Assembly: GCF_022662575.1 (NCBI RefSeq)
Contig: NZ_JALBFU010000003.1
Span: 248,879-312,878, forward strand
Length of the DNA: 64,000 nt
Origin: Luteimonas aquatica
Lineage (GTDB): Bacteria > Pseudomonadota > Gammaproteobacteria > Xanthomonadales > Xanthomonadaceae
Direction: 5' to 3'
Shown: piece after piece, positions 1 through 64,000 of the stretch
Layout of the letters: the number at the start of each line of letters is the position of its first letter
Position numbering within the stretch: the stretch's first letter is position 1
The notes under the pieces: model-generated
What the model was told of the DNA's origin: nothing
Databases searched by the model: none
Seen by the model: only the letters and a program-made list of their open reading frames with translations
Made by a program: the position numbers and the translations under genes

Positions 1-61
1 CCGCCAACGCGCCAGGCGCGCCGGAACGGATTCCTGCCACCGCCCGCGACGGCGGGCGGCA

Positions 62-98
62 ATAAAAAACCTGCGGCGCCGGACAGCGCCGCAGGTAC
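62..98 (-). terminator. intrinsic terminator of the candidate small RNA
   Basis: Inverted repeat CCTGCGGCGC / GCGCCGCAGG with a 6-nt loop, followed on the minus strand by TTTTTTATT. Confidence 0.7.
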
Positions 99-236
99 TG
101 GATTGGGGTGACGTCGCGTTTTCGCAGGGGAGACGACGCCTGATTCCACCGTGATGAAATGCCGGGCAGAGGTCTGTTTTGTACTGCGCGTTTGCGTTGT
201 AGTTTGACTCACTCGCTTCGGCGGCAACGTCTGTTG
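62..236 (-). ncRNA. candidate small RNA with own promoter and terminator
   Basis: On the minus strand a consensus -35 (TTGACA, 266-271) lies exactly 17 nt before a -10-like TAGGTT (243-248), which puts the transcript start near 236. About 140 nt further on, a 10-bp GC hairpin (73-98) runs into a T-tract (62-68), a good intrinsic terminator. The stretch between is markedly less GC-rich than its surroundings, and I find no ATG-started reading frame in it. Together this predicts a transcript of about 170-175 nt. It does not resemble 6S RNA, tmRNA, RNase P RNA or 5S rRNA as I know them. An unseen short GTG-started peptide cannot be excluded. Identity unknown. Confidence 0.5.
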
Positions 237-242
237 TGGCGA

Positions 243-271
243 AACCTAATCACGGTTTTTTCCACTGTCAA
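243..271 (-). promoter_or_regulatory. sigma70-like promoter of the candidate small RNA
   Basis: TTGACA at 266-271 and TAGGTT at 243-248 read on the minus strand with 17-nt spacing. The -35 is a perfect match and the -10 keeps the key T1, A2 and T6. This is one of the best-formed promoters in the window. Confidence 0.55.
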
Positions 272-779
272 CACCCCCGCGTAAATTTTTTCGCGGGCGA
301 CTCGCGGCCGCCGCCCGACTCGGAAGCGTCTTCGCCGCGCCGGGATCGCGCACCGACATGCCGACGACGCGTCCGCGTCGTCGAGGCGTTTTCGCGAAAC
401 TACTTTTTTTCAGAGGTTTCCTGCGCGATGCATCGCGCGCGGCAAGGTCGCGGCGCATCCGCGCCGTCGCGTCGACGAAGCGCCGCCGGCGATGCGAACA
501 AGGTGTATCGGACCTGTCCGTGGCCGTGCCGACGACGGCGCGTTTCCGGCACCGCAACAGCCCATTTGCGCAAAACTGCGCAAACTTCCGGCGCCTCCCG
601 CCCCCTGCGCGAAGGGTGCGCGCACCCGTTTCGCGAAGCGCGTCGGCGTCGCGCGCGACCGGCGTCGGCGAGATCGAGCGACGGTTTCCGGTAGCGGCGA
701 TCGCGGCCGGACACGACGTCGATGCGTCCCTCGCGCGAGCTTGCGCCGCGCGTTCGGACGGCGGCGCGGCGCCGGAAAC
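272..779. other. intergenic region without a supported gene
   Basis: Very GC-rich DNA between the candidate small RNA and gcvH. Open frames on both strands translate to arginine-rich, low-complexity sequence typical of non-coding high-GC DNA, with no ribosome-binding site or recognisable domain. I see no feature here apart from the hairpin at its right end. Confidence 0.6.
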
Positions 780-808
780 GACACCGGCCGCACATGGCGG
801 CCGGTGTC
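780..808 (-). terminator. hairpin downstream of gcvH
   Basis: A perfect 12-bp stem (GACACCGGCCGC and its complement) with a 5-nt loop, 37 nt past the gcvH stop. On the minus strand it is followed only by GTTTCC, so the U-tract is poor. It is probably a weak terminator or an mRNA 3'-end stabiliser. Confidence 0.5.
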
Positions 809-845
809 GGGAAGCTGCCGGGCGCCAGGCCCGGTGCGCAGGACG

Positions 846-1241
846 TCAGTGCTCGTCGTCCTCGATCAGCTCGGCGTAGTCGTCCGGGTTCAACAGCTCG
901 TTGAGCTGGTCGGGCTCGCTCGCCTCGACCACGAACAGCCAGCCCTCGCCGTAGGCGTCCTCGTTGATGGTCTCCGGCTTGTCGGCCAGCGCCGAGTTCA
1001 CCGCGGTGACCGTGCCGGAGACCGGCGAGTAGACATCGGAAGCGGCCTTGACCGACTCCACGACCGCGCAGGCGGTGCCCGCCTCGACGCTGTCGCCGAC
1101 GCCCGGCAGGTCGACGTAGACCAGGTCGCCCAGCAGGCCTTGCGCATGATCGGAAATGCCGATGGTGACTTTGCCATCGCCCTCCACGCGGGCCCACTCG
1201 TGGGATTTCATGAACTTCAGGTCGCCTGGGATCTCGCTCAT
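846..1241 (-). CDS. gcvH: glycine cleavage system H protein
   Basis: Lipoyl carrier of the glycine cleavage system, shuttling the aminomethyl group between the P, T and L proteins in the cytoplasm. The 131-aa length is normal. The lipoylation motif ESVKAASD puts the attachment lysine at K65 inside the usual beta-hairpin, and the N-terminal [11 protein letters not shown] signature is present. The ATG has a GGAG ribosome site 6 nt upstream. It follows gcvT by 121 bp on the same strand, so the two may be co-transcribed. gcvP is not in the window. Confidence 0.97.
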
Positions 1242-1362
1242 CGGGGGCTCCGGAAACGGGGAGTCTGGGGGAAGGTGGTCGGTAGTTTAAGCGAAGGGAA
1301 TCGGCGCTGTCAGACGCGGCGTGAAGCCGGTCGGCCGGCGCGGCGCCGGCGACAGCCGCGCG

Positions 1363-2475
1363 CTAGCCGGCCACGGCCTGCCCGTCGCGCACGAACGGAA
1401 ACTTCACCACCCGCACCGGCACTTCCTTGCCGCGGATGTCCACGCGCACCTCGCCCGTCTCGCCGGCGGGGACGCGCGCGAAGGCGATCGCCTTGCCCAG
1501 GGTCGGCGAGAAGGTGCCGGACAGGATCTCGCCCTCGCCGCCGGCGGTGAGCACCTTCTGGCCATGGCGCAGCACGCCCTTCTCGTCCATCACCAGGCCG
1601 ATCATCTGCCGCGGCACGCCGCCGGCCTTCTGCTTCTCCAGCGCCTCGCGCCCGGTGAAGGCGCGCGGCGTGCCGGGTTCGACCTCGTCGAGCGCGATCG
1701 TCCATGCCAGCGCCGCCTCGTAGGGCGACACGCTCTCGTCCATGTCCTGGCCGTAGAGGTTCATGCCCGCCTCCAGGCGCAGCGTATCGCGCGCGCCGAG
1801 TCCGGCCGGCTTCACGCCCGCCGCCAGCAGCGCATCCCACAAGGCGACGGCCTGCTGTTCCGGCACGATGATCTCGAACCCGTCCTCGCCGGTGTAGCCG
1901 GTGCGGGCGACGAAGACCTCGATGCCCTCGCGCGTCTTCGCTTCCCCGGCGGCGAACTTGCCGAGCTTGCCGATGCGCTCGCCGTCGGCCTCGGCGATCA
2001 GCCCGAGCGCCTTCTCGCGCGCGTTCGGCCCCTGCACCGCGATCATCGCCAGCTCGGGGCGCTCGCGCACCTCGATGCCGAAGGGCGCGGCCTGGGCGAG
2101 GATCCAGGCCAGGTCCTTCTCGCGGGTGGCGGCGTTGACCACGATGCGGAACCAGGATTCGTCGAGGTAGTAGACGATCAGGTCGTCGATCACGCCGCCC
2201 TGCGCATTCAGCATGCAGGTGTAGAGCGCCTTGCCGGGCTTCTTGAGCTTGTCCACCGAATTGGACACCAACTGGCGCAGGAACTCGCGCACCCGCTCGC
2301 CGCGCAGGTCGACCACGGTCATGTGCGAGACGTCGAACATGCCGGCGTCGCGGCGCACCTGGTGGTGCTCCTCGATCTGCGATCCGTAGTTGAGCGGCAT
2401 GTCCCAGCCGCCGAAGTCGACCATGCGGGCGCCGAGGGCGCGGTGGGCATCATTGAGAACGGTCTTCTGGGACAT
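1363..2475 (-). CDS. gcvT: aminomethyltransferase (glycine cleavage T protein)
   Basis: T protein of the glycine cleavage system. It transfers the methylene group from the H-protein-bound aminomethyl arm to tetrahydrofolate and releases ammonia. At 370 aa it matches the family (about 365). Visible signatures are the N-terminal [20 protein letters not shown], and the central YTGEDGFEI that lines the folate site. The ATG at 2475 begins [11 protein letters not shown], as in other gammaproteobacteria. Upstream in-frame sequence is arginine-rich and unrelated, so I did not extend the start. No strong Shine-Dalgarno is visible. Confidence 0.97.
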
Positions 2476-2555
2476 CGGCGCGGCCTGCGGGGGAAAGACC
2501 GCCATTATTCCAGAGGCCGCGCGCGAAGGCATTGCGCCCCGCGGCCGCGGCGCGG

Positions 2556-3245
2556 CTACTCCATCAGCGGGATGATCCGCACGGCCGGCGCGCTGAGCGT
2601 GGCCTGCGCGTCCGCCCATTGCGGATGCCAGGGCAACTCGATGCCCGAGCCCTGGCCGTGCGCCGCGGTACGGAAGCGCTTGACCGTCCCGTCCGTCAGG
2701 CGCAGCACGATCTCCTCGGCGCGGCCCGGCGCGAACACGATGCCGAGCGCGCGCACCTTCGGCGCCAGGAAGCGCAGCGGCCCGGCCTTCTCGCGCACGC
2801 CGCGCTCCATCACCTGCGCCGCCTCGGTCAGCTGCGCATAGCGCATGCGCGTGCCCTGCGGCGGCCGCGCGCGCAGGCTGTAACCGAGCGTGGTCGTCCC
2901 CTTGGGCTGGTTGACGCGCAGCCTGGCGCCCGCATCCGCCCAGTCCTGCCGCAGCGGCAGGTGCAGGGTGCCGTCGGCGTCCACGCGCAGCGGCACGATC
3001 TCGCGGCCGACGACGGCCTCGATGCGAAAATCCGCCGGCAGCTTCCCGCCCCGCCCGCTCGGCTGCGCGTAGAAGCGCGACGGCGCGAAGACCTGCTGTT
3101 CGTCCACCTCGCGCAGCAGCAGCGCGATGCGCGCCAGGTCCTTGTACGGCACCTCGGCCGCGGGCGCCGCGAACGGCGGCGACGCCAGGCATGCCAGGAG
3201 CGCGGCGCATGCGAACCGCCGCATGCGCGCTGCCGCGCCGTTCAC
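2556..3245 (-). CDS. exported DUF2987-like protein
   Basis: Predicted secreted protein of about 229 aa with a signal peptide (hydrophobic [19 protein letters not shown]). The mature part resembles the DUF2987 family: an N-terminal [19 protein letters not shown] helix and a later [14 protein letters not shown] beta segment. Function unknown. The GTG start at 3245 overlaps the upstream NfeD stop as GTGA, implying translational coupling. An in-frame ATG at 3224 would give a shorter, cleaner signal peptide and is a fair alternative. Last gene of an SPFH-NfeD-DUF2987 operon, although no link between DUF2987 and the SPFH pair is known to me. Confidence 0.65.
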
Positions 3246-3673
3246 GCCGGCTCCACCACCAGCGTCATGCCGTCGACGGCGACGATCCTGACCATGGCGC
3301 CGCCCGGAAGATCGGCGCCGGCCACGTCCCAGTAGGCGTCGGCGATCTGCACCCTGCCCCGCCCCTGTTCGATCGCGCGCTCCAGCGGCACCACCCGGCC
3401 GATCAGCGCGGCGGCGCGCCGGTTCAACGCCGGCTGGTCGGAAGCGCGGCCGCCGCCGCGGAACCAGCGCCGGCAGACGGCGACGAAGAAGAAGCTCAGC
3501 GCGGCGAACAGCACCGCCTGCCCCAGCAGCGGCATGCCGGGGAACAGCAGCGTCACCAGGAACATCACCCCGGCGGCGAAACCCAGCCACAGCAGGAACG
3601 CGCCGGGCGCGAAGGTCTCCGCCGCGATCAGCAGCAGCGCCAGTCCCGCCCAGGCGTAGACGATCCAGGGCAT
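3242..3673 (-). CDS. NfeD-like membrane protein
   Basis: Small (143 aa) inner-membrane protein of the short NfeD class. Three hydrophobic segments (about residues 4-22, 24-46 and 50-66) are followed by a soluble C-terminal OB-fold-like domain (about 85-143). NfeD proteins are nearly always encoded next to an SPFH/stomatin protein and are thought to work with it in the membrane, as in E. coli YbbK-QmcA. That is the arrangement here, with the SPFH gene just upstream and only 4 nt between. No protease domain is present, unlike long NfeD proteins. Confidence 0.88.
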
Positions 3674-3677
3674 GGCC

Positions 3678-4634
3678 TCAGCCTCCCATGCGCGTGGGCA
3701 GCGGCGGCGCGGCGGCCGGGGACCGCTGCAGGGTCTCCTTGGTCAGCTCGGCGATGCCGCCGAGCGCGCCGATGATGGAGGTCGACTCCATCGGCATCAT
3801 CACGAACTTCTGGTTGGGCGCCTCGGCCAGCGCCTTGAAGGCCTCGATGTACTTCTGCGCCACGAAATAGTTGATGGCGTTGACGTTGCCGCCGGCGATG
3901 GCGTCGGAGACCAGCTGCGTCGCCTTGGCCTCGGCCTCGGCCAGGCGCTCGCGCGCCTCGGCCTCGCGGAAGGCGGCCTCGCGCTTGCCTTCGGCCTCCA
4001 GGATCGCCGCCTGCTTCTCGCCCTCGGCGCGCAGGATCTCGGCCTGGCGATGGCCCTCGGCCTCGAGGATGTTGGCGCGCTTCTCGCGCTCGGCCTTCAT
4101 CTGCCGCGCCATCGAATCGACCAGGTCGCGCGGCGGCTGGATGTCCTTCAGCTCGATGCGGTTGACCTTCAGGCCCCAGGGGTGGGTCGCCGCGTCCACG
4201 GCGACCAGCACCTTGGCGTTGATCTCGTCGCGCTTGGACAGCGACTCGTCGAGATCGAGCGAGCCGATCGCCGTGCGGATGTTGGTCATCACCAGGTTGA
4301 GGACGGCCACCTCCAGCTGCGCCACCTCGTAGGCGGCCTTGGCGGCGTCCAGCACCTGGAAATAGACCACGCCGTCGACCTTGACCACGGCGTTGTCCTT
4401 GGTGATCACGTCCTGGCTGGGCACGTCCATCACCTGTTCCATCATGTTGATCTTGCGCCCGACGCTCTGGTAGACCGGGATCAGCACGTGCAGCCCCGGG
4501 TCGAGCGTGTGGGTGTACTTGCCGAAGCGCTCCACCGTCCATTCGTAGCCTTGCGGCACCATGCGCAGCATCTTCGCCAGGAAGATCACCGCGGCGAACA
4601 CCACGACGACGGCAAGCAGGAATCCAGCGGACAT
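3678..4634 (-). CDS. SPFH/band 7 (stomatin-like) membrane protein
   Basis: Stomatin/prohibitin-family protein of 318 aa, similar to E. coli QmcA. One N-terminal transmembrane helix (about residues 4-22) is followed by the SPFH domain (VPQGYEWTVERFGKYTHTL onward). A long charged coiled coil of repeated ILEAEG/EAEARE units (about 185-245) comes next, then the conserved VMMPMES stretch. These proteins form large membrane rings and associate with FtsH or NfeD. The ATG at 4634 has a strong GGGGAGAG site. First gene of the operon with NfeD downstream. Confidence 0.92.
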   Translation of the reverse strand: MSAGFLLAVVVVFAAVIFLAKMLRMVPQGYEWTVERFGKYTHTLDPGLHVLIPVYQSVGRKINMMEQVMDVPSQDVITKDNAVVKVDGVVYFQVLDAAKAAYEVAQLEVAVLNLVMTNIRTAIGSLDLDESLSKRDEINAKVLVAVDAATHPWGLKVNRIELKDIQPPRDLVDSMARQMKAEREKRANILEAEGHRQAEILRAEGEKQAAILEAEGKREAAFREAEARERLAEAEAKATQLVSDAIAGGNVNAINYFVAQKYIEAFKALAEAPNQKFVMMPMESTSIIGALGGIAELTKETLQRSPAAAPPLPTRMGG

Positions 4635-4762
4635 CGCGTCTCTCCCCTCTCCTTGAATGCCGCCAGTATAGGCGCGGGCGGACGCCCGGACCGTGCCGCG
4701 GCCGGACGCGGCGCCGGCGGCGGGCGCGGCGGCGGATGCCAGGGCGGGCGGCGGCCCGGCGC

Positions 4763-5728
4763 TCAGCGTCCCCCTGCCGGCTCCACCCACTTGGCGAACA
4801 CCCGGTCGATGTCGCCGTCGGAGACCGGCTTGCCGGCCTGGAGGTCTTCGGCCTGGCCGAACAGCGGGATGATCATCGCCATGCCGTCGATCTTGGTCTT
4901 CAGGCGCAGGCCCGGCGGCTTCGACAGCAACCCGTCCCAGCGCGCGCGCACCTTCGCCCAGTAGTCGCGGGTGGCCTCCCAATAGGCGTAGGCCGGCTTG
5001 AAGTCGACGTCCTTGGTCTTCTGGTAGTCGTTGAAGCCGAACTCGCGGGCCAGCTCGATCTGCCTGCCGTCCGCCTCGCGCCGCACCTTGGTGTTGAACT
5101 GCTCGTGGGTCCAGCCGGCGGGCGTGATGGTGTGCCGGTTGACGGCCGAGATCGCGTTGTAGTCGCTGCGCTTGGTGTATTCGCGGCGCGGCAGCGGCCG
5201 CCAGCTCGGATCGCCGGTCCAGGTGGGGATGCCGTTGTCGTAGGTCCAGCGGCCGGTGCCGCAGTAGCGCGGCGCGTCGCTCACCTCGAACACGCACTGC
5301 GTCCAGGCGCCGCGGGTCTGCTCGGCCGGCAGCGCACGCACGGTCCAGGTCTGGTCGGCGCTGAACTCGAAGCGGTTCGGCGCCTCGTACACCCAATCCT
5401 GGCGCCAGTGCTTGGTGACGTGGCCGCTCTTCTCGTCCACCAGGATGTGCTGCAGCACCACCCTGGCCGGGGTGTCCTCCACCACGATCACCGTCTCGTT
5501 GCCGCCGCTGCGCATCGCCGGATGGCGCTCGTAGCCGGGCTGCAGCAGCACGGTCTCGTCGAAGGCGAAGTCGACGATGTACTCGCCCTGCATGGCCAGG
5601 ATCGAAGCGTGGTCGCGCGTGCGGTCGGCGGCGGGGTGCGCCGCGCCGGCGGATGCGGGGCCTTGCGCGGCCGCGATGCCGGTTGCGAGTGCCGAGAGGG
5701 TCAGCACGGCTGCCATTTGCGGTTTCAT
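4763..5728 (-). CDS. DUF6607 family exported protein in heme-uptake locus
   Basis: Predicted periplasmic protein of 321 aa with a Sec signal peptide (MKPQMAAVLTLSALATGIAAA). The mature sequence is rich in Trp and Tyr, with ILAMQGEYIVDFAFDET near its start, and matches my recollection of the DUF6607 family. I know of no biochemical function. It lies 59 nt downstream of a heme-type TonB receptor that is itself downstream of a Fur-boxed hemP gene, so iron-regulated expression and a role in heme handling are reasonable inferences. AAGAAGAG precedes the ATG. Confidence 0.75.
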   Translation of the reverse strand: MKPQMAAVLTLSALATGIAAAQGPASAGAAHPAADRTRDHASILAMQGEYIVDFAFDETVLLQPGYERHPAMRSGGNETVIVVEDTPARVVLQHILVDEKSGHVTKHWRQDWVYEAPNRFEFSADQTWTVRALPAEQTRGAWTQCVFEVSDAPRYCGTGRWTYDNGIPTWTGDPSWRPLPRREYTKRSDYNAISAVNRHTITPAGWTHEQFNTKVRREADGRQIELAREFGFNDYQKTKDVDFKPAYAYWEATRDYWAKVRARWDGLLSKPPGLRLKTKIDGMAMIIPLFGQAEDLQAGKPVSDGDIDRVFAKWVEPAGGR

Positions 5729-5787
5729 GCGGTTTCTCTTCTTGGGACTGGACGGAGGTGTTCTGGGGAGACGTTCGCCGGGCGCGC

Positions 5788-8067
5788 TTACCATTCCAGC
5801 GCCAGGCTCATCGAGACGTTGCGGCCGGGCGAGGTGAAGCGGTCCACCACATTGGAACCGGGCGTCACCAGCGGCATGTCGCCGGCGTCGAAGTAGCGGC
5901 GGTCGGCCAGGTTGAACACGCCGACGTTGAAACGGGCGCCAGGCGTGAAGTCCCAGTGGGCCAGCAGGTCGAGCACGGCGTATCCCGGGGTCTGGCGGTA
6001 GTGCGCCGGCGCGCCGCTCTGCACGGGCGGCAGGCGGTCCTTGCGGCCGACGAAGCGGCCGGCCAGCTCCGCCCCCCAGTCCGCATGGTCGTAGGCCACG
6101 CCCAGCGTCGCGGTCAGCGGATCGACGCTGGCCAGGTGGGTCGTGACCGTCCGGTCCTCGATCACCCCGGGCGCCACCTCGACCGCCTCGGCGCCGCGGC
6201 CCTTGCCGCGCGACCAGGCGACGGCGCCGCGCAGCGACCATCCGCTCCAGGCATCCGACAGCGCGGCCAGATCCACGGAGGACTTCAGTTCGACGCCGTA
6301 GATGCGCACGTCGTCGATGTTCTGCGACTGGAAGACCTGCAGGCCTTCGGCGTTGAAGCCGATGAAGCGGGTCGAGTCGATGAAGTCGCGATAGGTGTTG
6401 TAGTAGGTCGACAGGCTGGCCGAGAGCGCCGGGCCGACGAAGCGCAGGCCGGCCTCGTAGCCGTTGCTGGTCTCCGGCTTGAGGTCGGGATTGGGGATCG
6501 CCGTGTAGCCGAACATCCGGTTGGTGAAGCCGATGTTGACGTCGTTGTAGGGCGGCGAGCGGAAGCCGCGCGAGTAGCCGCCGAACAGCGACCATTGCCC
6601 GGCGAAATGCCAGACCGCGCCCAGCTTCGGCGACACGCTGGTCTTGCGCAGGTCCGCGATCTCCAGGCCGGGGTTGTCCTCGCGGAAGATCGCGTCCGCT
6701 CGCGGCTTCAGCTCGTAGCGGTCCACGCGCACGGCCGGGATCAGGCGCAGGCGGTCGTCGGCCAGCGCGATCTCGTCCTGCACGTACAGCGCCGCGTTGG
6801 TGGTCCTGCTGATCGGGAAATCGCGCACCGGGAACACGTCCGGCAGCATCGCGTTGCTCACCGCGCCGCTGTCGAGGTTGTAGACCAGGCCGTCGCGCTT
6901 CTGCCGGGTCTCGGCGCGGGAGACGTCCAGGCCGTAGCTGAGCGTGTGGCGCGCGCCGCCGGTCTCGAACTCCTTGTGGAAATTGGCCTGCACGCCGTAC
7001 AGGCGCTGGTCGAAGTTGAACTGGCGCTCGCGCCGCTCGTTGACGCCGCGCGACGTGCGGCGCACCTCCATCGTGTCCTGGGTGGTCTCGCTGTCCTGGC
7101 GGTAGACCTGCCAGTCCAGGCTGTCGGCGAACCAGGCGCCGACCTCGTCCATCTCGTGCGCCAACGATACGCGGGCGCGCGTCTGGTGATCGTCGCCGGT
7201 CACCAGGCGGTTGGTCGCGCCGGTGGATGCCTGCCGGCCGCGCATGCTGAGCAGATCGGTGTCGGCGCTGTCCTCGTTGCCTTCCACGGTCAGCTTGAAG
7301 CGCTGCGTCGCGCTCGGTTCGTACACCAGCTTGGTCAGCAGGCTGCGGCCGTCGCGGTCCTGCGGGTCGGTCCGGGTGCGCGCGGCGCCTTCGCCGCCGA
7401 CGCGCCCCATGTTCTCGGTCTCCTTGCCCTGGCGATGGTCGACCGCGACCATCGCCGACCAGCGCTCGCTAAGGCGCGCCGCCGCGGTGGCGCCGGCGAA
7501 CAGTCCGCTCCAGCTGCTTTCGTAGCCGAACTTCAGGCCGAAGTAGCTGTCCTTGCCCTCGCCCAGGTAGTCGGACGGATCCTTGGTGACGAAGGAGACC
7601 ACGCCGCCCAGGGCGTCCGAGCCGTACAGCGAGCTGGTCGGCCCGCGCACCACTTCCACGCGCTTGAGCGTGTCGAGGTCGACGAAGTTGCGGTTGGCGT
7701 TGGAGAAGCTGCCGATGGAGAACGCGTCCGAGACCGGGATGCCATCGGTCTGGATGCGCACGCGGTTGCCGCCCAGGCCACGGACGCGGATGTCGCCGAG
7801 GCCGAAGCGGCCGAAGCTGGAGGTGACGCTGATGCCCGGCTCGTAGCGGAACAGGTCCTTCAGGTCGCGCGTGAGGGTCTCGTCCATGCGCGCGCGGTCG
7901 ATGACGTCGACCGTGTTGGGCACGTCGGCGATGACGCGTTCGGTGCGCGTGGCGCTGACCACGACGCGGGTCAGCTCGGCGGTCTGTCCGGGCTCGGGGG
8001 CCTCCTCGGCCAGGGCGATGGAGGGCAATGCCAGGCACAGGGCCAGGGAAAGAGGATGCAGGCGCAT
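5788..8067 (-). CDS. TonB-dependent heme/hemoglobin-type receptor
   Basis: Outer-membrane receptor of about 759 aa. It has a signal peptide (MRLHPLSLALCLALPSIALA), an N-terminal plug with a TonB box-like TRVVVSATRTE and the NRVRIQTDGI core, and then a 22-strand barrel ending in a C-terminal aromatic (LALEW). The extracellular-loop motifs of heme receptors appear as GYSRGFRSPPYNDVN (FRAP-box region) followed by NPDLKPETSNGYE (NPNL box). The order hemP-receptor supports heme or hemoprotein uptake. An upstream GTG at 8082 is possible, but the ATG at 8067 gives a clean signal peptide. Neither has a strong ribosome site. Confidence 0.88.
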   Translation of the reverse strand: MRLHPLSLALCLALPSIALAEEAPEPGQTAELTRVVVSATRTERVIADVPNTVDVIDRARMDETLTRDLKDLFRYEPGISVTSSFGRFGLGDIRVRGLGGNRVRIQTDGIPVSDAFSIGSFSNANRNFVDLDTLKRVEVVRGPTSSLYGSDALGGVVSFVTKDPSDYLGEGKDSYFGLKFGYESSWSGLFAGATAAARLSERWSAMVAVDHRQGKETENMGRVGGEGAARTRTDPQDRDGRSLLTKLVYEPSATQRFKLTVEGNEDSADTDLLSMRGRQASTGATNRLVTGDDHQTRARVSLAHEMDEVGAWFADSLDWQVYRQDSETTQDTMEVRRTSRGVNERRERQFNFDQRLYGVQANFHKEFETGGARHTLSYGLDVSRAETRQKRDGLVYNLDSGAVSNAMLPDVFPVRDFPISRTTNAALYVQDEIALADDRLRLIPAVRVDRYELKPRADAIFREDNPGLEIADLRKTSVSPKLGAVWHFAGQWSLFGGYSRGFRSPPYNDVNIGFTNRMFGYTAIPNPDLKPETSNGYEAGLRFVGPALSASLSTYYNTYRDFIDSTRFIGFNAEGLQVFQSQNIDDVRIYGVELKSSVDLAALSDAWSGWSLRGAVAWSRGKGRGAEAVEVAPGVIEDRTVTTHLASVDPLTATLGVAYDHADWGAELAGRFVGRKDRLPPVQSGAPAHYRQTPGYAVLDLLAHWDFTPGARFNVGVFNLADRRYFDAGDMPLVTPGSNVVDRFTSPGRNVSMSLALEW

Positions 8068-8322
8068 GGATGGAAAGCTCACGTGGAGGAAACGGGGCGA
8101 GCTAGCATCCGGACGAGCCGGCGACGTGGCAGCCTGGAAAGGGCGGATGGGGAAAGCGGACCGGCAACAGGGCGGTGAGCCATCGCGGCGTTCGGCTCCC
8201 CGCCTGAACGCCGACGCCGGCGCGGCGCCGGGCCGGGTATCACGAAGCAGGCGCCACGCCGTTGCGCGCGGCGCCGGGGAATGCGCGGCGCCGGCGGAAG
8301 GCCGAGCGCGCGCCTCGCTGCA

Positions 8323-8529
8323 TTACTTAGTCAGGATGAGCTTGTCGTTGCGCGTGTGGCGCAGGCGGTAGTACTCGTTGCCGTGGCGGATGCGCAGTTC
8401 GCGCTGGCCCTGCAGCAGGCGGGTGCTGTCGATCTCGATCGCCTCCTGAGGCGCGGGCTGGCGCTCGGCGGCGCGCGGCTCCTGCGCTGCGATGGGGGTG
8501 AGGTGCAGTTGCGGGCGGGCGGCGAGCAT
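8323..8529 (-). CDS. hemP: hemin uptake protein HemP
   Basis: Small HemP-family protein. The family signature is in the C-terminal half: STRLLQGQRELRIRHGNEYY followed by RLRHTRNDKLILTK. In several proteobacteria HemP acts as a positive regulator or accessory of heme-receptor expression. The longest frame starts at 8574, but that codon lies inside the Fur box (8560-8578). I chose the ATG at 8529, which has GGAG 8 nt upstream and gives 68 aa; the ATG at 8535 is also possible. The TonB receptor lies 255 nt downstream on the same strand. Confidence 0.88.
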   Translation of the reverse strand: MLAARPQLHLTPIAAQEPRAAERQPAPQEAIEIDSTRLLQGQRELRIRHGNEYYRLRHTRNDKLILTK

Positions 8530-8559
8530 CGTCATGGCTCCGTCGATGGGAGTCATGAT

Positions 8560-8578
8560 GCTAATGATTCTCATTTAA
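8560..8578 (-). promoter_or_regulatory. Fur box upstream of hemP
   Basis: TTAAATGAGAATCATTAGC on the minus strand matches the 19-bp Fur consensus GATAATGATAATCATTATC at 14 of 19 positions, including the AATGA-AATCATTA core. It should repress hemP, the receptor and DUF6607 when iron is sufficient. Confidence 0.8.
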
Positions 8579-8598
8579 AAGTCAACCGAGATGCCCGT

Positions 8599-9570
8599 TC
8601 AGCGCATCGCGGCCTCGATCCGGCCCCACCCTGCCGCGTCGACCCGCGCCCCGACCGTCAGCGCCTCCAGGTTCTGCTGCAGTTGCTCCATGCGGCTGGC
8701 GCCCAGGATCACGCTGGACACGTGGGGGTTGCGCAGGCACCAGGCGATGGCCAGCGGCGCCGGCGCCACGCCCAGCTCCGCGGCCAGCGCCGTGAACGCG
8801 CGCGCCCGCTCCAGCCGCCGCGACGCCGCGTCGCCGAGGATCACGCCCTGCAGCTCGCGGTAGTGCGGATTGGCCAGCCGCGAGTCCGCCGGCACGCCCG
8901 CGTTGTACTTGCCGGTGAGCAGGCCGGAGGCGAGCGGCGACCAGACCGTGGTGCCGAGGCCGAAGGTCTCGTAGAACGGCGCGTACTCGACCTCCACCGG
9001 CTCGCGGTGCAGCAGGTTGTACTGCGGCTGCTCCATCGTCGGCGGCTGCAGGTGGTGTTCGCGCGCCACGGCATAGGCCTCGCGCAGCTGCGCCGCCGAC
9101 CAGCCGGAGGTACCCCAGTACAGCACCTTGCCCTGCCGGATCAGCGTATCCATCGCCGCCACGCTTTCGGCAATCGGCACCTCGGGATCGGGGCAGTGGC
9201 AATAGAACAGATCGAGGTAGTCCACGCGCAGGCGCTTGAGCGCGGCGTGGCAGGCATCGTGCAGATGCTTGCGCGAGAGGCCGCGCTGCAGCGGCCGCGG
9301 CGCTTCCACCGCGCCGTTGAAGGCCTTGCTCGAGACCGCGTAGCCGTCGCGCGGCAGGCGCAGGTCGGCGAGCACGTCGCCCATCAGCCGCTCGGCGGCG
9401 CCGAAGGCGTAGTTCTCGGCGTGGTCGAAGGAGTTGATGCCGTGGTCCCAGGCGGCGGCGACCAGGTTGCGCGCGTCGCCGCGGGCGACGCCGTCGCCGA
9501 ACGTCGCCCAGGTCCCGAACGACAGCGCCGAGAGCTGCAGACCCGACGAACCCAGACGACGGTATTCCAT
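8599..9570 (-). CDS. aldo/keto reductase, Kv-beta/YghZ-like
   Basis: NADPH-dependent aldo/keto reductase of 323 aa. The catalytic tetrad is visible as Asp and Tyr in NSFDHAENYAFG, Lys in VSSKAFNG and His in LFYCHCPDPE. The C-terminal cofactor region VSSVILGASRMEQLQQN has the SxxxGASxxxQLxxN pattern of the AKR6 group (Kv-channel beta subunits, E. coli YghZ), which reduce small aldehydes. The ATG at 9570 has GGAG 6 nt upstream. It stands alone, and its substrate is not deducible. Confidence 0.88.
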   Translation of the reverse strand: MEYRRLGSSGLQLSALSFGTWATFGDGVARGDARNLVAAAWDHGINSFDHAENYAFGAAERLMGDVLADLRLPRDGYAVSSKAFNGAVEAPRPLQRGLSRKHLHDACHAALKRLRVDYLDLFYCHCPDPEVPIAESVAAMDTLIRQGKVLYWGTSGWSAAQLREAYAVAREHHLQPPTMEQPQYNLLHREPVEVEYAPFYETFGLGTTVWSPLASGLLTGKYNAGVPADSRLANPHYRELQGVILGDAASRRLERARAFTALAAELGVAPAPLAIAWCLRNPHVSSVILGASRMEQLQQNLEALTVGARVDAAGWGRIEAAMR

Positions 9571-9736
9571 GTTGACTCCGTAAGCCGATAGGACGGTCGC
9601 GCTTCGCCGCCGCGCACGGGAGGGAGCGGACGGCGCGCCGATCCGGGCCGACCCTCTTCGAGCCCGGCGCATTCGCCCAGCGAATGCTAACCAATGAAGC
9701 ACAGGGTAAGTTTAGCGTTTTGCGATGCATGGCTTG

Positions 9737-9742
9737 TAGAAT
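9737..9742 (+). promoter_or_regulatory. -10 element of the manganese-exporter transcript
   Basis: TAGAAT about 10 nt before the first conserved riboswitch nucleotides. The -35 region is not convincing. The position fits transcription starting just ahead of the aptamer. Confidence 0.4.
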
Positions 9743-9749
9743 GCGCGTC

Positions 9750-9905
9750 CTCCTCTCGGGGAGTAGCCCACTCGCGCATCGCGCGGGGCCGCGCGTCAAC
9801 ATGCTTGGCTGCGATTCGACGGATCGCCTGGCCATGGCGCGCGAGATGCCACTGCCGCGCTTCGGGCGCGGCGGTGGCGATCGGGCAAGACCGAAGGCAG
9901 ACCGC
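9750..9905 (+). promoter_or_regulatory. yybP-ykoY manganese riboswitch
   Basis: The conserved aptamer blocks of this class are all present in order: CTCGGGGAGTAGCC (from 9754), CGTCAACATGCTTGGC (about 9795-9812) and CGGGCAAGACC followed by GAAGGCAGACC (about 9882-9903), with paired arms between. The class binds Mn2+ and controls Mn exporters. An inverted repeat (9915-9924 with 9955-9964) between aptamer and start codon probably forms the expression platform. The gene controlled is a GDT1-family exporter, the expected target. Confidence 0.93.
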
Positions 9906-9914
9906 GCGCGCTCC

Positions 9915-9964
9915 CGGACCGGGCCGTGCGCCGTCGGCCTTCGCCTGCGCGAGCGCCCGGTCCG
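9915..9964 (+). promoter_or_regulatory. expression-platform hairpin of the Mn riboswitch
   Basis: CGGACCGGGC pairs perfectly with GCCCGGTCCG, ending 14 nt before the ATG and followed by ATTTCGA. Located between aptamer and start codon, it can act as the structure that blocks translation or ends transcription in the Mn-free state. The details are inferred. Confidence 0.5.
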
Positions 9965-9977
9965 ATTTCGAGCTCCG

Positions 9978-10535
9978 ATGGATGCGCTGACCGTCTCCAC
10001 CTTCTCCGTCGCCCTCGCCGAGATCGGCGACAAGACGCAGCTGCTCGCGCTGCTGCTCGCCGCGCGCTACCGTCGGCCGTGGCCGATCGTGGCCGGCATC
10101 CTGGTCTCGACAATGCTCAACCACGCGCTCGCCGGGTCGCTGGGCGCGATGCTGACGCAATGGTTCTCGCCCGGCGCGATGCGCTGGTTCGTCGCCGGCA
10201 GCTTCATCGCCGTGGCGCTGTGGACGCTGAAGCCCGACAAACTCGACGAGGGCGCGTCCGCGCTGCCCCCGCACGGCGCCTTCGTCGCCACCACGATCGC
10301 CTTCTTCCTGGCCGAGATCGGCGACAAGACCCAGGTGGCGACCGTGCTGCTGGCCGCGAAATACTCGCCGCTGTGGCAGGTGGTGGTCGGCACCACGCTC
10401 GGCATGCTGCTGGCCAACGTGCCGGTGGTGGTGCTGGGCAGCCGTTTCGCCGACCGCCTGCCGCTGAAGGCGGCGCGCATCGTCGCCGCGCTGCTGTTCC
10501 TGGCACTGGGGGTATGGGTGCTCGTGAACGGATAG
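9978..10535 (+). CDS. GDT1/TMEM165 (UPF0016) family manganese exporter
   Basis: Inner-membrane cation exporter of 185 aa with six hydrophobic segments in two repeats. Each repeat carries the family motif E-x-G-D-K-T (AEIGDKTQLLALLL near residue 14 and AEIGDKTQVATVLL near residue 113). Bacterial members such as Vibrio MneA export Mn2+, and the Mn-sensing riboswitch directly upstream supports that substrate. The ATG is the only sensible start after the riboswitch platform. Confidence 0.93.
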   Translation: MDALTVSTFSVALAEIGDKTQLLALLLAARYRRPWPIVAGILVSTMLNHALAGSLGAMLTQWFSPGAMRWFVAGSFIAVALWTLKPDKLDEGASALPPHGAFVATTIAFFLAEIGDKTQVATVLLAAKYSPLWQVVVGTTLGMLLANVPVVVLGSRFADRLPLKAARIVAALLFLALGVWVLVNG

Positions 10536-10645
10536 CGGACGCCCGGGCGGCGTCCGCCGCACGGAAGCGATCGGCGCGCCGCCCGCCTCGCCGCGCCTCC
10601 CGCCCCGATTCCGGCGCCGCTGCGCGGGGCGGCCGGGCGGATTTG

Positions 10646-10674
10646 TTGCCCCGGCTGGCGCCGTGCTCTAGGCT
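10646..10674 (+). promoter_or_regulatory. possible promoter for nucleoside transporter
   Basis: TTGCCC (10646-10651) and TAGGCT (10669-10674) with 17-nt spacing, ending 31 nt before the transporter ATG. Both hexamers are imperfect. Confidence 0.35.
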
Positions 10675-10704
10675 GCGCCGACTCTAGAGAAGGCGGGGAG
10701 CGGG

Positions 10705-12060
10705 ATGGAGGCTTTGGGGCGGATCGGATTCGGATTGTTCGGGCTGGCGGTGCTGATCGGCATCGTCTGGCTGTTCTCGAACGACAAGCGCGCGGTGAAC
10801 TGGAAGCTGGTGCTCACCGGCATCGCCCTGCAGATCGGCTTCGCCGCGCTGGTGCTGCTGGTCCCCGGCGGGCGCGACGTGTTCGATTCGCTCGGCCAGG
10901 GCTTCGTGAAGGTGCTGAGCTTCGTCAACGAGGGCTCCAACTTCATCTTCGGCCCGCTGATGGACGTGCCGGTGCTCGGCAAGACGCTGGCGGACACCGC
11001 CGGCGACACCTCGCCCGGGGCGGTGGGCAAGTACGGCTTCATCTTCGCCTTCCAGGTGCTGCCGACGATCATCTTCTTCTCGGCGCTGATGGGCGTGCTC
11101 TACCACCTCGGCGCGATGCAACTGGTGGTGCGGGCGATGGCCTGGGCGATCACCAAGGTGATGAAGGTCTCCGGCGCGGAAACCACCAGCGTCTGCGCCA
11201 GCGTGTTCATCGGCCAGACCGAGGCACCGCTGACCGTGCGCCCCTACATCCCGAAGATGACCGAATCGGAGCTGATCACGATGATGATCGGCGGCATGGC
11301 CCACATCGCCGGCGGCGTGCTCGCCGCCTACGTTGGCATGCTCGGCGGCGGCGATCCGGCGGCACAGGCCTTCTATGCCAAGCATCTGCTGGCCGCCTCG
11401 ATCATGGCGGCGCCGGCGACCCTGGTCGTGGCGAAGGTCCTGATTCCGGAAACCGGCGAGCCGCTCACCCGCGGCACCGTGAAGATGGAAGTGGAGAAGA
11501 CCACCAGCAACGTGATCGACGCCGCCGCCGCCGGCGCCGGCGACGGCCTGCGCCTGGCGCTGAACATCGGCGCGATGCTGCTCGCCTTCATCGCGCTGAT
11601 CGCGCTGATCAACTGGCCGCTGACCTGGCTGGGCGAGATCACCGGCCTGGCCGGCGCGCTCGGCAAGCCCACCAACCTGGCCACCCTGCTCGGCTACGCC
11701 CTGGCGCCGATCGCGTGGGTGATCGGCACGCCCTGGGCCGACGCGACCACGGTCGGCTCGCTGATCGGCCAGAAGGTGGTGATCAACGAGTTCGTCGCCT
11801 ACACGGAGCTGGCCAAGATCGTCAACGGCCAGGTCCCCGGCATCGCGCTGAGCAAGGAAGGCGGCCTGATCGCCACCTACGCGCTGTGCGGCTTCGCCAA
11901 CTTCAGCTCGATCGCCATCCAGATCGGCGGCATCGGCGGCCTGGCGCCCGAGCGCCGCCACGACCTCGCCCGCTTCGGCCTGCGCGCGGTGCTCGGCGGC
12001 TCGGTGGCCACCTTCATGACCGCCACCATCGCCGGCGTGCTCACCTACCTGGGTTCCTGA
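10705..12060 (+). CDS. concentrative nucleoside transporter (NupC/CNT family)
   Basis: Inner-membrane nucleoside:cation symporter of 451 aa. The CNT signatures are clear: EGSNFIFGPL (residues 76-85), KYGFIFAFQVLPTIIFFSAL and GQTEAPLTVRPYIPKMT (from 170). GAMLLAFIALIALINWPLTW and FCGFANFSS-like sequence (ALCGFANFSSIAIQIGGIGG) follow in the C-terminal half. GGGGAG precedes the ATG. The next gene, a PfkB-family kinase, starts 2 nt after the stop, which suggests uptake coupled to phosphorylation of a nucleoside. Confidence 0.93.
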   Translation: MEALGRIGFGLFGLAVLIGIVWLFSNDKRAVNWKLVLTGIALQIGFAALVLLVPGGRDVFDSLGQGFVKVLSFVNEGSNFIFGPLMDVPVLGKTLADTAGDTSPGAVGKYGFIFAFQVLPTIIFFSALMGVLYHLGAMQLVVRAMAWAITKVMKVSGAETTSVCASVFIGQTEAPLTVRPYIPKMTESELITMMIGGMAHIAGGVLAAYVGMLGGGDPAAQAFYAKHLLAASIMAAPATLVVAKVLIPETGEPLTRGTVKMEVEKTTSNVIDAAAAGAGDGLRLALNIGAMLLAFIALIALINWPLTWLGEITGLAGALGKPTNLATLLGYALAPIAWVIGTPWADATTVGSLIGQKVVINEFVAYTELAKIVNGQVPGIALSKEGGLIATYALCGFANFSSIAIQIGGIGGLAPERRHDLARFGLRAVLGGSVATFMTATIAGVLTYLGS

Positions 12061-12062
12061 TC

Positions 12063-13025
12063 GTGTCGCGCGTCGTCGTCGTGGGATCGTTCAACGTCGA
12101 CCATGTCTGGGCCTGCGCGTCGCTGCCGCGCGCCGGCGAGACCCTGGGCGGCCGCTACGCCACCGGCCCCGGCGGCAAGGGCTTCAACCAGGCCACCGCC
12201 AGCGCCCGCGCGGGTGCGGCGACCAGCTTCGTCTGCGCGCTCGGCGCCGACGCGGGCGGCCAGCTGGCCCGCACGCTCGCCGCCGGCGACGACATCGACC
12301 TGCGCGCGCTGGAGAGCGGCGAGCCCACCGGCACCGCCGGCATCTACGTCGACGCCGACGGGCGCAACTGCATCGTCATCGGCCCCGGCGCAAACGCGCA
12401 GCTGACCGCCGACCACGTCGCCGCGCAAGGCGACGCGCTGGCGGGCGCCGCCGTGCTGCTGACCCAGCTCGAATCCCCGCACGAGGCGATCCTCGCCGCG
12501 CTGCAGGCCGCGCGCGCGCAGAGCGTGCTCACCCTGTTCAATCCGGCGCCGGCCAATGCCGCGATCTCGCGCGAGCTGCTGGCGCTGAGCGACGTGCTGA
12601 CGCCCAACGAGAGCGAGTTCGCCGGCCTGATCGCGCGCCACGTCGGCGAGCGCATCGACGGGGACGGCATCGCCGCCCTCGACCAGGCGCGCCTGCATGC
12701 GCTGTGCCGCGAACTGCTCGGCGACGGCACGGTGGTGGTGACGCTCGGCGCCAGTGGCTGCTTCGTCTCGCACGCCGAGGGCAACCTGCGCGGCGACGAG
12801 CGCGCCTTCTACCGGCTGCCGGCCGAACAGGTGCGGGCCGTGGACACCACCGGCGCCGGCGATGCCTTCAACGGCGCCCTCGCCGCCGCGCTGGCGCGCG
12901 CGCCGGCGGCGCCGTTCGCCCAGCACCTGCGCTACGCCTCGCGCTATGCAGCGCTGTCGACCGAACACGAAGGCGCCGCCGCGGCGATGCCCATCGACGC
13001 CGACGTGCGACAGCGCTTCGGCTGA
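12063..13025 (+). CDS. PfkB-family carbohydrate/nucleoside kinase
   Basis: Ribokinase-fold kinase of 320 aa starting at a GTG 2 nt after the nucleoside transporter. The N-terminal PfkB signature GPGGKGFNQA (residues 35-44) and the C-terminal signature VDTTGAGDAFNGALAAAL (from about 262) are intact. The Asp of GAGD is the catalytic base. By sequence alone it could be ribokinase, but the tight coupling to a CNT transporter makes a nucleoside or ribose substrate likely. No rbs transporter or Nudix gene is nearby. Confidence 0.88.
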   Translation: MSRVVVVGSFNVDHVWACASLPRAGETLGGRYATGPGGKGFNQATASARAGAATSFVCALGADAGGQLARTLAAGDDIDLRALESGEPTGTAGIYVDADGRNCIVIGPGANAQLTADHVAAQGDALAGAAVLLTQLESPHEAILAALQAARAQSVLTLFNPAPANAAISRELLALSDVLTPNESEFAGLIARHVGERIDGDGIAALDQARLHALCRELLGDGTVVVTLGASGCFVSHAEGNLRGDERAFYRLPAEQVRAVDTTGAGDAFNGALAAALARAPAAPFAQHLRYASRYAALSTEHEGAAAAMPIDADVRQRFG

Positions 13026-13181
13026 GCCGCTGCCGCCTGACGCCCGCCGGGCCGGGCTCCCGTCTTCGCATCGCGTAGCCGCGCGCCGGCGTAGGGTGGT
13101 GCGCGTCCGGGCAGCGCCGACGTCCGCCCGGACGACCGCTTCCCCTCCCCGCCTTCGGGTACGCCCCTCGGGAGAAACGCC

Positions 13182-13379
13182 GTGCATCCGCATTCCCCCT
13201 TCCATGCACCGCTGCGCAGGCACGCGGCCGCGCTGGGCCTGTCGATCCTGGTCGGCCTGATCGCCTTCTTCGCCAGCGGCCAGGCGCACGGCCTGCGTCC
13301 GGCGCCGTACGGCCTGGCCGTCGCCGCCGACACCTCGACCGGGGCGCCCTGCGCCGGGCCTCGCCTGCCTATTCTTTAA
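13182..13379 (+). CDS. possible small membrane protein
   Basis: A 65-aa frame starting at GTG with an excellent ribosome site (GGGAG, 7-nt spacer) and one strongly hydrophobic stretch (AALGLSILVGLIAFFASGQA, residues 20-39). The C-terminal part is Ala/Pro-rich. There is no family match I can name and no neighbour with a shared function. It is plausible as a single-span or secreted small protein but could be fortuitous. Confidence 0.35.
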   Translation: MHPHSPFHAPLRRHAAALGLSILVGLIAFFASGQAHGLRPAPYGLAVAADTSTGAPCAGPRLPIL

Positions 13380-13441
13380 CGGTTCCCGCGCTATTCTGCC
13401 GCCCGCGTATTCCCACCCTTTCACCGCTAGGAGCAGGATCG

Positions 13442-13777
13442 ATGGCAGGCAAGTTCGTGGTCAGCAAGCGCGGCAACGGCGAGTTCCAGTTCGTGCTCAA
13501 GGCCGGCAACGGCCAGGTGATCCTCACCAGCGAGGGCTACTCCGCCAAGGCCTCGTGCAGCAACGGCGTGGAATCGGTACGCAAGAACAGCCAGGACGAC
13601 AAGCGTTTCGAGCGCAAGACCGCCGGCAACGGCAAGCTGTTCTTCAATCTCACCGCCAGCAACGGCCAGGTGATCGGCAGCAGCCAAATGTACGCCGACG
13701 AGGGCGGCCGCGACGGCGGCATCGCCTCGGTGAAGGACAACGCGCCCGGCGCCACCGTCGACGACCAGAGCGCCTGA
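13442..13777 (+). CDS. YegP family protein (tandem DUF1508)
   Basis: A 111-aa protein built of two DUF1508 repeats: GEFQFVLKAGNGQVILTSEG with SNGVESVRKNS, then GKLFFNLTASNGQVIGSSQM with DGGIASVKDNAP. The fold is a small beta-alpha unit seen in E. coli YegP; its function is unknown. AGGAGCAGG precedes the ATG. It is monocistronic, ending before a bidirectional hairpin. Confidence 0.93.
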   Translation: MAGKFVVSKRGNGEFQFVLKAGNGQVILTSEGYSAKASCSNGVESVRKNSQDDKRFERKTAGNGKLFFNLTASNGQVIGSSQMYADEGGRDGGIASVKDNAPGATVDDQSA

Positions 13778-13815
13778 GTCCGGGCGCCTCGCGCATCATC
13801 CACGATCGCGGCGAA

Positions 13816-13839
13816 CAAGGCCCGGGCAACCGGGCCTTG
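13816..13839. terminator. hairpin between convergent genes
   Basis: CAAGGCCCGG / CCGGGCCTTG stem between the convergent yegP-like and NTF2-like genes. It has no real T-run on either side, so any termination would be weak. Confidence 0.45.
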
Positions 13840-13851
13840 TCGCGCGGCGCG

Positions 13852-14301
13852 TCAATCCGGCAAGGGAATCGAGGCCTGGGCGAAGCTGTAGCGCCAGCCG
13901 CCCGCCGTGCACAGGTACAGGTCGCTGAACCACAGCCGGTCGTCGAACGGCTTGCCCGCCTCGGTGCCCTTGGCATGCAGCAGCGCGGTCACCACCGCCG
14001 TTTCGCCGATGAAGCGCACCACATGCGAGGCGTCGTCCTGGCGCTGGTAGACGACCTCGTCCCCGCGCGCTTCCGCCAGCAGGTCGGCCTTGCCGTACAC
14101 CCTGCCCTTGCCGGTGACCAGGATGAAATCCTCCGGCAGCAAGCGCTCGATGGCGCCGGCGTCGCGGCGCTCCACCGCCGCCTGGTATTCGCGGTCGAGC
14201 GCGACGATCGCCGCGGCGTCCTTCGGGCACGCGGCCGACGCCGGCCAGGGGATCGATCCGATCGCGCACAGCGCGGCGATGGTTCTCGCGAGCTGATACA
14301 T
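13852..14301 (-). CDS. exported NTF2-like (DUF4440/SnoaL-type) protein
   Basis: A 149-aa protein with a Sec signal peptide (MYQLARTIAALCAIGSIPWPASA) followed by an NTF2-like cone domain. The domain shows AIVALDREYQAAVERRDAGA, LLPEDFILVTGKGRVYGKAD and WRYSFAQASIP. Such proteins bind small ligands or act as simple enzymes; nothing here tells which. It converges on the YegP-like gene and is transcribed alone. Confidence 0.78.
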   Translation of the reverse strand: MYQLARTIAALCAIGSIPWPASAACPKDAAAIVALDREYQAAVERRDAGAIERLLPEDFILVTGKGRVYGKADLLAEARGDEVVYQRQDDASHVVRFIGETAVVTALLHAKGTEAGKPFDDRLWFSDLYLCTAGGWRYSFAQASIPLPD

Positions 14302-14469
14302 CCGTAGTCTCCGTTGCTCTGTTCACCGTCAGCATCGCCGCACGCGATCCCGCGCGCTGGCCGTTTTCGGACGGCATTTCCGGGCGCGGCTCCTGCGCGC
14401 CGGGAACGGCCTAGAATGGGTCGCCGCCCGCCCCGGGCGGCATACCCCGCCCCTTCCGGTGAATTCCTC

Positions 14470-15699
14470 ATGGACAGACGCTCGTTCTTTGCCGCAGCGC
14501 CCGCGGTCGTGGCCGCCGGCGCCCTTCCCGCCAGCAGCCTGGCCGCCACGGCCGCCTTGAACGGCAAGCTGATCAATATCGTCGACGACGCGGGCGCGGA
14601 TCCCACAGGCGCGACCGACAGCACCGCTAAGATTCAGGCGGCCATCGATTCGGTGGGCGGCGCCGGCGTGGTCATCGCGCCGCCCGGCACCTATACGTGC
14701 AGCTCGACGCTGACGATCAGCAACTCGAACGTCGCCATCGTCGGGCATTCGCGCGGCTCGGTCTTCTTCAAGTTTCCGGAAGGCGTTTCGGGCTTCATGG
14801 TGGCACCCGGCACCAACAACGTGGAAATCCGCCACCTGCAGATCGTCAGCGTCGGCGCGAAGAAGACGGCGAACACGGCCGGCGTGTATGCCGTGGCGCC
14901 CGCGCTCAATGGCGGCATCGGCTACCTGAACCTGACCGACCTGGACATCAACGGCTTCGACAAGGGCGTGGACATCCGCTACGCGCAGCTGAGCAGCGTC
15001 GACGGCTGCCACCTGTGGGCCAACAACATCGGCTACTACAGCAAGCGCTGCGTCAACATGCGGCTGTCCTCGACCATTTCCGAGCGCAACAACCTCTGGG
15101 CGGCGTTCGTGGACGGCGACGCCAACTACGTGAACTTCAGCGCGGGCACCCTGATCAAGGACTGCACCCTGGTCAGCTGCGGCGGCTCCCTCACCGTCGA
15201 GACGGGGACGCTGCAGGTGGCGCACAACGAATACACCTCCGTGATCGGATGCATGATCGACGTTCCCAGGCCAAACACCCAATGGCATGTGCTTTTCACC
15301 GACTGCTCGCGCGGCTGCATCACGGGGAACTGGGTGGGTGCGGCGAAGTCGCCGCGAGGCGGGATCTCGCTGGTCAACAGCCACGAGTTTTCGATCTCGG
15401 GGAACAACGTGCTGACCTCGGAAAATTCCGGCTACGGGATCGGCATCGAGAACGGCCGCTACAATTCCATCGTTTCCAACATCATGAAGCAGAACGACGG
15501 CATCGACATCATCGTTTTCGGGACATCCAGCCGCGGCAACACCATCGGCAACAATGTCTGCCTCTCCACCGTCAACGCCAATTCCATTGGCGAGACCGCC
15601 GCCTTCAAGACCATCGCCACAGGGAACTCGGTCGTGAAAGGCGTCCTCCTGAACACGACCGGCGGCAGCATCGCGGCGAACAACCTCGTCGTCACCTGA
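14470..15699 (+). CDS. Tat-exported right-handed beta-helix protein (pectate-lyase-like)
   Basis: A 409-aa protein with a twin-arginine signal (MDRRSFFAAAPAVVAAGALP). It continues with the GH28-related opening GADPTGATDSTAKIQAAID, typical of pectate-lyase-superfamily proteins and phage tailspikes. The rest is a run of short Asn/Gly-rich coils (for example GNTIGNNVCLS) that would form the parallel beta-helix. No catalytic residues can be assigned, so a polysaccharide lyase, hydrolase or epimerase role remains open. Its GC content falls toward the 3' end relative to the neighbours, a possible sign of transfer. Confidence 0.72.
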   Translation: MDRRSFFAAAPAVVAAGALPASSLAATAALNGKLINIVDDAGADPTGATDSTAKIQAAIDSVGGAGVVIAPPGTYTCSSTLTISNSNVAIVGHSRGSVFFKFPEGVSGFMVAPGTNNVEIRHLQIVSVGAKKTANTAGVYAVAPALNGGIGYLNLTDLDINGFDKGVDIRYAQLSSVDGCHLWANNIGYYSKRCVNMRLSSTISERNNLWAAFVDGDANYVNFSAGTLIKDCTLVSCGGSLTVETGTLQVAHNEYTSVIGCMIDVPRPNTQWHVLFTDCSRGCITGNWVGAAKSPRGGISLVNSHEFSISGNNVLTSENSGYGIGIENGRYNSIVSNIMKQNDGIDIIVFGTSSRGNTIGNNVCLSTVNANSIGETAAFKTIATGNSVVKGVLLNTTGGSIAANNLVVT

Positions 15700-15724
15700 C
15701 CCCCATCGCCGCCCACGTCATCCC

Positions 15725-16723
15725 ATGCGAATCGGCCCGCACACCATCGCCCCCAGGGTGATCCTCGCCCCCATGGCGGGCGTCACCGACAAGCCGTTCC
15801 GGCTGCTGTGCAAGCGGCTGGGCGCGGGCCTGGCCGTGTCCGAGATGACCACCAGCGACCCGCGCTTCTGGGGCACGGAGAAATCGCTGCGGCGCATGGA
15901 CCACGTCGACGAGCCCGATCCGGTCAGCGTGCAGATCGCCGGCACCGAGCCTCGGATCATGGCCGAGGCGGCGCGCCACAACGTCGATCACGGCGCGCAG
16001 ATCATCGACATCAACATGGGATGCCCGGCGAAGAAGGTCTGCAACGCCTGGGCCGGCTCGGCGCTGATGCGCGACGAGGCGCTGGTGGCGCGCATCGTGC
16101 AGGCGGTGGTGCAGGCGGTGGACGTGCCGGTGACGCTGAAGATCCGCACCGGCTGGGATGCCGCGCACCGCAACGCACCGGCCATCGCCCGCATCGCCGA
16201 GGACGCCGGCATCCAGGCGCTGGCGGTGCACGGCCGCACCCGCGACCAGCAGTACGCCGGCCAGGCCGAGTACGACACCATCGCCGCGATCAAGACGGCG
16301 CTGCGCATTCCGGTGATCGCCAACGGCGACATCGACTCGCCCGAGCGCGCCGCCTTCGTGCTGCGCCATACCGGGGCCGACGCGGTGATGGTCGGCCGCG
16401 CCGCGCAGGGCCGGCCCTGGATCCTGCGCGAGATCGCGCATTACCTGGACACGGGCGAACTGCTGCCGGCGCCCTCGCTGGGGGAAGTGCGCGACACCCT
16501 GCTCGGCCACCTGCGCGCGCTGCACGCCTTCTACGGCGAGATCGCCGGCGTGCGCATCGCGCGCAAGCACCTGGGCTGGTACGCCAAGGACCGCCCGGAG
16601 AACGCGGCCTTCCGCGGCATCGTCAATCGCGCCGAGACCGCGCAGGCACAACTCGCGCTGACCCGCGAGTACTTCGATGCGCTGGCCGCGGGCGACTCGC
16701 CGTCCTTCCGCGCCGCCGCCTGA
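15725..16723 (+). CDS. dusB: tRNA-dihydrouridine synthase B
   Basis: FMN-dependent reductase that makes dihydrouridine in the tRNA D-loop. The 332-aa sequence has the DusB N-terminus (IGPHTIAPRVILAPMAGVTD), the active-site stretch DINMGCPAKKVCNAWAGSAL with the catalytic Cys near residue 100, and the phosphate-binding VMVGRAAQGRPWI. In many gammaproteobacteria dusB is followed by fis. Here the next gene is a convergent hydrolase, so that link is absent. Confidence 0.95.
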   Translation: MRIGPHTIAPRVILAPMAGVTDKPFRLLCKRLGAGLAVSEMTTSDPRFWGTEKSLRRMDHVDEPDPVSVQIAGTEPRIMAEAARHNVDHGAQIIDINMGCPAKKVCNAWAGSALMRDEALVARIVQAVVQAVDVPVTLKIRTGWDAAHRNAPAIARIAEDAGIQALAVHGRTRDQQYAGQAEYDTIAAIKTALRIPVIANGDIDSPERAAFVLRHTGADAVMVGRAAQGRPWILREIAHYLDTGELLPAPSLGEVRDTLLGHLRALHAFYGEIAGVRIARKHLGWYAKDRPENAAFRGIVNRAETAQAQLALTREYFDALAAGDSPSFRAAA

Positions 16724-16724
16724 A

Positions 16725-17759
16725 TCATTCCTGCGCGGAAGGCGCCGCTTCGTTGCGGACCGGTTCCGTCCAGATCCGCCGCCACATCGCCGACAGCTGC
16801 CGGCGCGCCTGCCAAGGCCATTGCAATTGCTCCGGCGCGATCTCCCGCCAGCCCGCGCCGTCGCGCTCGGCCACGGCGAAGCGGAACGAATAGTCCGGCT
16901 CGCTGCCCATGCGCAGATCGCTGAGCACCAGGCGGCCGTCGCGGACCTCGGCCTTCTGGTAGCCGTGGTTGAACCAGCCCAGGCGCCGCACCGCCGCGAA
17001 ATCGCGCACCTGCTCCAGCGCGCGCATGTCCGAGCCGTAGGCGCGGAAACGCATCCGGCCGCGGTCGGCGACCAGCGAGCGCTCGCCTTCCACGAAGCCG
17101 TCCGGCGTCATCGCCACCACGCGCCAGAGCAGCGTGTTGAACGGCATCGGCACGGAAAAGCGCGGCGCATCGCCGAGCCCCATCCGGGCGAGCGAGCGCC
17201 CCGCCTCGCGTTCGGCCATGCCCTTGGCCGCCAGCGACCAGCCGACGTAGGCCACGCCCAGCGCGATCCCGGCGAGCAGCGCGCGCTGCGCCAGCCAACG
17301 CTCGCGCGCGAACCAGGCCACGCCGCAGGCCGCCAGCCATGGCAGGGTGAACAGCGGGTCGATGATGAACAGGCTCGACCACATCAGCGGCCGCATCGGC
17401 AGCGGCCAGAACAGCTGGGTGCCGTAGACGGTGAACGCATCGATCAGCGGGTGCGCCATCAGGCACAGCAGGATCGCCCAGAACCAGCGCGCCGGCGCCT
17501 GCGCCACGCGGCCGCCGCGGCGGCGGAAGAACGCCCAGATCGCCCAGGCCACGACGGGCAGCACGAACCAGGAATGGGTCAAGCCGCGATGGCAGGTCAT
17601 CTGCGCGACCGGATCGGCGAACAGCCGCAGCGGGATCACGTCCAGGTCCGGCAGCGTGTTGAGCGCGGCGCCGGCCAGCAGCGCCGCCCGCCGGTGCCCG
17701 CGCGGCGCGATCGCGGCGGCGATGGCGCCGCCGTAGAACAGGTGGGTGACCGAATCCAT
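16725..17759 (-). CDS. membrane-bound metal-dependent hydrolase (YdjM/DUF457-like)
   Basis: Integral membrane protein of 344 aa. The N-terminal half has about five hydrophobic segments and the family's metal-binding pattern: His in MDSVTHLFYGG, Asp in LPDLDVIP, His in CHRGLTHSW and His/Asp in LMAHPLIDAFTVYGT. This is the DUF457/YbcI-YdjM group of putative hydrolases. The C-terminal soluble domain (about 200-344) is less conserved. It overlaps nothing but ends 1 nt past the convergent dusB stop. Confidence 0.85.
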   Translation of the reverse strand: MDSVTHLFYGGAIAAAIAPRGHRRAALLAGAALNTLPDLDVIPLRLFADPVAQMTCHRGLTHSWFVLPVVAWAIWAFFRRRGGRVAQAPARWFWAILLCLMAHPLIDAFTVYGTQLFWPLPMRPLMWSSLFIIDPLFTLPWLAACGVAWFARERWLAQRALLAGIALGVAYVGWSLAAKGMAEREAGRSLARMGLGDAPRFSVPMPFNTLLWRVVAMTPDGFVEGERSLVADRGRMRFRAYGSDMRALEQVRDFAAVRRLGWFNHGYQKAEVRDGRLVLSDLRMGSEPDYSFRFAVAERDGAGWREIAPEQLQWPWQARRQLSAMWRRIWTEPVRNEAAPSAQE

Positions 17760-17855
17760 GCCGTGCCCGTGCGGTCGCCGGGCGCGACCGTTGCGCTATT
17801 GAAAGCGAAAGGCGGGCCCCGAGCCAATGGGGTCGGCCCATCGCCGCCCGGAACG

Positions 17856-17881
17856 AAAGGCGTCCCGACCGGGACGCCTTT
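17856..17881 (-). terminator. intrinsic terminator of the exported hypothetical gene
   Basis: AAAGGCGTCCC / GGGACGCCTTT, an 11-bp stem with a 4-nt loop, 24 nt past the stop of the minus-strand gene that ends at 17906. The self-complementary A/T ends allow action in both directions. Confidence 0.65.
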
Positions 17882-17905
17882 CCGCCCAAAGTCCGGGCTG
17901 CGGGA

Positions 17906-18577
17906 TCAGAACCCTTCGAAAAGCAGGGTATGCACGTTGCTGGACGTCGTGGCCGCCGTGCCGACGTTGTTGTCGGAGATGAAATACCCCACCACGTCCG
18001 CCGCGATCACGCCGAGCCACTTCCAGAACCGGCCCTTCGACGTGCTTCCGCTGCCGCCGAGAGCGCCGTGCTTGGCCGCGTATTCGGACCAGTAGCGCGT
18101 GGAATGCCTGGCCACGCTCAGGCCGCCCAGGATGAGGGCGCCGTTCTTCGACTTGGGATCCAGCCGCTCGATGGCCTCCTTCTCCAGTTCCGCGAACTGC
18201 GCCGCGGCCTCGTCCATGTCCTCGGCGTTCTCGACGATCCGGTCGATGCGCTCGATGAAGGAGAACTCGTAGGCGCTGAACCGCTCGCGCTGCGCGGCGA
18301 TGTTCTCCGCGACCGACCGCGTCGGATCCACCGAATCGACGAGGGGCTGCTGGGTTTCGATGAACTGCTGCAGCGGCATTCCGGGATCGTAGCCGCACTT
18401 CTCGACCAGGGAGGACAGCGCATTGTCCGGCGAGGCGCCCAGGTCCTTCAGGCAGCCGAGGTACATGTTGTGCTGGATGCCGGCCTGGTCCACCGGGTTC
18501 TCGGCGGCCAGCGCGGGGGCGCCACAGACGCCGCCGGCGAGCAGCGCGGCCGTTGCAACGAGGAGCTTTTTCTTCAT
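17906..18577 (-). CDS. exported hypothetical protein
   Basis: A 223-aa protein with a textbook Sec signal peptide (MKKKLLVATAALLAGGVCG with cleavage near APALAA). The mature part has two Cys close to the start (GCLKDLG and KCGYDPG), a charged helical middle (about 95-145) and a C-terminal Gly/Ser-rich segment. That segment runs into a hydrophobic patch (WKWLGVIAADVVGYFIS). I recognise no family. It is monocistronic with its own terminator. Confidence 0.72.
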   Translation of the reverse strand: MKKKLLVATAALLAGGVCGAPALAAENPVDQAGIQHNMYLGCLKDLGASPDNALSSLVEKCGYDPGMPLQQFIETQQPLVDSVDPTRSVAENIAAQRERFSAYEFSFIERIDRIVENAEDMDEAAAQFAELEKEAIERLDPKSKNGALILGGLSVARHSTRYWSEYAAKHGALGGSGSTSKGRFWKWLGVIAADVVGYFISDNNVGTAATTSSNVHTLLFEGF

Positions 18578-18928
18578 GAGTGTTCTCTTGCGATGGGTGG
18601 TTGAGATGGCTCCCCCGGCAGGGTCCCGAAGGGCGCCACGGTCCGCATCGGCGGTGCTCGGTGCGGCGGTTTCAGGCTAGGCAGGCGCGGCGCGGACCAC
18701 GAGGGCGAAGCCGGGTCGCGGCGGGAGCGAGCCGGGCCCGATGCGCGGCAAACGGGCGCGCGATCCGCGATCGCGCGGCCGCGCTTCGGGCTGGAGGACG
18801 CGATGCCGCCATCGGGAAAACAATGCGTTACGCGGATTTATTCCCGGTCTATACCCGCGCCGGGGCTGGAGCCCGCGCCATCGTCTCTTCTACGCTGCGC
18901 TTTCCGCCCACACGCTCCCGAGGCTCCA
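18578..18928. other. intergenic region between divergent genes
   Basis: About 350 nt separate two divergently transcribed exported proteins. A less GC-rich patch near 18815-18860, containing TTATTCCC and CTATACC, probably holds the promoter of the right-hand gene. Nothing else is recognisable. Confidence 0.4.
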
Positions 18929-19318
18929 ATGCTTGCCTGCCGTCCTCTTGCCTTCGCCACCGTCCTGATCTCCGCCCTCCTGCTGCCGTCCCTGGCCGCG
19001 CAGGCGCACGAGACGTTGCCGCCGGACTGGTGCATGCAGGAAGGCCAGCAGCCGGAGATCGTCGTCAAGTTCGACTTCGACGGCCCGCAGCTGCGCGAAG
19101 TGATGGACAAGTGCGGGATCGTCGACAGCACGGACCATTGGCATGCCGCCTCGGAGGCGATGTCGGCCTATTGCGGCATCGTGGCGCCGTCGAAGTCGGC
19201 GATGCCGGTCATCTTTGGTCCAAGCACCTATCTGTCCGAGGACCACCACGCCAGCTACCGCATCGAGCAGGGCCTGAAGGGAGCATGCGTGGTCTGCCCG
19301 CCGCGGCCCGGGCGCTGA
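18929..19318 (+). CDS. exported small hypothetical protein
   Basis: A 129-aa protein with a signal peptide (MLACRPLAFATVLISALLLP, cleavage near AAQA). The mature part begins HETLPPDWC and contains further Cys (DKCGIVD, AYCGIVA, ACVVCPP), so disulfides are likely after export. I do not recognise the family. The upstream in-frame extension to 18803 is Pro/Arg-rich and unlikely to be translated. Confidence 0.6.
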   Translation: MLACRPLAFATVLISALLLPSLAAQAHETLPPDWCMQEGQQPEIVVKFDFDGPQLREVMDKCGIVDSTDHWHAASEAMSAYCGIVAPSKSAMPVIFGPSTYLSEDHHASYRIEQGLKGACVVCPPRPGR

Positions 19319-19348
19319 CGGCCGCGGCCGCGCGCCGCGCCGGTGCGG

Positions 19349-21472
19349 TCAAACGAACGCGTCCCGACGGGTGTAGGCCAGCACGGCGTCGATGCGCGTC
19401 TGCAGGGCGGCGCGGGTGTCCGCCGACAGCCCCTCGCATTGCGCCAGCACGAAATAGGCCGAACGCAGCACATCCCGCCAACGCGGGTTGCGCGGCAGCT
19501 TGGAGACGGCCAGATAGCGCTCCATCGCGCGCGCGCGCAGCCGGCCGTCGTCGATGTTCACCCGCCAGATGCGGCTGCGCTCGGCAAGCTCCAGCCGGCC
19601 GGTGCCGGTCGCGCCTTCCCAGGCGTCGATGACGGCCAGCATCAACTCGACCAGGACGCGGCGGAAGGCATCGCGCACGGAAGGGGCGGCGCCGTCCTGC
19701 GCCCGGTCCTCGCCCGGCGCCGCTTGCTGCGCCTGGGCGTCGGCGCGTTCGCGCAGCGCGAGGACGACCAGGCCGTCGCCTCCGGCCCAGGGTTCGAGGC
19801 TGGCGAGCAGCGTCCGGCCCTGCCGCGTGGCGAATTCCAGGCGCTGCGCGGCGCTGTCCTCCATCCGCTCCAGGGCCGCGAGCAGCGCGGGCCGGTCCGC
19901 CTCGGCCACGAAGGCCGACACCGCCTGGCCCACCGGCGGCGATGCCGGCGCGGCCCCGAGGCGAAGGCCGCCGGCACGGTTCGCGGCCAGCACCTGTCCT
20001 TCCGCATCCAGCAGGCAGACCGCGTCCTCGCGGCTGTCGAGCAGCGTCTGCAGCAGGCTGCGGTCTTCCGCCAGCGCATCGGCCTCCCGGCGGTAGCGGG
20101 CGAGTTCCTCCTCGTGGCGGATGCGCCGCGCCTCTTCCCGCAGGCGCTCGCGCTGCCGGCGCCGTTGCAGCAGCAGCCAGAAGCCGAGCGCCGCCGCGAC
20201 GCCGGACACCAGCGCCAGCCACAGCAGCAGCGTGCGTTGGCGGAGCTGGGCGCCGCGCAGGCGGTTCTCGCTTTCCAGCACCGCGATGGTGCGCTGCTGC
20301 TCCGCGGCCTCGAACCGGATCCGCAGCCAGTCCAGCTGGCGGTCGTGCTGCGCGCGCATCAGCTTGGCCGCCTCCGCGTTGACGCGGCGCAGCGTGGCGT
20401 TGGCGGCCACGACGTCGCCCATGCTTTCCTGCACGGTCGCCAGCTCCTCCAGCAGCGGCACCCGCGCCGGGTCGCCCTCGGCGGCCGCATCCAGCGCCTC
20501 GCGCAGGCGTGCCGCGGCGGATGCGGTATTGCCCTCGAACCGCGCCGTGCGTGCGATCTGCAGTTGCAGCGCCGCCGGCAGCGGCAGCTTCCAGGTCTCG
20601 GCCAGGGCCAGTGCGCCGGCGCTCCAGCGCCGCGCCTGGGGCACGTCGCCCAGAGCCAGCGCCGCGCGGATCAGGCCGTCGTGCACCCGCAGCTCGTACA
20701 CCCGGTTGCCCTGGTTGCGGTAGACGGCCAACGCCTCCTGCAGCCAGGCCGACGCCTGGCGCGTGTCGCCGCCGTCGAGGGCCACTTCCGCCCTGGTTTC
20801 CTGCACGTGCGCCGCTTCCGCGGGATCGCCCTTGGCCCGATAGAAGGCCAGCGCATCGCGGTAGTAGCGCATGGCGGTCTCGGATTCGCGCAGCTCGCGG
20901 TACACGTCGGCGATGTTGTTCAGCACGGCGCCGGAGATTTCGCCCTGGGCGCGCTGGATTTCCAGGCTGGCGGTCAGGCTGCGCAGGGCGCCGCGAAAAT
21001 CGCCCAGGCGGCGCAGCGCCGCGCCGACGTTCTTCAGATCGCGCGCCTCGGCCGTGCGATCGCCGAGCGTCCTGGACTGCGCGACCGCGCATTCGAAGCG
21101 CTCGAGCGCCTGCGGGATGCGTTCGCGGCGGAAGTCGAGAATGCCGCGCCGGCGTGTGAGCTCGTAGCGGGAACGCGCATCGCCCTCGTCGCCGATGACG
21201 GCGTCGGCGCAGTCGAGCGCCTGCTCGGCCGCCTCGAAGCGGCCGGCATCCAGGCGCTGCTCGGCTTGCGCGAACAACGCCTTCACCTCCTCATCGCCGA
21301 CGGCCCCGGCAGGCGGAAGCCCCGCGCGCCGGACGCAGAGCCTGGGCTCGGGAAGCGCGCGATCGGCTTTGGCATCCCCGCAGCCGTGCACGCCTTCGCG
21401 CGCGACCGATGTCCCGTGCGCGGCCAACAGGAGCAGCGCGCACAGCAGGACGCATCCTTTCGACTGCCCCAC
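19349..21472 (-). CDS. TPR-containing membrane sensor-like protein with PAS-like domain
   Basis: Protein of about 707 aa. Order: signal peptide (VGQSKGCVLLCALLLLAA), about six tetratricopeptide-like repeats (100-440, for example FRGALRSLTASLEIQRAQGE), one transmembrane helix (TLLLWLALVSGVAAALGFWL) and a coiled coil. A cytoplasmic PAS-like domain (AVCLLDAEGQVLAANRA) and a C-terminal helical domain (RIWRVNIDDGRLRARAMERY) follow. There is no histidine-kinase, GGDEF or DNA-binding motif. The layout suggests a periplasmic TPR sensor passing a signal inward, but the output is unknown. The GTG at 21472 was chosen for the signal peptide; the frame stays open to 21667. Confidence 0.68.
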   Translation of the reverse strand: MGQSKGCVLLCALLLLAAHGTSVAREGVHGCGDAKADRALPEPRLCVRRAGLPPAGAVGDEEVKALFAQAEQRLDAGRFEAAEQALDCADAVIGDEGDARSRYELTRRRGILDFRRERIPQALERFECAVAQSRTLGDRTAEARDLKNVGAALRRLGDFRGALRSLTASLEIQRAQGEISGAVLNNIADVYRELRESETAMRYYRDALAFYRAKGDPAEAAHVQETRAEVALDGGDTRQASAWLQEALAVYRNQGNRVYELRVHDGLIRAALALGDVPQARRWSAGALALAETWKLPLPAALQLQIARTARFEGNTASAAARLREALDAAAEGDPARVPLLEELATVQESMGDVVAANATLRRVNAEAAKLMRAQHDRQLDWLRIRFEAAEQQRTIAVLESENRLRGAQLRQRTLLLWLALVSGVAAALGFWLLLQRRRQRERLREEARRIRHEEELARYRREADALAEDRSLLQTLLDSREDAVCLLDAEGQVLAANRAGGLRLGAAPASPPVGQAVSAFVAEADRPALLAALERMEDSAAQRLEFATRQGRTLLASLEPWAGGDGLVVLALRERADAQAQQAAPGEDRAQDGAAPSVRDAFRRVLVELMLAVIDAWEGATGTGRLELAERSRIWRVNIDDGRLRARAMERYLAVSKLPRNPRWRDVLRSAYFVLAQCEGLSADTRAALQTRIDAVLAYTRRDAFV

Positions 21473-21959
21473 CGCTCCGGTTCGGCCCGTCCGGGCGGCC
21501 CAAGCGGATGAAGCAGAAGGACCTGGCCGGACCGGACGCTTCCCGTTGCGCGCGAACCGCGTCGACGGACCGGGGACCTGCTTTCCTTGCTTCACTTCCC
21601 CGCAGCTCCTGATCGATCGAAACGCGGCCCGGCTTCCACTGAGGCGGCCTCGCTTGCGTATGCGCAATACCGTTCAACTCGATGGGCGGGCACGCGCCAT
21701 CGCGGTGCCGCCATGGGCAGAGGCGCCGGCACGGACGCCGATTGCAGTAGACCCGATCCGACACGGGGCGATCAAGCCGGGCACGCGGATGCAGCCGCGC
21801 CGCCGCTCGATTCCGGCGAAAGCCGCACAATCGGGTCGCCGCCGTGAACCGCGTTCCCGCTTCGCGAAGCCGGGCAGCTGCTGGCCGCGCTCGCATCCGC
21901 GGCGCGCCGACGCCCAGGCGTTCGTCCGAGCGGCAATGTCCCGGCGCGGCCGGGACGGA
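21473..21959. other. intergenic region upstream of the TPR sensor
   Basis: About 490 nt with no convincing gene. It holds the upstream open extension of the TPR sensor frame and a short palindrome TTGCGTATGCGCAA (21654-21667), possibly an operator. The rest shows no structure I can name. Confidence 0.4.
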
Positions 21960-22781
21960 TCAGGCCGCCTGCGGCCAGGCGGCTTCCTGCACCAGCCGCA
22001 GGCGCGGCGGCAGCTCGGCCAGCATTTCGCCGCGGTGCGAGAGCAGGCGCAGGGTACCGTCGGCCTCCTCGGCGAGCGCGCTCAGGCTTTCCACCCAGTC
22101 GCCGTCGTTGGCGTAGATCAGCGCGCCGCGCTGCACCAGGCCGGCGCGGTGGATGTGCCCGCAGACCACGCCGTCCAGACCGCGGCGCGCGGCATCGTCC
22201 AGGCCGGCCTGCACGAACCGTTCGATGTAGCGTTCGGCCGCGCCGCTCTGGCGCTTGAGGAACTCCGACAGCGACCAGTAGCGCAGGCCGAAGCTGCGGC
22301 GGATCCGGTTCAGCACCTGGTTGCCGGTGAGGATGCGGTAGTAGAGCCAGTCGCCGAACTTCTCCTGCAGGCCGCCGAAATGGGTGACCGCGTCGTAGTC
22401 GTCGCCGTGCACGACCAGCAGGCGGCGGCCGTCGGCGGTGACGTGGATGGTGCGGCGCCGCACCTGCATGGCCGGCAGCGCCAGGCCGCAGAAGTGGCGG
22501 ATCGGGCGATCGTGGTTGCCGGGGATGTAGATCAGCTCGGTGCCCCGTCGCCGCAACGCATGCAGCGCCTCGACCACGCGGTTGTGGGCCTGCCCCCAGC
22601 GCGCGCGGCGCTGCGCCAGCCACCACAGGTCGACGATGTCGCCGACCAGGTACAGCCGCGCGCAGTCCAGCGTCGACAGGAATGCCGCCAGCTCCTCGGC
22701 ATGGCAGTGCTTGGCGCCCAGGTGGACATCGGAGATGAAGACCGCGCGCCGACGCCCCTTGCTCGCGGTCGCCGGGCTCAT
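21960..22781 (-). CDS. UDP-2,3-diacylglucosamine hydrolase-like metallophosphoesterase
   Basis: Calcineurin-like phosphoesterase of 273 aa with the LpxH-type motifs in order: ISDVHLG, VGDIVDLWW, YIPGNHD, VVHGDDYDAV and VCGHIHRAG. The family removes UMP from UDP-diacylglucosamine in lipid A synthesis. This longer variant (true LpxH is about 240 aa) belongs to a wider group of membrane-associated phosphoesterases, so the substrate is not certain. The start overlaps the upstream acyltransferase stop as ATGA, suggesting a lipid substrate. Confidence 0.82.
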   Translation of the reverse strand: MSPATASKGRRRAVFISDVHLGAKHCHAEELAAFLSTLDCARLYLVGDIVDLWWLAQRRARWGQAHNRVVEALHALRRRGTELIYIPGNHDRPIRHFCGLALPAMQVRRRTIHVTADGRRLLVVHGDDYDAVTHFGGLQEKFGDWLYYRILTGNQVLNRIRRSFGLRYWSLSEFLKRQSGAAERYIERFVQAGLDDAARRGLDGVVCGHIHRAGLVQRGALIYANDGDWVESLSALAEEADGTLRLLSHRGEMLAELPPRLRLVQEAAWPQAA

Positions 22782-24478
22782 GCGTCGGCCCCGGCCTGCT
22801 TGAGGTAGCGCTTTCGCTTGTTGGGGCGCAGCTTGTGCATGTCGACCTCGATCAGCCCGTCGATCGAATCGCTGAAATCCGGATCCACGCCGAAGGCGAG
22901 GAAGCGCGCGCCGCCGGGTTCGCACAGGTCGGTGTACTGCTTGTAGAGCATCGGCACCGACGCGCCCAGCGCCGCCAGGTTGCCCTTGAGCACGCCGAAG
23001 GCGGTCTCGGCGTCCATTTCCCCGAACGAGGGCGGCGCGGCGAAGTACTGGAACGGCCGCAGCGAGGCGGCCAGCGGCTGCTCGCAGCCGAAGTAGCGCT
23101 GGTAGTAGGCCACCAGCTGCTCGCGCGCGGCCAGCGGCAGCGCCGCGCTGATCGACACCGGGCCGAACAGGTAGCGCACGCCCGGGTAGCGCAGCAGGTA
23201 GGCGCCGATCCCGTACCAGAGGTAGTCCAGGCTGCGGCTGCCCCAATAGTCCGGCGTGACATAGCTGCGGCCCAGCTCCATGCCCTCGGCGACGTGCGGG
23301 ATCAGGTCGTCGGCATAGCGGAACAGCGAGGCGGTGTAGAGGCCGGACAGGCCGCGCTCGGCCAGCGCGCGCGCGCCGCGCATCACCCGGTAGCCTCCGG
23401 CGATGCGTCCCGGACCGTCGTCCCACAGCACGATCTGCTCGTAGTGGGTGTCGTAGGCGTCGATATCGCGGGCGCGGCCGGTGCCCTCGCCGACCTTGCG
23501 GAAGGTCAGCTCGCGGGCGCGGCCGATCTCGCGCAGCAGCGGCGAGTCGATGCGCAGTCGCGCCAGGCGGATCTGCTTGCCGTCCTGGGTCTCGCCCAGC
23601 AGTTCGGTGGCGGCGATCTCGGCGCGCAGCAGCTCCACCGGCTCCGGCGGCGCCAGCGGCTCCTGCCCCGGCGCCTGGGTGACGCGCTGCTTGCCGAGCG
23701 CGTACAGCGCCTTGCGCACCGTGCGCAGCGCGGTGACCGGATCGGCGTCGCGCTCGATCTTGAGCGGCTGCCCGATGCGCAGATGCAGCGGACGATTGCG
23801 GCGCGCGTACATCTCGCGCGCCAGCAGCGCGGTGGCGGCCGGCTTGAACAGCGCCGAGGCGCCGTAGAACAGCGCGGAATTGCGCGCCTGGATGCGCACC
23901 GGCAGCACCGGCGCGCCGGTCTTGCGCGCGAAACGCACGAAGCCGCGCTGCCAGCGGCCGTCGCGCACCCCGCGCAGGCCCAGGCGCGAGACCTCGCCGG
24001 CCGGGAACACGATCACGCACTGTTCCTGTTCCAGCGCCTGCTCGATGGCGCGCAGGCTCTCGGCCGCGGCGCGCCCGCCGAACACGCGCACCGGCAGCAG
24101 CAGGCCGGCCAGCGGCTCGAGCATCAGCAGCAGGTCGTTGGCGACGATGCGCACGTCCTGGCGCACCCGGCCCACGTGCTGCAGCAGCGACAGCGCGTCC
24201 AGCGCCCCGGAAGGATGGTTGGCGACGATCAGCAGGCGGCCGCGCTCGGGAATCGCGCCCTGGGTGGTGTCCACGGTGTAGCGCGCCTGCAGGTGGTCCA
24301 TCGACGCGTCGACGAACTCGAAATCGCGCAGGTGGCCGCTGTGTGCCAGGAAGTGGTCCAGGGTCTCGAAGCGCGACCAGCGCCCGAGCGTGCGCAGCAG
24401 CGGCCGCGCGAGACTGGACCCGCGGCCATGGAACAACTGCGGGAACCGTTGTTGCAGGCGTTCTTCGAGTGTGAGCAT
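22778..24478 (-). CDS. OlsF-like bifunctional acyltransferase (ornithine lipid synthesis)
   Basis: Two-domain protein of 566 aa. The N-terminal PlsC-type O-acyltransferase has the H-x4-D motif (ANHPSGALDAL) and the later FPAGEVS block. The C-terminal half is a GNAT/hemolysin-fold N-acyltransferase, like OlsB (GGYRVMRGARAL, SLDYLWYGIGAYLLRYP). This is the order in OlsF, which makes ornithine lipids in two steps in one protein. Which amino acid is acylated cannot be read from sequence. The start at 24478 (MLTLEERLQQRFPQL) fits the family better than the ATG at 24547; neither has a clear ribosome site. It is coupled to the phosphoesterase by ATGA. Confidence 0.8.
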   Translation of the reverse strand: MLTLEERLQQRFPQLFHGRGSSLARPLLRTLGRWSRFETLDHFLAHSGHLRDFEFVDASMDHLQARYTVDTTQGAIPERGRLLIVANHPSGALDALSLLQHVGRVRQDVRIVANDLLLMLEPLAGLLLPVRVFGGRAAAESLRAIEQALEQEQCVIVFPAGEVSRLGLRGVRDGRWQRGFVRFARKTGAPVLPVRIQARNSALFYGASALFKPAATALLAREMYARRNRPLHLRIGQPLKIERDADPVTALRTVRKALYALGKQRVTQAPGQEPLAPPEPVELLRAEIAATELLGETQDGKQIRLARLRIDSPLLREIGRARELTFRKVGEGTGRARDIDAYDTHYEQIVLWDDGPGRIAGGYRVMRGARALAERGLSGLYTASLFRYADDLIPHVAEGMELGRSYVTPDYWGSRSLDYLWYGIGAYLLRYPGVRYLFGPVSISAALPLAAREQLVAYYQRYFGCEQPLAASLRPFQYFAAPPSFGEMDAETAFGVLKGNLAALGASVPMLYKQYTDLCEPGGARFLAFGVDPDFSDSIDGLIEVDMHKLRPNKRKRYLKQAGADA

Positions 24479-24826
24479 GGCGGCGGGGGGCGGGCGACCG
24501 GCAGGAACGGCCTGGTTGGCCGGCAGCCTGCGCCGGCCCTGCGACATCGATATTTCTGAATTGCTGCGCCAAGGTTACAAACCGCCCGGAGCGATTGCCA
24601 GCGAAACGCACGCCCCCGTATGCAGGCCGGGACCGGCGGCGATTCCGACGGCCGGGCCAGGCCCGGCGCGGCTTGCCGGCCGGCGGCCCCGCCCCGCCCT
24701 CGTCCGGCTGGCTTAATTTTCGGGAAACATCCTTTCGGTCATGATGCGCCCACCGGCGCGCCCGTGTATCATGCGCGCCCATCTTTTCATCCGAATACAA
24801 GGATGAACCACTTACAGGAGCCGTCG
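24479..24826. other. divergent promoter region olsF-like / metK
   Basis: About 350 nt between divergent genes. Near metK there is an AT-richer stretch with TATCAT (24767-24772) as a possible -10. A small leader hairpin TCATCC / GGATGA (24787-24806) lies just before the metK ribosome site. No SAM riboswitch of any class known to me fits this leader. Confidence 0.4.
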
Positions 24827-26038
24827 ATGTCCAGCTACCTCTTCACCTCCGAATCGGTCTCGGAAGGCCATCCGGACAAGGTCGCCGACCAGATTTCGGA
24901 CGCCGTGCTCGACGCTATCCTGGCCCAGGACAAGCGCGCGCGCGTGGCCTGCGAGACGATGGTGAAGACGGGCGTGGCGATCGTCGCCGGCGAGATCACC
25001 ACCTCGGCCTGGATCGACCTGGAGGCGCTGACCCGCAAGGTCATCCTCGACATCGGCTACAACAGCTCCGACGTCGGCTTCGACGGCGCCACCTGCGGCG
25101 TGCTCAACCTGATCGGCAAGCAGTCCCCCGACATCAACCAGGGCGTGGACCGCAAGAAGCCGGAAGAGCAAGGCGCCGGCGACCAGGGCCTGATGTTCGG
25201 CTACGCCACCAACGAGACCGACAGCTACATGCCGGCCGCGATCCACCTCTCGCATCGCCTGGTCGAGCAGCAGGCCAAGGTGCGCAAGGCGAAGAAGTCG
25301 CCGCTGCCGTGGCTGCGCCCCGACGCCAAGTCGCAGGTCACCCTGCGCTACGAGGACGGCAAGGCCAGCGCCATCGACGCCGTGGTGCTCTCCACCCAGC
25401 ACGATCCCGACGTGAAGCAGAAGGATCTGATCGAAGCCGTGCGCGAGGAGATCCTCAAGCCGGTGCTGCCGGCCAAGTGGCTGCACAAGGGCACCAAGTT
25501 CCACATCAACCCGACCGGCAAGTTCGTGATCGGCGGGCCGGTGGGCGACTGCGGCCTGACCGGCCGCAAGATCATCGTCGACACCTACGGCGGCTGGGCC
25601 CGCCACGGCGGCGGCGCGTTCTCCGGCAAGGACCCCTCGAAAGTCGACCGCTCGGCCGCCTACGCCGCGCGCTACGTCGCCAAGAACGTGGTGGCCGCCG
25701 GCCTGGCCGACCGCTGCGAGGTGCAGGTCAGCTACGCCATCGGCGTGGCCGAGCCGACCAGCATCTCGGTGACCACCTTCGGCACCGGCAAGATCAGCGA
25801 CGACAAAATCGAGAAGCTGATCCGCAAGCACTTCGACCTGCGCCCGTACGGCATCATCAAGATGCTCGACCTGATCCACCCGATGTACCAGGACACGGCG
25901 GCCTACGGCCACTTCGGCCGCAAGCCGAAGGAGATCAGCTACGTCGACGCGGCCGGCAAGAAGCACACGGCCACCTCGTTCTCGTGGGAGAAGACCGACA
26001 AGGCCGAGGAGCTGCGCAAGGCGGCGGGCCTGAAGTAA
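24827..26038 (+). CDS. metK: S-adenosylmethionine synthetase
   Basis: Makes S-adenosylmethionine from methionine and ATP in the cytoplasm. The 403-aa protein carries the ATP-binding [17 protein letters not shown] at its N-terminus, [12 protein letters not shown] in the middle and the P-loop-like [19 protein letters not shown]. The ATG has ACAGGAG 6 nt upstream. With ahcY and metF further right, most of the methyl cycle is in this window. A 14-bp tandem duplication of its 3' end follows the gene. Confidence 0.98.
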
Positions 26039-26057
26039 GTCGAGCCTGAAGTAAGTC
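26028..26057 (+). repeat. 14-bp direct repeat at the metK stop codon
   Basis: GCCTGAAGTAAGTC occurs at 26028-26041 and again at 26044-26057. The first copy contains the metK stop and the second lies just after it, which looks like a small slippage duplication without coding effect. Confidence 0.85.
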
Positions 26058-26089
26058 CGCTCCGCCTCCGGCCGGACCCGGCAGGAACG

Positions 26090-26120
26090 AAAGGCCGCGC
26101 GATGCGCGGCCTTTTCGTTT
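26090..26120 (+). terminator. intrinsic terminator of metK
   Basis: AAAGGCCGCGC / GCGCGGCCTTT stem with a 3-nt loop, followed by TCGTTTC, 52 nt after the metK stop. Confidence 0.8.
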
Positions 26121-26224
26121 CTCCCGGAACCTCGCGCAACGGCGCCTGCACGTGCGCGGCATCGGTCAGCGCAGACCCGGTCGCCCGGACCGAAACGGCC
26201 CGCCCGCTCCGCGCCTGCGGCCGA

Positions 26225-26626
26225 TCACTTCCGGCCTGCCGCCGTCCTGCGCAATTCGGCGACGATGCGCTGCTTCGCCTTCTCCGAGTCCGCGCTGCCC
26301 GGCCCGGAATAGTCCAGCGCCTGGACCACGTAGACCGTCAGGCTGCCGGCCTCGATGCAGTACGCGACCAGCGCCCGGCCGTCGCCGCGCGGACCGGAGA
26401 CGTGCACCGCCAGCGTCTTGTGATCCTGCTCCAGCCGCGTCACGTAGCCGAGCGCATCGGCGCCGCGCCGCACGGCGGCGGCGCAGGCGGGCACCGACAG
26501 TCGCGTCGCGGGCTCCCGCTCCACCGCGTAGTTCAGGCCGAAATCGTCGGCTCCCGCCACTGCCGGCACCGCCAGCAACGCGGCGATGCCCAGGCCCGCG
26601 CGCTTCCTCATTGCATTGGTCGCCAT
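26225..26626 (-). CDS. small exported protein (DUF6180-like)
   Basis: A 133-aa protein with a signal peptide (KRAGLGIAALLAVPAVAGA). The compact mature domain starts DDFGLNYAVEREPATRLSVP and has two Cys (VPACAAA, AYCIEAG). It resembles what is now called DUF6180, but I am not certain. AGGAGAG precedes the ATG. It lies 75 nt downstream of the OmpA-like lipoprotein on the same strand and may share its transcript. Confidence 0.65.
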   Translation of the reverse strand: MATNAMRKRAGLGIAALLAVPAVAGADDFGLNYAVEREPATRLSVPACAAAVRRGADALGYVTRLEQDHKTLAVHVSGPRGDGRALVAYCIEAGSLTVYVVQALDYSGPGSADSEKAKQRIVAELRRTAAGRK

Positions 26627-26700
26627 CGCCCTCTCCTGCTTGTGTCTGTAATTCAAAGGTCCGATCAGATCCGGCAGGGACCCGCCGGCCATCGTGCGCA

Positions 26701-27903
26701 TCAGGTCCTGACGAAGATTTCCACGCGCCGGTTGAGTTGGCGGCCGGCCGGATTGTCCTGGCCCTGGAGGTCGTTGGGCGCGACCGGCTGCGACTCGCCG
26801 TATCCCTTGGCGCTGGCGTCCTGCGCCGCGCCGCGCTGGCGCAGCGCCGCCGCCACCGACTGCGCGCGCCGCTCGGACAGGTCCTGGTTGTAGTCCTCGG
26901 TCCCCTTGGCGTCGGTGTGGCCGCGGATTTCCATCGCCTTGGCGGGCACCTTTTCCAGGGCGGCGGCCAGCGTGTCCAGCACCTTGGCCGCGTCCGGCCG
27001 AATATCCGACTTGTCGAAGTCGAACAGCACCCGGTCCTCGAGCGAGATCACGAAGCCGCAGGGCGCGCCGGGAGGGGCGAATTTCTTCAGCGGCGGGAAC
27101 TTGCCGGCCGGCACCACCTTGGGGATCGGCGCCATCTTCACTGCGCGGCCAGGGGTGCCCACGCGGCCGGTGCCGTCGCCGTTGTTGACGACCAGGCCAT
27201 GCGCTCCGTTCCAGGTTCCGGAGCCGTCGTTGTTGATGGTGACGATGCCCTCGGGACCGTTCCACGTCCCCGATCCGTCGCCGTTGTTGGACAGGGTGCC
27301 GTGCTCGCCGTTCCAGGTGCCCGCGCCCTTGCCGTCCAGGCTGATGATGCCGAACTTGCCGTTGTAGGTGCCCGAACCGTCGGCCTCCACCGCGATGATG
27401 GCGTCGTCCGCACCGTCCTTGCCGCTGCCGTTGATGGTGCCGCTGCCGTCGGCCTCCACGGCGATGATGCCGCCCTCGAAATTGGCGGTGCCGCTGCCGT
27501 CGGCGTTGATGCTGAAGATGCCCTCGTCGCCGTTGCGGGCCAGGTTGCCCTGCGCGTCGACGCTGGTGATGCCGGCGTCGTTGAACAGGACGCCATCGGC
27601 GCCGCAATGCGCGGGCCTGACGGTGATGCCGTCGATCGGGTCGATGATCTCGCCCATCGAGGCTTCCAGCGCGCGCTGCGCCGGCCCCACGCCGACGATC
27701 TCGGGCACCACGATCTGCGGAATGACCGGGAAATCGACGGCGCCGGCGGTGCGCGGGGTTTCCGCATCGGCCGCCGCCGTTTGCGGACCGGCGCCGTTCC
27801 CGGAGCGCGACGCGGCGTCGTTTTCCTCCGCCGGCGCAGGCGTCCGGGCACAGGCCGCCAGGGTCAGCGCGCACAACAACAGCGAAACACGGGCCAAGGA
27901 CAT
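26701..27903 (-). CDS. OmpA-family lipoprotein with glycine-rich tandem repeats
   Basis: A 400-aa outer-membrane lipoprotein: lipobox LTLAAC near residue 18, a low-complexity linker, then about seven tandem units of roughly 16-18 residues built on DGSGTWNGxxGI (about 125-235). A C-terminal OmpA peptidoglycan-binding domain follows (LFDFDKSDIRPDAAKVLDTL, IRGHTDAKGTEDYNQDLSER). The OmpA domain should anchor it to peptidoglycan. The repeats suggest a small beta-solenoid or surface-spacer structure of unknown role. GAAGGAG precedes the ATG. Confidence 0.85.
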   Translation of the reverse strand: MSLARVSLLLCALTLAACARTPAPAEENDAASRSGNGAGPQTAAADAETPRTAGAVDFPVIPQIVVPEIVGVGPAQRALEASMGEIIDPIDGITVRPAHCGADGVLFNDAGITSVDAQGNLARNGDEGIFSINADGSGTANFEGGIIAVEADGSGTINGSGKDGADDAIIAVEADGSGTYNGKFGIISLDGKGAGTWNGEHGTLSNNGDGSGTWNGPEGIVTINNDGSGTWNGAHGLVVNNGDGTGRVGTPGRAVKMAPIPKVVPAGKFPPLKKFAPPGAPCGFVISLEDRVLFDFDKSDIRPDAAKVLDTLAAALEKVPAKAMEIRGHTDAKGTEDYNQDLSERRAQSVAAALRQRGAAQDASAKGYGESQPVAPNDLQGQDNPAGRQLNRRVEIFVRT

Positions 27904-28147
27904 CGATGCTCCTTCATCGCATGGATCGGCTAGGTATACCCGATCCGCGCCGCCGTTCAAACCCTGGCCGCCTGCTCGCGAGGCCTTGCGGCACCGCGAG
28001 AACGCAGATCCGCGCATCCGGGCGCGCTCACCATCGCCGACGGCGCCCGGATCGATGCCGCTCCCGAATCGCGCGAGCGATCGACTCGGCGCGGGCGGTT
28101 CGGCAACGATGGCGCGCATTCGCAACTTCCGCGCCGCGCGCCTTGCG

Positions 28148-28175
28148 TTTGCAGCCGATGCGGAAACCGGATAAT
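28148..28175 (+). promoter_or_regulatory. possible promoter of the sugar-oxidation genes
   Basis: TTTGCA (28148-28153) and GATAAT (28170-28175) with 16-nt spacing, 31 nt before the ATG. The -10 sits inside an inverted repeat CCGGA-TAATT-TCCGG (28167-28181) that could be a repressor site. Confidence 0.45.
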
Positions 28176-28206
28176 TTCCGGCAAGGCAATCCCGGGACGA
28201 GAGGAG

Positions 28207-29118
28207 ATGCGCTCCATTTCCCGCAGGCGTTTCCTGCTCGGCTGCGGCCGCCTCGGCGCCGTGGCACTGGCCTCGTCGTGGATGGCGCCGCGCGGCCTCG
28301 CCCATCAGCCGGGACGCGCGATCGGCATCCAGCTCTACACGGTGGCGGAACCGCTGCGCGAAGATCAGGCCGGCACGCTCGGCAAGCTCGCCGGCATGGG
28401 CTTTGCCGAAGTCGAGACCGCGACGGACTTCAAGCGGCTCGAGGCGGCGGCGTTCCGCCGGCTGCTGGACGATGCCGGCTTGCGCTGCCCGAGCGCGCAC
28501 CTGCCGCTCGATGCCGGAAGCATCGACCGCTCCCTGGACAGCGCGCAGGCGCTGGGCGCCCGGTACGTGGTGTCCTCGTCGCTGCAGTCGGCGGTGGGCG
28601 CGCAGCGCGGCAAGCGCGCGAAATCCGCCGCCGGCATGTCCCTGGAGGAAGCCAAACGCACCGCCGAACTCGCCAATCGCATCGGCGAACGCGCCAAGCG
28701 CGCCGGGCTGCGCTACGCCTACCACAACCACCAGCGGGAATTCGCCGACCAGGGCGACGGCGCGATCGCCTACGACCTGCTGCTGCGGCAGACCGACCCG
28801 GACCTGGTCCGGTTCCAGATCGACTGCGGCTGGATGGTGGTGGGCGGACGCGATCCGGTGACATATTTCCAGCGGCATCCGGGGCGCTTCCCGAGCATCC
28901 ACGTCAAGGATTTCGCCAAGCCCGAGGACGGGGATGCCGGCGCCGCGCCGCGCGGCACCGAACTCGGCACCGGCATGGTCGACTATCGGCCGATCGTCGC
29001 CGCGGCGACGGCGGCCGGCGTGGAGCACTATTTCGCCGAGCAGGAAGGACCTTTCACGCGCATGGAGCAATTGCAGGCGGCCAAGGTCGCCTATGCGTAC
29101 CTGCATGGCATCGGCTGA
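28207..29118 (+). CDS. Tat-exported sugar phosphate isomerase/epimerase-like TIM-barrel protein
   Basis: A 303-aa protein with a twin-arginine signal (SRRRFLLGCGRLGAVALASS). The AP-endonuclease-2/xylose-isomerase-like TIM barrel shows IGIQLYTVAEPL, YAYHNHQREF, VRFQIDCGWMVVGG and FPSIHVKDF. The last three carry the His, Asp and His expected at the metal site. Exported members are found beside GMC dehydrogenases that make 3-keto sugars, where they are thought to process the keto product. That is the context here: the dehydrogenase subunits follow on the same strand. Confidence 0.85.
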   Translation: MRSISRRRFLLGCGRLGAVALASSWMAPRGLAHQPGRAIGIQLYTVAEPLREDQAGTLGKLAGMGFAEVETATDFKRLEAAAFRRLLDDAGLRCPSAHLPLDAGSIDRSLDSAQALGARYVVSSSLQSAVGAQRGKRAKSAAGMSLEEAKRTAELANRIGERAKRAGLRYAYHNHQREFADQGDGAIAYDLLLRQTDPDLVRFQIDCGWMVVGGRDPVTYFQRHPGRFPSIHVKDFAKPEDGDAGAAPRGTELGTGMVDYRPIVAAATAAGVEHYFAEQEGPFTRMEQLQAAKVAYAYLHGIG

Positions 29119-29208
29119 CGTGCAGCGCGGCCGGACGCGGGCGCGGCGTCCGTGCGCCCGCACCCAGGCGACACTCCCTCCCAGAAGCGGCTTCCAGGCA
29201 AGGGCCTT

Positions 29209-30885
29209 ATGCAATCGACGAGTTACGACGCGATAGTGGTGGGCTCTGGGATTTCCGGAGGCTGGGCGGCGAAGGAGCTGACCGAGAGAGGACTGCGCGT
29301 CCTGCTCCTGGAACGCGGACGCAACGTCGAGCACGTCAAGGATTACGTGAACGCCATGAAGGCGCCCTGGGAGTATCTGCACCGCGGCAAGAGCACGCGC
29401 GCGATGGAAGCCGCTTATCCGGTGCTCAGCCGCGACCTGATCAACGAGACCAACCTGGCCTTCTGGGCCAACGAACGCGAATCCCCCTACACGGAGGCCA
29501 AGCGCTTCGACTGGTTCCGCGGCTACCAGGTCGGCGGGCGCTCGCTGATGTGGGGACGTCAGAGCTACCGCTGGAGCGATTTCGATTTCGAGGCCAACGC
29601 CAAGGACGGCGTCGCCGTGGATTGGCCGATCCGCTACGCCGATCTCGCGCCCTGGTACGACCACGTGGAGAAGCATGCCGGCATCTCCGGTTCGCGCGAG
29701 GGCCTGGCGCAACTGCCCGACGGACAGTTCCAGCCGGCGATGCCGCTCAACTGCGCCGAGGAGCTGATCGCCGGCCGGCTCGGGAAGCGCTACGGCGGCA
29801 AGCGCCGGCTGATCATCGGGCGCACCGCCAATGCGACGCAGGCGCTGGAAGGGCGCGCGCCCTGCCAGTACCGCAACGCCTGCTGGCTGGGCTGCCCGTA
29901 CGGCGCCTACTTCAGCACGCAGTCCAGCACGCTGCCGGCCGCCGCCAAGACCGGCAAGCTCACCCTCAAGCCCTGGTCGATCGTCACCGAGGTGCTCTAC
30001 GACAAGGAGCGCGGACGCGCCAGCGGCGTGCGCGTGCTCGACGCGGTCACCGAGCGCAGCGTGGAATACAGCGCCAGGATCATCTTCCTCTGCGCCTCGA
30101 CGCTCAATTCGACCTGGCTGCTGATGCGCTCGGCGACCGACATCTGGCCCGGCGGCCTGGGCAGCAGCTCGGGCGAGCTGGGCCACAACCTGATGGACCA
30201 TCACTTCCGCATCGGCGCGCAGGGACGGATCGAGGGCCTGACCGACAAGACCGTCTACGGCCGCCGCCCCACGGGCTTCTACATCCCGCGCTACCGCAAC
30301 CTGTTCGGCGACAAGCGCGACTACCTGCGCGGCTTCGGCTATCAGGGCGGCGCCAGCCGCGGCGACTGGACGCGGGCGGTGCGCGAACTGGGCGTGGGCG
30401 CGTCCTTCAAGGACGAGATGGCCACGCCCGGCCCGTGGAGGATCGGCGCCACCGGCTTCGGCGAAATGCTGCCCAGCCACGCCAACCGCGTCGGCCTGGA
30501 CGAGGGCAAGCGCGACAAATGGGGACTGCCGGTGCTCGAGATCGACTGTGCCTTCGGCGAGAACGAACGCCTGATGCGCAAGGACATGGCCGCGGACATG
30601 GCGCAGATGCTGGAGGACACCGGCGTCAAGGACGTGCGGACCTACGAGCGCGACAACGCGCCCGGCATGGCGATCCACGAGATGGGCACCGCCCGCATGG
30701 GCCGCGACCGCAAGACCTCGGTGCTCAACGCGCACAACCAGGTCTGGGACGCGCCGAACGTCTTCGTGACCGACGGCGCCTGCATGACCTCCTCGGCTTG
30801 CCAGAACCCGTCGCTGACCTACATGGCGCTCACCGCGCGGGCGGCGGATTTCGCCGTCGGCGAGCTCAACCGCCGCAACCTCTGA
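29209..30885 (+). CDS. GMC-family sugar dehydrogenase, large FAD subunit
   Basis: FAD-dependent oxidoreductase of 558 aa. The Rossmann motif VVGSGISGGWAAKEL (residues 10-24) opens the protein, and ACWLGCPYGAYFSTQSS follows in the middle. The C-terminal GMC block includes the active-site region HEMGTARMG and NPSLTYMALTARAADF. It resembles the catalytic subunit of glucoside 3-dehydrogenase/gluconate 2-dehydrogenase types. It has no signal peptide of its own; such subunits are co-exported with the Tat-signal-bearing small subunit encoded 13 nt downstream. No cytochrome c subunit is encoded next to it. Confidence 0.9.
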   Translation: MQSTSYDAIVVGSGISGGWAAKELTERGLRVLLLERGRNVEHVKDYVNAMKAPWEYLHRGKSTRAMEAAYPVLSRDLINETNLAFWANERESPYTEAKRFDWFRGYQVGGRSLMWGRQSYRWSDFDFEANAKDGVAVDWPIRYADLAPWYDHVEKHAGISGSREGLAQLPDGQFQPAMPLNCAEELIAGRLGKRYGGKRRLIIGRTANATQALEGRAPCQYRNACWLGCPYGAYFSTQSSTLPAAAKTGKLTLKPWSIVTEVLYDKERGRASGVRVLDAVTERSVEYSARIIFLCASTLNSTWLLMRSATDIWPGGLGSSSGELGHNLMDHHFRIGAQGRIEGLTDKTVYGRRPTGFYIPRYRNLFGDKRDYLRGFGYQGGASRGDWTRAVRELGVGASFKDEMATPGPWRIGATGFGEMLPSHANRVGLDEGKRDKWGLPVLEIDCAFGENERLMRKDMAADMAQMLEDTGVKDVRTYERDNAPGMAIHEMGTARMGRDRKTSVLNAHNQVWDAPNVFVTDGACMTSSACQNPSLTYMALTARAADFAVGELNRRNL

Positions 30886-30898
30886 CAGGCCCGCCCCC

Positions 30899-31597
30899 AT
30901 GCCATCGGATGCCTCCAACTTCCGTTCGTCTCCCGATTCGATCCCCTCCCCGGGCCGGCGCGAGGCCCTGCGCAGGGTCGGCGCGCTGCTGGGCGGCGCC
31001 GCGCTGATCGGCGGCAGCGGCTTACTGCAGGCACTGGAACGCATGCCCGCCGACGCCCTGGCCGCCGGCGAGATCGGCGATTTCGCCGCCGCCGACATCG
31101 CCTTCCTCGACGAGATCGCGGAGACCATCCTGCCCGAGACCGGCACGCCCGGCGCCAAGGCCGCCAAGACCGGCGCCTTCATGGCGCTGATGGTCACCGA
31201 CTGCTACAGCCCGGCCGAGCGGCGCGCGTTCCGCGAAGGCATGCGAACGCTGGATGCGGCCTGCATGGCGGCGAACGGAACCTCCTTCATGGACGCTTCC
31301 GCGGCGCAGCGGCTGGCCCTGCTGACCGGGCTCGACCGCGAGCAGAAGCTGGCGACCGACGCGAGCGAGGCGGCCGCGCGCAAGCGCGTCGGCGACGGCG
31401 ACCAAGCCGCTTCCGCCGCAGCGCAGGAAGAGCCGCCCGCCCACTACTTCTACATGATGAAACAGCTCGCCCTGCTCGGCTACTTCACCTCCGAGATCGG
31501 ATACACCCAGGCAATGCGCTACATCGAAGTGCCGGGCCGCTACGATCCCTGCGCCCCCTACGCGCCGGGCGAGCCGAGCTGGGGCGCGCACGCCTGA
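30899..31597 (+). CDS. gluconate 2-dehydrogenase subunit 3-like small subunit
   Basis: A 232-aa protein with a twin-arginine-type signal (RREALRRVGALLGGAALIGG). The Gluconate_2-dh3 domain follows, with DIAFLDEIAETILPETGTPG, TLDAACMAANGTSF and a C-terminal LLGYFTSEIGYTQAMRY. The family forms heterodimers with GMC dehydrogenases and carries them through the Tat system. Its start, 13 nt after the large subunit, fits a two-subunit periplasmic enzyme. Confidence 0.9.
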   Translation: MPSDASNFRSSPDSIPSPGRREALRRVGALLGGAALIGGSGLLQALERMPADALAAGEIGDFAAADIAFLDEIAETILPETGTPGAKAAKTGAFMALMVTDCYSPAERRAFREGMRTLDAACMAANGTSFMDASAAQRLALLTGLDREQKLATDASEAAARKRVGDGDQAASAAAQEEPPAHYFYMMKQLALLGYFTSEIGYTQAMRYIEVPGRYDPCAPYAPGEPSWGAHA

Positions 31598-31673
31598 GCC
31601 CGCCCGGGGACGGCATCGGCAGACGCCGCCCGCAGCCGTCCGACGCCGGAACGGATCCCGATTCGAGGCGCGA

Positions 31674-32090
31674 TCAGCGCACGACCGTCACCGGCACGTG
31701 CGCGCGCGCCAGCACCTCGGTGGAGACGGAGCCGACCAGCCAGCGCGCCAGCGCCCCGCGCTCGCTGTGCCCGATGACGAGATGGTCGATGCCGTACTGC
31801 TCGATCTGCGCCAGCAATACGTCGCCGGGATTGCCGGCGACCAGCTCGGCCTCGATCCGGCCGGCGGCCTCGGGATGTTCGGCGGCGAGCTGACGCAGCA
31901 GCTCGCCCGCGCGTTCCGGGCCGTCGTCGACCATCATCGCGGCCACCGCGCCCATGCCCTCCACCACCGGCTGCAGCACCGTCACCGCGCGGATGCGGCC
32001 GTCGAAGGCGCGCGCCAGATCGACCGCGAAGCGGAACGCGCGCTTGGACGAATCCGAACCGTCGTATCCCACCAGCACATACTTGGCCAT
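31674..32090 (-). CDS. universal stress protein
   Basis: A 138-aa single-domain UspA-like protein. The Rossmann-like start YVLVGYDGSDSSKRA and the C-terminal ATP-binding signature G-x2-G-x9-G-S are visible, here as VIGHSERGALARWLVGSVST. It is therefore likely of the ATP-binding class. GGAGGTG sits upstream of the ATG. It is transcribed alone, divergently from the ATP-grasp operon, and its specific role is unknown. Confidence 0.92.
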   Translation of the reverse strand: MAKYVLVGYDGSDSSKRAFRFAVDLARAFDGRIRAVTVLQPVVEGMGAVAAMMVDDGPERAGELLRQLAAEHPEAAGRIEAELVAGNPGDVLLAQIEQYGIDHLVIGHSERGALARWLVGSVSTEVLARAHVPVTVVR

Positions 32091-32259
32091 GGCCCACCTC
32101 CATCGCGATGCGCAGCGGAGACTGCAACGGGCATGATCCGCCCGCACCCGTGATCGGGCGGTTAACCGTCGCCCTGGTGCACCGCAGCACCTAGGCAAGT
32201 GCCGCCGCACGTGGTATCAGTGGTCCAGGGAACGGCCCCGCCCTGCGCAAGGCCACTGC

Positions 32260-33672
32260 ATGCGGATCGGTTACGACGAAATGCACGTCGCCGGCGGAGA
32301 AGTCCGCCCGCACTACCGCGCCTTCGACGATTGGCTGCAGCAAACCCCCGCCCCCGCGGTCGAGCACAAGCGGCGCGAGGCGGAAATCTCCTTCCACCGC
32401 GTCGGCATCACCTTCTCGGTGTACGGCGAGGAATCGGGCAGCGAGCGGCTGATCCCCTTCGACCTGGTGCCGCGCATCGTCCCCGCCGCCGAATGGCGGA
32501 TGCTCGAAGCCGGACTGCGCCAGCGCGTGCACGCGCTCAACCTGTTCCTGGGCGATGTCTACGGCGAACGGCGCATCCTGCGCGAAGGCCGGGTGCCCGA
32601 GGCGCTGGTGCTGGAGAACGAGGCCTACCGCCATGAGATGTGCGGCCTGCAGGTACCCGGCGGCGTCTATTCCCACATCTCCGGCATCGATCTGGTGCGC
32701 GCGGGCGACGGCGAGTACTACGTGCTCGAGGACAACCTGCGCGTTCCCTCCGGCGTGTCCTACATGCTGGAGAACCGGCGCATGATGGCGCGGCTGATCC
32801 CGGAGCTGTTCGCGCGCCAGCAGATCGCGCCGGTCGAACGCTACCCGGACGCGCTGCAGGAAATCCTGCGCCAGGCCGCGCCGGCCGGCGTCGACAACCC
32901 GACCGTGGCCATCCTCACGCCCGGCTCGGGCAACTCCGCCTATTTCGAGCACGCCTTCCTGGCCCAGCAGATGGGCGTGGAACTGGTGGAAGGCGCCGAC
33001 CTGTTCGTGCGCGACGACAACGTCTACATGCGCACCACCCGCGGCGCGCAGCGCGTGCACGTGATCTACCGCCGCATCAACGACGACTTCCTCGACCCGA
33101 CCGTGTTCCGGCCCGAATCGATGCTCGGCGTGCCCGGCCTGTTCGCGGCCTACCGCGCCGGACGGGTAACGCTGGCCAACGCGCCGGGCACCGGCGTGGC
33201 CGACGACAAGTCCGTCTATCCCTACGTGCCGGAGATGATCCGCTTCTACCTCAGCGAGGAGCCCATCCTGCACAACGTGCCGACCTACCAGCTGCGCAAC
33301 CCGGACGACCTGCGCTACACGCTCGAGCACCTGGCCGAGCTGGTGGTGAAGGAAGTCCATGGCGCCGGCGGCTACGGCATGCTGGTCGGGCCGGCGGCGA
33401 GCAAGGGCGAGATCGAGGAATTCCGCCGCCGCATCCTGGCCACGCCGGAGAACTACATCGCCCAACCCACGCTCTCGCTCTCCACCTGCCCGACCTTCGT
33501 CGAGAGCGGCCTGGCGCCTCGCCACATCGATCTGCGGCCCTACATCCTCTGCGGCCATCGCATCCACGTCATGCCCGGCGGCCTGACCCGCGTCGCGCTG
33601 CGCGAAGGCTCGCTGGTGGTGAATTCCTCGCAGGGCGGCGGCACCAAAGACACCTGGGTCCTGGAAAGCTGA
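32260..33672 (+). CDS. circularly permuted ATP-grasp protein (Anbu operon)
   Basis: A 470-aa member of the type 2 circularly permuted ATP-grasp family (DUF404/DUF407). It has YYVLEDNLRVPSGVSYMLEN and VAILTPGSGNSAYFEHAFLA, then AGGYGMLVGPAASK and the C-terminal LVVNSSQGGGTKDTWVL. These proteins are predicted to ligate an amino acid or peptide. They occur in a conserved operon with an alpha-E protein and the proteasome-like Anbu, as here. It overlaps the alpha-E start by 1 nt (TGATG). Confidence 0.93.
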   Translation: MRIGYDEMHVAGGEVRPHYRAFDDWLQQTPAPAVEHKRREAEISFHRVGITFSVYGEESGSERLIPFDLVPRIVPAAEWRMLEAGLRQRVHALNLFLGDVYGERRILREGRVPEALVLENEAYRHEMCGLQVPGGVYSHISGIDLVRAGDGEYYVLEDNLRVPSGVSYMLENRRMMARLIPELFARQQIAPVERYPDALQEILRQAAPAGVDNPTVAILTPGSGNSAYFEHAFLAQQMGVELVEGADLFVRDDNVYMRTTRGAQRVHVIYRRINDDFLDPTVFRPESMLGVPGLFAAYRAGRVTLANAPGTGVADDKSVYPYVPEMIRFYLSEEPILHNVPTYQLRNPDDLRYTLEHLAELVVKEVHGAGGYGMLVGPAASKGEIEEFRRRILATPENYIAQPTLSLSTCPTFVESGLAPRHIDLRPYILCGHRIHVMPGGLTRVALREGSLVVNSSQGGGTKDTWVLES

Positions 33673-34697
33673 TGCTCTGCCGCACCGCCAACGATCTGTA
33701 CTGGGTCTCGCGCAGCATCGAGCGCGCCGAGAATACCGCGCGCCTGATCGACGTGACCCTGCGCATCGCGATGCTGCCCGAGCGCCTGGACCGTGGCAAA
33801 GCGGAGGCCGCGCCGTGGCGGCGCGCGCTCGAAGCGCTGGGCGGCGCCGAGGACTTCGTGCAGCGCTACGGCATCATCGATGCCGACGGCGTGCTGCGCC
33901 ACCTGCTGCTCTCGCCCGACAATCCCGCCTCGATCTACAGCTGCCTGCGCGACGCGCGCGAGAACGCGCGCGCGCAGCGCGTGGCCATCACCTCGGAGAT
34001 GTACGAGGACCTCAACACCTCGTGGCTGGAGATGCGCAGCCTCAACGCCACGCGCATGCGCCGCGACGGCGTCAACAGCATCCTGGAATGGGTGAAGAAC
34101 CGCTCGGCCTCGTTCCGCGGCGTCACCATCGGCACCCTCGGCCGCGGCGAGAGCTACCGGTTCCTGCAGCTGGGCGCCTTCATCGAGCGCGCCGACTGGG
34201 CCATCCGCCTGCTCGACATCACCGGCAGCGACGGCGGCCTGCCGGGGACGAACCCGGAAACGGCCGGCGACGCCCGCGACGCCGTGCAGTACTTCCAATG
34301 GAGCGCGCTGCTGCAGTCGTTGTCGGCGTTCGAGACCTACCGCCGCCTGTACCGCGAATCGGTGAGCCCCGCGGGCGTGGCCGAGCTGATGCTGCTGCAG
34401 GACGGCAACCCGCGCTCGCTGCAGACCTGCACCAACACCCTGCACGCCGTACTGCGCGCACTGGCCGGCGGCGACGGCAGCGAGGTGGTGCGGCGCGCCG
34501 GCGCGCTGTCGGCGCTGACCCGCTACGCGCGCATCGACGAGATCATCGCCGGCGGCCTGGAGGCCTGGCTGCAGGACGCGATGGCACGGCTGGCGCGCCT
34601 GGGCGAGGAGATCCACCGCCAGTTCATGCTCGCCGTCGAACAGCCGCCGGCACCGGCCGCCATCGCGCAATCGCAGATCCCCCCGCACGCCCAATGA
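33672..34697 (+). CDS. alpha-E domain protein
   Basis: A 341-aa all-helical protein of the alpha-E family (DUF403). The characteristic start LCRTANDLYWVSRSIERAEN and the later GRGESYRFLQLGAFIERAD are clear. Its function is unknown, but the family almost always accompanies the ATP-grasp partner and often Anbu, suggesting a common peptide-tagging or peptide-ligation task. The C-terminal tail is Pro/Ala-rich and variable. Confidence 0.93.
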   Translation: MLCRTANDLYWVSRSIERAENTARLIDVTLRIAMLPERLDRGKAEAAPWRRALEALGGAEDFVQRYGIIDADGVLRHLLLSPDNPASIYSCLRDARENARAQRVAITSEMYEDLNTSWLEMRSLNATRMRRDGVNSILEWVKNRSASFRGVTIGTLGRGESYRFLQLGAFIERADWAIRLLDITGSDGGLPGTNPETAGDARDAVQYFQWSALLQSLSAFETYRRLYRESVSPAGVAELMLLQDGNPRSLQTCTNTLHAVLRALAGGDGSEVVRRAGALSALTRYARIDEIIAGGLEAWLQDAMARLARLGEEIHRQFMLAVEQPPAPAAIAQSQIPPHAQ

Positions 34698-34794
34698 GCG
34701 CCGCCACGACAGCCGCATGCCTCGGCGGCTTCCCGTCCCGCCGCCGCGCAGGGCAAAATTGCCGCGTGCTCCCCCCTGCCCCAAGACCCCGTTC

Positions 34795-35541
34795 ATGACC
34801 TACTGCATCGGCCTGAACCTCGAACAAGGCCTGCTCTTCGCCTCCGATTCGCGCACCAACGCCGGCGTCGACGACGTGCGCCGCAGCGGCAAGATGCGCG
34901 TGTACGCCAGCGAGGGCGAGCGCGTGATCGTGACGCTCTCGGCCGGCAACCTGTCGCTGACGCAGAACGCGATGAACCTGCTCGAGCACCGCGCCAGCCA
35001 CGATCCGCAGCGGCCCGGCATCGGCAACGCGCGCTCGATGTTCGAAGCCGCGCAACTGGTCGGCGACGCGCTGCGCGAGATCCGCGCGCGCGATGCCGCC
35101 TACCTGCGCGACAGCGGCGTCGATTCCAGCGGCTCGTTCATCGTCGGCGGACAGATCCAGGGCGAGGCCCCCCGGCTGTTCCTGGTCTACTCCGAGGGCA
35201 ACTTCATCGAAAGCTCGCCGGAGACGCCGTATTTCCAGACCGGCGAAAGCAAGTTCGGCAAACCCATCCTCGACCGCGTCATCACTCCGCGCACGCCGAT
35301 GAGCGAAGCCTGCAAATGCGTGCTGGTCTCGTTCGACTCGACCATGCGCTCGAACCTGTCGGTGGGACCGCCGCTCGACCTGCTGCTGTACCGCCGCGAC
35401 AGCTTCAGCGCCGGGCTGCGGCAGCGGCTGGAGGAGGACGACCCCTACCTGCACACCGTGCGCACCGAGTGGAACGAGACGCTGCGCAGGGGGGTCCGCG
35501 CGCTGCCGGGCCCCGCCTGGCTGGACGATACGGCGCCCTGA
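34795..35541 (+). CDS. Anbu proteasome-like peptidase
   Basis: A 248-aa Ntn-hydrolase of the Anbu family, the bacterial relative of proteasome beta subunits. Removal of Met1 would expose Thr2 (MTYCIGLNLEQGLLFASDSR) as the nucleophile. SDSRTNAG and SGSFIVGGQI match the proteasome fold. Anbu forms open helical rings of uncertain activity. The context with ATP-grasp and alpha-E is typical; the transglutaminase-like gene that often completes the set is absent here. Confidence 0.9.
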   Translation: MTYCIGLNLEQGLLFASDSRTNAGVDDVRRSGKMRVYASEGERVIVTLSAGNLSLTQNAMNLLEHRASHDPQRPGIGNARSMFEAAQLVGDALREIRARDAAYLRDSGVDSSGSFIVGGQIQGEAPRLFLVYSEGNFIESSPETPYFQTGESKFGKPILDRVITPRTPMSEACKCVLVSFDSTMRSNLSVGPPLDLLLYRRDSFSAGLRQRLEEDDPYLHTVRTEWNETLRRGVRALPGPAWLDDTAP

Positions 35542-35618
35542 CCCGCCAGGCCGGAGCCGCTCCCGGCCGCGCCGCCCGTTCATCCCTTCATCGCGAGAAA
35601 ACGATAGAATTGACGGGC

Positions 35619-35712
35619 CTCGCCGAGGGGCGCTGCGACCGTGTGCGGACCGTTTCCGTAAAGTCCTACAAGACGGCCAGGCTCGGCGACGTGTCACCGT
35701 AACGGCGCCCGT
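35619..35712 (+). promoter_or_regulatory. S-adenosylhomocysteine (SAH) riboswitch
   Basis: All conserved blocks are present: CGCCGAGGGGCGCTGCGACC (35621-35640), CCAGGCTCGGCG (35677-35688) and the pseudoknot partner AACGGCGCCCGTG (35701-35713). P1 pairs CGCCGAG with CTCGGCG, and GGGCGC pairs with the distal GCGCCC. SAH binding stabilises this and turns the gene on. A GAGTCC/GGACTC hairpin next to the ahcY ribosome site could be the platform. TAGAAT at 35605-35610 is a likely -10. Confidence 0.93.
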
Positions 35713-35757
35713 GACTGCGAGTCCCCTCCCGGACTCACGACAACGGAGCACTACACC

Positions 35758-37203
<1,446 letters not shown>

Positions 37204-37230
37204 TCGCCGTCGCGAGACGGCCTCGACGGG

Positions 37231-37260
37231 AATGGGCGCCACGGCGCCCATTTTCGTTTC
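37231..37260 (+). terminator. intrinsic terminator of ahcY
   Basis: ATGGGCGC / GCGCCCAT stem followed by TTTCGTTTC, 28 nt after the ahcY stop. It separates ahcY from the lanthipeptide genes. Confidence 0.75.
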
Positions 37261-37590
37261 CGGCATCGGCCGGTGTCGGCGCCGCTCCGCAGGATCGGGC
37301 GATGCGTCGAGGCGGGACGCAACGGACCCGCGGAATTTGCTGCAAATGCACATCGATGCCCGCGCCGTTACGCCCGGATTCCGTACAACGCCTCTCCCGG
37401 CGGCCTCGCGAGGGGCGGTATTCATGCTCGCCGGGACGTGAATCCTCGTTAATGGATCTCTGGATAGAGTGGCGCGGCCCCATGGCCCCGGCGCTGCATG
37501 CGCAACGCAGGACGCCATCGCTGCACAGATGCGGACGAATGTGCGGCCGAGGTGCGTGACGTCCGCCTACCATCATTGAGGATCTTGACC
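37261..37590 (+). promoter_or_regulatory. upstream region of the class II lanthipeptide precursor
   Basis: About 330 nt with no supported gene. The AT-richer patch at 37445-37475 (TTAATGGATCTCTGGATAGAG) is the most likely promoter position, with GATAGA as a weak -10. No known regulator site is recognised. Confidence 0.35.
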
Positions 37591-37728
37591 ATGCCAGTGC
37601 AATTCGATCTTTCGAGCGAAGATTTCGAGCAGCTGCAGCAAGAAGTGATCGGCGAGCCCGATCTGCGCAATGAGAAGATGGAAAACGGCCGCGTTCCGTG
37701 GACGCCCCGCTGGACCTGCATCGCCTGA
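37591..37728 (+). CDS. class II lanthipeptide precursor peptide
   Basis: A 45-aa peptide directly before a LanM synthetase. The acidic helical leader FDLSSEDFEQLQQEV is of the kind LanM enzymes bind. The stretch GEPDLRNEKMENG leads to a very short core, RVPWTPRWTCIA. If cleavage follows the Gly of MENG, the 12-residue core has one Cys (C43) and two Thr (T38, T42). At most one methyllanthionine ring can form, most simply T38 to C43. No protease or transporter gene lies nearby. The peptide is short for class II, but its position and leader make the call good. Confidence 0.75.
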   Translation: MPVQFDLSSEDFEQLQQEVIGEPDLRNEKMENGRVPWTPRWTCIA

Positions 37729-37747
37729 TGCCCAGGTAGGACCCAAG

Positions 37748-37776
37748 ATGGGCTGCGCAACGCAGCCCATTTTTTT
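37748..37776 (+). terminator. intrinsic terminator/attenuator between precursor and LanM
   Basis: A perfect 10-bp stem ATGGGCTGCG / CGCAGCCCAT with loop CAA, immediately followed by seven T (37770-37776). The LanM ATG is the next three bases. Most transcripts should stop here after the precursor, leaving a minority to read into the synthetase gene. Confidence 0.85.
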
Positions 37777-40656
37777 ATGGCGAGCGCGCTCGGCGACGAA
37801 GACATCCAGGCATTGCGTCCATTCCTGCGATGGGCCGCGCCTGCATTCGGACCGGCGTTGAACCGGGTCGAGGACGCCTACCGAAACGCCTCCGACAGGC
37901 ACCCGCACAAGCTCGATCCGGACACCCTGCTGCCCAGCATCGAAGCGGCGTTCTCGACGCCGGTACTGCTGTGGAGCTTCCGCACCCTGATCCTGGAACT
38001 CGCCCTGGCCCGCCGTCGCGGGATATTGCAGGGAGATACGCCGCAGGAAAGATTCCACGCGTTCATCGAGCTGATTCAAAGCGCTTCGGGCCGCGCCGCC
38101 CTCGAACGGGATTACCCGCTGCTGCGCGGGGATATCGCCCGCATCGCGGAACAAGTCGAGCGGACCCTGCACACGCTCCTGGACCGGATCGTGCAGGATC
38201 ATGCCGCGCTGGGCCCGATCGGCCACCCGCTGGGCGGCGCCGTCGAGGGGATCGGGCGATGGCGCGGCTTCGAGACGGGGCTCGGCGACAGGCATGACGA
38301 CGGAAACACGGTCGCGCGCCTGGAGTTCGAGCATGGCTCGATGTTCTACAAGCCGCGTCCGATGGCGATGGACGCGGCGTTCGCCCGGTGCCTGCGGATG
38401 TTCATGGAGCGGGGCATCCGGCCGGCGCAGCGGACTCCGCTGGTGCTCGACAGGGGAGACTACGGATATGCCGAGCATATCCGGCACGTCCCGGTCGACA
38501 GCGAGGCCGCGGCATCGGCCTACTACCATCGGTATGGAGGGCTGATCGCCATCGCGCATGTGGTCGCGGCCTCGGACCTGCACTTCGAGAACCTCATCGC
38601 GTGCGGAGAGTTCCCGGTCGTCGTCGACCTGGAGACGCTGTGCCAGCCGCGCTCCGAGCGCACGAACCACGGCGCCGACGGACTGGCGGCCGCAAGGTCC
38701 ATCCTGGAGTCCGGGTTGCTGCCTACCCGCTACAGCATGCTGGACGCGGTCGACGTCAGCGGCCTTTCGGCCGGCGGCGGGTTCCGCCTCGCGCACAGGA
38801 TCTTCGATGCCGGCAGCGACGAAATGCGCCTGGCGCAGGTCCAGGAACGGAAGCAGCGTGCGCACAATCTTCCCGTCCGCGGGAACGGCAGCGTACCGCT
38901 GCCCTACGCGCACGCCGATTCGCTGCTCGAGGGATTTCGATCCACCTATTTCGGCTTGGCGGAGAACAAGGATTGGCTGCTTTCGAAGGACGGGCCCCTC
39001 GAGCCGTTCGCCGGCCTCAAGTCGCGCGCCGTGCTGCGCTCCACCATGATCTACAGCCGCCTGCTCGACGCCCTGTCGCACCCGAAATACCTGCGCGGCA
39101 GGCAGGCGCGCGAGGAGGCGCTGGACAGGCTGAAGGTCGGCCAGGAGGATTGGGCCCGCCTGCAACGCGTCGACTGCGCGGAGCGGGCGGCCCTGGAGCG
39201 CGGCGACGTTCCGCGATTCTGGATCGGTGGAGACAGCGTGGACGTCGAGTTCGACGCGGGCCGGACCGCGTCCGGATTCTTCACGAGTTCGGGAATGCAG
39301 GAAATCCGCAGGCGCGTGCGGTCCCTCTCGCCTGGGGACTTCGACAGGCAACGCTACGTCCTCCACCAGTCCTTGCAAAGCACCCGCCTCGACGAGCCGG
39401 CGACGGCGTCCGCTCCCATGGACGCCGCGCCGCGCCGCCGCGCGCCGCGCGCCTTCGAGGAAGCCGCCCTGCGCATCGCGAGCCGGATCGAGGCGATGCG
39501 CTTCCCGGATCGCCGGCATCCCCTGTTCGTCCACCTCGACTACGCGTCCCACGACGTTCCCCGCCTGGGACCGATGGACGATGCGCTGTACGAGGGGCTT
39601 CCGGGATTGATGCTGATGCTGTCGGAAGCGGGCCTGCGGACCGGCCGCAAGGCGCTCCTGGCCCGCTCGGCGGCCATCATGGCGTCCGTGGACGACCGCC
39701 TGCGGCGCGCCCCGGATTCGCTGCCCGCGATCGGCGCCTTCAACGGCCTGAGCGGCTGGATCTATGCGCTGCTGGCGCTGGGACTGCGCCAGCAGCGCCC
39801 CGACCTGGTGGACGCCGCACTGGCATGGGTTCCGGCCGTTGCGGAGCGCATCGCGGACGAGCAGGAGCTGGACGTCATCGGAGGCGTCGCGGGCTGCCTG
39901 CTGGTGCTGCTGCAGCTGCATAGCCATCGGGACGATGCGCGCGTGCGCGCGGCGGCGGGACAGTGCGCCGACCGCCTGATGGCCTCCGCCAGGCGCGACG
40001 CGTCCGGGACGTGCTGGCACGACGCCGGCGACGGCCAACCGGATGCGACGGGATTCGCGCACGGCTCGGCAGGCATCGCCGCGGCGCTGGCCCGTTACGC
40101 GGTCGCATTCGAGGATCCGCAGTGCCTGCAGGCGGCCCTCTCCGCCTTGGCCAGGGAGCGCACCGCCTACGAGCGACGCCAGGGCTCGTGGTACGACCTC
40201 GATGCGACGCACGCATCCGGCGGGATGCGCAAGGGCAGCGCATCGTGGTGCCATGGCGCCTCCGGCGTGGGAATGGCGCGCCTGCTTTGGCCGCGATCCT
40301 TGCGCGACGCCGCATGGCGACAGGACGTTCAACGCTGCCTGGATGCCGTGCTGGCGAGCCTGGACAGCGCCGCCGGGCACAGTCTTTGCCACGGCAGCTG
40401 GGGGAACCTCGACTTTCCGCTGGAATGGGCGGTCCAGTCCGGCGACGCGGCGCTGCTGGCGCGATGCCGCCGGCTCGCCGATGCGCTCCTGGTCCAGGGC
40501 CGCAACGGCTGGGTCTGCGGCGGCCGCACGGAAAGCGAAATGCCGCTGGGCCTGATGGTCGGTCTCAGCGGAATCGCCTATGCCTGCCTGCGGGCCGCCG
40601 ATCCGCAGCACGTGCCGTCGATCCTGAGCTTGAACGTGCCTCCGGGACCCCACTGA
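37777..40656 (+). CDS. class II lanthionine synthetase LanM
   Basis: Bifunctional 959-aa enzyme that dehydrates Ser/Thr and adds Cys thiols to form (methyl)lanthionine. The N-terminal DUF4135 dehydratase has kinase-like residues: YKPR (K192), SDLHFEN (D267, H269, N272) and VDLETL (D284, E286). The C-terminal LanC-like cyclase has the zinc ligands Cys825 (SWCHGASG), Cys871 and His872 (LCHGSWGN), so both halves look active. The ATG lies at the end of a terminator T-tract without a Shine-Dalgarno, and no better in-frame start exists nearby. No LanT, protease or immunity gene is adjacent. The locus sits between ahcY and metF. Confidence 0.93.
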   Translation: MASALGDEDIQALRPFLRWAAPAFGPALNRVEDAYRNASDRHPHKLDPDTLLPSIEAAFSTPVLLWSFRTLILELALARRRGILQGDTPQERFHAFIELIQSASGRAALERDYPLLRGDIARIAEQVERTLHTLLDRIVQDHAALGPIGHPLGGAVEGIGRWRGFETGLGDRHDDGNTVARLEFEHGSMFYKPRPMAMDAAFARCLRMFMERGIRPAQRTPLVLDRGDYGYAEHIRHVPVDSEAAASAYYHRYGGLIAIAHVVAASDLHFENLIACGEFPVVVDLETLCQPRSERTNHGADGLAAARSILESGLLPTRYSMLDAVDVSGLSAGGGFRLAHRIFDAGSDEMRLAQVQERKQRAHNLPVRGNGSVPLPYAHADSLLEGFRSTYFGLAENKDWLLSKDGPLEPFAGLKSRAVLRSTMIYSRLLDALSHPKYLRGRQAREEALDRLKVGQEDWARLQRVDCAERAALERGDVPRFWIGGDSVDVEFDAGRTASGFFTSSGMQEIRRRVRSLSPGDFDRQRYVLHQSLQSTRLDEPATASAPMDAAPRRRAPRAFEEAALRIASRIEAMRFPDRRHPLFVHLDYASHDVPRLGPMDDALYEGLPGLMLMLSEAGLRTGRKALLARSAAIMASVDDRLRRAPDSLPAIGAFNGLSGWIYALLALGLRQQRPDLVDAALAWVPAVAERIADEQELDVIGGVAGCLLVLLQLHSHRDDARVRAAAGQCADRLMASARRDASGTCWHDAGDGQPDATGFAHGSAGIAAALARYAVAFEDPQCLQAALSALARERTAYERRQGSWYDLDATHASGGMRKGSASWCHGASGVGMARLLWPRSLRDAAWRQDVQRCLDAVLASLDSAAGHSLCHGSWGNLDFPLEWAVQSGDAALLARCRRLADALLVQGRNGWVCGGRTESEMPLGLMVGLSGIAYACLRAADPQHVPSILSLNVPPGPH

Positions 40657-40853
40657 GGTTCGTCCACGAGCAAGCCTGGGCGGAGCTCGACGCCGACGCC
40701 TGGCGGCATCGCCGAAAAGCAGATATGCTTCAATCGCGATAAAGCGATATAGCTGCACGGGCCGGGGGATTCCGCGCGCGGACAGGCGCAGGACGCGTCG
40801 TCCACGCCGACACCGGTCCCGAGTGAAATCCACGAATCCTGCGCCGAGTCCCG
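40657..40853 (+). promoter_or_regulatory. metF upstream region with GCGATA repeats
   Basis: Between the LanM stop and metF. At 40735-40752 the sequence ATCGCGATAAAGCGATAT holds two direct GCGATA units and a TCGC/GCGA inverted repeat in an AT-richer setting. This could be a methionine-cycle regulator site or a promoter spacer. Its identity is unproven. Confidence 0.35.
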
Positions 40854-41678
40854 ATGGCTTCTCTCTCCTTCGAGTTCTATCCCCCGAAAACCGACGAGCA
40901 ACGCGAGCAGCTCGACCGCACCGCCAGGAAGCTCAAGGCGCACGGACCAGACTACGTCTCCTGCACGTTCGGCGCCGGCGGCTCCACGCTCGATTACACG
41001 CCGGAAACCATCGAACGCCTGCACCAAGTGCACCGGCTCGATGCCGCTCCGCACATTTCCTGCATCGGCGGCACCCGCGCCGAGCTCGGCGCCCTGCTCG
41101 CGCGCTACAAGACGATGGGCTGCCGGCGCATCGTCGCCCTGCGCGGCGACCTGCCCTCGGGCATGGCGCGCACCGGCGATTTCCGCTACGCCACCGACCT
41201 GGTGGAATTCATCCGCCGCGAACACGACGGCTTCTTCCACATCGAAGTCGGCTGCTACCCGGAAACGCATCCACAGGCCGAGCACGCACTGGCCGACCTG
41301 AAGCATTTCAAGGCCAAGGTCGACGCCGGCGCCGACGGCGCGATCACCCAGTACTTCTACAACGCCGACGCCTATTTCCGCTTCGTCGAGGACGCGCGCA
41401 GGCTGGGCGTGGGCATTCCGATCGTGCCCGGGATCATGCCGATCTCCAACTTCAGCCAGCTGCGGCGCTTCTCCGAGGCCTGCGGCGCCGAGATTCCGCG
41501 CTGGATCGGCAAGCGCATGCAGGCCTACGGCGACGACATCGATAGCATCCGCGAATTCGCCGCCGACTTCGTCGCCGCGCTGTGCCGGCGACTGGTCGAG
41601 GGCGGCGCGCCGGCGCTGCATTTCTACACGCTCAACCTGGCCAAGCCGACGCAAGCGGTGCTGGCGCGCCTGTCCTGA
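40854..41678 (+). CDS. metF: methylenetetrahydrofolate reductase
   Basis: FAD enzyme reducing 5,10-methylene-THF to 5-methyl-THF for methionine synthesis. The 274-aa protein has the family start LSFEFYPPKTDEQREQLDRT, the FAD/folate-site CTFGAGGSTLDYT, RIVALRGDLP and the GADGAITQYFYNADAYFRF block with the catalytic-region Gln and Tyr. A short bacterial MetF without the regulatory domain. In related genomes it usually follows ahcY directly; here about 3.65 kb lie between, so it probably has its own promoter. Confidence 0.97.
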   Translation: MASLSFEFYPPKTDEQREQLDRTARKLKAHGPDYVSCTFGAGGSTLDYTPETIERLHQVHRLDAAPHISCIGGTRAELGALLARYKTMGCRRIVALRGDLPSGMARTGDFRYATDLVEFIRREHDGFFHIEVGCYPETHPQAEHALADLKHFKAKVDAGADGAITQYFYNADAYFRFVEDARRLGVGIPIVPGIMPISNFSQLRRFSEACGAEIPRWIGKRMQAYGDDIDSIREFAADFVAALCRRLVEGGAPALHFYTLNLAKPTQAVLARLS

Positions 41679-41743
41679 ATCCGGATGCGCGGGACGTGCC
41701 GCCTGCACTTCCCGCAGGCGACGCGCGACGCTAGGCTGCGCCG

Positions 41744-42331
41744 ATGCCGCCGCTCCGCCTCGCCTGCCTCCTGCTGCCGCCGCTGGCCTTCGCCTGCTGG
41801 TCCGGGCCGGCCGATGCGCAGATCAAGCGCTGCACGGGACCGGACGGAAAATCGATCTTCACCGACCGCAACTGCGGCGACGTCGGCGCCACCGATGCCC
41901 TGCCGCGCCCCGCGACCGGTTCGCCGCAGGTCGGCGGCAAGCCCTACGCGCGCGGCTGCTCGCGCAACGTGCGCGATCTGGTCTACGAACTCACCGCGGC
42001 CATCGACAGCCGCGACACCAACCGGTTGGCCGGGCTCTACAGCTGGTCGGGCATGTCGAACAACGGCGGCTATGCCGTGCTCTCGCGGCTGGACGCGATC
42101 GCCAACCGGCCGCTGATCGACATCAGTCCGGTGCTGCCCGCGCCGCAGCTCAGCGTCGACGCCGGCGGCGCGGTGACGCTCAGCGGCGACGTCGACGCCA
42201 GTGAATATCCCGGGGCGCAGCTGCGGCGCGCCCCCGTCGCGCTGCGCGTCGACCAGGGCACCGGCGGCGGCACGCAGCGCACCGTGTTCGGCCTGCGCAA
42301 GTACATGGGCTGCTGGTGGCTGACGCTGTAG
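41744..42331 (+). CDS. exported hypothetical protein with DUF4124-like start
   Basis: A 195-aa protein with a signal peptide (LACLLLPPLAFACWSGPADA). A DUF4124-like segment follows (IKRCTGPDGKSIFTDRNCGD), where two Cys flank a short beta unit, then a mostly helical and beta remainder ending GLRKYMGCWWLTL. Function unknown. It lies 65 nt after metF on the same strand, but no functional link is apparent. Confidence 0.72.
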   Translation: MPPLRLACLLLPPLAFACWSGPADAQIKRCTGPDGKSIFTDRNCGDVGATDALPRPATGSPQVGGKPYARGCSRNVRDLVYELTAAIDSRDTNRLAGLYSWSGMSNNGGYAVLSRLDAIANRPLIDISPVLPAPQLSVDAGGAVTLSGDVDASEYPGAQLRRAPVALRVDQGTGGGTQRTVFGLRKYMGCWWLTL

Positions 42332-42478
42332 CCGCCGCCACAATTCCCCGGTATTCGGCGACCTGAGGCGCGCCAAGCGGCCGGCGCAGGAGCGGCGTGA
42401 AGCCCGAGCACCGCCGCCGATGCCGGCCGCGGACGGCGAACCCTGTAAACTGGGCGCTTTCCCGGCGAACGAACCGAC

Positions 42479-43396
42479 ATGGCGACGCAATACCCCGAAT
42501 GGATCTGGCACAACGGCGCCGTCAAGCACTGGGCCGAGGCCACCACCCACGTGATGGCGCACGTCGTCCATTACGGCTCCTCCGTGTTCGAGGGCATCCG
42601 CTGCTACGACACCGCCGACGGCCCGGCGATCTTCCGCCTGACCGACCACAACCGGCGCCTGTTCGCCTCGGCGAAGATCTACGACATGGCGATCCCCTAT
42701 TCGCTGGAGCAGATCAACCAGGCCTGCCGCGAGGTGATCGCCGCCAACGGCAACAGCACCGACTACCTGCGCCCGGTCGCCTACCGCGGCCTGGGCGGTT
42801 TCGGGCTCTCGGCCGACACGCCCATCGACGTCGCCGTGGCGACCTGGAAGATGGGCCAGTACCTGGGGGCGGGCGTGGTCGCGCAGGGCATCGACGCCTG
42901 CGTCTCCAGCTGGCAGCGCTTCGCGCCGAACACCCTGCCGGCCGGCGCCAAGGCCGGCGGCAACTATCTCTCCGGACAGCTGGTCGCGCGCGAGGCGCGC
43001 CGGCTCGGCTTCGGCGAGGGCATCGCGCTGGCTTCCACCGGCCTGCTCAGCGAGGGCGCGGGCGAGAACCTGTTCCTGGTGTTCGACGGCGCCCTGCACA
43101 CCACGCCGGTGAGCGCCGCGCTGCTCAACGGCATCACCCGCAACACCATCATCACCCTGGCGCGCGATGCCGGGATCGAGGTGGTGGAGCGCGACCTGCC
43201 GCGCGAATACCTCTACCTGTGCGACGAGCTGTTCATGTGCGGCACCGCCGCGGAAATCACCCCGATCCGCTCGGTCGACGGCCGCCAGGTCGGTGCCGGC
43301 AAGCCGGGGCCGGTCACGCAGCGCCTGCAGGCGCTGTTCTTCGGCCTGTTCGACGGCAGCACGCCGGACAAGTACGGCTGGCTTGAGCCGGTTTGA
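42479..43396 (+). CDS. ilvE: branched-chain amino acid aminotransferase
   Basis: PLP enzyme of fold type IV that interconverts branched-chain 2-oxo acids and Val, Leu and Ile. The 305-aa protein has SSVFEGIRCYDT, YLRPVAYRGLGG, the PLP-lysine region PAGAKAGGNYLSGQ and the ELFMCGTAAEITPIRSVDGR block. Length and motifs fit IlvE well. It is monocistronic, with ACCGAC immediately before the ATG and no clear Shine-Dalgarno. Confidence 0.96.
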   Translation: MATQYPEWIWHNGAVKHWAEATTHVMAHVVHYGSSVFEGIRCYDTADGPAIFRLTDHNRRLFASAKIYDMAIPYSLEQINQACREVIAANGNSTDYLRPVAYRGLGGFGLSADTPIDVAVATWKMGQYLGAGVVAQGIDACVSSWQRFAPNTLPAGAKAGGNYLSGQLVAREARRLGFGEGIALASTGLLSEGAGENLFLVFDGALHTTPVSAALLNGITRNTIITLARDAGIEVVERDLPREYLYLCDELFMCGTAAEITPIRSVDGRQVGAGKPGPVTQRLQALFFGLFDGSTPDKYGWLEPV

Positions 43397-43572
43397 CGCC
43401 GGACTCCGAGTACTGCAACGGCAACCGCGACACGTGCCGGCCTGGCCGGCGCCGAGCGCTTGCCCGCGCCCGGCGGCAGGATGTCGCCACTGCCGGCGTG
43501 CCTCCGGCATCGCTTCGGGCCCGGCTCAACCGTTCATGAAGGCGACTTCGTTGCGACAGGAGTATCCCATCC

Positions 43573-43803
43573 ATGAAAAAGACGACGCTGCGCGCCATCG
43601 CCATCGCACTGACCCTGTGCGTGATGTCCGCTCCGGCCCTGGCCTTTAGCCGCCCCACCATCCCCTGCACCCCGGAACTGCAGGGCACCATCGTCGCCAC
43701 GCCGACGTCATCCGGTTACGTCGAATGGGAATGCGGCAACGGCAGTTGGCATTTCTTCCTGCAGTGGGTCTGCGACCCTCGCGGGGGATGCATCCCGCTC
43801 TGA
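43573..43803 (+). CDS. small exported Cys-containing peptide
   Basis: A 76-aa protein: signal peptide MKKTTLRAIAIALTLCVMSA, cleavage near APALA, then a 50-residue mature peptide with four Cys (IPCTP, WECGN, WVCDP, GGCIP) and several aromatic residues. Two disulfides after export are likely. ACAGGAG lies upstream of the ATG. I recognise no family. It could be a small secreted effector, inhibitor or envelope protein. Confidence 0.6.
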   Translation: MKKTTLRAIAIALTLCVMSAPALAFSRPTIPCTPELQGTIVATPTSSGYVEWECGNGSWHFFLQWVCDPRGGCIPL

Positions 43804-43812
43804 TCGTCATCC

Positions 43813-43843
43813 GCCACAGGAGCCCGCGAGAGGCTCCTGTGGC
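43813..43843. terminator. bidirectional hairpin between convergent genes
   Basis: GCCACAGGAGCC / GGCTCCTGTGGC, a perfect 12-bp stem between the small secreted protein and the histidine kinase, overlapping nothing else. The T-tracts are short on both sides. Confidence 0.6.
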
Positions 43844-43844
43844 T

Positions 43845-45188
43845 TCAATTGGTTTTGGCCTCGAGCGGCGCGAACGACAGCGTCGCGACGACGCCACGCT
43901 CCTCGCCCGGCACCACGCGCACGTTCCATCCGTACAGCGCGCACAGGCGGCGCACGATCGACAGGCCGATGCCCCCGCCCTGCGTATGCTCGGCATGGCT
44001 GCCGCGATAGCCGCGCTCGAACAGGCGCGCGGCGTCCTCCGCGCTCAGCCCGGGACCGGAATCGACCACGTCGACCGCGCGCGCGCGCAGGCGCACGATC
44101 ACCTCACCCCGGGTGGTGTACTTGACCGCGTTGCCGATCAGGTTGCCCAGTGCGACGTTCACCGCCGCCTCCGGCGCGTCGATCACCAGCCCGCGCTCGC
44201 CCTCGATGCGCAGCTCCAGCGCCTTGCCGCCGAGCTGGCTGCGGTGGGCATCGAGCAGCTGTTCCGCGACCCTGGCGACGTCGGTGGCGCCGTGGCCGCG
44301 CTCGTTGCGCGAGAGCAGCAGCAATGCGCTGATCAGGTCGGTGCACTGCTGCTCGGCGCGCTGGATGCGCTGCAGGCGGGTGCGCGCCTTCTCGTCCAGG
44401 TCGGGCTTGGACAGCAGCAGCTCGACCGCGCCCTTCACCACCGCCAGCGGCGTGCGCAGCTCGTGGCTGACGTCGGCGTTGAACTCGCGGTCGCGCTTGA
44501 CCACCTCGGTCAGGCGCGAGGCGTAGTCGTCCAGCGCCGAGGCGAGCTGGCCGACCTCGTCGTCGGGGAAGTGCGCCGCCAGGTTCTGCGGCTCGGCGTT
44601 CTCGCCGGAGGTCTGCAGCCGCCGCGCCAGTTCCGACACCGGCCGCATCACCCGCGAAGCCGACCACCAGCCGATCACCAGCGACAGCAGGGTGAAGGTG
44701 ATCACCGATCCGTACAGGGCGCGGTTGAACTGCTCCTGCCCCCGGCTGGCCTGGGTCATGTCGTAGGCCAGGAAGAACCATTCGTTCGGCGTCTTGCGCA
44801 CCGCCAGCTTGTAGGAGAACGCGTGCCCGCTCTCGTCGGTGCCGCCGAGGTTGTGGATGCCGTCGCCGAGCTCGTACCAGTCCGGCTGGTCGGCGCGCAG
44901 CGCCTCGAAGCGGTCGCGCTTGACCACGCGCGCCAGCATCTGCTGCACCGGCAGATCGGGGCTCTGGTTGGGATCGACGTAGTAGCGGCGCGCGTACTCG
45001 TCGATGTTCTTGTTCATCACGTCCTCGACCAGCGCATTCTCGACGCGGTTGCGCGTCCAGTTGGTGGCGAAGGCGAACAGCGCCGTCAGGCCGAAGCCCA
45101 GCAGCACGAACGAAAGGATGATGCGGCTTCTCAGCCGCCGGCGGTAACGGATTTTGCGCCGGCGCGTCCTGCCGTCAGGCGTTCGCAT
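43845..45188 (-). CDS. two-component sensor histidine kinase
   Basis: Membrane histidine kinase of about 447 aa. TM1 (about residues 22-43), a periplasmic sensor region of about 115 residues, TM2 (about 160-180) and a HAMP linker lead to HisKA with the phospho-acceptor His in NADVSHELRTPLAVVKG (H242). HATPase_c motifs follow (NLIGNAVKYT, DSGPGLS, GGGIGLSIV). The start at 45188 overlaps the regulator by 14 nt; an ATG at 45218 is also possible. Co-transcribed with the regulator. The signal is unknown. The order and type recall PhoQ/QseC-class systems. Confidence 0.92.
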   Translation of the reverse strand: MRTPDGRTRRRKIRYRRRLRSRIILSFVLLGFGLTALFAFATNWTRNRVENALVEDVMNKNIDEYARRYYVDPNQSPDLPVQQMLARVVKRDRFEALRADQPDWYELGDGIHNLGGTDESGHAFSYKLAVRKTPNEWFFLAYDMTQASRGQEQFNRALYGSVITFTLLSLVIGWWSASRVMRPVSELARRLQTSGENAEPQNLAAHFPDDEVGQLASALDDYASRLTEVVKRDREFNADVSHELRTPLAVVKGAVELLLSKPDLDEKARTRLQRIQRAEQQCTDLISALLLLSRNERGHGATDVARVAEQLLDAHRSQLGGKALELRIEGERGLVIDAPEAAVNVALGNLIGNAVKYTTRGEVIVRLRARAVDVVDSGPGLSAEDAARLFERGYRGSHAEHTQGGGIGLSIVRRLCALYGWNVRVVPGEERGVVATLSFAPLEAKTN

Positions 45189-45858
45189 CGGGCGCGGCGA
45201 TGCGGTATCCGATGCCATGGCGCGTCTGGATCAGCGGGGTGCCGAAGGGCTTGTCGACCACGGCGCGCAGGCCGTGGATGTGCACGCGCAGCGAATCCGA
45301 GTCCGGCAGCTCCTCGCCCCAGACGCGGGTCTCCAGCTCCTGGCGCGTGACCACGGCCGGGGAGGCCTCCATCAGCGCCTGCAGGATCTTCAGCGCGGTC
45401 GGGTTGAGCTGCAGCAGCTTGCCCTCGCGGCGCACTTCCAGGGTGTCGAGGTTGTATTCGAGGTCGCCGACCTCGAGCACGCGGGTCTGCACGCCGCGCC
45501 CGCGGCGCGCCAGGGCGTTCAGGCGCACCTCCACTTCCTGCAGGGCGAAGGGCTTGATCAGGTAGTCGTCGGCGCCGGAGTCGAAGCCGGCCAGCTTGTT
45601 GTCCAGGCTGTCGCGCGCGGTGAGCATCAGCACCGGGGTCTGCTTGCGCGCCTCGTTGCGCAGCTTGCGGCAGACTTCCAGGCCGTCGATGCCCGGCAGG
45701 TTGAGATCGAGCACCACCGCGTCGAAGTCGTGGACCACGGCCAGATGCAGGCCGGTGACGCCGTCGGCGGCGAAATCGACCGTGTGGCCGCGGTCTTCGA
45801 GATAGTCGCCGAGGTTGGCGGCGATGTCCTGGTTGTCTTCGATTACGAGGATGCGCAT
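45175..45858 (-). CDS. OmpR/PhoB-family response regulator
   Basis: A 227-aa DNA-binding regulator. The receiver domain has phospho-acceptor D51 (AVVLDLNLPGIDG), the acidic pair in VIEDNQD and the conserved Lys K102 (YLIKPF). The C-terminal winged helix is of the OmpR type (LQLNPTALKILQALMEASPA, DSDSLRVHIHGLRAVVDKPF). The ATG at 45858 has AGGA upstream. It forms a two-gene operon with the downstream kinase, and its target genes are not evident. Confidence 0.94.
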   Translation of the reverse strand: MRILVIEDNQDIAANLGDYLEDRGHTVDFAADGVTGLHLAVVHDFDAVVLDLNLPGIDGLEVCRKLRNEARKQTPVLMLTARDSLDNKLAGFDSGADDYLIKPFALQEVEVRLNALARRGRGVQTRVLEVGDLEYNLDTLEVRREGKLLQLNPTALKILQALMEASPAVVTRQELETRVWGEELPDSDSLRVHIHGLRAVVDKPFGTPLIQTRHGIGYRIAAPDANA

Positions 45859-45994
45859 CAATCGGTTGTCCTATGGGGTCAAGGTCAGACCCGGGTCGCG
45901 GGCCGCGGTTCCCCTGGGGGCAGTCGGGGATTCTGGCATACCCGGCAGCGCCCCCGCTCGCCACCCGCGGCGCCGGCCCGGCGCGCAACGCGGA

Positions 45995-46029
45995 CAAACA
46001 AAAAGCCCAAGCGAGGTGATCGCCTGGGC
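45995..46029 (-). terminator. intrinsic terminator, minus strand
   Basis: GCCCAGGCGA / TCGCTTGGGC hairpin (one mismatch) followed on the minus strand by TTTTTGTTTG. It lies between rimK and the response regulator and would end transcripts coming from rimK, about 220 nt past its stop. Confidence 0.72.
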
Positions 46030-46249
46030 GAAAAAATAAGGACTGCCCCGATTACCGTAATCCGCCGACCTGACTGGAAACGACCTGGAGAGAGCGGAGA
46101 AATTCCGGTGCCTGCACCTTACGGACCGGGCGGTTAGCGGGCTGTTAAACCCGCTCGCGACTTTCGGCTGTTTTATCGCCGCGGCCGTGGATGCCGCCTG
46201 AAAACACATGTAACTATTTGTTTCGAATGAGTCTATCGGAACGCGGAGA
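46030..46249 (-). other. long rimK 3' region, possible 3'UTR RNA
   Basis: About 220 nt between the rimK stop and the terminator at 45995-46029. It is clearly less GC-rich than its surroundings and contains a second small hairpin (AGCGGG / CCCGCT near 46136-46155). There is no coding frame of note. It may simply be a long 3'UTR, or a small RNA processed or transcribed from it. Confidence 0.4.
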
Positions 46250-47158
46250 CTAGCCGAGCTTGCGGCGGCGGCCCTGCCGCAGCGGCTGGGCCTGCCCGGC
46301 GACGTGGTCGATGATGTGCCCGGCGATATCCACGCCGGTGCTCTGCTCGATGCCTTCCAGGCCGGGTGAGGCATTGACCTCCAGCACCAGCGGGCCGCGC
46401 TGGGACTGGATCAGGTCGACCCCGGCCACGCCCAGGCCCAGCACCTGCGCCGCGCGCACCGCCACCGCCTGCTGCGCCGCGGTCGCCAGCGCCGCCGTGC
46501 CGCTGCCGCCGCGGTGCAGGTTGGAGCGGAAGTCGCCCGCCGGCGCCTGCCGCCGCATCGCCGCGACCACGCGGCCGCCGACCACGAAGCAGCGCAGGTC
46601 CGCGCCGGCCGCCTCCTCGATGAACTCCTGCACCAGGAAGTTGGCGTACAGGCCGCGCAGGGTCTCGATGACGCTGCGCGAGGCCGAGAGCTTCTCGGTC
46701 AGCATCACCCCCGATCCCTGCGAGCCCTCGTTGAGCTTGATCACGTGCGGCGGCGCGCCGAGCATCGACAGCAGGTCGGCGGTGTCGTCGGGGTTGTCGC
46801 CGAACACCGTCGCCGGCAGGTCGATGCCCTGGGCCGCCAGCAGCTGGTGGCACTGCAGCTTGTCGCGGGCGCGCGCGATCGCCACCGAGGGGTTGGGCGT
46901 GTAGGTGCCCATCAGCTCGAACTGGCGCAGCACCGCGCTGCCGTAACGGGTGACCGAGGCGCCGATGCGCGGGATCACCGCGTTGTAGTCGGCGATCGGC
47001 TTGCCCTTGTAGTGCATGTCGAAGCCGCGGGCGCTGATGCGCATGTAGCAGCGCAGCGGGTCGAGCACGCGCACGCTGTGGTGGCGCTCGCGGGCGGCCT
47101 CGACCAGGCGCCGGGTCGAATACAACGAGCTGTTGCGCGAAAGGATGGCAAGTTTCAT
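46250..47158 (-). CDS. rimK: RimK-family ATP-grasp ligase
   Basis: ATP-grasp glutamate ligase of 302 aa. The N-terminus [20 protein letters not shown] and the ATP-grasp blocks [40 protein letters not shown] and [20 protein letters not shown] match E. coli RimK. RimK adds glutamates to ribosomal protein S6 and can make poly-glutamate. The RimB-like retropepsin gene lies 53 nt upstream on the same strand, as in Pseudomonas rimABK loci; no rimA is present. Confidence 0.95.
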
Positions 47159-47211
47159 GCGCTGAAGGGAATGGGGTTGGGGGGCCGGAGTCCGGCGGGG
47201 CGGCGTTGCGG

Positions 47212-47694
47212 TCAGCGTCTTTGCGGGAAGGGCAGCACGACGGCGGATTCCTTGCCGCTTTCGGCCTCGCGCCGGCCTGCCCTGCCGTGGATCGAGGACT
47301 GTGCGGGATCGACCATGAACGCCCCCGCCATGGCGCTGCGTCCGAGCAGCATCGGAAACAGCATGCCGCGGCGATCGGTCAGATTGATTTCAATTTCGCG
47401 CTCGATCCCGGCCAGCCGCAGCGGGGTGCGCAGGAAGGCGCGCCGGGTGCGGTGGCCGCCGGAATCGACCACGTCGCGCTCGTCCAGGAGCGGCGCGGCC
47501 GCCTCGATCACGCGCTGGCGCGACTTCCACGGGGTGATCCTGAATCCCACCCACGGCGCCCCGCCCTCGGTGAAGCGCCACTGTGCGTCCACGTGCAGCG
47601 CCGAGCTGCGCGCGCCGCTGTCGATCTTGGCGCGCAGCCGGGTGATGCCCAGCGCAGGCAGCGCCACCCATTCCCGCCAACCGAGCACGATCAT
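47212..47694 (-). CDS. RimB/retropepsin-like ATP-dependent zinc protease
   Basis: A 160-aa protein of the family annotated as ATP-dependent zinc protease (DUF785-type, RimB). The aspartic-protease-like motif [15 protein letters not shown] is followed by [13 protein letters not shown] and a second conserved block, [20 protein letters not shown]. In Pseudomonas, RimB works with RimK, trimming the glutamate tails that RimK adds. It is the first gene of a two-gene unit with rimK. The C-terminal 20 residues are charged and variable. Confidence 0.88.
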
Positions 47695-47821
47695 CGCTGC
47701 ACCTTCGTCACCTTGCGCCTGCGCCAGTGTGCGCAGCCCCCCCGAACGAATCCGTTATTCCCTCCGGCGCCGCGAACAACCGCCGGAAAATCAAACGCAT
47801 AGCCCGTCTCCCATCGGCCAC

Positions 47822-47859
47822 GACGAAAACGGCGGCATGTCCGTTGGGACATGCCGCCG
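47822..47859 (-). terminator. intrinsic terminator behind tRNA fragment
   Basis: A perfect 13-bp stem CGGCGGCATGTCC and its complement with a 4-nt loop, followed on the minus strand by TTTTCGTCG. It sits 9 nt after the tRNA-like 3' end, exactly where the terminator of a tRNA gene is expected. Confidence 0.75.
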
Positions 47860-47868
47860 TCGGAATCC

Positions 47869-47890
47869 GGAGCGGGCGATGGGAATCGAA
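47869..47890 (-). tRNA. 3'-terminal fragment of a tRNA-Gly gene (putative attachment site)
   Basis: On the minus strand the 22 nt TTCGATTCCCATCGCCCGCT plus CC match the T-loop, 3' T-stem, 3' acceptor strand and start of CCA of the common proteobacterial tRNA-Gly with a GCGGGCG acceptor stem. The matching 5' half is absent: the adjacent sequence upstream is AT-rich and cannot form the D and anticodon arms or the 5' T-stem. A terminator follows at once. This is the pattern left at the distal end of an element that integrated at a tRNA 3' end. It is not a functional tRNA. Confidence 0.6.
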
Positions 47891-48347
47891 TCTCCACCAG
47901 CTTCTTTTCAATCAACAAGTTAAACATCGATCAGGCCCCGGCCGAGAACCCTCGCGGGGAGTCGGCCTGCGGGCGCCGCGGCGCATCTTACCAGGGCCCT
48001 CCGCGGCCGGCTGCGGGGATCGGCCGCAAGGAAACGATCCCCGCTGCGCTCCGCCAGGGCGGCAGTTCCGATGTCCGATCTGCGTCCCGGTCGCAAGCCG
48101 ATGGAAGACGGGCCCCGCCCGCCTGAAGCGACCGATGGATCGGTTCCGTTCGGTCGACCCACGGCGATCGCGGCGCTTGGGTACGCGCCGTGTGAGGCCG
48201 GTCCTGAAACCAGCCGCCCCTGCCGCCGACGCCACGCTTAGTCGCCTTAAGCAGGCAAGAGCATCTTTACAGAATCCCTGCACGCGCGGTCAGCCGCGCA
48301 GGCACTTGCGTCATGATGCCTATACACGAGGGATAGGGAACGTCGCC
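47891..48347. other. junction region right of the tRNA fragment
   Basis: About 450 nt with no supported gene. It starts with an AT-rich run (47895-47930) and continues in GC-rich sequence without coding character. TTTACAGAAT near 48265 may be part of the promoter of the ABC transporter genes. No integrase, attP-like repeat or second copy of the tRNA fragment was found in the window. Confidence 0.4.
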
Positions 48348-49049
48348 ATGCTGGAGATGCGTGGGCTCACCAAGGTCTACCGCACGGAGCAGATCGAGAC
48401 CCATGCCTTGCGTTCGCTCGACCTGCACGTGAAGGAAGGCGAGTTCGTCGCGGTGACCGGCCCGTCCGGCTCGGGCAAGACCACCTTTCTCAGCATCGCG
48501 GGGCTGCTCGAGACATTCAGCGGCGGCGACTATCTGCTCGATGGCGAGGACGTCGGTCGCCTGCCCGACGCCGCCAGGAGCCGGCTGCGCAACCGCAAGA
48601 TCGGCTTCATCTTCCAAAGCTTCAACCTGCTTCCCGACCTCACGGTGGCCGACAACGTCGACGTGCCCCTGCGCTATCGCGGCGTGCCGGCGCGCGAACG
48701 CAAGGAACGCGTGGAGGAGATGCTGCAGCAGGTCGGGCTCGGTTCGCGGCAGCGGCATTTCCCGAACCAGCTCTCCGGCGGCCAGCAACAGCGCGTGGCG
48801 CTCGCCCGCGCGCTCGCCGGACGCCCGCATCTGTTGCTGGCCGACGAGCCCACCGGCAATCTCGATACGCAGATGGCGCATGCAGTCATGGAGCTGCTGG
48901 AAGAGGTGAACGCCCGCGGCACCACGCTGATCCTGGTGACCCACGACGCCGCGTTGTCCGCGCGCGCGCACCGCACCGTGCATCTCGTCGACGGCATGGC
49001 GACCGACCTGTCCCGCATCCCGGCGGTTTCCGCGGACGCGCCTCGGTGA
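48348..49049 (+). CDS. ABC transporter ATP-binding protein (MacB/LolD type)
   Basis: A 233-aa ATPase with Walker A GPSGSGKTTFLS, Q-loop FQSFNLLPDLTV, signature LSGGQQQRVALARALAG, Walker B HLLLADEPTGNLD and H-loop VTHD. It belongs to the MacB/LolD/FtsE cluster, whose members work with FtsX-fold permeases. Two such permeases follow, the first overlapping by GTGA. No membrane-fusion protein is encoded with them, so the substrate and direction are open; antimicrobial-peptide export or resistance fits the neighbourhood. Confidence 0.94.
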   Translation: MLEMRGLTKVYRTEQIETHALRSLDLHVKEGEFVAVTGPSGSGKTTFLSIAGLLETFSGGDYLLDGEDVGRLPDAARSRLRNRKIGFIFQSFNLLPDLTVADNVDVPLRYRGVPARERKERVEEMLQQVGLGSRQRHFPNQLSGGQQQRVALARALAGRPHLLLADEPTGNLDTQMAHAVMELLEEVNARGTTLILVTHDAALSARAHRTVHLVDGMATDLSRIPAVSADAPR

Positions 49050-50338
49050 GCCTGTTCCGCTACTACTGCTATCTCGCCTTGCGCAGCTTCCGCAAGCACA
49101 AGTTCCTCACCTGCCTGGCGGTGCTCGCGATCGCGATCGGCGTGGGGGCCTGCGCGACCACCCTCACCGTGTTCCACGTGCTGTCCCGCGACCCGATCCC
49201 GGGCAAGAGCCATCTGCTGTTCCACCCGCAGCTCGATGCCGAGGGCATGGAGCGCTATCTCCCGGGCGCCGAACCGATCCGGCAGCTCACCGTCCAGGAC
49301 GCCGAGGCGCTGCTGCGCGATCGCCGCGGTACCCGCCAGGCGATGATGACCAGCGGGCGCCTGACGGTCGAGCCCGAGGACCGCGAGCGCCTGCCCTTCT
49401 TCGCCGAAGCGCGCTACACCAGCGCCGACTTCTTCGCGCTGTTCGACGTTCCCTTCCGCTACGGCAGCGGCTGGAGCGCGGACGACGACGAGGCGCGGGC
49501 ACGCGTGGCGGTGATTTCGCGGGAACTCGGCGAAAAGCTCTACGGCGGCAAGAGTGCGCTGGGACGCCGGATCCTGCTGCAGGGGAACGCGTTCCGCATC
49601 GTCGGCGTCCTCGGCGCCTGGCGCGCGACGCCGCAGTTCTACGACGTGCAGGTCCGCGATTTCGCCTACCAGGACCACGTGTTCCTGCCGTTCACCACGT
49701 TCATGGAGCTCTCGCTTCCGCGTACCGGTATCAGCAATTGCTGGCCGCGCGGCGGGGGCGGCGAGACCGCGGAGCAGGATTGCGCGTGGGTGCAGTACTG
49801 GGTGCAGCTGGACAGTCCGGCCAAGGCCGACAGCTACCGCCAGTACCTGCGCGACTATTCGGAGCAGCAGCGGCGCGCCGGCCGTTTCGAGCGGCCGACC
49901 AATGTCCGCCTGCGCGACGTGACCGAATGGCTCGACTACAACCGCATCGTGGGCAAGGACGTCAAGCTCCAGGCCTGGATGGCGGGGGGCCTGCTGCTGC
50001 TGTGCCTGGTCAACGCGGTCGGTCTGCTGCTGGCGAAATTCCTGCATCGCGGCCAGGAAATCGGCGTCCGTCGCGCCCTCGGCGCTTCGCAGGGCAACAT
50101 CTTCTGGCAGTACATGGTCGAGTGCGCGGGGATCGGCCTGGCGGGCGTGCTGCCGGGCATTGCCCTCGCCTCCCTGGGGCTATGGATCGTGCGCCAGCTG
50201 CCGGGCGATTACGCCAAGCTGGCGCAACTGGATTGGACCACGCTCGCCGGCGCGCTGGCACTGGCGGTGATCGCCAGCCTCGCCGCCGGCCTGCTGCCGG
50301 CCTGGCGCGCCAGCCGCATGCGCTATGGGCTGGGCTGA
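49046..50338 (+). CDS. MacB-like ABC transporter permease 1
   Basis: A 430-aa permease starting at GTG that overlaps the ATPase stop. Layout: one N-terminal membrane helix (about residues 20-42), a large periplasmic MacB_PCD domain (about 45-305), then three C-terminal helices in the FtsX fold. The coupling-helix motif GQEIGVRRALGASQGNIFWQ is present. Such proteins move substrates from the periplasm by a mechanotransmission mechanism. Confidence 0.9.
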   Translation: MSLFRYYCYLALRSFRKHKFLTCLAVLAIAIGVGACATTLTVFHVLSRDPIPGKSHLLFHPQLDAEGMERYLPGAEPIRQLTVQDAEALLRDRRGTRQAMMTSGRLTVEPEDRERLPFFAEARYTSADFFALFDVPFRYGSGWSADDDEARARVAVISRELGEKLYGGKSALGRRILLQGNAFRIVGVLGAWRATPQFYDVQVRDFAYQDHVFLPFTTFMELSLPRTGISNCWPRGGGGETAEQDCAWVQYWVQLDSPAKADSYRQYLRDYSEQQRRAGRFERPTNVRLRDVTEWLDYNRIVGKDVKLQAWMAGGLLLLCLVNAVGLLLAKFLHRGQEIGVRRALGASQGNIFWQYMVECAGIGLAGVLPGIALASLGLWIVRQLPGDYAKLAQLDWTTLAGALALAVIASLAAGLLPAWRASRMRYGLG

Positions 50339-50470
50339 GCGAAGCGGCCACCGCGCCGCGCCATCGCCCCGGCCGGACGCGCCCTTGGCGCGGCGGTGCC
50401 GCGATGCCCGCCGCGGGCGCGCCGCGCGGCCGCGATTCGCAATCACGCCGTCGGGCGTATGGGGAGCGAG

Positions 50471-51694
50471 ATGTTCCTGAAACAAACGCTGTCGACCATC
50501 CTCAGGCACAGGGCCGCCTCGCTCATCATCGTGCTGGACATCGCCATCACCTGCGCGATCCTGTGCAACACGATCTTCTATCTGAAGACGCAGCTGCAGC
50601 TGATCACCATCCCGAGCGGCCTGGCCGAGAGCGAAATCGTGCGCCTGACGCCGCAGAACATCGGCAAGGTCGCCGACCCGGACGCGCTCGCCAGGGCGGA
50701 CCTGGCCAGATTGCGCGAAATCCCCGGCGTGAAGTCGGTCTCGACGGCCAATTTCGTTCCGCTCGGGCAGGTGGACAACGCCGTGGGCATCCGCTTGCGG
50801 CCGGACCAGCGCGAGGCCAGCGCGCAGGCGACGGCGTACATCGGCGATGCCCGCCTCCTCGATACGTTCGGCCTCACCCTGGTCGCGGGCCGGGGCTTCG
50901 GCGAGAGCGACGTCGTGCAGTGGCCGGCCGATGCCGCGCAGCCCCCGCCCGCGCCGTCGGTCATCATCAGCCGGAAGCTGGCCGAACGGCTGTTCGAGGG
51001 CGGCGACGCGCTCGGCAAGACCCTCTACGTGCAAGACGAGAATCCCGCGCGCGTGATCGGCCTCGTCGCCCATCTCAAGCGCGGCTATGCGCTCGGTCCT
51101 TCCGACGAGCTCGACGACGCGGTGATCCTGCCGATCAATGCCGCCTACAGCAGGATGTACGGCAGCTACGTGCTGCGGACGGATCCGGCGCGGCGCGGCG
51201 AAGTGCTCGATGCCGCGGCCGCCGCGTTGCGGCAGGAGTACCGCGAACGCGTGTTCTCCAACATGGACACGTACGAGGACGTGCGGGCGAACTACTTCGA
51301 GAAGGACCAGGCGATGATCCTGCTGCTGCTCTCGATCTGCGGCGCGCTGCTGTTGATCGCCCTGTCCGGCATCGCCGGCATCGCCAGCTTCTGGGTGCGC
51401 CAGCGCGTGCGCCAGATCGGCATCCGCCGCGCGCTCGGCGCCACCCGCGGGCAGATCCTCTGGCAGTTCCAGCTCGAGAACCTGCTGCTGAGCGGCGCGG
51501 GCGTACTGCTGGGCATGCTCGCCGCCTACGGCGTCAGCGACCTGCTGGTGCGCTTCAACGAACTGCCGAAACTGCCGGCCTTCTATCTGCCGCTGGGAGG
51601 CCTGCTGCTGCTCGTGCTCGGGCAGATGGCGGTGCTGGTCCCGGCCTTGCGCGCAGCGCGCGTGCCGCCGGCATTGGCGGCGCGCGCCTTGTAA
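50471..51694 (+). CDS. MacB-like ABC transporter permease 2
   Basis: A 407-aa permease of the same fold but different sequence from permease 1: N-terminal helix (ASLIIVLDIAITCAILCNTI), periplasmic domain (about 45-285) and FtsX-type C-terminal helices. The coupling motif is VRQIGIRRALGATRGQILWQ. GGGGAG precedes the ATG at 50471; an in-frame ATG at 50459 is less well placed. It probably forms a heterodimer with permease 1 and the upstream ATPase. Confidence 0.9.
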   Translation: MFLKQTLSTILRHRAASLIIVLDIAITCAILCNTIFYLKTQLQLITIPSGLAESEIVRLTPQNIGKVADPDALARADLARLREIPGVKSVSTANFVPLGQVDNAVGIRLRPDQREASAQATAYIGDARLLDTFGLTLVAGRGFGESDVVQWPADAAQPPPAPSVIISRKLAERLFEGGDALGKTLYVQDENPARVIGLVAHLKRGYALGPSDELDDAVILPINAAYSRMYGSYVLRTDPARRGEVLDAAAAALRQEYRERVFSNMDTYEDVRANYFEKDQAMILLLLSICGALLLIALSGIAGIASFWVRQRVRQIGIRRALGATRGQILWQFQLENLLLSGAGVLLGMLAAYGVSDLLVRFNELPKLPAFYLPLGGLLLLVLGQMAVLVPALRAARVPPALAARAL

Positions 51695-51746
51695 GGCAAG
51701 CCGCCGCACCCGGCGAAGCGGGGCGCATCGAACCGGCCGAAGGCGC

Positions 51747-52238
51747 CTATGCCTGGCGGGCGGCCGGCCACGCGCTGCCGGCCACGGCGGAAGTGCCTTC
51801 GATCGAACGCATCGATCGCACCTCGCGCAGCGGATGGCCGTCCGCCGCGTGCGGATAGTAGACCGCCTTCCCGTCGAGCCGGAAGCGCTCGGCGGCCTCG
51901 TGCAGCTCGAATTCCTTGATCAGCTCGAAGATCAGGTCGAGGATGAACCCGTCGCTCATTTCCTCGCACAGCGCGATCGGCCGGGTGTTGTTCTCCATCA
52001 GTCCGCCGGCCACGGAGTCCTCCATGATCGCGGTGATCTGCAGGTAGGGGATGGCCCCCATGTCGGAGACGATCGGCTTCCAGTCCCGGTACAGCACCCT
52101 GTCCATCAATGCCCGGAACCTGTCCATGCAGCCCGCGTCGGAATAGGTGCCCGGGTGCCTTCTCGGGCACGTCTGGATGTGCTTGTGCATCATCGCGTCC
52201 AGCGAGCTTCTCAGGTCAATCGTTGACGGTGCCATCAT
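51747..52238 (-). CDS. hypothetical protein coupled to XRE regulator
   Basis: A 163-aa soluble protein with no signal peptide. It has Cys at TCPRRH, AGCMDRF and ALCEEMS and an acidic helical stretch (SDGFILDLIFELIKEFELHE). I recognise no family. Its ATG overlaps the stop of the upstream XRE-type regulator (ATGA), so the two are translated together, and it may modify, sense for or antagonise that regulator. The last 20 residues are low complexity. Confidence 0.6.
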   Translation of the reverse strand: MMAPSTIDLRSSLDAMMHKHIQTCPRRHPGTYSDAGCMDRFRALMDRVLYRDWKPIVSDMGAIPYLQITAIMEDSVAGGLMENNTRPIALCEEMSDGFILDLIFELIKEFELHEAAERFRLDGKAVYYPHAADGHPLREVRSMRSIEGTSAVAGSAWPAARQA

Positions 52239-52693
52239 TGCTCTCCAAGCCGTTCGTATCGTTCGGACAATCCGTTTTTTCCGTTCCTGATCTCCAGCGC
52301 CTTCGCCGCCAGCGGGGTTTTCGCCTTCTGCTGCGTCAAGGTTTCCACCAGCTCCACCAGCCCCTGGTTCCCGGGGTACTCGAGTTCGCGGAAACTCTTG
52401 AGCAGGCGTTTCTCGAGATCGTTCCTGGCATACAGGTGCAGCTCGATGTCCAGCGCCATGGCGCCCGGATCGTCCATGTCCGCGACGATCGCGCCGCGTC
52501 CGGTGGTCAGCCATTCGTAGCAGACGTTGCAGCAGATCGCGATCTGCGCCATGTGTTCGTTGGTCGGGCGCGGGCCATTGGCTTTTTCCCACTGCGCGAC
52601 GGCGCTTCGCGCGACGCGCACCACCGCCGCAAGCTGGGTCTGCGACATTCCGCCGCGCCGGCGCGCCAGCCTGATCCTGTCCGAGGTCTCCAT
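52235..52693 (-). CDS. XRE-family helix-turn-helix regulator
   Basis: A 152-aa DNA-binding protein. The N-terminal HTH_3 domain is clear: DRIRLARRRGGMSQTQLAAV, then RSAVAQWEKANGPRPTNEH. A C-terminal helical region of about 80 residues follows. GGGGGAAA precedes the ATG at 52693. It lies divergent to the class III lanthipeptide genes with nearly 500 nt of AT-richer DNA between, so it is a good candidate for controlling that locus and itself. Confidence 0.85.
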   Translation of the reverse strand: METSDRIRLARRRGGMSQTQLAAVVRVARSAVAQWEKANGPRPTNEHMAQIAICCNVCYEWLTTGRGAIVADMDDPGAMALDIELHLYARNDLEKRLLKSFRELEYPGNQGLVELVETLTQQKAKTPLAAKALEIRNGKNGLSERYERLGEQ

Positions 52694-53184
52694 TTTCCCC
52701 CTGTGTCCTTTGTGTTTTTTGGCGATGCGAACAACTGCACGAGCCAGCGCTGTCCTGGCGGACATTCCATTCTGCGCAGGGAATATACCCGGATTGGAAA
52801 CGCATGCGCATCCGCGAAAATAAAAATCCCGTATTCATAAAACAACGCGCGAACAACAAAATGCTCAGTTAATCTGAACTGGTCAGCGCCTCTTCGCACA
52901 GTCTGTACAGTTCCCCCTGCACCGAGCCACTTGTTGCGCATGCAGCATCCGCGGGCCGTATTCGATTCACAGAAATACGCGGGCCGAATATGGCCGATCC
53001 CCGCATCGCCGCTGCATTCCCCGATCGCCATCCGCGATATTTCGCTCAGAGAAAATGAGCGATAGCGGCGTTTCGGCGATTGCATGCGTGCGAGGAATCT
53101 GCCTTAAGGTATCCGCGCCGACTGATCGTCGGCAGGTTACGCACATCAATCTCGAATGGATTTCAAATCAAAGGAGAAATCGTC
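52694..53184. promoter_or_regulatory. divergent control region of the class III lanthipeptide locus
   Basis: About 490 nt, much more AT-rich than the surrounding genes. It holds two palindromes that could bind the XRE regulator: CAGTT-AATCTG-AACTG (52866-52881) and TCGCTCA-GAGAAAA-TGAGCGA (53042-53062). TTGCAT near 53079 with TAAGGT near 53104 is a possible but poorly spaced promoter for the precursor. There is no convincing gene. Confidence 0.45.
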
Positions 53185-53310
53185 ATGTCGAATGTACTGG
53201 CTCTTCAGCTGCTGCCCACGGAACAGTCCCCGATCGGCGGCGAGTGCACGTCCTACGTCAGCTGCCCGTCTTCCCAGAGCTCCGGGCGCATCGCCGAAAA
53301 CGCGGAATGA
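53185..53310 (+). CDS. class III lanthipeptide precursor peptide
   Basis: A 41-aa peptide with a strong ribosome site (AAAGGAG) 179 nt before a LanKC gene. The leader has the short hydrophobic LxLQ-type recognition motif of class III precursors (VLALQLLPTE). A GGE stretch at 18-20 probably ends the leader, and the core begins CTSYVSCPSSQSSG and ends with a charged tail. Two Cys (C21, C27), six Ser after C21 and T22 are available. Only T22, S23 and S26 lie between the two Cys; four Ser lie C-terminal to both, which is unusual. Confidence 0.75.
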   Translation: MSNVLALQLLPTEQSPIGGECTSYVSCPSSQSSGRIAENAE

Positions 53311-53375
53311 TTCCCGCGTGAGCCACGAACTTGGAATCATGGATTGATAGATGAGTTCCGTGTCTGCTTTTGACG

Positions 53376-53406
53376 GATGGGCGCCGGAGGGCGTCCATCT
53401 GTTTTG
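53376..53406 (+). terminator. terminator-like hairpin between precursor and LanKC
   Basis: GATGGGCGCC / GGCGTCCATC stem (one G-T pair) with a 4-nt loop, followed by TGTTTTG. It lies between the class III precursor and LanKC, parallel to the hairpin in the class II locus. Confidence 0.6.
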
Positions 53407-53488
53407 AGGAAGCGGCGACTTCCGGGCAGCGATCCATGAATGCGCAGCACCGATCCGGCATCGGCATCCATCGAAAGGAAAAATCCCC

Positions 53489-56218
53489 ATGGAATTCGTA
53501 GATCACCCGCGCGTCGCGTATACGCTGTTTGATGGGCCGTATTTCGAGAATATCGACCGCTACGCGCCGGACCCCAAATACCGGGACGCCGTCAGGGCGG
53601 TGCTGCCGGAAGACTGGAAGGTGCAGCCGCGCGGATTCTGGACGCACTGCTATGCGCCGGACGCCGAGTTCATCGCGCACGGCTGGAAGATCCACGTTTC
53701 GAGCAGGACCGAGAACGCGATCGAAACGCTGAGACTGGTCGCGGCCGAAGCGGCGGCGCTGAGCGTCAACTTCAAGTTCTGCTCCGACCGCCGCATGCTC
53801 AGGCTCTCGCTCAACAAGAACGCCTCGCGCTCGCAGGCCGGTAAATTCATCGCCCTGTTCCCGCGCAGCCAAGCCGAGTTCGAGCAGCTGATCGAGCGCG
53901 TGCACGCCGTCACCCGGCATCTCGACGGGCCCTACGTGCTCACCGATCGGCCCTATCGCGACAGCGAGGTGGTCTACTACCGCTACGGCGAGCACCGCGG
54001 CGAGCCCCGCCTGAACCAGTACGGCCAGCGCGTGCGAGGCTATCGGCTGGACGACGGGAGCTGGCACGCCGACACCCGCGAACCGCGGTTCCGCCTGCCG
54101 CCGGGCGTGCAGGATCCTTTCAGCGCCGAACAGGAAGTACTGCCGCCCGGGGACGACGGCGTCCTGCTCAAGGGCAGGTACCGCATCAGGCAGGCGCTCA
54201 AGTTCAACGCGAACGGCGGCGTGTACCGCGGCGTGGACGAGACGACCGGCGCGCAAGTGGTCATCCGCGAGGAACGCGGCGCGCTCGGCGCCCTCGAACA
54301 GACCAGCACGGAGCATGGCGGAGGCTACTCGCTGCACAAGGAGGCGCGGATCCTGCAGCGCCTGGCCGGCACCGGCTGCGCGCCGGGGTTCGTCGACCTG
54401 TTCCAGGAATGGCGGCACTGGTTCCTGGTGCAGGAATACGTCGGCGCGCAGACGCTCTGGGGCGACGCGATCGGCTACTACCTGGGACGCGCGGGGCGCA
54501 CCTCGGCCGAGGCCTTCGAGTCCTTGCGCGCCTCGGCGATCAAGCTCGCCACCAGCCTGCAGGCCGTGCATGCCGCCGGCGTGGTGCTGCGCGACCTGAC
54601 CCGCACCAATGTGCTGGTGACCGCATCCGGCGACATCAAATTCATCGACTTCGAGTTCTCCCACGAGATCGACGACGCGGGACCTTGGATCCCCGGCGGA
54701 ACGTCCGGATACGCGGCACCGGAGCAGATCGCCAACCAGGTGCCGTCCCCGCCGGACGACCACTATGCCCTGGGCGTACTCATTCTCGACATGCTGACCT
54801 TCAGCGCCTCGGGCTTCGACCTCAACCGCGAAGGCCTGTACGGGCGGCTCAGGCAGAACATCGAGGACCTGCACCTGCCCCGGGAGCTGACCGACATCGT
54901 CGTCGGCCTGACCGAGCACGATCCCGCCAAGCGCTGGGACCTGCAGCGGGCCATCACCGCCCTGGAAGCCATCGCGGCGCCGCCGGCGCGGCCGCTGTTC
55001 CACATCGGCTCGGACATTCCGGAGATCGCGCCGCCCAGCGCTTCGCTCAAGGCCGAGCTGGCGCGGATGGTCGAGCAGATCGGCGAGTATCTGGACGCCA
55101 GCGCCGACTTCGGCAGGAACGACCGGCTCTGGCCGGCCTCGACCGAGGTCTTCACCACCAACCCCGTCAATATCACGCACGGCGCCGCGGGGCCGGCGTT
55201 CTTCCAGTTGCAGGTCCGCGGCGCAGTCGATCCGGCGGTGCTGGACTGGATCGACGCCCGTGCGCGCGCGCGCGACTGCCCGCCGGGCCTCTATTCCGGC
55301 CTGGCGGGCGTGGCCCTGCTGATGTCGGCCGCCGGGCGCCCGGATCGCGCCGAAGCCCTGATCCGCGAGAGCAACGTGCCCGAAATGGTGTACGAGGCGC
55401 CCGGCCTCTATTACGGCGCGGCCGGCTGGGGGTTCGCCAACCTGCATCTGTGGCGCGACTCCGGCAAGGCACGGTATCTGGAGCAGGCGTGCGAGGTCGC
55501 GGACTGGCTGCTGCGGACCGGCACCGAATCCGACGCGGGCCTGCATTGGTCGATGCAGGGGATCGTGTCCCTGGGCCTGGGCGAAGGACAGGCCGGCATC
55601 GCCTTGTTCCTGACCTATCTCGCGGCCGCGACGGACGAGCCGCGCTATCTGCAGGCGGCGGTGCGCGCCCTGGATTTCGACCTCGCGCACGGCGACGAGT
55701 ACGGCGGCCTGCTGCTGTGGCAACCCACGGTCGACGCCCGCCCGGGCGATCCCCGGTCGCCGCATACCTGGTACGGCTCCTCCGGCATCGGCTCGGCCTG
55801 CCTGCGCTGCCACGCCGCGACCGGCGAGAGCCGGTTCCTGGAAGCCGCGCAGCGCTGCGCGCTCAGCGTCGCCTCGCGCTTCACCAACAAGATCTGGCAG
55901 TTCGAAGGCGCCTCCGGCTTCGGCGAGTTCCTGCTCGACATCGCGCAGTTCACCGGCGACGAGCGCTACTCGCGGATCGCCTACTACCAGTCCGAAATAC
56001 TCCTTCCGCACCGCATCGCAATGCCGAAGGGCGTGGCGTTCGCCGGCAGCGACCATTTCCGCATCTGCTGCGAATACAGCGAGGGCTCTTCCGGCATCGG
56101 CCTGTTCGTCGACCGCCTGCTGCACGGCAAGCAGCGCCTGCTGATGCTGGATGCGCTGCTGGCGCCCAAGGCGCGCGGGCTCGAGGAAGAAGGCGCACGC
56201 GCGGCGGCCCTCGCCTGA
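53489..56218 (+). CDS. class III lanthionine synthetase LanKC
   Basis: A 909-aa three-domain enzyme: N-terminal lyase-like region (about 1-220), Ser/Thr-kinase-like domain (about 230-520) and LanC-like cyclase (about 590-900). The kinase keeps the catalytic loop RDLTRTN (D369, N374) and metal Asp D387 in IDFEFS. The position of the ATP-anchoring Lys reads VVIREERG, with R260. The cyclase lacks the CHG zinc ligands (GAAGWGFANL, YGSSGIGSACL, EGSSGIGLF), as in class III enzymes. GAAAGGA precedes the ATG. An ABC exporter follows 10 nt later, which points to a dedicated lanthipeptide operon. Confidence 0.93.
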   Translation: MEFVDHPRVAYTLFDGPYFENIDRYAPDPKYRDAVRAVLPEDWKVQPRGFWTHCYAPDAEFIAHGWKIHVSSRTENAIETLRLVAAEAAALSVNFKFCSDRRMLRLSLNKNASRSQAGKFIALFPRSQAEFEQLIERVHAVTRHLDGPYVLTDRPYRDSEVVYYRYGEHRGEPRLNQYGQRVRGYRLDDGSWHADTREPRFRLPPGVQDPFSAEQEVLPPGDDGVLLKGRYRIRQALKFNANGGVYRGVDETTGAQVVIREERGALGALEQTSTEHGGGYSLHKEARILQRLAGTGCAPGFVDLFQEWRHWFLVQEYVGAQTLWGDAIGYYLGRAGRTSAEAFESLRASAIKLATSLQAVHAAGVVLRDLTRTNVLVTASGDIKFIDFEFSHEIDDAGPWIPGGTSGYAAPEQIANQVPSPPDDHYALGVLILDMLTFSASGFDLNREGLYGRLRQNIEDLHLPRELTDIVVGLTEHDPAKRWDLQRAITALEAIAAPPARPLFHIGSDIPEIAPPSASLKAELARMVEQIGEYLDASADFGRNDRLWPASTEVFTTNPVNITHGAAGPAFFQLQVRGAVDPAVLDWIDARARARDCPPGLYSGLAGVALLMSAAGRPDRAEALIRESNVPEMVYEAPGLYYGAAGWGFANLHLWRDSGKARYLEQACEVADWLLRTGTESDAGLHWSMQGIVSLGLGEGQAGIALFLTYLAAATDEPRYLQAAVRALDFDLAHGDEYGGLLLWQPTVDARPGDPRSPHTWYGSSGIGSACLRCHAATGESRFLEAAQRCALSVASRFTNKIWQFEGASGFGEFLLDIAQFTGDERYSRIAYYQSEILLPHRIAMPKGVAFAGSDHFRICCEYSEGSSGIGLFVDRLLHGKQRLLMLDALLAPKARGLEEEGARAAALA

Positions 56219-56228
56219 CCGCCGGGTC

Positions 56229-58058
56229 ATGACGCAACGACCGCCCCCGAAGCCCGCGGCAGACGGCATGGCGCGCCGCCTGCTGCGCATCGCCGCCTAC
56301 GCGCGGCCGTATCGCTGGCGCATCGTGCTCGGGACGCTGTTGGTGCTGCTGGGCACCGCATCGATCCTCGCGTTTCCGCTGGCCGTCGCGGCGGTGGTCG
56401 ATGCGGCATCGAACAAGGCCGACCTCGGCAAGCTGCACCTGCTCGCCGCCGGCATCCTGCTGCTGTTCGTGGTGCGCGCGGCGATCGCCGCGGTCGGCGG
56501 CTACCTGCTCGACGTGGTCGGCGAGCGCCTGGTGCTGGACCTGCGTCATGACCTGTTCGCGCACCTGATGCGGCTGGACCTGGACTTCTTCCATCGGGAG
56601 AAGGTCGGCGACCTGTCCTCGCGGCTGAGCACCGACACCGCCGCCATCCGCAACGCCGTCACCGAGACCACCGTCAGCGTGCTGAACCAGCTGTCGATGC
56701 TGGTCGGATCGGCGCTGATGATGGCGTTCCTCAACTGGCGGCTGACGCTGATCATCCTGCTGCTGGCGCCGACCACCACCGCGCTGTCCCGGCATTTCGG
56801 CCGGATCATGGAGGCCGCGTCCAAGCGCGTCCAGGAGCAGCGCGCGGCGGTCTCGTCGGTCGCGCAGGAATCGATCTCCGGCATCGCCGTGGTCAAGGTG
56901 CTGTCGCGCTCCGAGCACGAGATCGACCGCTACAGCGGCTCCCTCGCCCGCCTGCTCGCCAGCTCGCTCGGGTCGATCCGGATCAGCACCTGGTTCCGCA
57001 CCCATCTCTATCTGCTCACCTCGCTGACCACGGTCGCCATCTTCTGGTACGGCGGCCTGCAGATCTACTCCGGACGCATCTCCGCCGGACAGCTGGTCGC
57101 CTTCCTGTTCTACGCCCAGAACATCAGCCAGGCCTTCGCCGCCTTCGCCCAGCTCTACAGCAACCTGAGCCAGGCGGCGGGCGCCTCGACGCGGGTCTTC
57201 GAACTGATGGCGCTGACGCCGTCGATCGAGACCAACGCCGACGCCGCGGAGCCGCCGCGCAGCGTCGGCCGCGTGCGCTTCGAGGACATCGGTTTCTGGC
57301 ACGTCCCGGGCAGGCCGATCCTGGAGCGCTTCAACCTGGCGGTGACCAGCGGCGAGATCGTGATCCTGTCCGGCGAAAGCGGCTGCGGCAAGACCACCGC
57401 GGTGCAGCTGCTGCCGCGCCTGTTCGATCCCTGCGCGGGACGGATACTGGTCGATGGCCACGATATCCGCGAAGTGCCGCTGCGTTGGCTGCGCGAGCAG
57501 GTCGCCCTGGTCTCGCAGGACGCGTTCCTGTTCGGCGGCACGGTGCTGGAGAACATCCGCTACGGCCGGCTGGACGCCAGCGACGAGGAAGTCGAGCAGG
57601 CCGCGCGCGCGGCGTCGGCGCACGAGTTCATCGCGACGATGCCGCAGGGCTACGACAGCGAAGTCGGCGAGCGCGGCGTGCGGATCAGCGGCGGCCAGCG
57701 GCAGCGGCTGGCGCTGGCGCGGGCCTTCCTGCGCCGCGCGCCGATCCTGGTGCTGGACGAGGCCACCTCGGGCGTCGACAGCGCCACCGAGGAGAAGATC
57801 CACGAGACCGTCTACCGCTGGTGCAAGCGCGAAGGCATCACCGCCCTGATCGTCGCGCACCGCTCCGCCGCCCTGCGCCTGGCGGACCGCATCGTGGTGA
57901 TGGAGCGAGGCGGGATCGTCCGGGAAGACATCCCGGACACTTCGTTCCCGTCCGACGCCTCTTCCTTCGGGCAGGTGCGCAACCACCCGGCCCGCCCTGC
58001 TGCGCGCAAGGAGTTCGCCGCCGCCGAAGCGATGCGCCTGGATAAGGCCGCGCCATAG
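56229..58058 (+). CDS. ABC exporter (membrane plus ATPase) of the class III lanthipeptide locus
   Basis: A 609-aa half-transporter: six-helix ABC membrane domain (about 20-330), then an ATPase with Walker A LSGESGCGKTTAVQLL, signature ISGGQRQRLALARAFLR and Walker B ILVLDEATSGVD. There is no N-terminal C39 peptidase, so it does not cleave a leader itself. Starting 10 nt after LanKC, it is the likely exporter of the modified peptide; self-protection is an alternative. The final 45 residues are low-complexity. Confidence 0.92.
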   Translation: MTQRPPPKPAADGMARRLLRIAAYARPYRWRIVLGTLLVLLGTASILAFPLAVAAVVDAASNKADLGKLHLLAAGILLLFVVRAAIAAVGGYLLDVVGERLVLDLRHDLFAHLMRLDLDFFHREKVGDLSSRLSTDTAAIRNAVTETTVSVLNQLSMLVGSALMMAFLNWRLTLIILLLAPTTTALSRHFGRIMEAASKRVQEQRAAVSSVAQESISGIAVVKVLSRSEHEIDRYSGSLARLLASSLGSIRISTWFRTHLYLLTSLTTVAIFWYGGLQIYSGRISAGQLVAFLFYAQNISQAFAAFAQLYSNLSQAAGASTRVFELMALTPSIETNADAAEPPRSVGRVRFEDIGFWHVPGRPILERFNLAVTSGEIVILSGESGCGKTTAVQLLPRLFDPCAGRILVDGHDIREVPLRWLREQVALVSQDAFLFGGTVLENIRYGRLDASDEEVEQAARAASAHEFIATMPQGYDSEVGERGVRISGGQRQRLALARAFLRRAPILVLDEATSGVDSATEEKIHETVYRWCKREGITALIVAHRSAALRLADRIVVMERGGIVREDIPDTSFPSDASSFGQVRNHPARPAARKEFAAAEAMRLDKAAP

Positions 58059-58290
58059 CGCTCGGCCAGGGGCTGGCGTCCAGGTAGCCGTCGATCCCCG
58101 CAGCGGCCTCCGCCCCCGGGCGGCCTGCCAGGCGAACAATGCCGACGATCCCTGCCGGGCGTGGATAATGCCCGCTCCAACCGGAGCCGGCCGCATCCAC
58201 ATCGGGCAGAATCCGGTCGCTGCCGCGCCGGGCCGGTGAACGGATCGCGCCGCGGCGCGTGAATCCCCCAACCGTCGACAGGAAGCACGC

Positions 58291-59265
58291 GTGACCTCTC
58301 GCCCCGCCCCGATTTCCGCCGTACGGCAGACACTCGATACCGAGCCGCAATCCATCGACGCGCCACTGTCGATCGCCGCCGCGTTCCTCGTGCTGACCAT
58401 CAAGGAAGACGAAGCCTCGCTGGCCACGGTGCGCTCGGTGCTGGGCGGCACGGACGATCTGATCAAGAACGTCGCGGTCCGCGACATCGGCCGGACGTTC
58501 ACCTGCAACGTCGGCATCGCGCACCGGGCCTGGAGTCCGCTGACCGGCAAGCCCCTGCCGAAGGAGCTGGCTCCCTTCAGGGAAATCCAGGGCGCCAGGC
58601 ACACCGCCGTCTCCACGCCCGGCGACCTGCTCTACCACATCCGCGCCGCATCGATGGACCTGATCGTCGAATTCGAGAGGATGCTGCTGGAGGCCTTCGG
58701 CGACGCGGTCGTGCCGGTGGACGACGTCGCCGGCTTCCGCTTCTTCGACGGCCGCGACCTGCTCGACTTCGTCGACGGCACCGCCAACCCGGACGGACTC
58801 GCCCTGCCCGACGCCACCCTCGTCGGCGACGAGGACCCGGACTACGCCGGCGGCAGCTATGTGGTGATCCAGAAGTACCTGCACGACATGGCCGCATGGC
58901 GCGCCCTGGCGCCGGAAGCGCAGGAGCGCATCATCGGGCGCACGAAGTACGACAACACCGAGCTGCCCGACGCGCCGGCGCCCGAACAGAAATCGCACAA
59001 GACCCTCTGCACGATCGCCGATGCGCAGGGCGAATACGACATCCTGCGCGACAACATGCCCTTCGCCAGCCCGGGCCGCGGCGAATACGGCACCTACTTC
59101 ATCGGCTACTCGCGGCGCCTGTGGGTGATCGAGAAGATGCTCGAACGCATGTTCATCGGAGACCCGCCGCCGCTGCACGACCGGATCCTCGACTTCTCCA
59201 GGGCGATCACCGGCGTAGTGTTCTTCGCGCCCGCGCGCAAGTTCCTGGCCGGCCTTGGGGATTGA
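58291..59265 (+). CDS. DyP-type peroxidase
   Basis: Heme peroxidase of 324 aa. The distal-side motif FVDGTANPDG (D162, G163, T164) is intact. H236 in EQKSHKTL is the likely heme-ligand His, and an Arg follows in GYSRRLWVIE. The length and lack of a signal peptide fit cytoplasmic type B (YfeX-like) enzymes. It starts at a GTG preceded by AGGAAG. It lies 232 nt after the lanthipeptide exporter; whether it acts on that peptide or is an unrelated stress enzyme cannot be told. Confidence 0.93.
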   Translation: MTSRPAPISAVRQTLDTEPQSIDAPLSIAAAFLVLTIKEDEASLATVRSVLGGTDDLIKNVAVRDIGRTFTCNVGIAHRAWSPLTGKPLPKELAPFREIQGARHTAVSTPGDLLYHIRAASMDLIVEFERMLLEAFGDAVVPVDDVAGFRFFDGRDLLDFVDGTANPDGLALPDATLVGDEDPDYAGGSYVVIQKYLHDMAAWRALAPEAQERIIGRTKYDNTELPDAPAPEQKSHKTLCTIADAQGEYDILRDNMPFASPGRGEYGTYFIGYSRRLWVIEKMLERMFIGDPPPLHDRILDFSRAITGVVFFAPARKFLAGLGD

Positions 59266-59536
59266 TCCGGATCGCGCGATCGGCGCCGCGGCATATGTGG
59301 GCGCAACGCTTGTCCCGCATAGGAAGGGCCTTGTGTGATCGAGTTCACTTTAGCGGCTAGCGACACCATTGCCCGGTAAAGGTTCAATCTGCTACTTCCG
59401 GGCGCTCCTGCGGCGATAATAGGCCAGTGCAGCGCTGCCATCGCCGCGCTCGACAGCCGCCTATAGAAGTATGGCGTATGCTCGCTGACAGGGGGGCGCC
59501 CCATGGGCGCTAGGCCGCGAAACTGGCCAAGGAGCA
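59266..59536. other. intergenic junction before the TerB/BrxD module
   Basis: A 271-nt stretch where base composition drops and stays lower to the end of the window, suggesting separate origin of the module to the right. GATAAT (about 59416) and TATAGA (about 59462) are possible -10 elements. No repeat or att-like sequence was recognised. Confidence 0.4.
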
Positions 59537-61987
59537 ATGGAAGTGGCAAAGCGTTCGTCTGGTATTGGGGTCGTTCTGTGGCTTTTATTCGGCGCACTGC
59601 TTCTGATCCTGGTGGCGCCCCTGGAGGTCTGGATTGGACTGGCCGTGCTCGGCTTGCTGGGCTGGATCGGGTATCTGGTCATCCGCTTTCTCGTCGACTA
59701 CGCCAGCGCGCCCAAGGCCCATCCATCCCAGCCACAAGAACAACACGAACCGACGCTGGCGGAACTTATCGCACAGCGTTCACCTCCTACCCCCACCCGG
59801 ACGCCGGTAATAGCGGCGGCACCGACTCAACCCGCTAACTCAAGGCCGGCGGCCGCACCCCCATCCCTGCCTCCGTCCCGCTCGCAGGAGACGGAAGAGT
59901 TCTACGCCGCCCCCGCAAGCGCACAGCGCCCTTTGTCTCATACCCTCCCTGAGCTTCCCTCGGGCTTCGGGGAAGGACGCTGGGTTCCACGCGGAGAACA
60001 TGTGCGGGTAGCCGGCGTGGATCTGATCGGGGGCATGATCTATGTGGGTTCGCGGCTGAAAGCCCCCGCTGGCGGCGTCGACCCTTGCCTCATCAATGGC
60101 CACCTCACAGTGGCGAAGGTGGGCAATTACCGCCAGCGCCAGATGGGCTATTGGCCAAGCTATTCGGAGGCCAGCGCGAATGAGCGGCGCGCCTACCTGT
60201 CCTGGCTGTCAGAAGGGCGCACTCACCCTGACTGTGACATTGGCTATGTCTTCCTGTTCTTCTATGGCCTGGAACGACGGATCATCGTCGATGCGCACGA
60301 TCCCGCGACCAAGGCCGATTGGCCGGCGATCGCCATCGAGCTTCGGCGACTGCTTGCGATCTACGGAGATAAGTCGAATTCGTTTAAGCGCTACGCCAGC
60401 GAGCTACTGAGCTGGGTCGAACTTGGCCAGACTTCCGGCCCGCTCTACGAGCAGCCTATCCCCGACTTTCCCAGGACCTACGAGCTCCCTCCATATGTGC
60501 GCCTGGCACTCGGCCAGGCTTCACTGGCGAGAGCTCCCCTACCGGCTCATCTGGCGCTGGCATGGCTGCGGTTGAGCCCGGAGATACAGCTACGCACGGC
60601 CGCCACTCGCTGCCCCAGCGAATTCGAGCGCCTGTTCGTCCAGCGTTATCACGAAGTTATGGGGGCGGGGCTCGTCTTGCCCAAGAACCGGACCAAACTG
60701 AAGTTCACCTACCAGGCCGCCTCATCCGGTTTGCGCGGGGCCAACATCTCCCTGACCTTCGGTGACACGCCGGATGTCACAGCTCTCACCGCTCCCATCC
60801 AGAAGCTGGCCGAAATCGCCAACCAGTGCACCGACGACCTTGGGGCTTACAGCCGGCTCGTCGGAAAAGACCCTGACGCTGCCAGTGGCCTGGAGGGACT
60901 GTTGCTGCTGCCTGCCAGCCTATGGCCGGCTCCCACTCAAGCGCGCCTGCGGGGGCTCACCGATCAGATGCGTGAGGGGCGCCTGTCGCTGTCTCTGCGA
61001 AAGCTGCTGGACACTCTCGATGCAGGGAAAGGCCCGATCAACCGCGATCGCGTGCGGGCGCTGGCACGAGCACTGGAGGGCGCCGAGATCGGCTTCGAAC
61101 CGCATGTGCTGGCCGGTGCCCGGGCTCCCGGGGAGGCCGATATCGTGGTGCTCTTCGCTCAGCCGATGACGGAAGCCATGGCCGGAGCTGGCTCCCACTA
61201 CCAGACGGCCGCACTCACGCTACAGCTGGCCTCGGCCATGGCCCAGGCCGATGGCGACTTCAACGAACGAGAAATCGCCCACTTGCGCACCGAGATCGAT
61301 GCTTGGTCGCACCTGATGCCGGCGGAACGTCGACGGCTGCAGGCGCACCTGCAATGGCTGACCGGCTCGCCGCCCACACTGACGGGCATGAAGAAAAAGC
61401 TGGAACCCTTGCCGATCTCGGCCCGAGAAGCGCTTGCCGCATCCATGGTCACACTGGCCCAATCCGACGGCTTCGTCTCGCCGGAAGAGGTCAAGTTCCT
61501 TGAGAAGGTCTACAAGGCACTAGGGGTCGAGCCAAAGCGGGTCTTTAGTGATGTCCATGCTGCCGGTGCCGGCGGTGCGCCGGTGTCCACTGCCCAAGCC
61601 GAGAAGCAGGGCTTTCGACTGGATACCGCCCGCATTGCCGCCTTGCAAGAAGACACCGCCCGCGTCTCTGAGTTGCTCTCGAAGATCTTTATTGAAGAAG
61701 CCGTAGCCGCTCCGCCATCTGTGGCTGCTGAGCCCGAACCAACCCCGGAGGCGTCCGCCCCGCTCGGCCTGGATGAAAACCACGCGGCACTACTACGCCT
61801 GTTGCTATCGCGTCCGGAATGGACACGGGCGGAGTTGGAGGACGCGGCCGCCGACCTGGATCTGATGCTCGACGGCGCTTTGGAACAGATAAATGAGGCG
61901 GCTTTCGATGCCTTCGATGAGCCGCTGTGCGAAGGCGACGACCCTGTTGCTGTGAATACCGAACTCTTAGAGAAAATTGAAGCATGA
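59537..61987 (+). CDS. TerB_N / TerB / TerB_C multidomain protein
   Basis: An 816-aa protein with N-terminal hydrophobic helices (about 9-50), a Pro-rich linker, a TerB_N domain (about 140-350) and a central helical region. A TerB-type acidic helical domain follows (AMAQADGDFNEREIAHLRTE near 570, LAQSDGFVSPEEVKFLEKV near 645) with a TerB_C domain at the end (LDENHAALLRLLLSRPEWTR onward). TerB domains are metal-binding helical units found in stress and phage-defence systems. The ATG at 59537 lies only 2 nt from GGAG, and a GTG at 59543 is better spaced. It overlaps the next gene by ATGA. Confidence 0.85.
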   Translation: MEVAKRSSGIGVVLWLLFGALLLILVAPLEVWIGLAVLGLLGWIGYLVIRFLVDYASAPKAHPSQPQEQHEPTLAELIAQRSPPTPTRTPVIAAAPTQPANSRPAAAPPSLPPSRSQETEEFYAAPASAQRPLSHTLPELPSGFGEGRWVPRGEHVRVAGVDLIGGMIYVGSRLKAPAGGVDPCLINGHLTVAKVGNYRQRQMGYWPSYSEASANERRAYLSWLSEGRTHPDCDIGYVFLFFYGLERRIIVDAHDPATKADWPAIAIELRRLLAIYGDKSNSFKRYASELLSWVELGQTSGPLYEQPIPDFPRTYELPPYVRLALGQASLARAPLPAHLALAWLRLSPEIQLRTAATRCPSEFERLFVQRYHEVMGAGLVLPKNRTKLKFTYQAASSGLRGANISLTFGDTPDVTALTAPIQKLAEIANQCTDDLGAYSRLVGKDPDAASGLEGLLLLPASLWPAPTQARLRGLTDQMREGRLSLSLRKLLDTLDAGKGPINRDRVRALARALEGAEIGFEPHVLAGARAPGEADIVVLFAQPMTEAMAGAGSHYQTAALTLQLASAMAQADGDFNEREIAHLRTEIDAWSHLMPAERRRLQAHLQWLTGSPPTLTGMKKKLEPLPISAREALAASMVTLAQSDGFVSPEEVKFLEKVYKALGVEPKRVFSDVHAAGAGGAPVSTAQAEKQGFRLDTARIAALQEDTARVSELLSKIFIEEAVAAPPSVAAEPEPTPEASAPLGLDENHAALLRLLLSRPEWTRAELEDAAADLDLMLDGALEQINEAAFDAFDEPLCEGDDPVAVNTELLEKIEA

Positions 61988-63282
61988 CCACGCCAATTCG
62001 TCCCAAAGACCGCGATACCGTCATCCAATCCTTGCGTGCCGGCGTGGTTCCCCGCGCGGGGCAACATTTGATCCAGGTCGCTCGCGGCCGCGAAATTGAA
62101 GCGCTGGTCGCGGATATTGACCGCGTCGCCGATGGCGGTTCGTCGTTTCGCTTCGTGATTGGCGAGTATGGCGCCGGCAAGACCTTTTTCCTGAACCTGA
62201 TCCGCGCGATCGCGATGGAGCGAAAGCTGGTGGTGGCCAGCGCAGACCTCAATCCTGATCGTCGGCTCCACGCTTCCGGAGGCCAAGCCCGCTCGCTGTA
62301 TGCCGAGCTCATGCGCAACCTGTCCACTCGGACCAAGCCTGAAGGCGGTGCGTTGGCCGGGGTGGTGGAGAAGTTCATCGCGACCGCCAAGTCCGAGGCT
62401 AAGGCGCAAAGCAGCGCGACCGAGCAGGTCATCCGCTCCAAACTCGAACAGCTCTCCGAGCTCGTCAACGGCTATGACTTCGCTGAAGTTATCGCCGCCT
62501 ACTGCCGGGGTTCTGAGGAAGGCAATGAGCAACTGAAATCCGACGCGATCCGCTGGTTGCGCGGCGAATTCTCCACCCGGACCGATGCTCGCGCCGCGCT
62601 GGGCGTGAGGAGCATTGTCGACGACGCCTCCGTCTACGATCAGCTCAAGCTGGCGGCTCGCTTCGTGCGCTTGGCCGGCTACTCGGGATTGTTCGTGTGT
62701 CTGGACGAACTGGTCAATATTTATAAGCTATCCAATACGCAGGCCCGTAGCTCAAACTACGAGCAGATCCTACGCATGCTCAATGATTCGCTTCAGGGCA
62801 CAGCCGTGGGGCTAGGCTTCGTTCTGGGGGGCACCCCCGAATTCCTGATGGATCCGCGCCGCGGCGTTTACAGCTACTCCGCGCTGCAAAGCCGCCTGGC
62901 ACAGAACGCCTTCGCAACCGGCGAGCTGGTCGACTACACGGGACCGGTCTTGCGCCTGTCGAGCCTGACCCTTGAGGATTTCTACCTGCTGCTGGGCAAG
63001 ATCCGCCATGTTTATGCCGGCGGCGACAGCGCGCGCTATCTGCTCCCCGACCCCGCCATCGCCACCTTCATGGAGCACTGCGCCAATCGCATCGGCGACA
63101 GCTTCTTCCGCACCCCTCGCACCACGATCACTTCCTTCATCAATCTGCTCGCCGTCCTGGAGCAGAACCCGGGCACGGAGTGGCAGAACCTGATCGGTGA
63201 GGTCACGGTTGAAGCCGATCACGGCGGCGACAGCGATCTATCGGTCGATCCGGACGACGAGTTGGCGTCGTTCAAGCTCTAA
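61984..63282 (+). CDS. BrxD-like P-loop ATPase (DUF2791 family)
   Basis: A 432-aa ATPase with Walker A GEYGAGKTFFLNLI (near residue 60) and Walker B LFVCLDELVNIYKL (near residue 240). The conserved GLGFVLGGTPEFLMDPRRGV lies in the middle and RTPRTTITSFINLLAVLE in the C-terminal part. It matches the short DUF2791 group to which BREX type 2 BrxD belongs. The start overlaps the TerB-protein stop (ATGA) and the helicase starts 7 nt after its stop, so the three act as one unit. None of the other BREX genes (brxC, pglX, pglZ) is in view. Confidence 0.9.
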   Translation: MTTPIRPKDRDTVIQSLRAGVVPRAGQHLIQVARGREIEALVADIDRVADGGSSFRFVIGEYGAGKTFFLNLIRAIAMERKLVVASADLNPDRRLHASGGQARSLYAELMRNLSTRTKPEGGALAGVVEKFIATAKSEAKAQSSATEQVIRSKLEQLSELVNGYDFAEVIAAYCRGSEEGNEQLKSDAIRWLRGEFSTRTDARAALGVRSIVDDASVYDQLKLAARFVRLAGYSGLFVCLDELVNIYKLSNTQARSSNYEQILRMLNDSLQGTAVGLGFVLGGTPEFLMDPRRGVYSYSALQSRLAQNAFATGELVDYTGPVLRLSSLTLEDFYLLLGKIRHVYAGGDSARYLLPDPAIATFMEHCANRIGDSFFRTPRTTITSFINLLAVLEQNPGTEWQNLIGEVTVEADHGGDSDLSVDPDDELASFKL

Positions 63283-63289
63283 CCCGGCG

Positions 63290-64000
63290 ATGTCAGTCTC
63301 CAAAGCATTTCTGCAGCTGGATGCCCGGATCCAACACTACCTGTGGTCCGAGGGCTGGGGCGCGCTGCGTGAGGTCCAGGAACTGGCCATCCCGCTCATC
63401 CTGCCGGCAGACCAGGATGTTATCGTCGCGGCGAGCACGGCCTCCGGAAAAACCGAGGCAGCCTTTCTCCCGGCGCTGACTTACCTGCTCCAGCAACCTC
63501 AAGCCGGACTGATCGTCTACATCAGTCCGCTCAAGGCCCTCATCAACGATCAGTTCGGTCGTCTGGATCGATTATGCGAGAACCTGGATGTCCCGGTCTG
63601 GCCTTGGCACGGGGATATCACCGCAACCAGCAAACGCAAATTCCTGGCCAAGCCCGAAGGCGTGCTGCTGATTACCCCGGAGTCATTGGAGGCCACTCTG
63701 TGTAACCGCGGGACCAGTGTGGCGGGCTTGTTCGAAAACACCACCTTCGTGATCGTCGATGAGCTCCATGCCTTCATTGGTTCCGAACGCGGCAAGCAGC
63801 TCCAATCGCTACTGCATCGTATCGATGTGGCGCTAGGCCGTCACGTGCCGCGCATCGGGCTGTCGGCGACCTTGGGCGACATGAGCTTGGCCGCTCAATT
63901 CCTGCGGCCGGGCCGATCCGCTGCTGTGGTTGATACAGGATCAGCCGCCTCACCATTGCTCATCAAGGTCAAAGGCTATGAAGAACCGATCGAGTTCCGG
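63290..64000 (+). CDS. Lhr-like DEAD/DEAH helicase (BrxHI-like), 5' part
   Basis: The reading frame is open from an ATG at 63290 to the window edge (237 codons seen). Superfamily 2 helicase motifs are clear: Q-motif-like LREVQELAIP, Walker A ASTASGKTEAAFLPAL (near residue 47), YISPLKALINDQ (Ia), TPESLE (Ib), VIVDELHAF (II) and GLSATLGD (III). The DELH box and overall layout are those of Lhr-type helicases; the BREX member BrxHI pairs with BrxD. The C-terminal two thirds lie outside the window. Confidence 0.9.
   Translation, partial: MSVSKAFLQLDARIQHYLWSEGWGALREVQELAIPLILPADQDVIVAASTASGKTEAAFLPALTYLLQQPQAGLIVYISPLKALINDQFGRLDRLCENLDVPVWPWHGDITATSKRKFLAKPEGVLLITPESLEATLCNRGTSVAGLFENTTFVIVDELHAFIGSERGKQLQSLLHRIDVALGRHVPRIGLSATLGDMSLAAQFLRPGRSAAVVDTGSAASPLLIKVKGYEEPIEFR

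Follow-up and report, generated by a model that had tools for sequence, protein, structure and literature searches.

The window, a 64,000-nt stretch of Luteimonas aquatica DNA (contig NZ_JALBFU010000003.1), contains a precursor gene and a lanM gene between ahcY and metF, with all four genes on the + strand in the order ahcY, precursor, lanM, metF. The features of this region are as follows.

35619..35717, + strand: SAH riboswitch 5' of ahcY, outside the cassette (Rfam RF01057, 55.9 bits versus a gathering score of 37)
35758..37203, + strand: ahcY, adenosylhomocysteinase, the left neighbor (NCBIfam TIGR00936, 631.6 bits, above cut-off)
37225..37258, + strand: terminator-like hairpin 3' of ahcY, followed by a T-rich stretch (fold z -4.97)
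37503..37590, + strand: cassette 5' region common to the Lysobacter copies (blastn edge and alignment)
37591..37728, + strand: precursor gene, 45 aa with one Cys (ORF; leader approximately residues 1-33, R34-A45 invariant)
37745..37773, + strand: intercistronic hairpin, its T run reaching into the LanM start codon (fold)
37777..40656, + strand: lanM, class II lanthipeptide synthetase, 959 aa (TIGR03897, DUF4135, LANC_like; cassette homology stops at the stop codon)
40733..40749, + strand: SamR-like site 5' of metF, the right neighbor's own control element (one mismatch to ATCGCGATAAAGAGATA)
40854..41678, + strand: metF, methylenetetrahydrofolate reductase, the right neighbor (NCBIfam TIGR00676, 325.3 bits, above cut-off)

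Rfam, NCBIfam, folding, and residue alignment bear out an earlier note on this DNA, which had read the region as an SAH riboswitch, ahcY, a terminator, a 45-aa precursor, a complete LanM, and metF. The note had also pointed out that the lan pair came without genes for transport, proteolysis, regulation, or immunity, and the window ORFs and gene calls agree: the 3.6-kb gap between ahcY and metF holds the hairpin, the cassette, and the SamR-like site, and none of these gene types or any further lan-type gene was found in it. The hairpin at the end of ahcY, which did not appear in the output of a simple consensus terminator scan, is predicted to keep the lan genes off the riboswitch transcript.

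LanM scores 650.7 bits against TIGR03897 (cut-off 304) and carries the DUF4135 dehydratase and LANC_like cyclase domains (Pfam) that place it in class II. Residues D267/H269/N272 and D284/E286 align with CylM, and C825, C871, and H872 align with LicM2; we take the former to be the catalytic residues and the latter to be the zinc ligands. The precursor, MPVQFDLSSEDFEQLQQEVIGEPDLRNEKMENGRVPWTPRWTCIA, has Thr38, Thr42, and Cys43 in its C-terminal part, so that Ser/Thr and Cys lie in a peptide encoded directly beside a class II enzyme. Its core, R34-A45 (37690-37725), reads RVPWTPRWTCIA and contains one Cys and two Thr. Judged from these features, the precursor and LanM together are a class II lanthipeptide biosynthetic locus, with the thioether ring itself predicted. 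Like the class II loci of LicM2 and CylM, it combines a LanM bearing a dehydratase and a zinc cyclase with a short leader-core precursor directly 5'. Unlike them, it has no LanT, LanP, regulator, immunity gene, or GG site, and its precursor has a single Cys. Because no Pfam or NCBIfam entry matches the precursor at E values up to 1, annotation that relies on precursors would miss it. Our literature search found no mention of fragments of this or related precursors, and none of the literature it returned linked lanthipeptide, Xanthomonadaceae, and LanM together.

Variability of the ahcY-metF interval

The earlier note had placed the lan genes within a conserved ahcY-metF methyl-cycle operon. 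We surveyed 52 Luteimonas genomes with LanM, ahcY, and metF as queries and found ahcY in all 52 and metF in 51. The two genes share a contig in 46 genomes, always on the same strand and in the order ahcY, metF, but the gap between them ranges from 127 to 22,880 bp (under 250 bp in seven), and its cargo varies by gene calls, the commonest gene being DUF3228 (33 of the 46; assigned by Pfam from one copy). In a further sample of 22 genomes, comprising 10 with related LanMs and 12 members of other genera picked by hand, 19 keep ahcY and metF in this order on one strand, and the gaps, read by eye, are 440 bp to 12 kb. The three exceptions had the genes on different contigs, had them in opposite orientation, or yielded no ahcY. 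Since the order is kept while the gap and cargo vary, the ahcY-metF interval can be described as a family-wide variable site, and its recognition as a cargo site helps in interpreting gene gains in Xanthomonadaceae.

An SAH riboswitch lies 5' of ahcY in all 20 of the interval loci searched (of 47 fetched). The ATCGCGATAAAGAGATA motif, allowing up to three mismatches, is present in the 200 bp preceding metF in 43 of the 46 genomes, compared with 6 of 1,000 random 200-bp pieces of the window, for a consensus that was itself derived from the same metF-upstream sequences. The motif matches ATC-10 nt-GAT, given as the consensus for SahR and SamR in excerpts of PMC4239095. The same excerpts place metF in the ahcY operon in all studied SAH-riboswitch lineages except Xanthomonadales, where metF paralogs are under SamR and MetR. 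The window thus resembles the ahcY-metF operons of other Proteobacteria in having a riboswitch before ahcY and metF downstream on the same strand, but it differs from them, as far as those excerpts describe them, in that Xanthomonadales metF lies outside the operon and, in the window, ahcY and metF are separated by a hairpin, the lan cassette, and metF's SamR-like site. The hairpin, the 3.6-kb gap, and this site tell against co-transcription of metF from the ahcY riboswitch.

Because metF has its own SamR-like site and lies outside the ahcY operon in Xanthomonadales, the lan genes would have broken no riboswitch operon. The variable interval with its varied genes, the SamR-like site, and the excerpted account of Xanthomonadales in PMC4239095 speak against both an operon-splitting insertion and the conserved operon that the note had assumed. 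Its proposal that the lan genes were inserted fared better. LanM occupies the interval in the window's genome only (1 of the 46), the Lysobacter cassettes described below lie elsewhere, and in the nearest relative, G022 (ahcY 98% and metF 92% identical), 142 bp separate the two genes and no lan gene lies between them. G022 is one of the three genomes without the motif upstream of metF (with G029 and G038), and because this site is missing, its short interval may be a later deletion and not the ancestral state. In G019, the next closest by metF, a 1,076-bp interval holds a gene for 185 aa and a SamR-like motif.

Copies of the cassette in Lysobacter

Among 395 family genomes, LanM orthologs at 70 to 71% identity were found only in G335 and G319 (genus inferred to be Lysobacter), which brings the sample of this cassette, here called A-type, to three copies. 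The three LanMs form one clade with 100/100 support. At the DNA level, the window and Lysobacter cassettes are 76.4% identical from 37503 (with L083) or 37511 (with L082, from G335) to 40645 or 40658, and the G335 and G319 cassettes are 94.5% identical over a stretch that begins 219 bp 5' of the precursor and runs to the LanM stop codon. Homology ends within about 10 bp of that stop codon, the flanks are unlike at all three sites, and the G335 cassette lies 1.8 Mb from ahcY. The shared 5' region contains a conserved GATGCGGACGAATGTGCGGC; a motif common to the regions upstream of A-type and Lysobacter B-type loci is suggestive only.

At the cassette edges we found no IS, integrase, or terminal repeat, so "mobile" refers here to position and distribution. 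Plasmid carriage and phage carriage were both rejected: LanM matched 142 of 72,556 plasmid records, all below 60% identity, and gave one weak match in 50,697 phage records, with no occurrence of the core pattern in viral contigs. Separately, genes of filamentous-phage type, for coat protein B and a replication protein, lie at L082 986-2500, some 3.5 kb away from the cassette in G335.

R34-A45 is identical in all three copies, with no nonsynonymous and four synonymous changes relative to the window, and the leader has six to seven nonsynonymous changes between the window and the Lysobacter copies. LanM has a dN of 0.205 and a dS of 0.65 (dN/dS of about 0.3). Such constraint on the enzyme, its intact catalytic and zinc residues, and a core that is invariant despite synonymous change make it very hard to see the locus as a decaying remnant with no product, as the missing transporter, protease, and immunity genes might otherwise suggest.

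We consider it probable that the locus is a self-contained, horizontally moving two-gene class II cassette that makes a conserved single-ring peptide and has no LanT-type exporter. A GAGG ribosome site at 37578-37581, 5' of the precursor start, would drive translation of the precursor, while two features, the intercistronic hairpin and a poor or absent ribosome site ahead of LanM, would hold the enzyme below its substrate. LanM would dehydrate Thr38 and Thr42 and would then join Cys43 to one of the two. Thr38 is the most plausible partner, and the result would be a single methyllanthionine ring of six residues; with only one Cys, no second ring can form. A single Cys makes for a minimal lanthipeptide, and dehydration without a ring is possible. 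The 12 residues of R34-A45 would be the selected product region, and export, from a leader with no double-Gly site, would bypass a C39 ABC transporter. The cassette would have come to rest at an established cargo site, the ahcY-metF interval, past the end of the ahcY unit under riboswitch control and ahead of metF with its separate control. It would be functionally unconnected with the methyl cycle.

In one alternative, which bears directly on the word "moving," the ancestor of the lineage already had this arrangement and most relatives have lost it. Between the window and G335, LanM has a pS of 0.438 and a pN of 0.179, and metF has a pS of 0.337 and a pN of 0.180. LanM is at least as diverged as metF at synonymous sites, which does not show recent transfer, so the distribution may instead come from an old gene held in common and lost many times; a related pair that holds the position between rplQ and dsbB in two Luteimonas species points the same way. 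Against this, a LanM ortholog above 49% is present in only 1 of the 52 genus genomes, the Lysobacter cassettes occupy other sites, and B-type LanMs differ more among sister species (pN 0.215) than A-type LanMs do between genera (pN 0.179). On balance, we regard ancestry with loss as improbable and retain a gained cassette as the better account.

Codon usage in the leader (37591-37689) is a separate observation: its synonymous positions are unusually conserved relative to LanM. Compared with G335, 23 of 24 conserved degenerate codons in the leader are identical, against 426 of 646 in LanM, and none of 623 LanM windows is as high. Other pairs follow the same trend (8 of 8 higher), but weakly, with P values of 0.014 to 0.16 outside the first pair and pairs that are not independent. 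An RNA element as the cause was rejected, as a 291-nt fold was no better than shuffles (z -0.86). Read-through of the stop codon from precursor into LanM was also discarded: the two share one frame in the window, but in only 4 of 11 frame-resolved loci, which is the chance level.

The wider LanM clade and the export question

Nine further loci carry a LanM at 42 to 49% identity and a related leader, and all are precursor-plus-LanM units. They are C51 in the same genome, G022, Lysobacter G248, G342, G139, G349, G185, and G281, and G580 from another family. The core has three Cys in seven of the nine and two in G281; in G580 (L102 6247-6707, a reversed locus), two different precursors with two and four Cys precede one LanM. 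A search for unlinked extra precursors with profile A2 was negative: across the 395 family genomes, the profile matched 12 times, in 11 genomes. Of these matches, 11 lie beside a related LanM, and the remaining one (G074, 18 bits) is probably chance. In wider samples, LanM matches were found in 5 of 397 genomes of an order sample (E 1e-120) and in 1 of 369 of a class sample (E 1e-100), this one being the window's own genome.

All 12 related loci have a hairpin in the space separating the precursor from LanM. That of the window (37745-37773), which the earlier note does not mention, has a z score of -3.5, with none of 200 shuffles equally stable; z is -2.2 or lower in 10 of the 12, and about -1.4, and so weakly supported, in the other two. 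The T run occurs in only two loci, both in the window's genome, and is missing in the others. In three Lysobacter B-type loci (L086, L087, and L088), no in-frame ATG, GTG, or TTG lies between the hairpin and the conserved LanM N terminus.

Lanthipeptide precursors usually have an exporter gene beside them, and lanthipeptides are normally regarded as exported antimicrobials or signals. We searched the related loci with two C39 ABC proteins as queries, a search confined to the C39 ABC type that recovered both source loci as positive controls. No C39 ABC exporter was found in any of the 12 (about 5 to 7 kb per side, and the whole window for the window locus). The earlier note had called the locus minimal and unusual, and so it is, but it is not a stripped-down one, as standing without a nearby C39 ABC gene is the rule for this LanM clade. 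The window itself has two other ABC genes and no C39 ABC gene, and its precursor leader has neither the GG site nor the linked exporter by which PCAT/LanT leaders are recognized.

The lone C39 ABC exporter of the genome lies on C2 (L066 6213-9854). Its neighbors are an ATP-grasp gene, a gene for a 54-aa peptide with an IAGG leader, and HlyD, and the locus looks graspetide-like. No C39 ABC exporter was found in G335 or G319, each of which gave one C39 match, a 247-aa protein with no ABC domains by gene call (and, for the G335 copy, by Pfam), and no C39 domain was found in the G580 genome. As there is no GG leader, and the C39 ABC exporter is tied to another locus or absent, LanT-type export of the window peptide appears unlikely.

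An ordinary exported lantibiotic, with protease and exporter encoded elsewhere, could still use the lone C39 ABC exporter or another secretion route. This would fit the presence of such an exporter in the genome, the GG leader and C39 ABC gene downstream of LanM in a distant relative (G099, LanM 38%), and the activity against a bacterium described for rhodanocins, products of relatives' LanM-type loci, in excerpts of PMC11451712 and PMC9576775. It sits poorly with a window leader that has no GG site, with an exporter placed beside its own GG peptide and ATP-grasp gene, and with C39-type searches that found no C39 ABC gene in G335 or G319 and no C39 domain in G580. We think it rather unlikely, if worth keeping in view. 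More doubtful still is the proposal that the cassette peptides are never exported and that the constant single-ring peptide acts inside the producer as a regulator, an inhibitor of an intracellular target, or a protective factor; a peptide that stays inside would never need transporter or immunity genes. If the two-gene cassette does yield an identical product across genera and sites, in genomes where searches turned up no C39 ABC exporter, intracellular action or another exit route becomes testable.

A LanM-type gene outside a standard lan cluster has a counterpart in CA_C0082 of Clostridium acetobutylicum, but excerpts of PMC10301443 describe that gene as having neither the catalytic and zinc residues nor a lanthipeptide cluster, whereas the window LanM is intact and has an adjacent precursor. 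Also similar in layout are the DUF6229 loci of Lysobacter and Rhodanobacteraceae, which have a precursor and LanM in the same order (PMC9576775 and PMC11451712, in excerpt). DUF6229 is the precursor family of rhodanocins according to the former, and accounts for 21 of 27 unique Lysobacter precursors in the excerpted text of the latter; the window type may be among the other six.

Two more precursor-plus-LanM pairs in this genome, C13 (L007) and C49 (L008), have DUF6229 precursors and no adjacent transporter. The window precursor does not match DUF6229 (PF19740), for which the C13 and C49 precursors were positive, and its LanM is about 31 to 33% identical to theirs. The C51 pair (L006 6821-9929) lies between rplQ and a dsbB-like gene, as does its counterpart in G022 (L067); between these two genomes, the LanMs have a pN of 0.215 and metF a pN of 0.045. 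In the C49 pair, there is a partial duplication of the hairpin and the start of LanM, and a C49-type pair occupies another site in G022.
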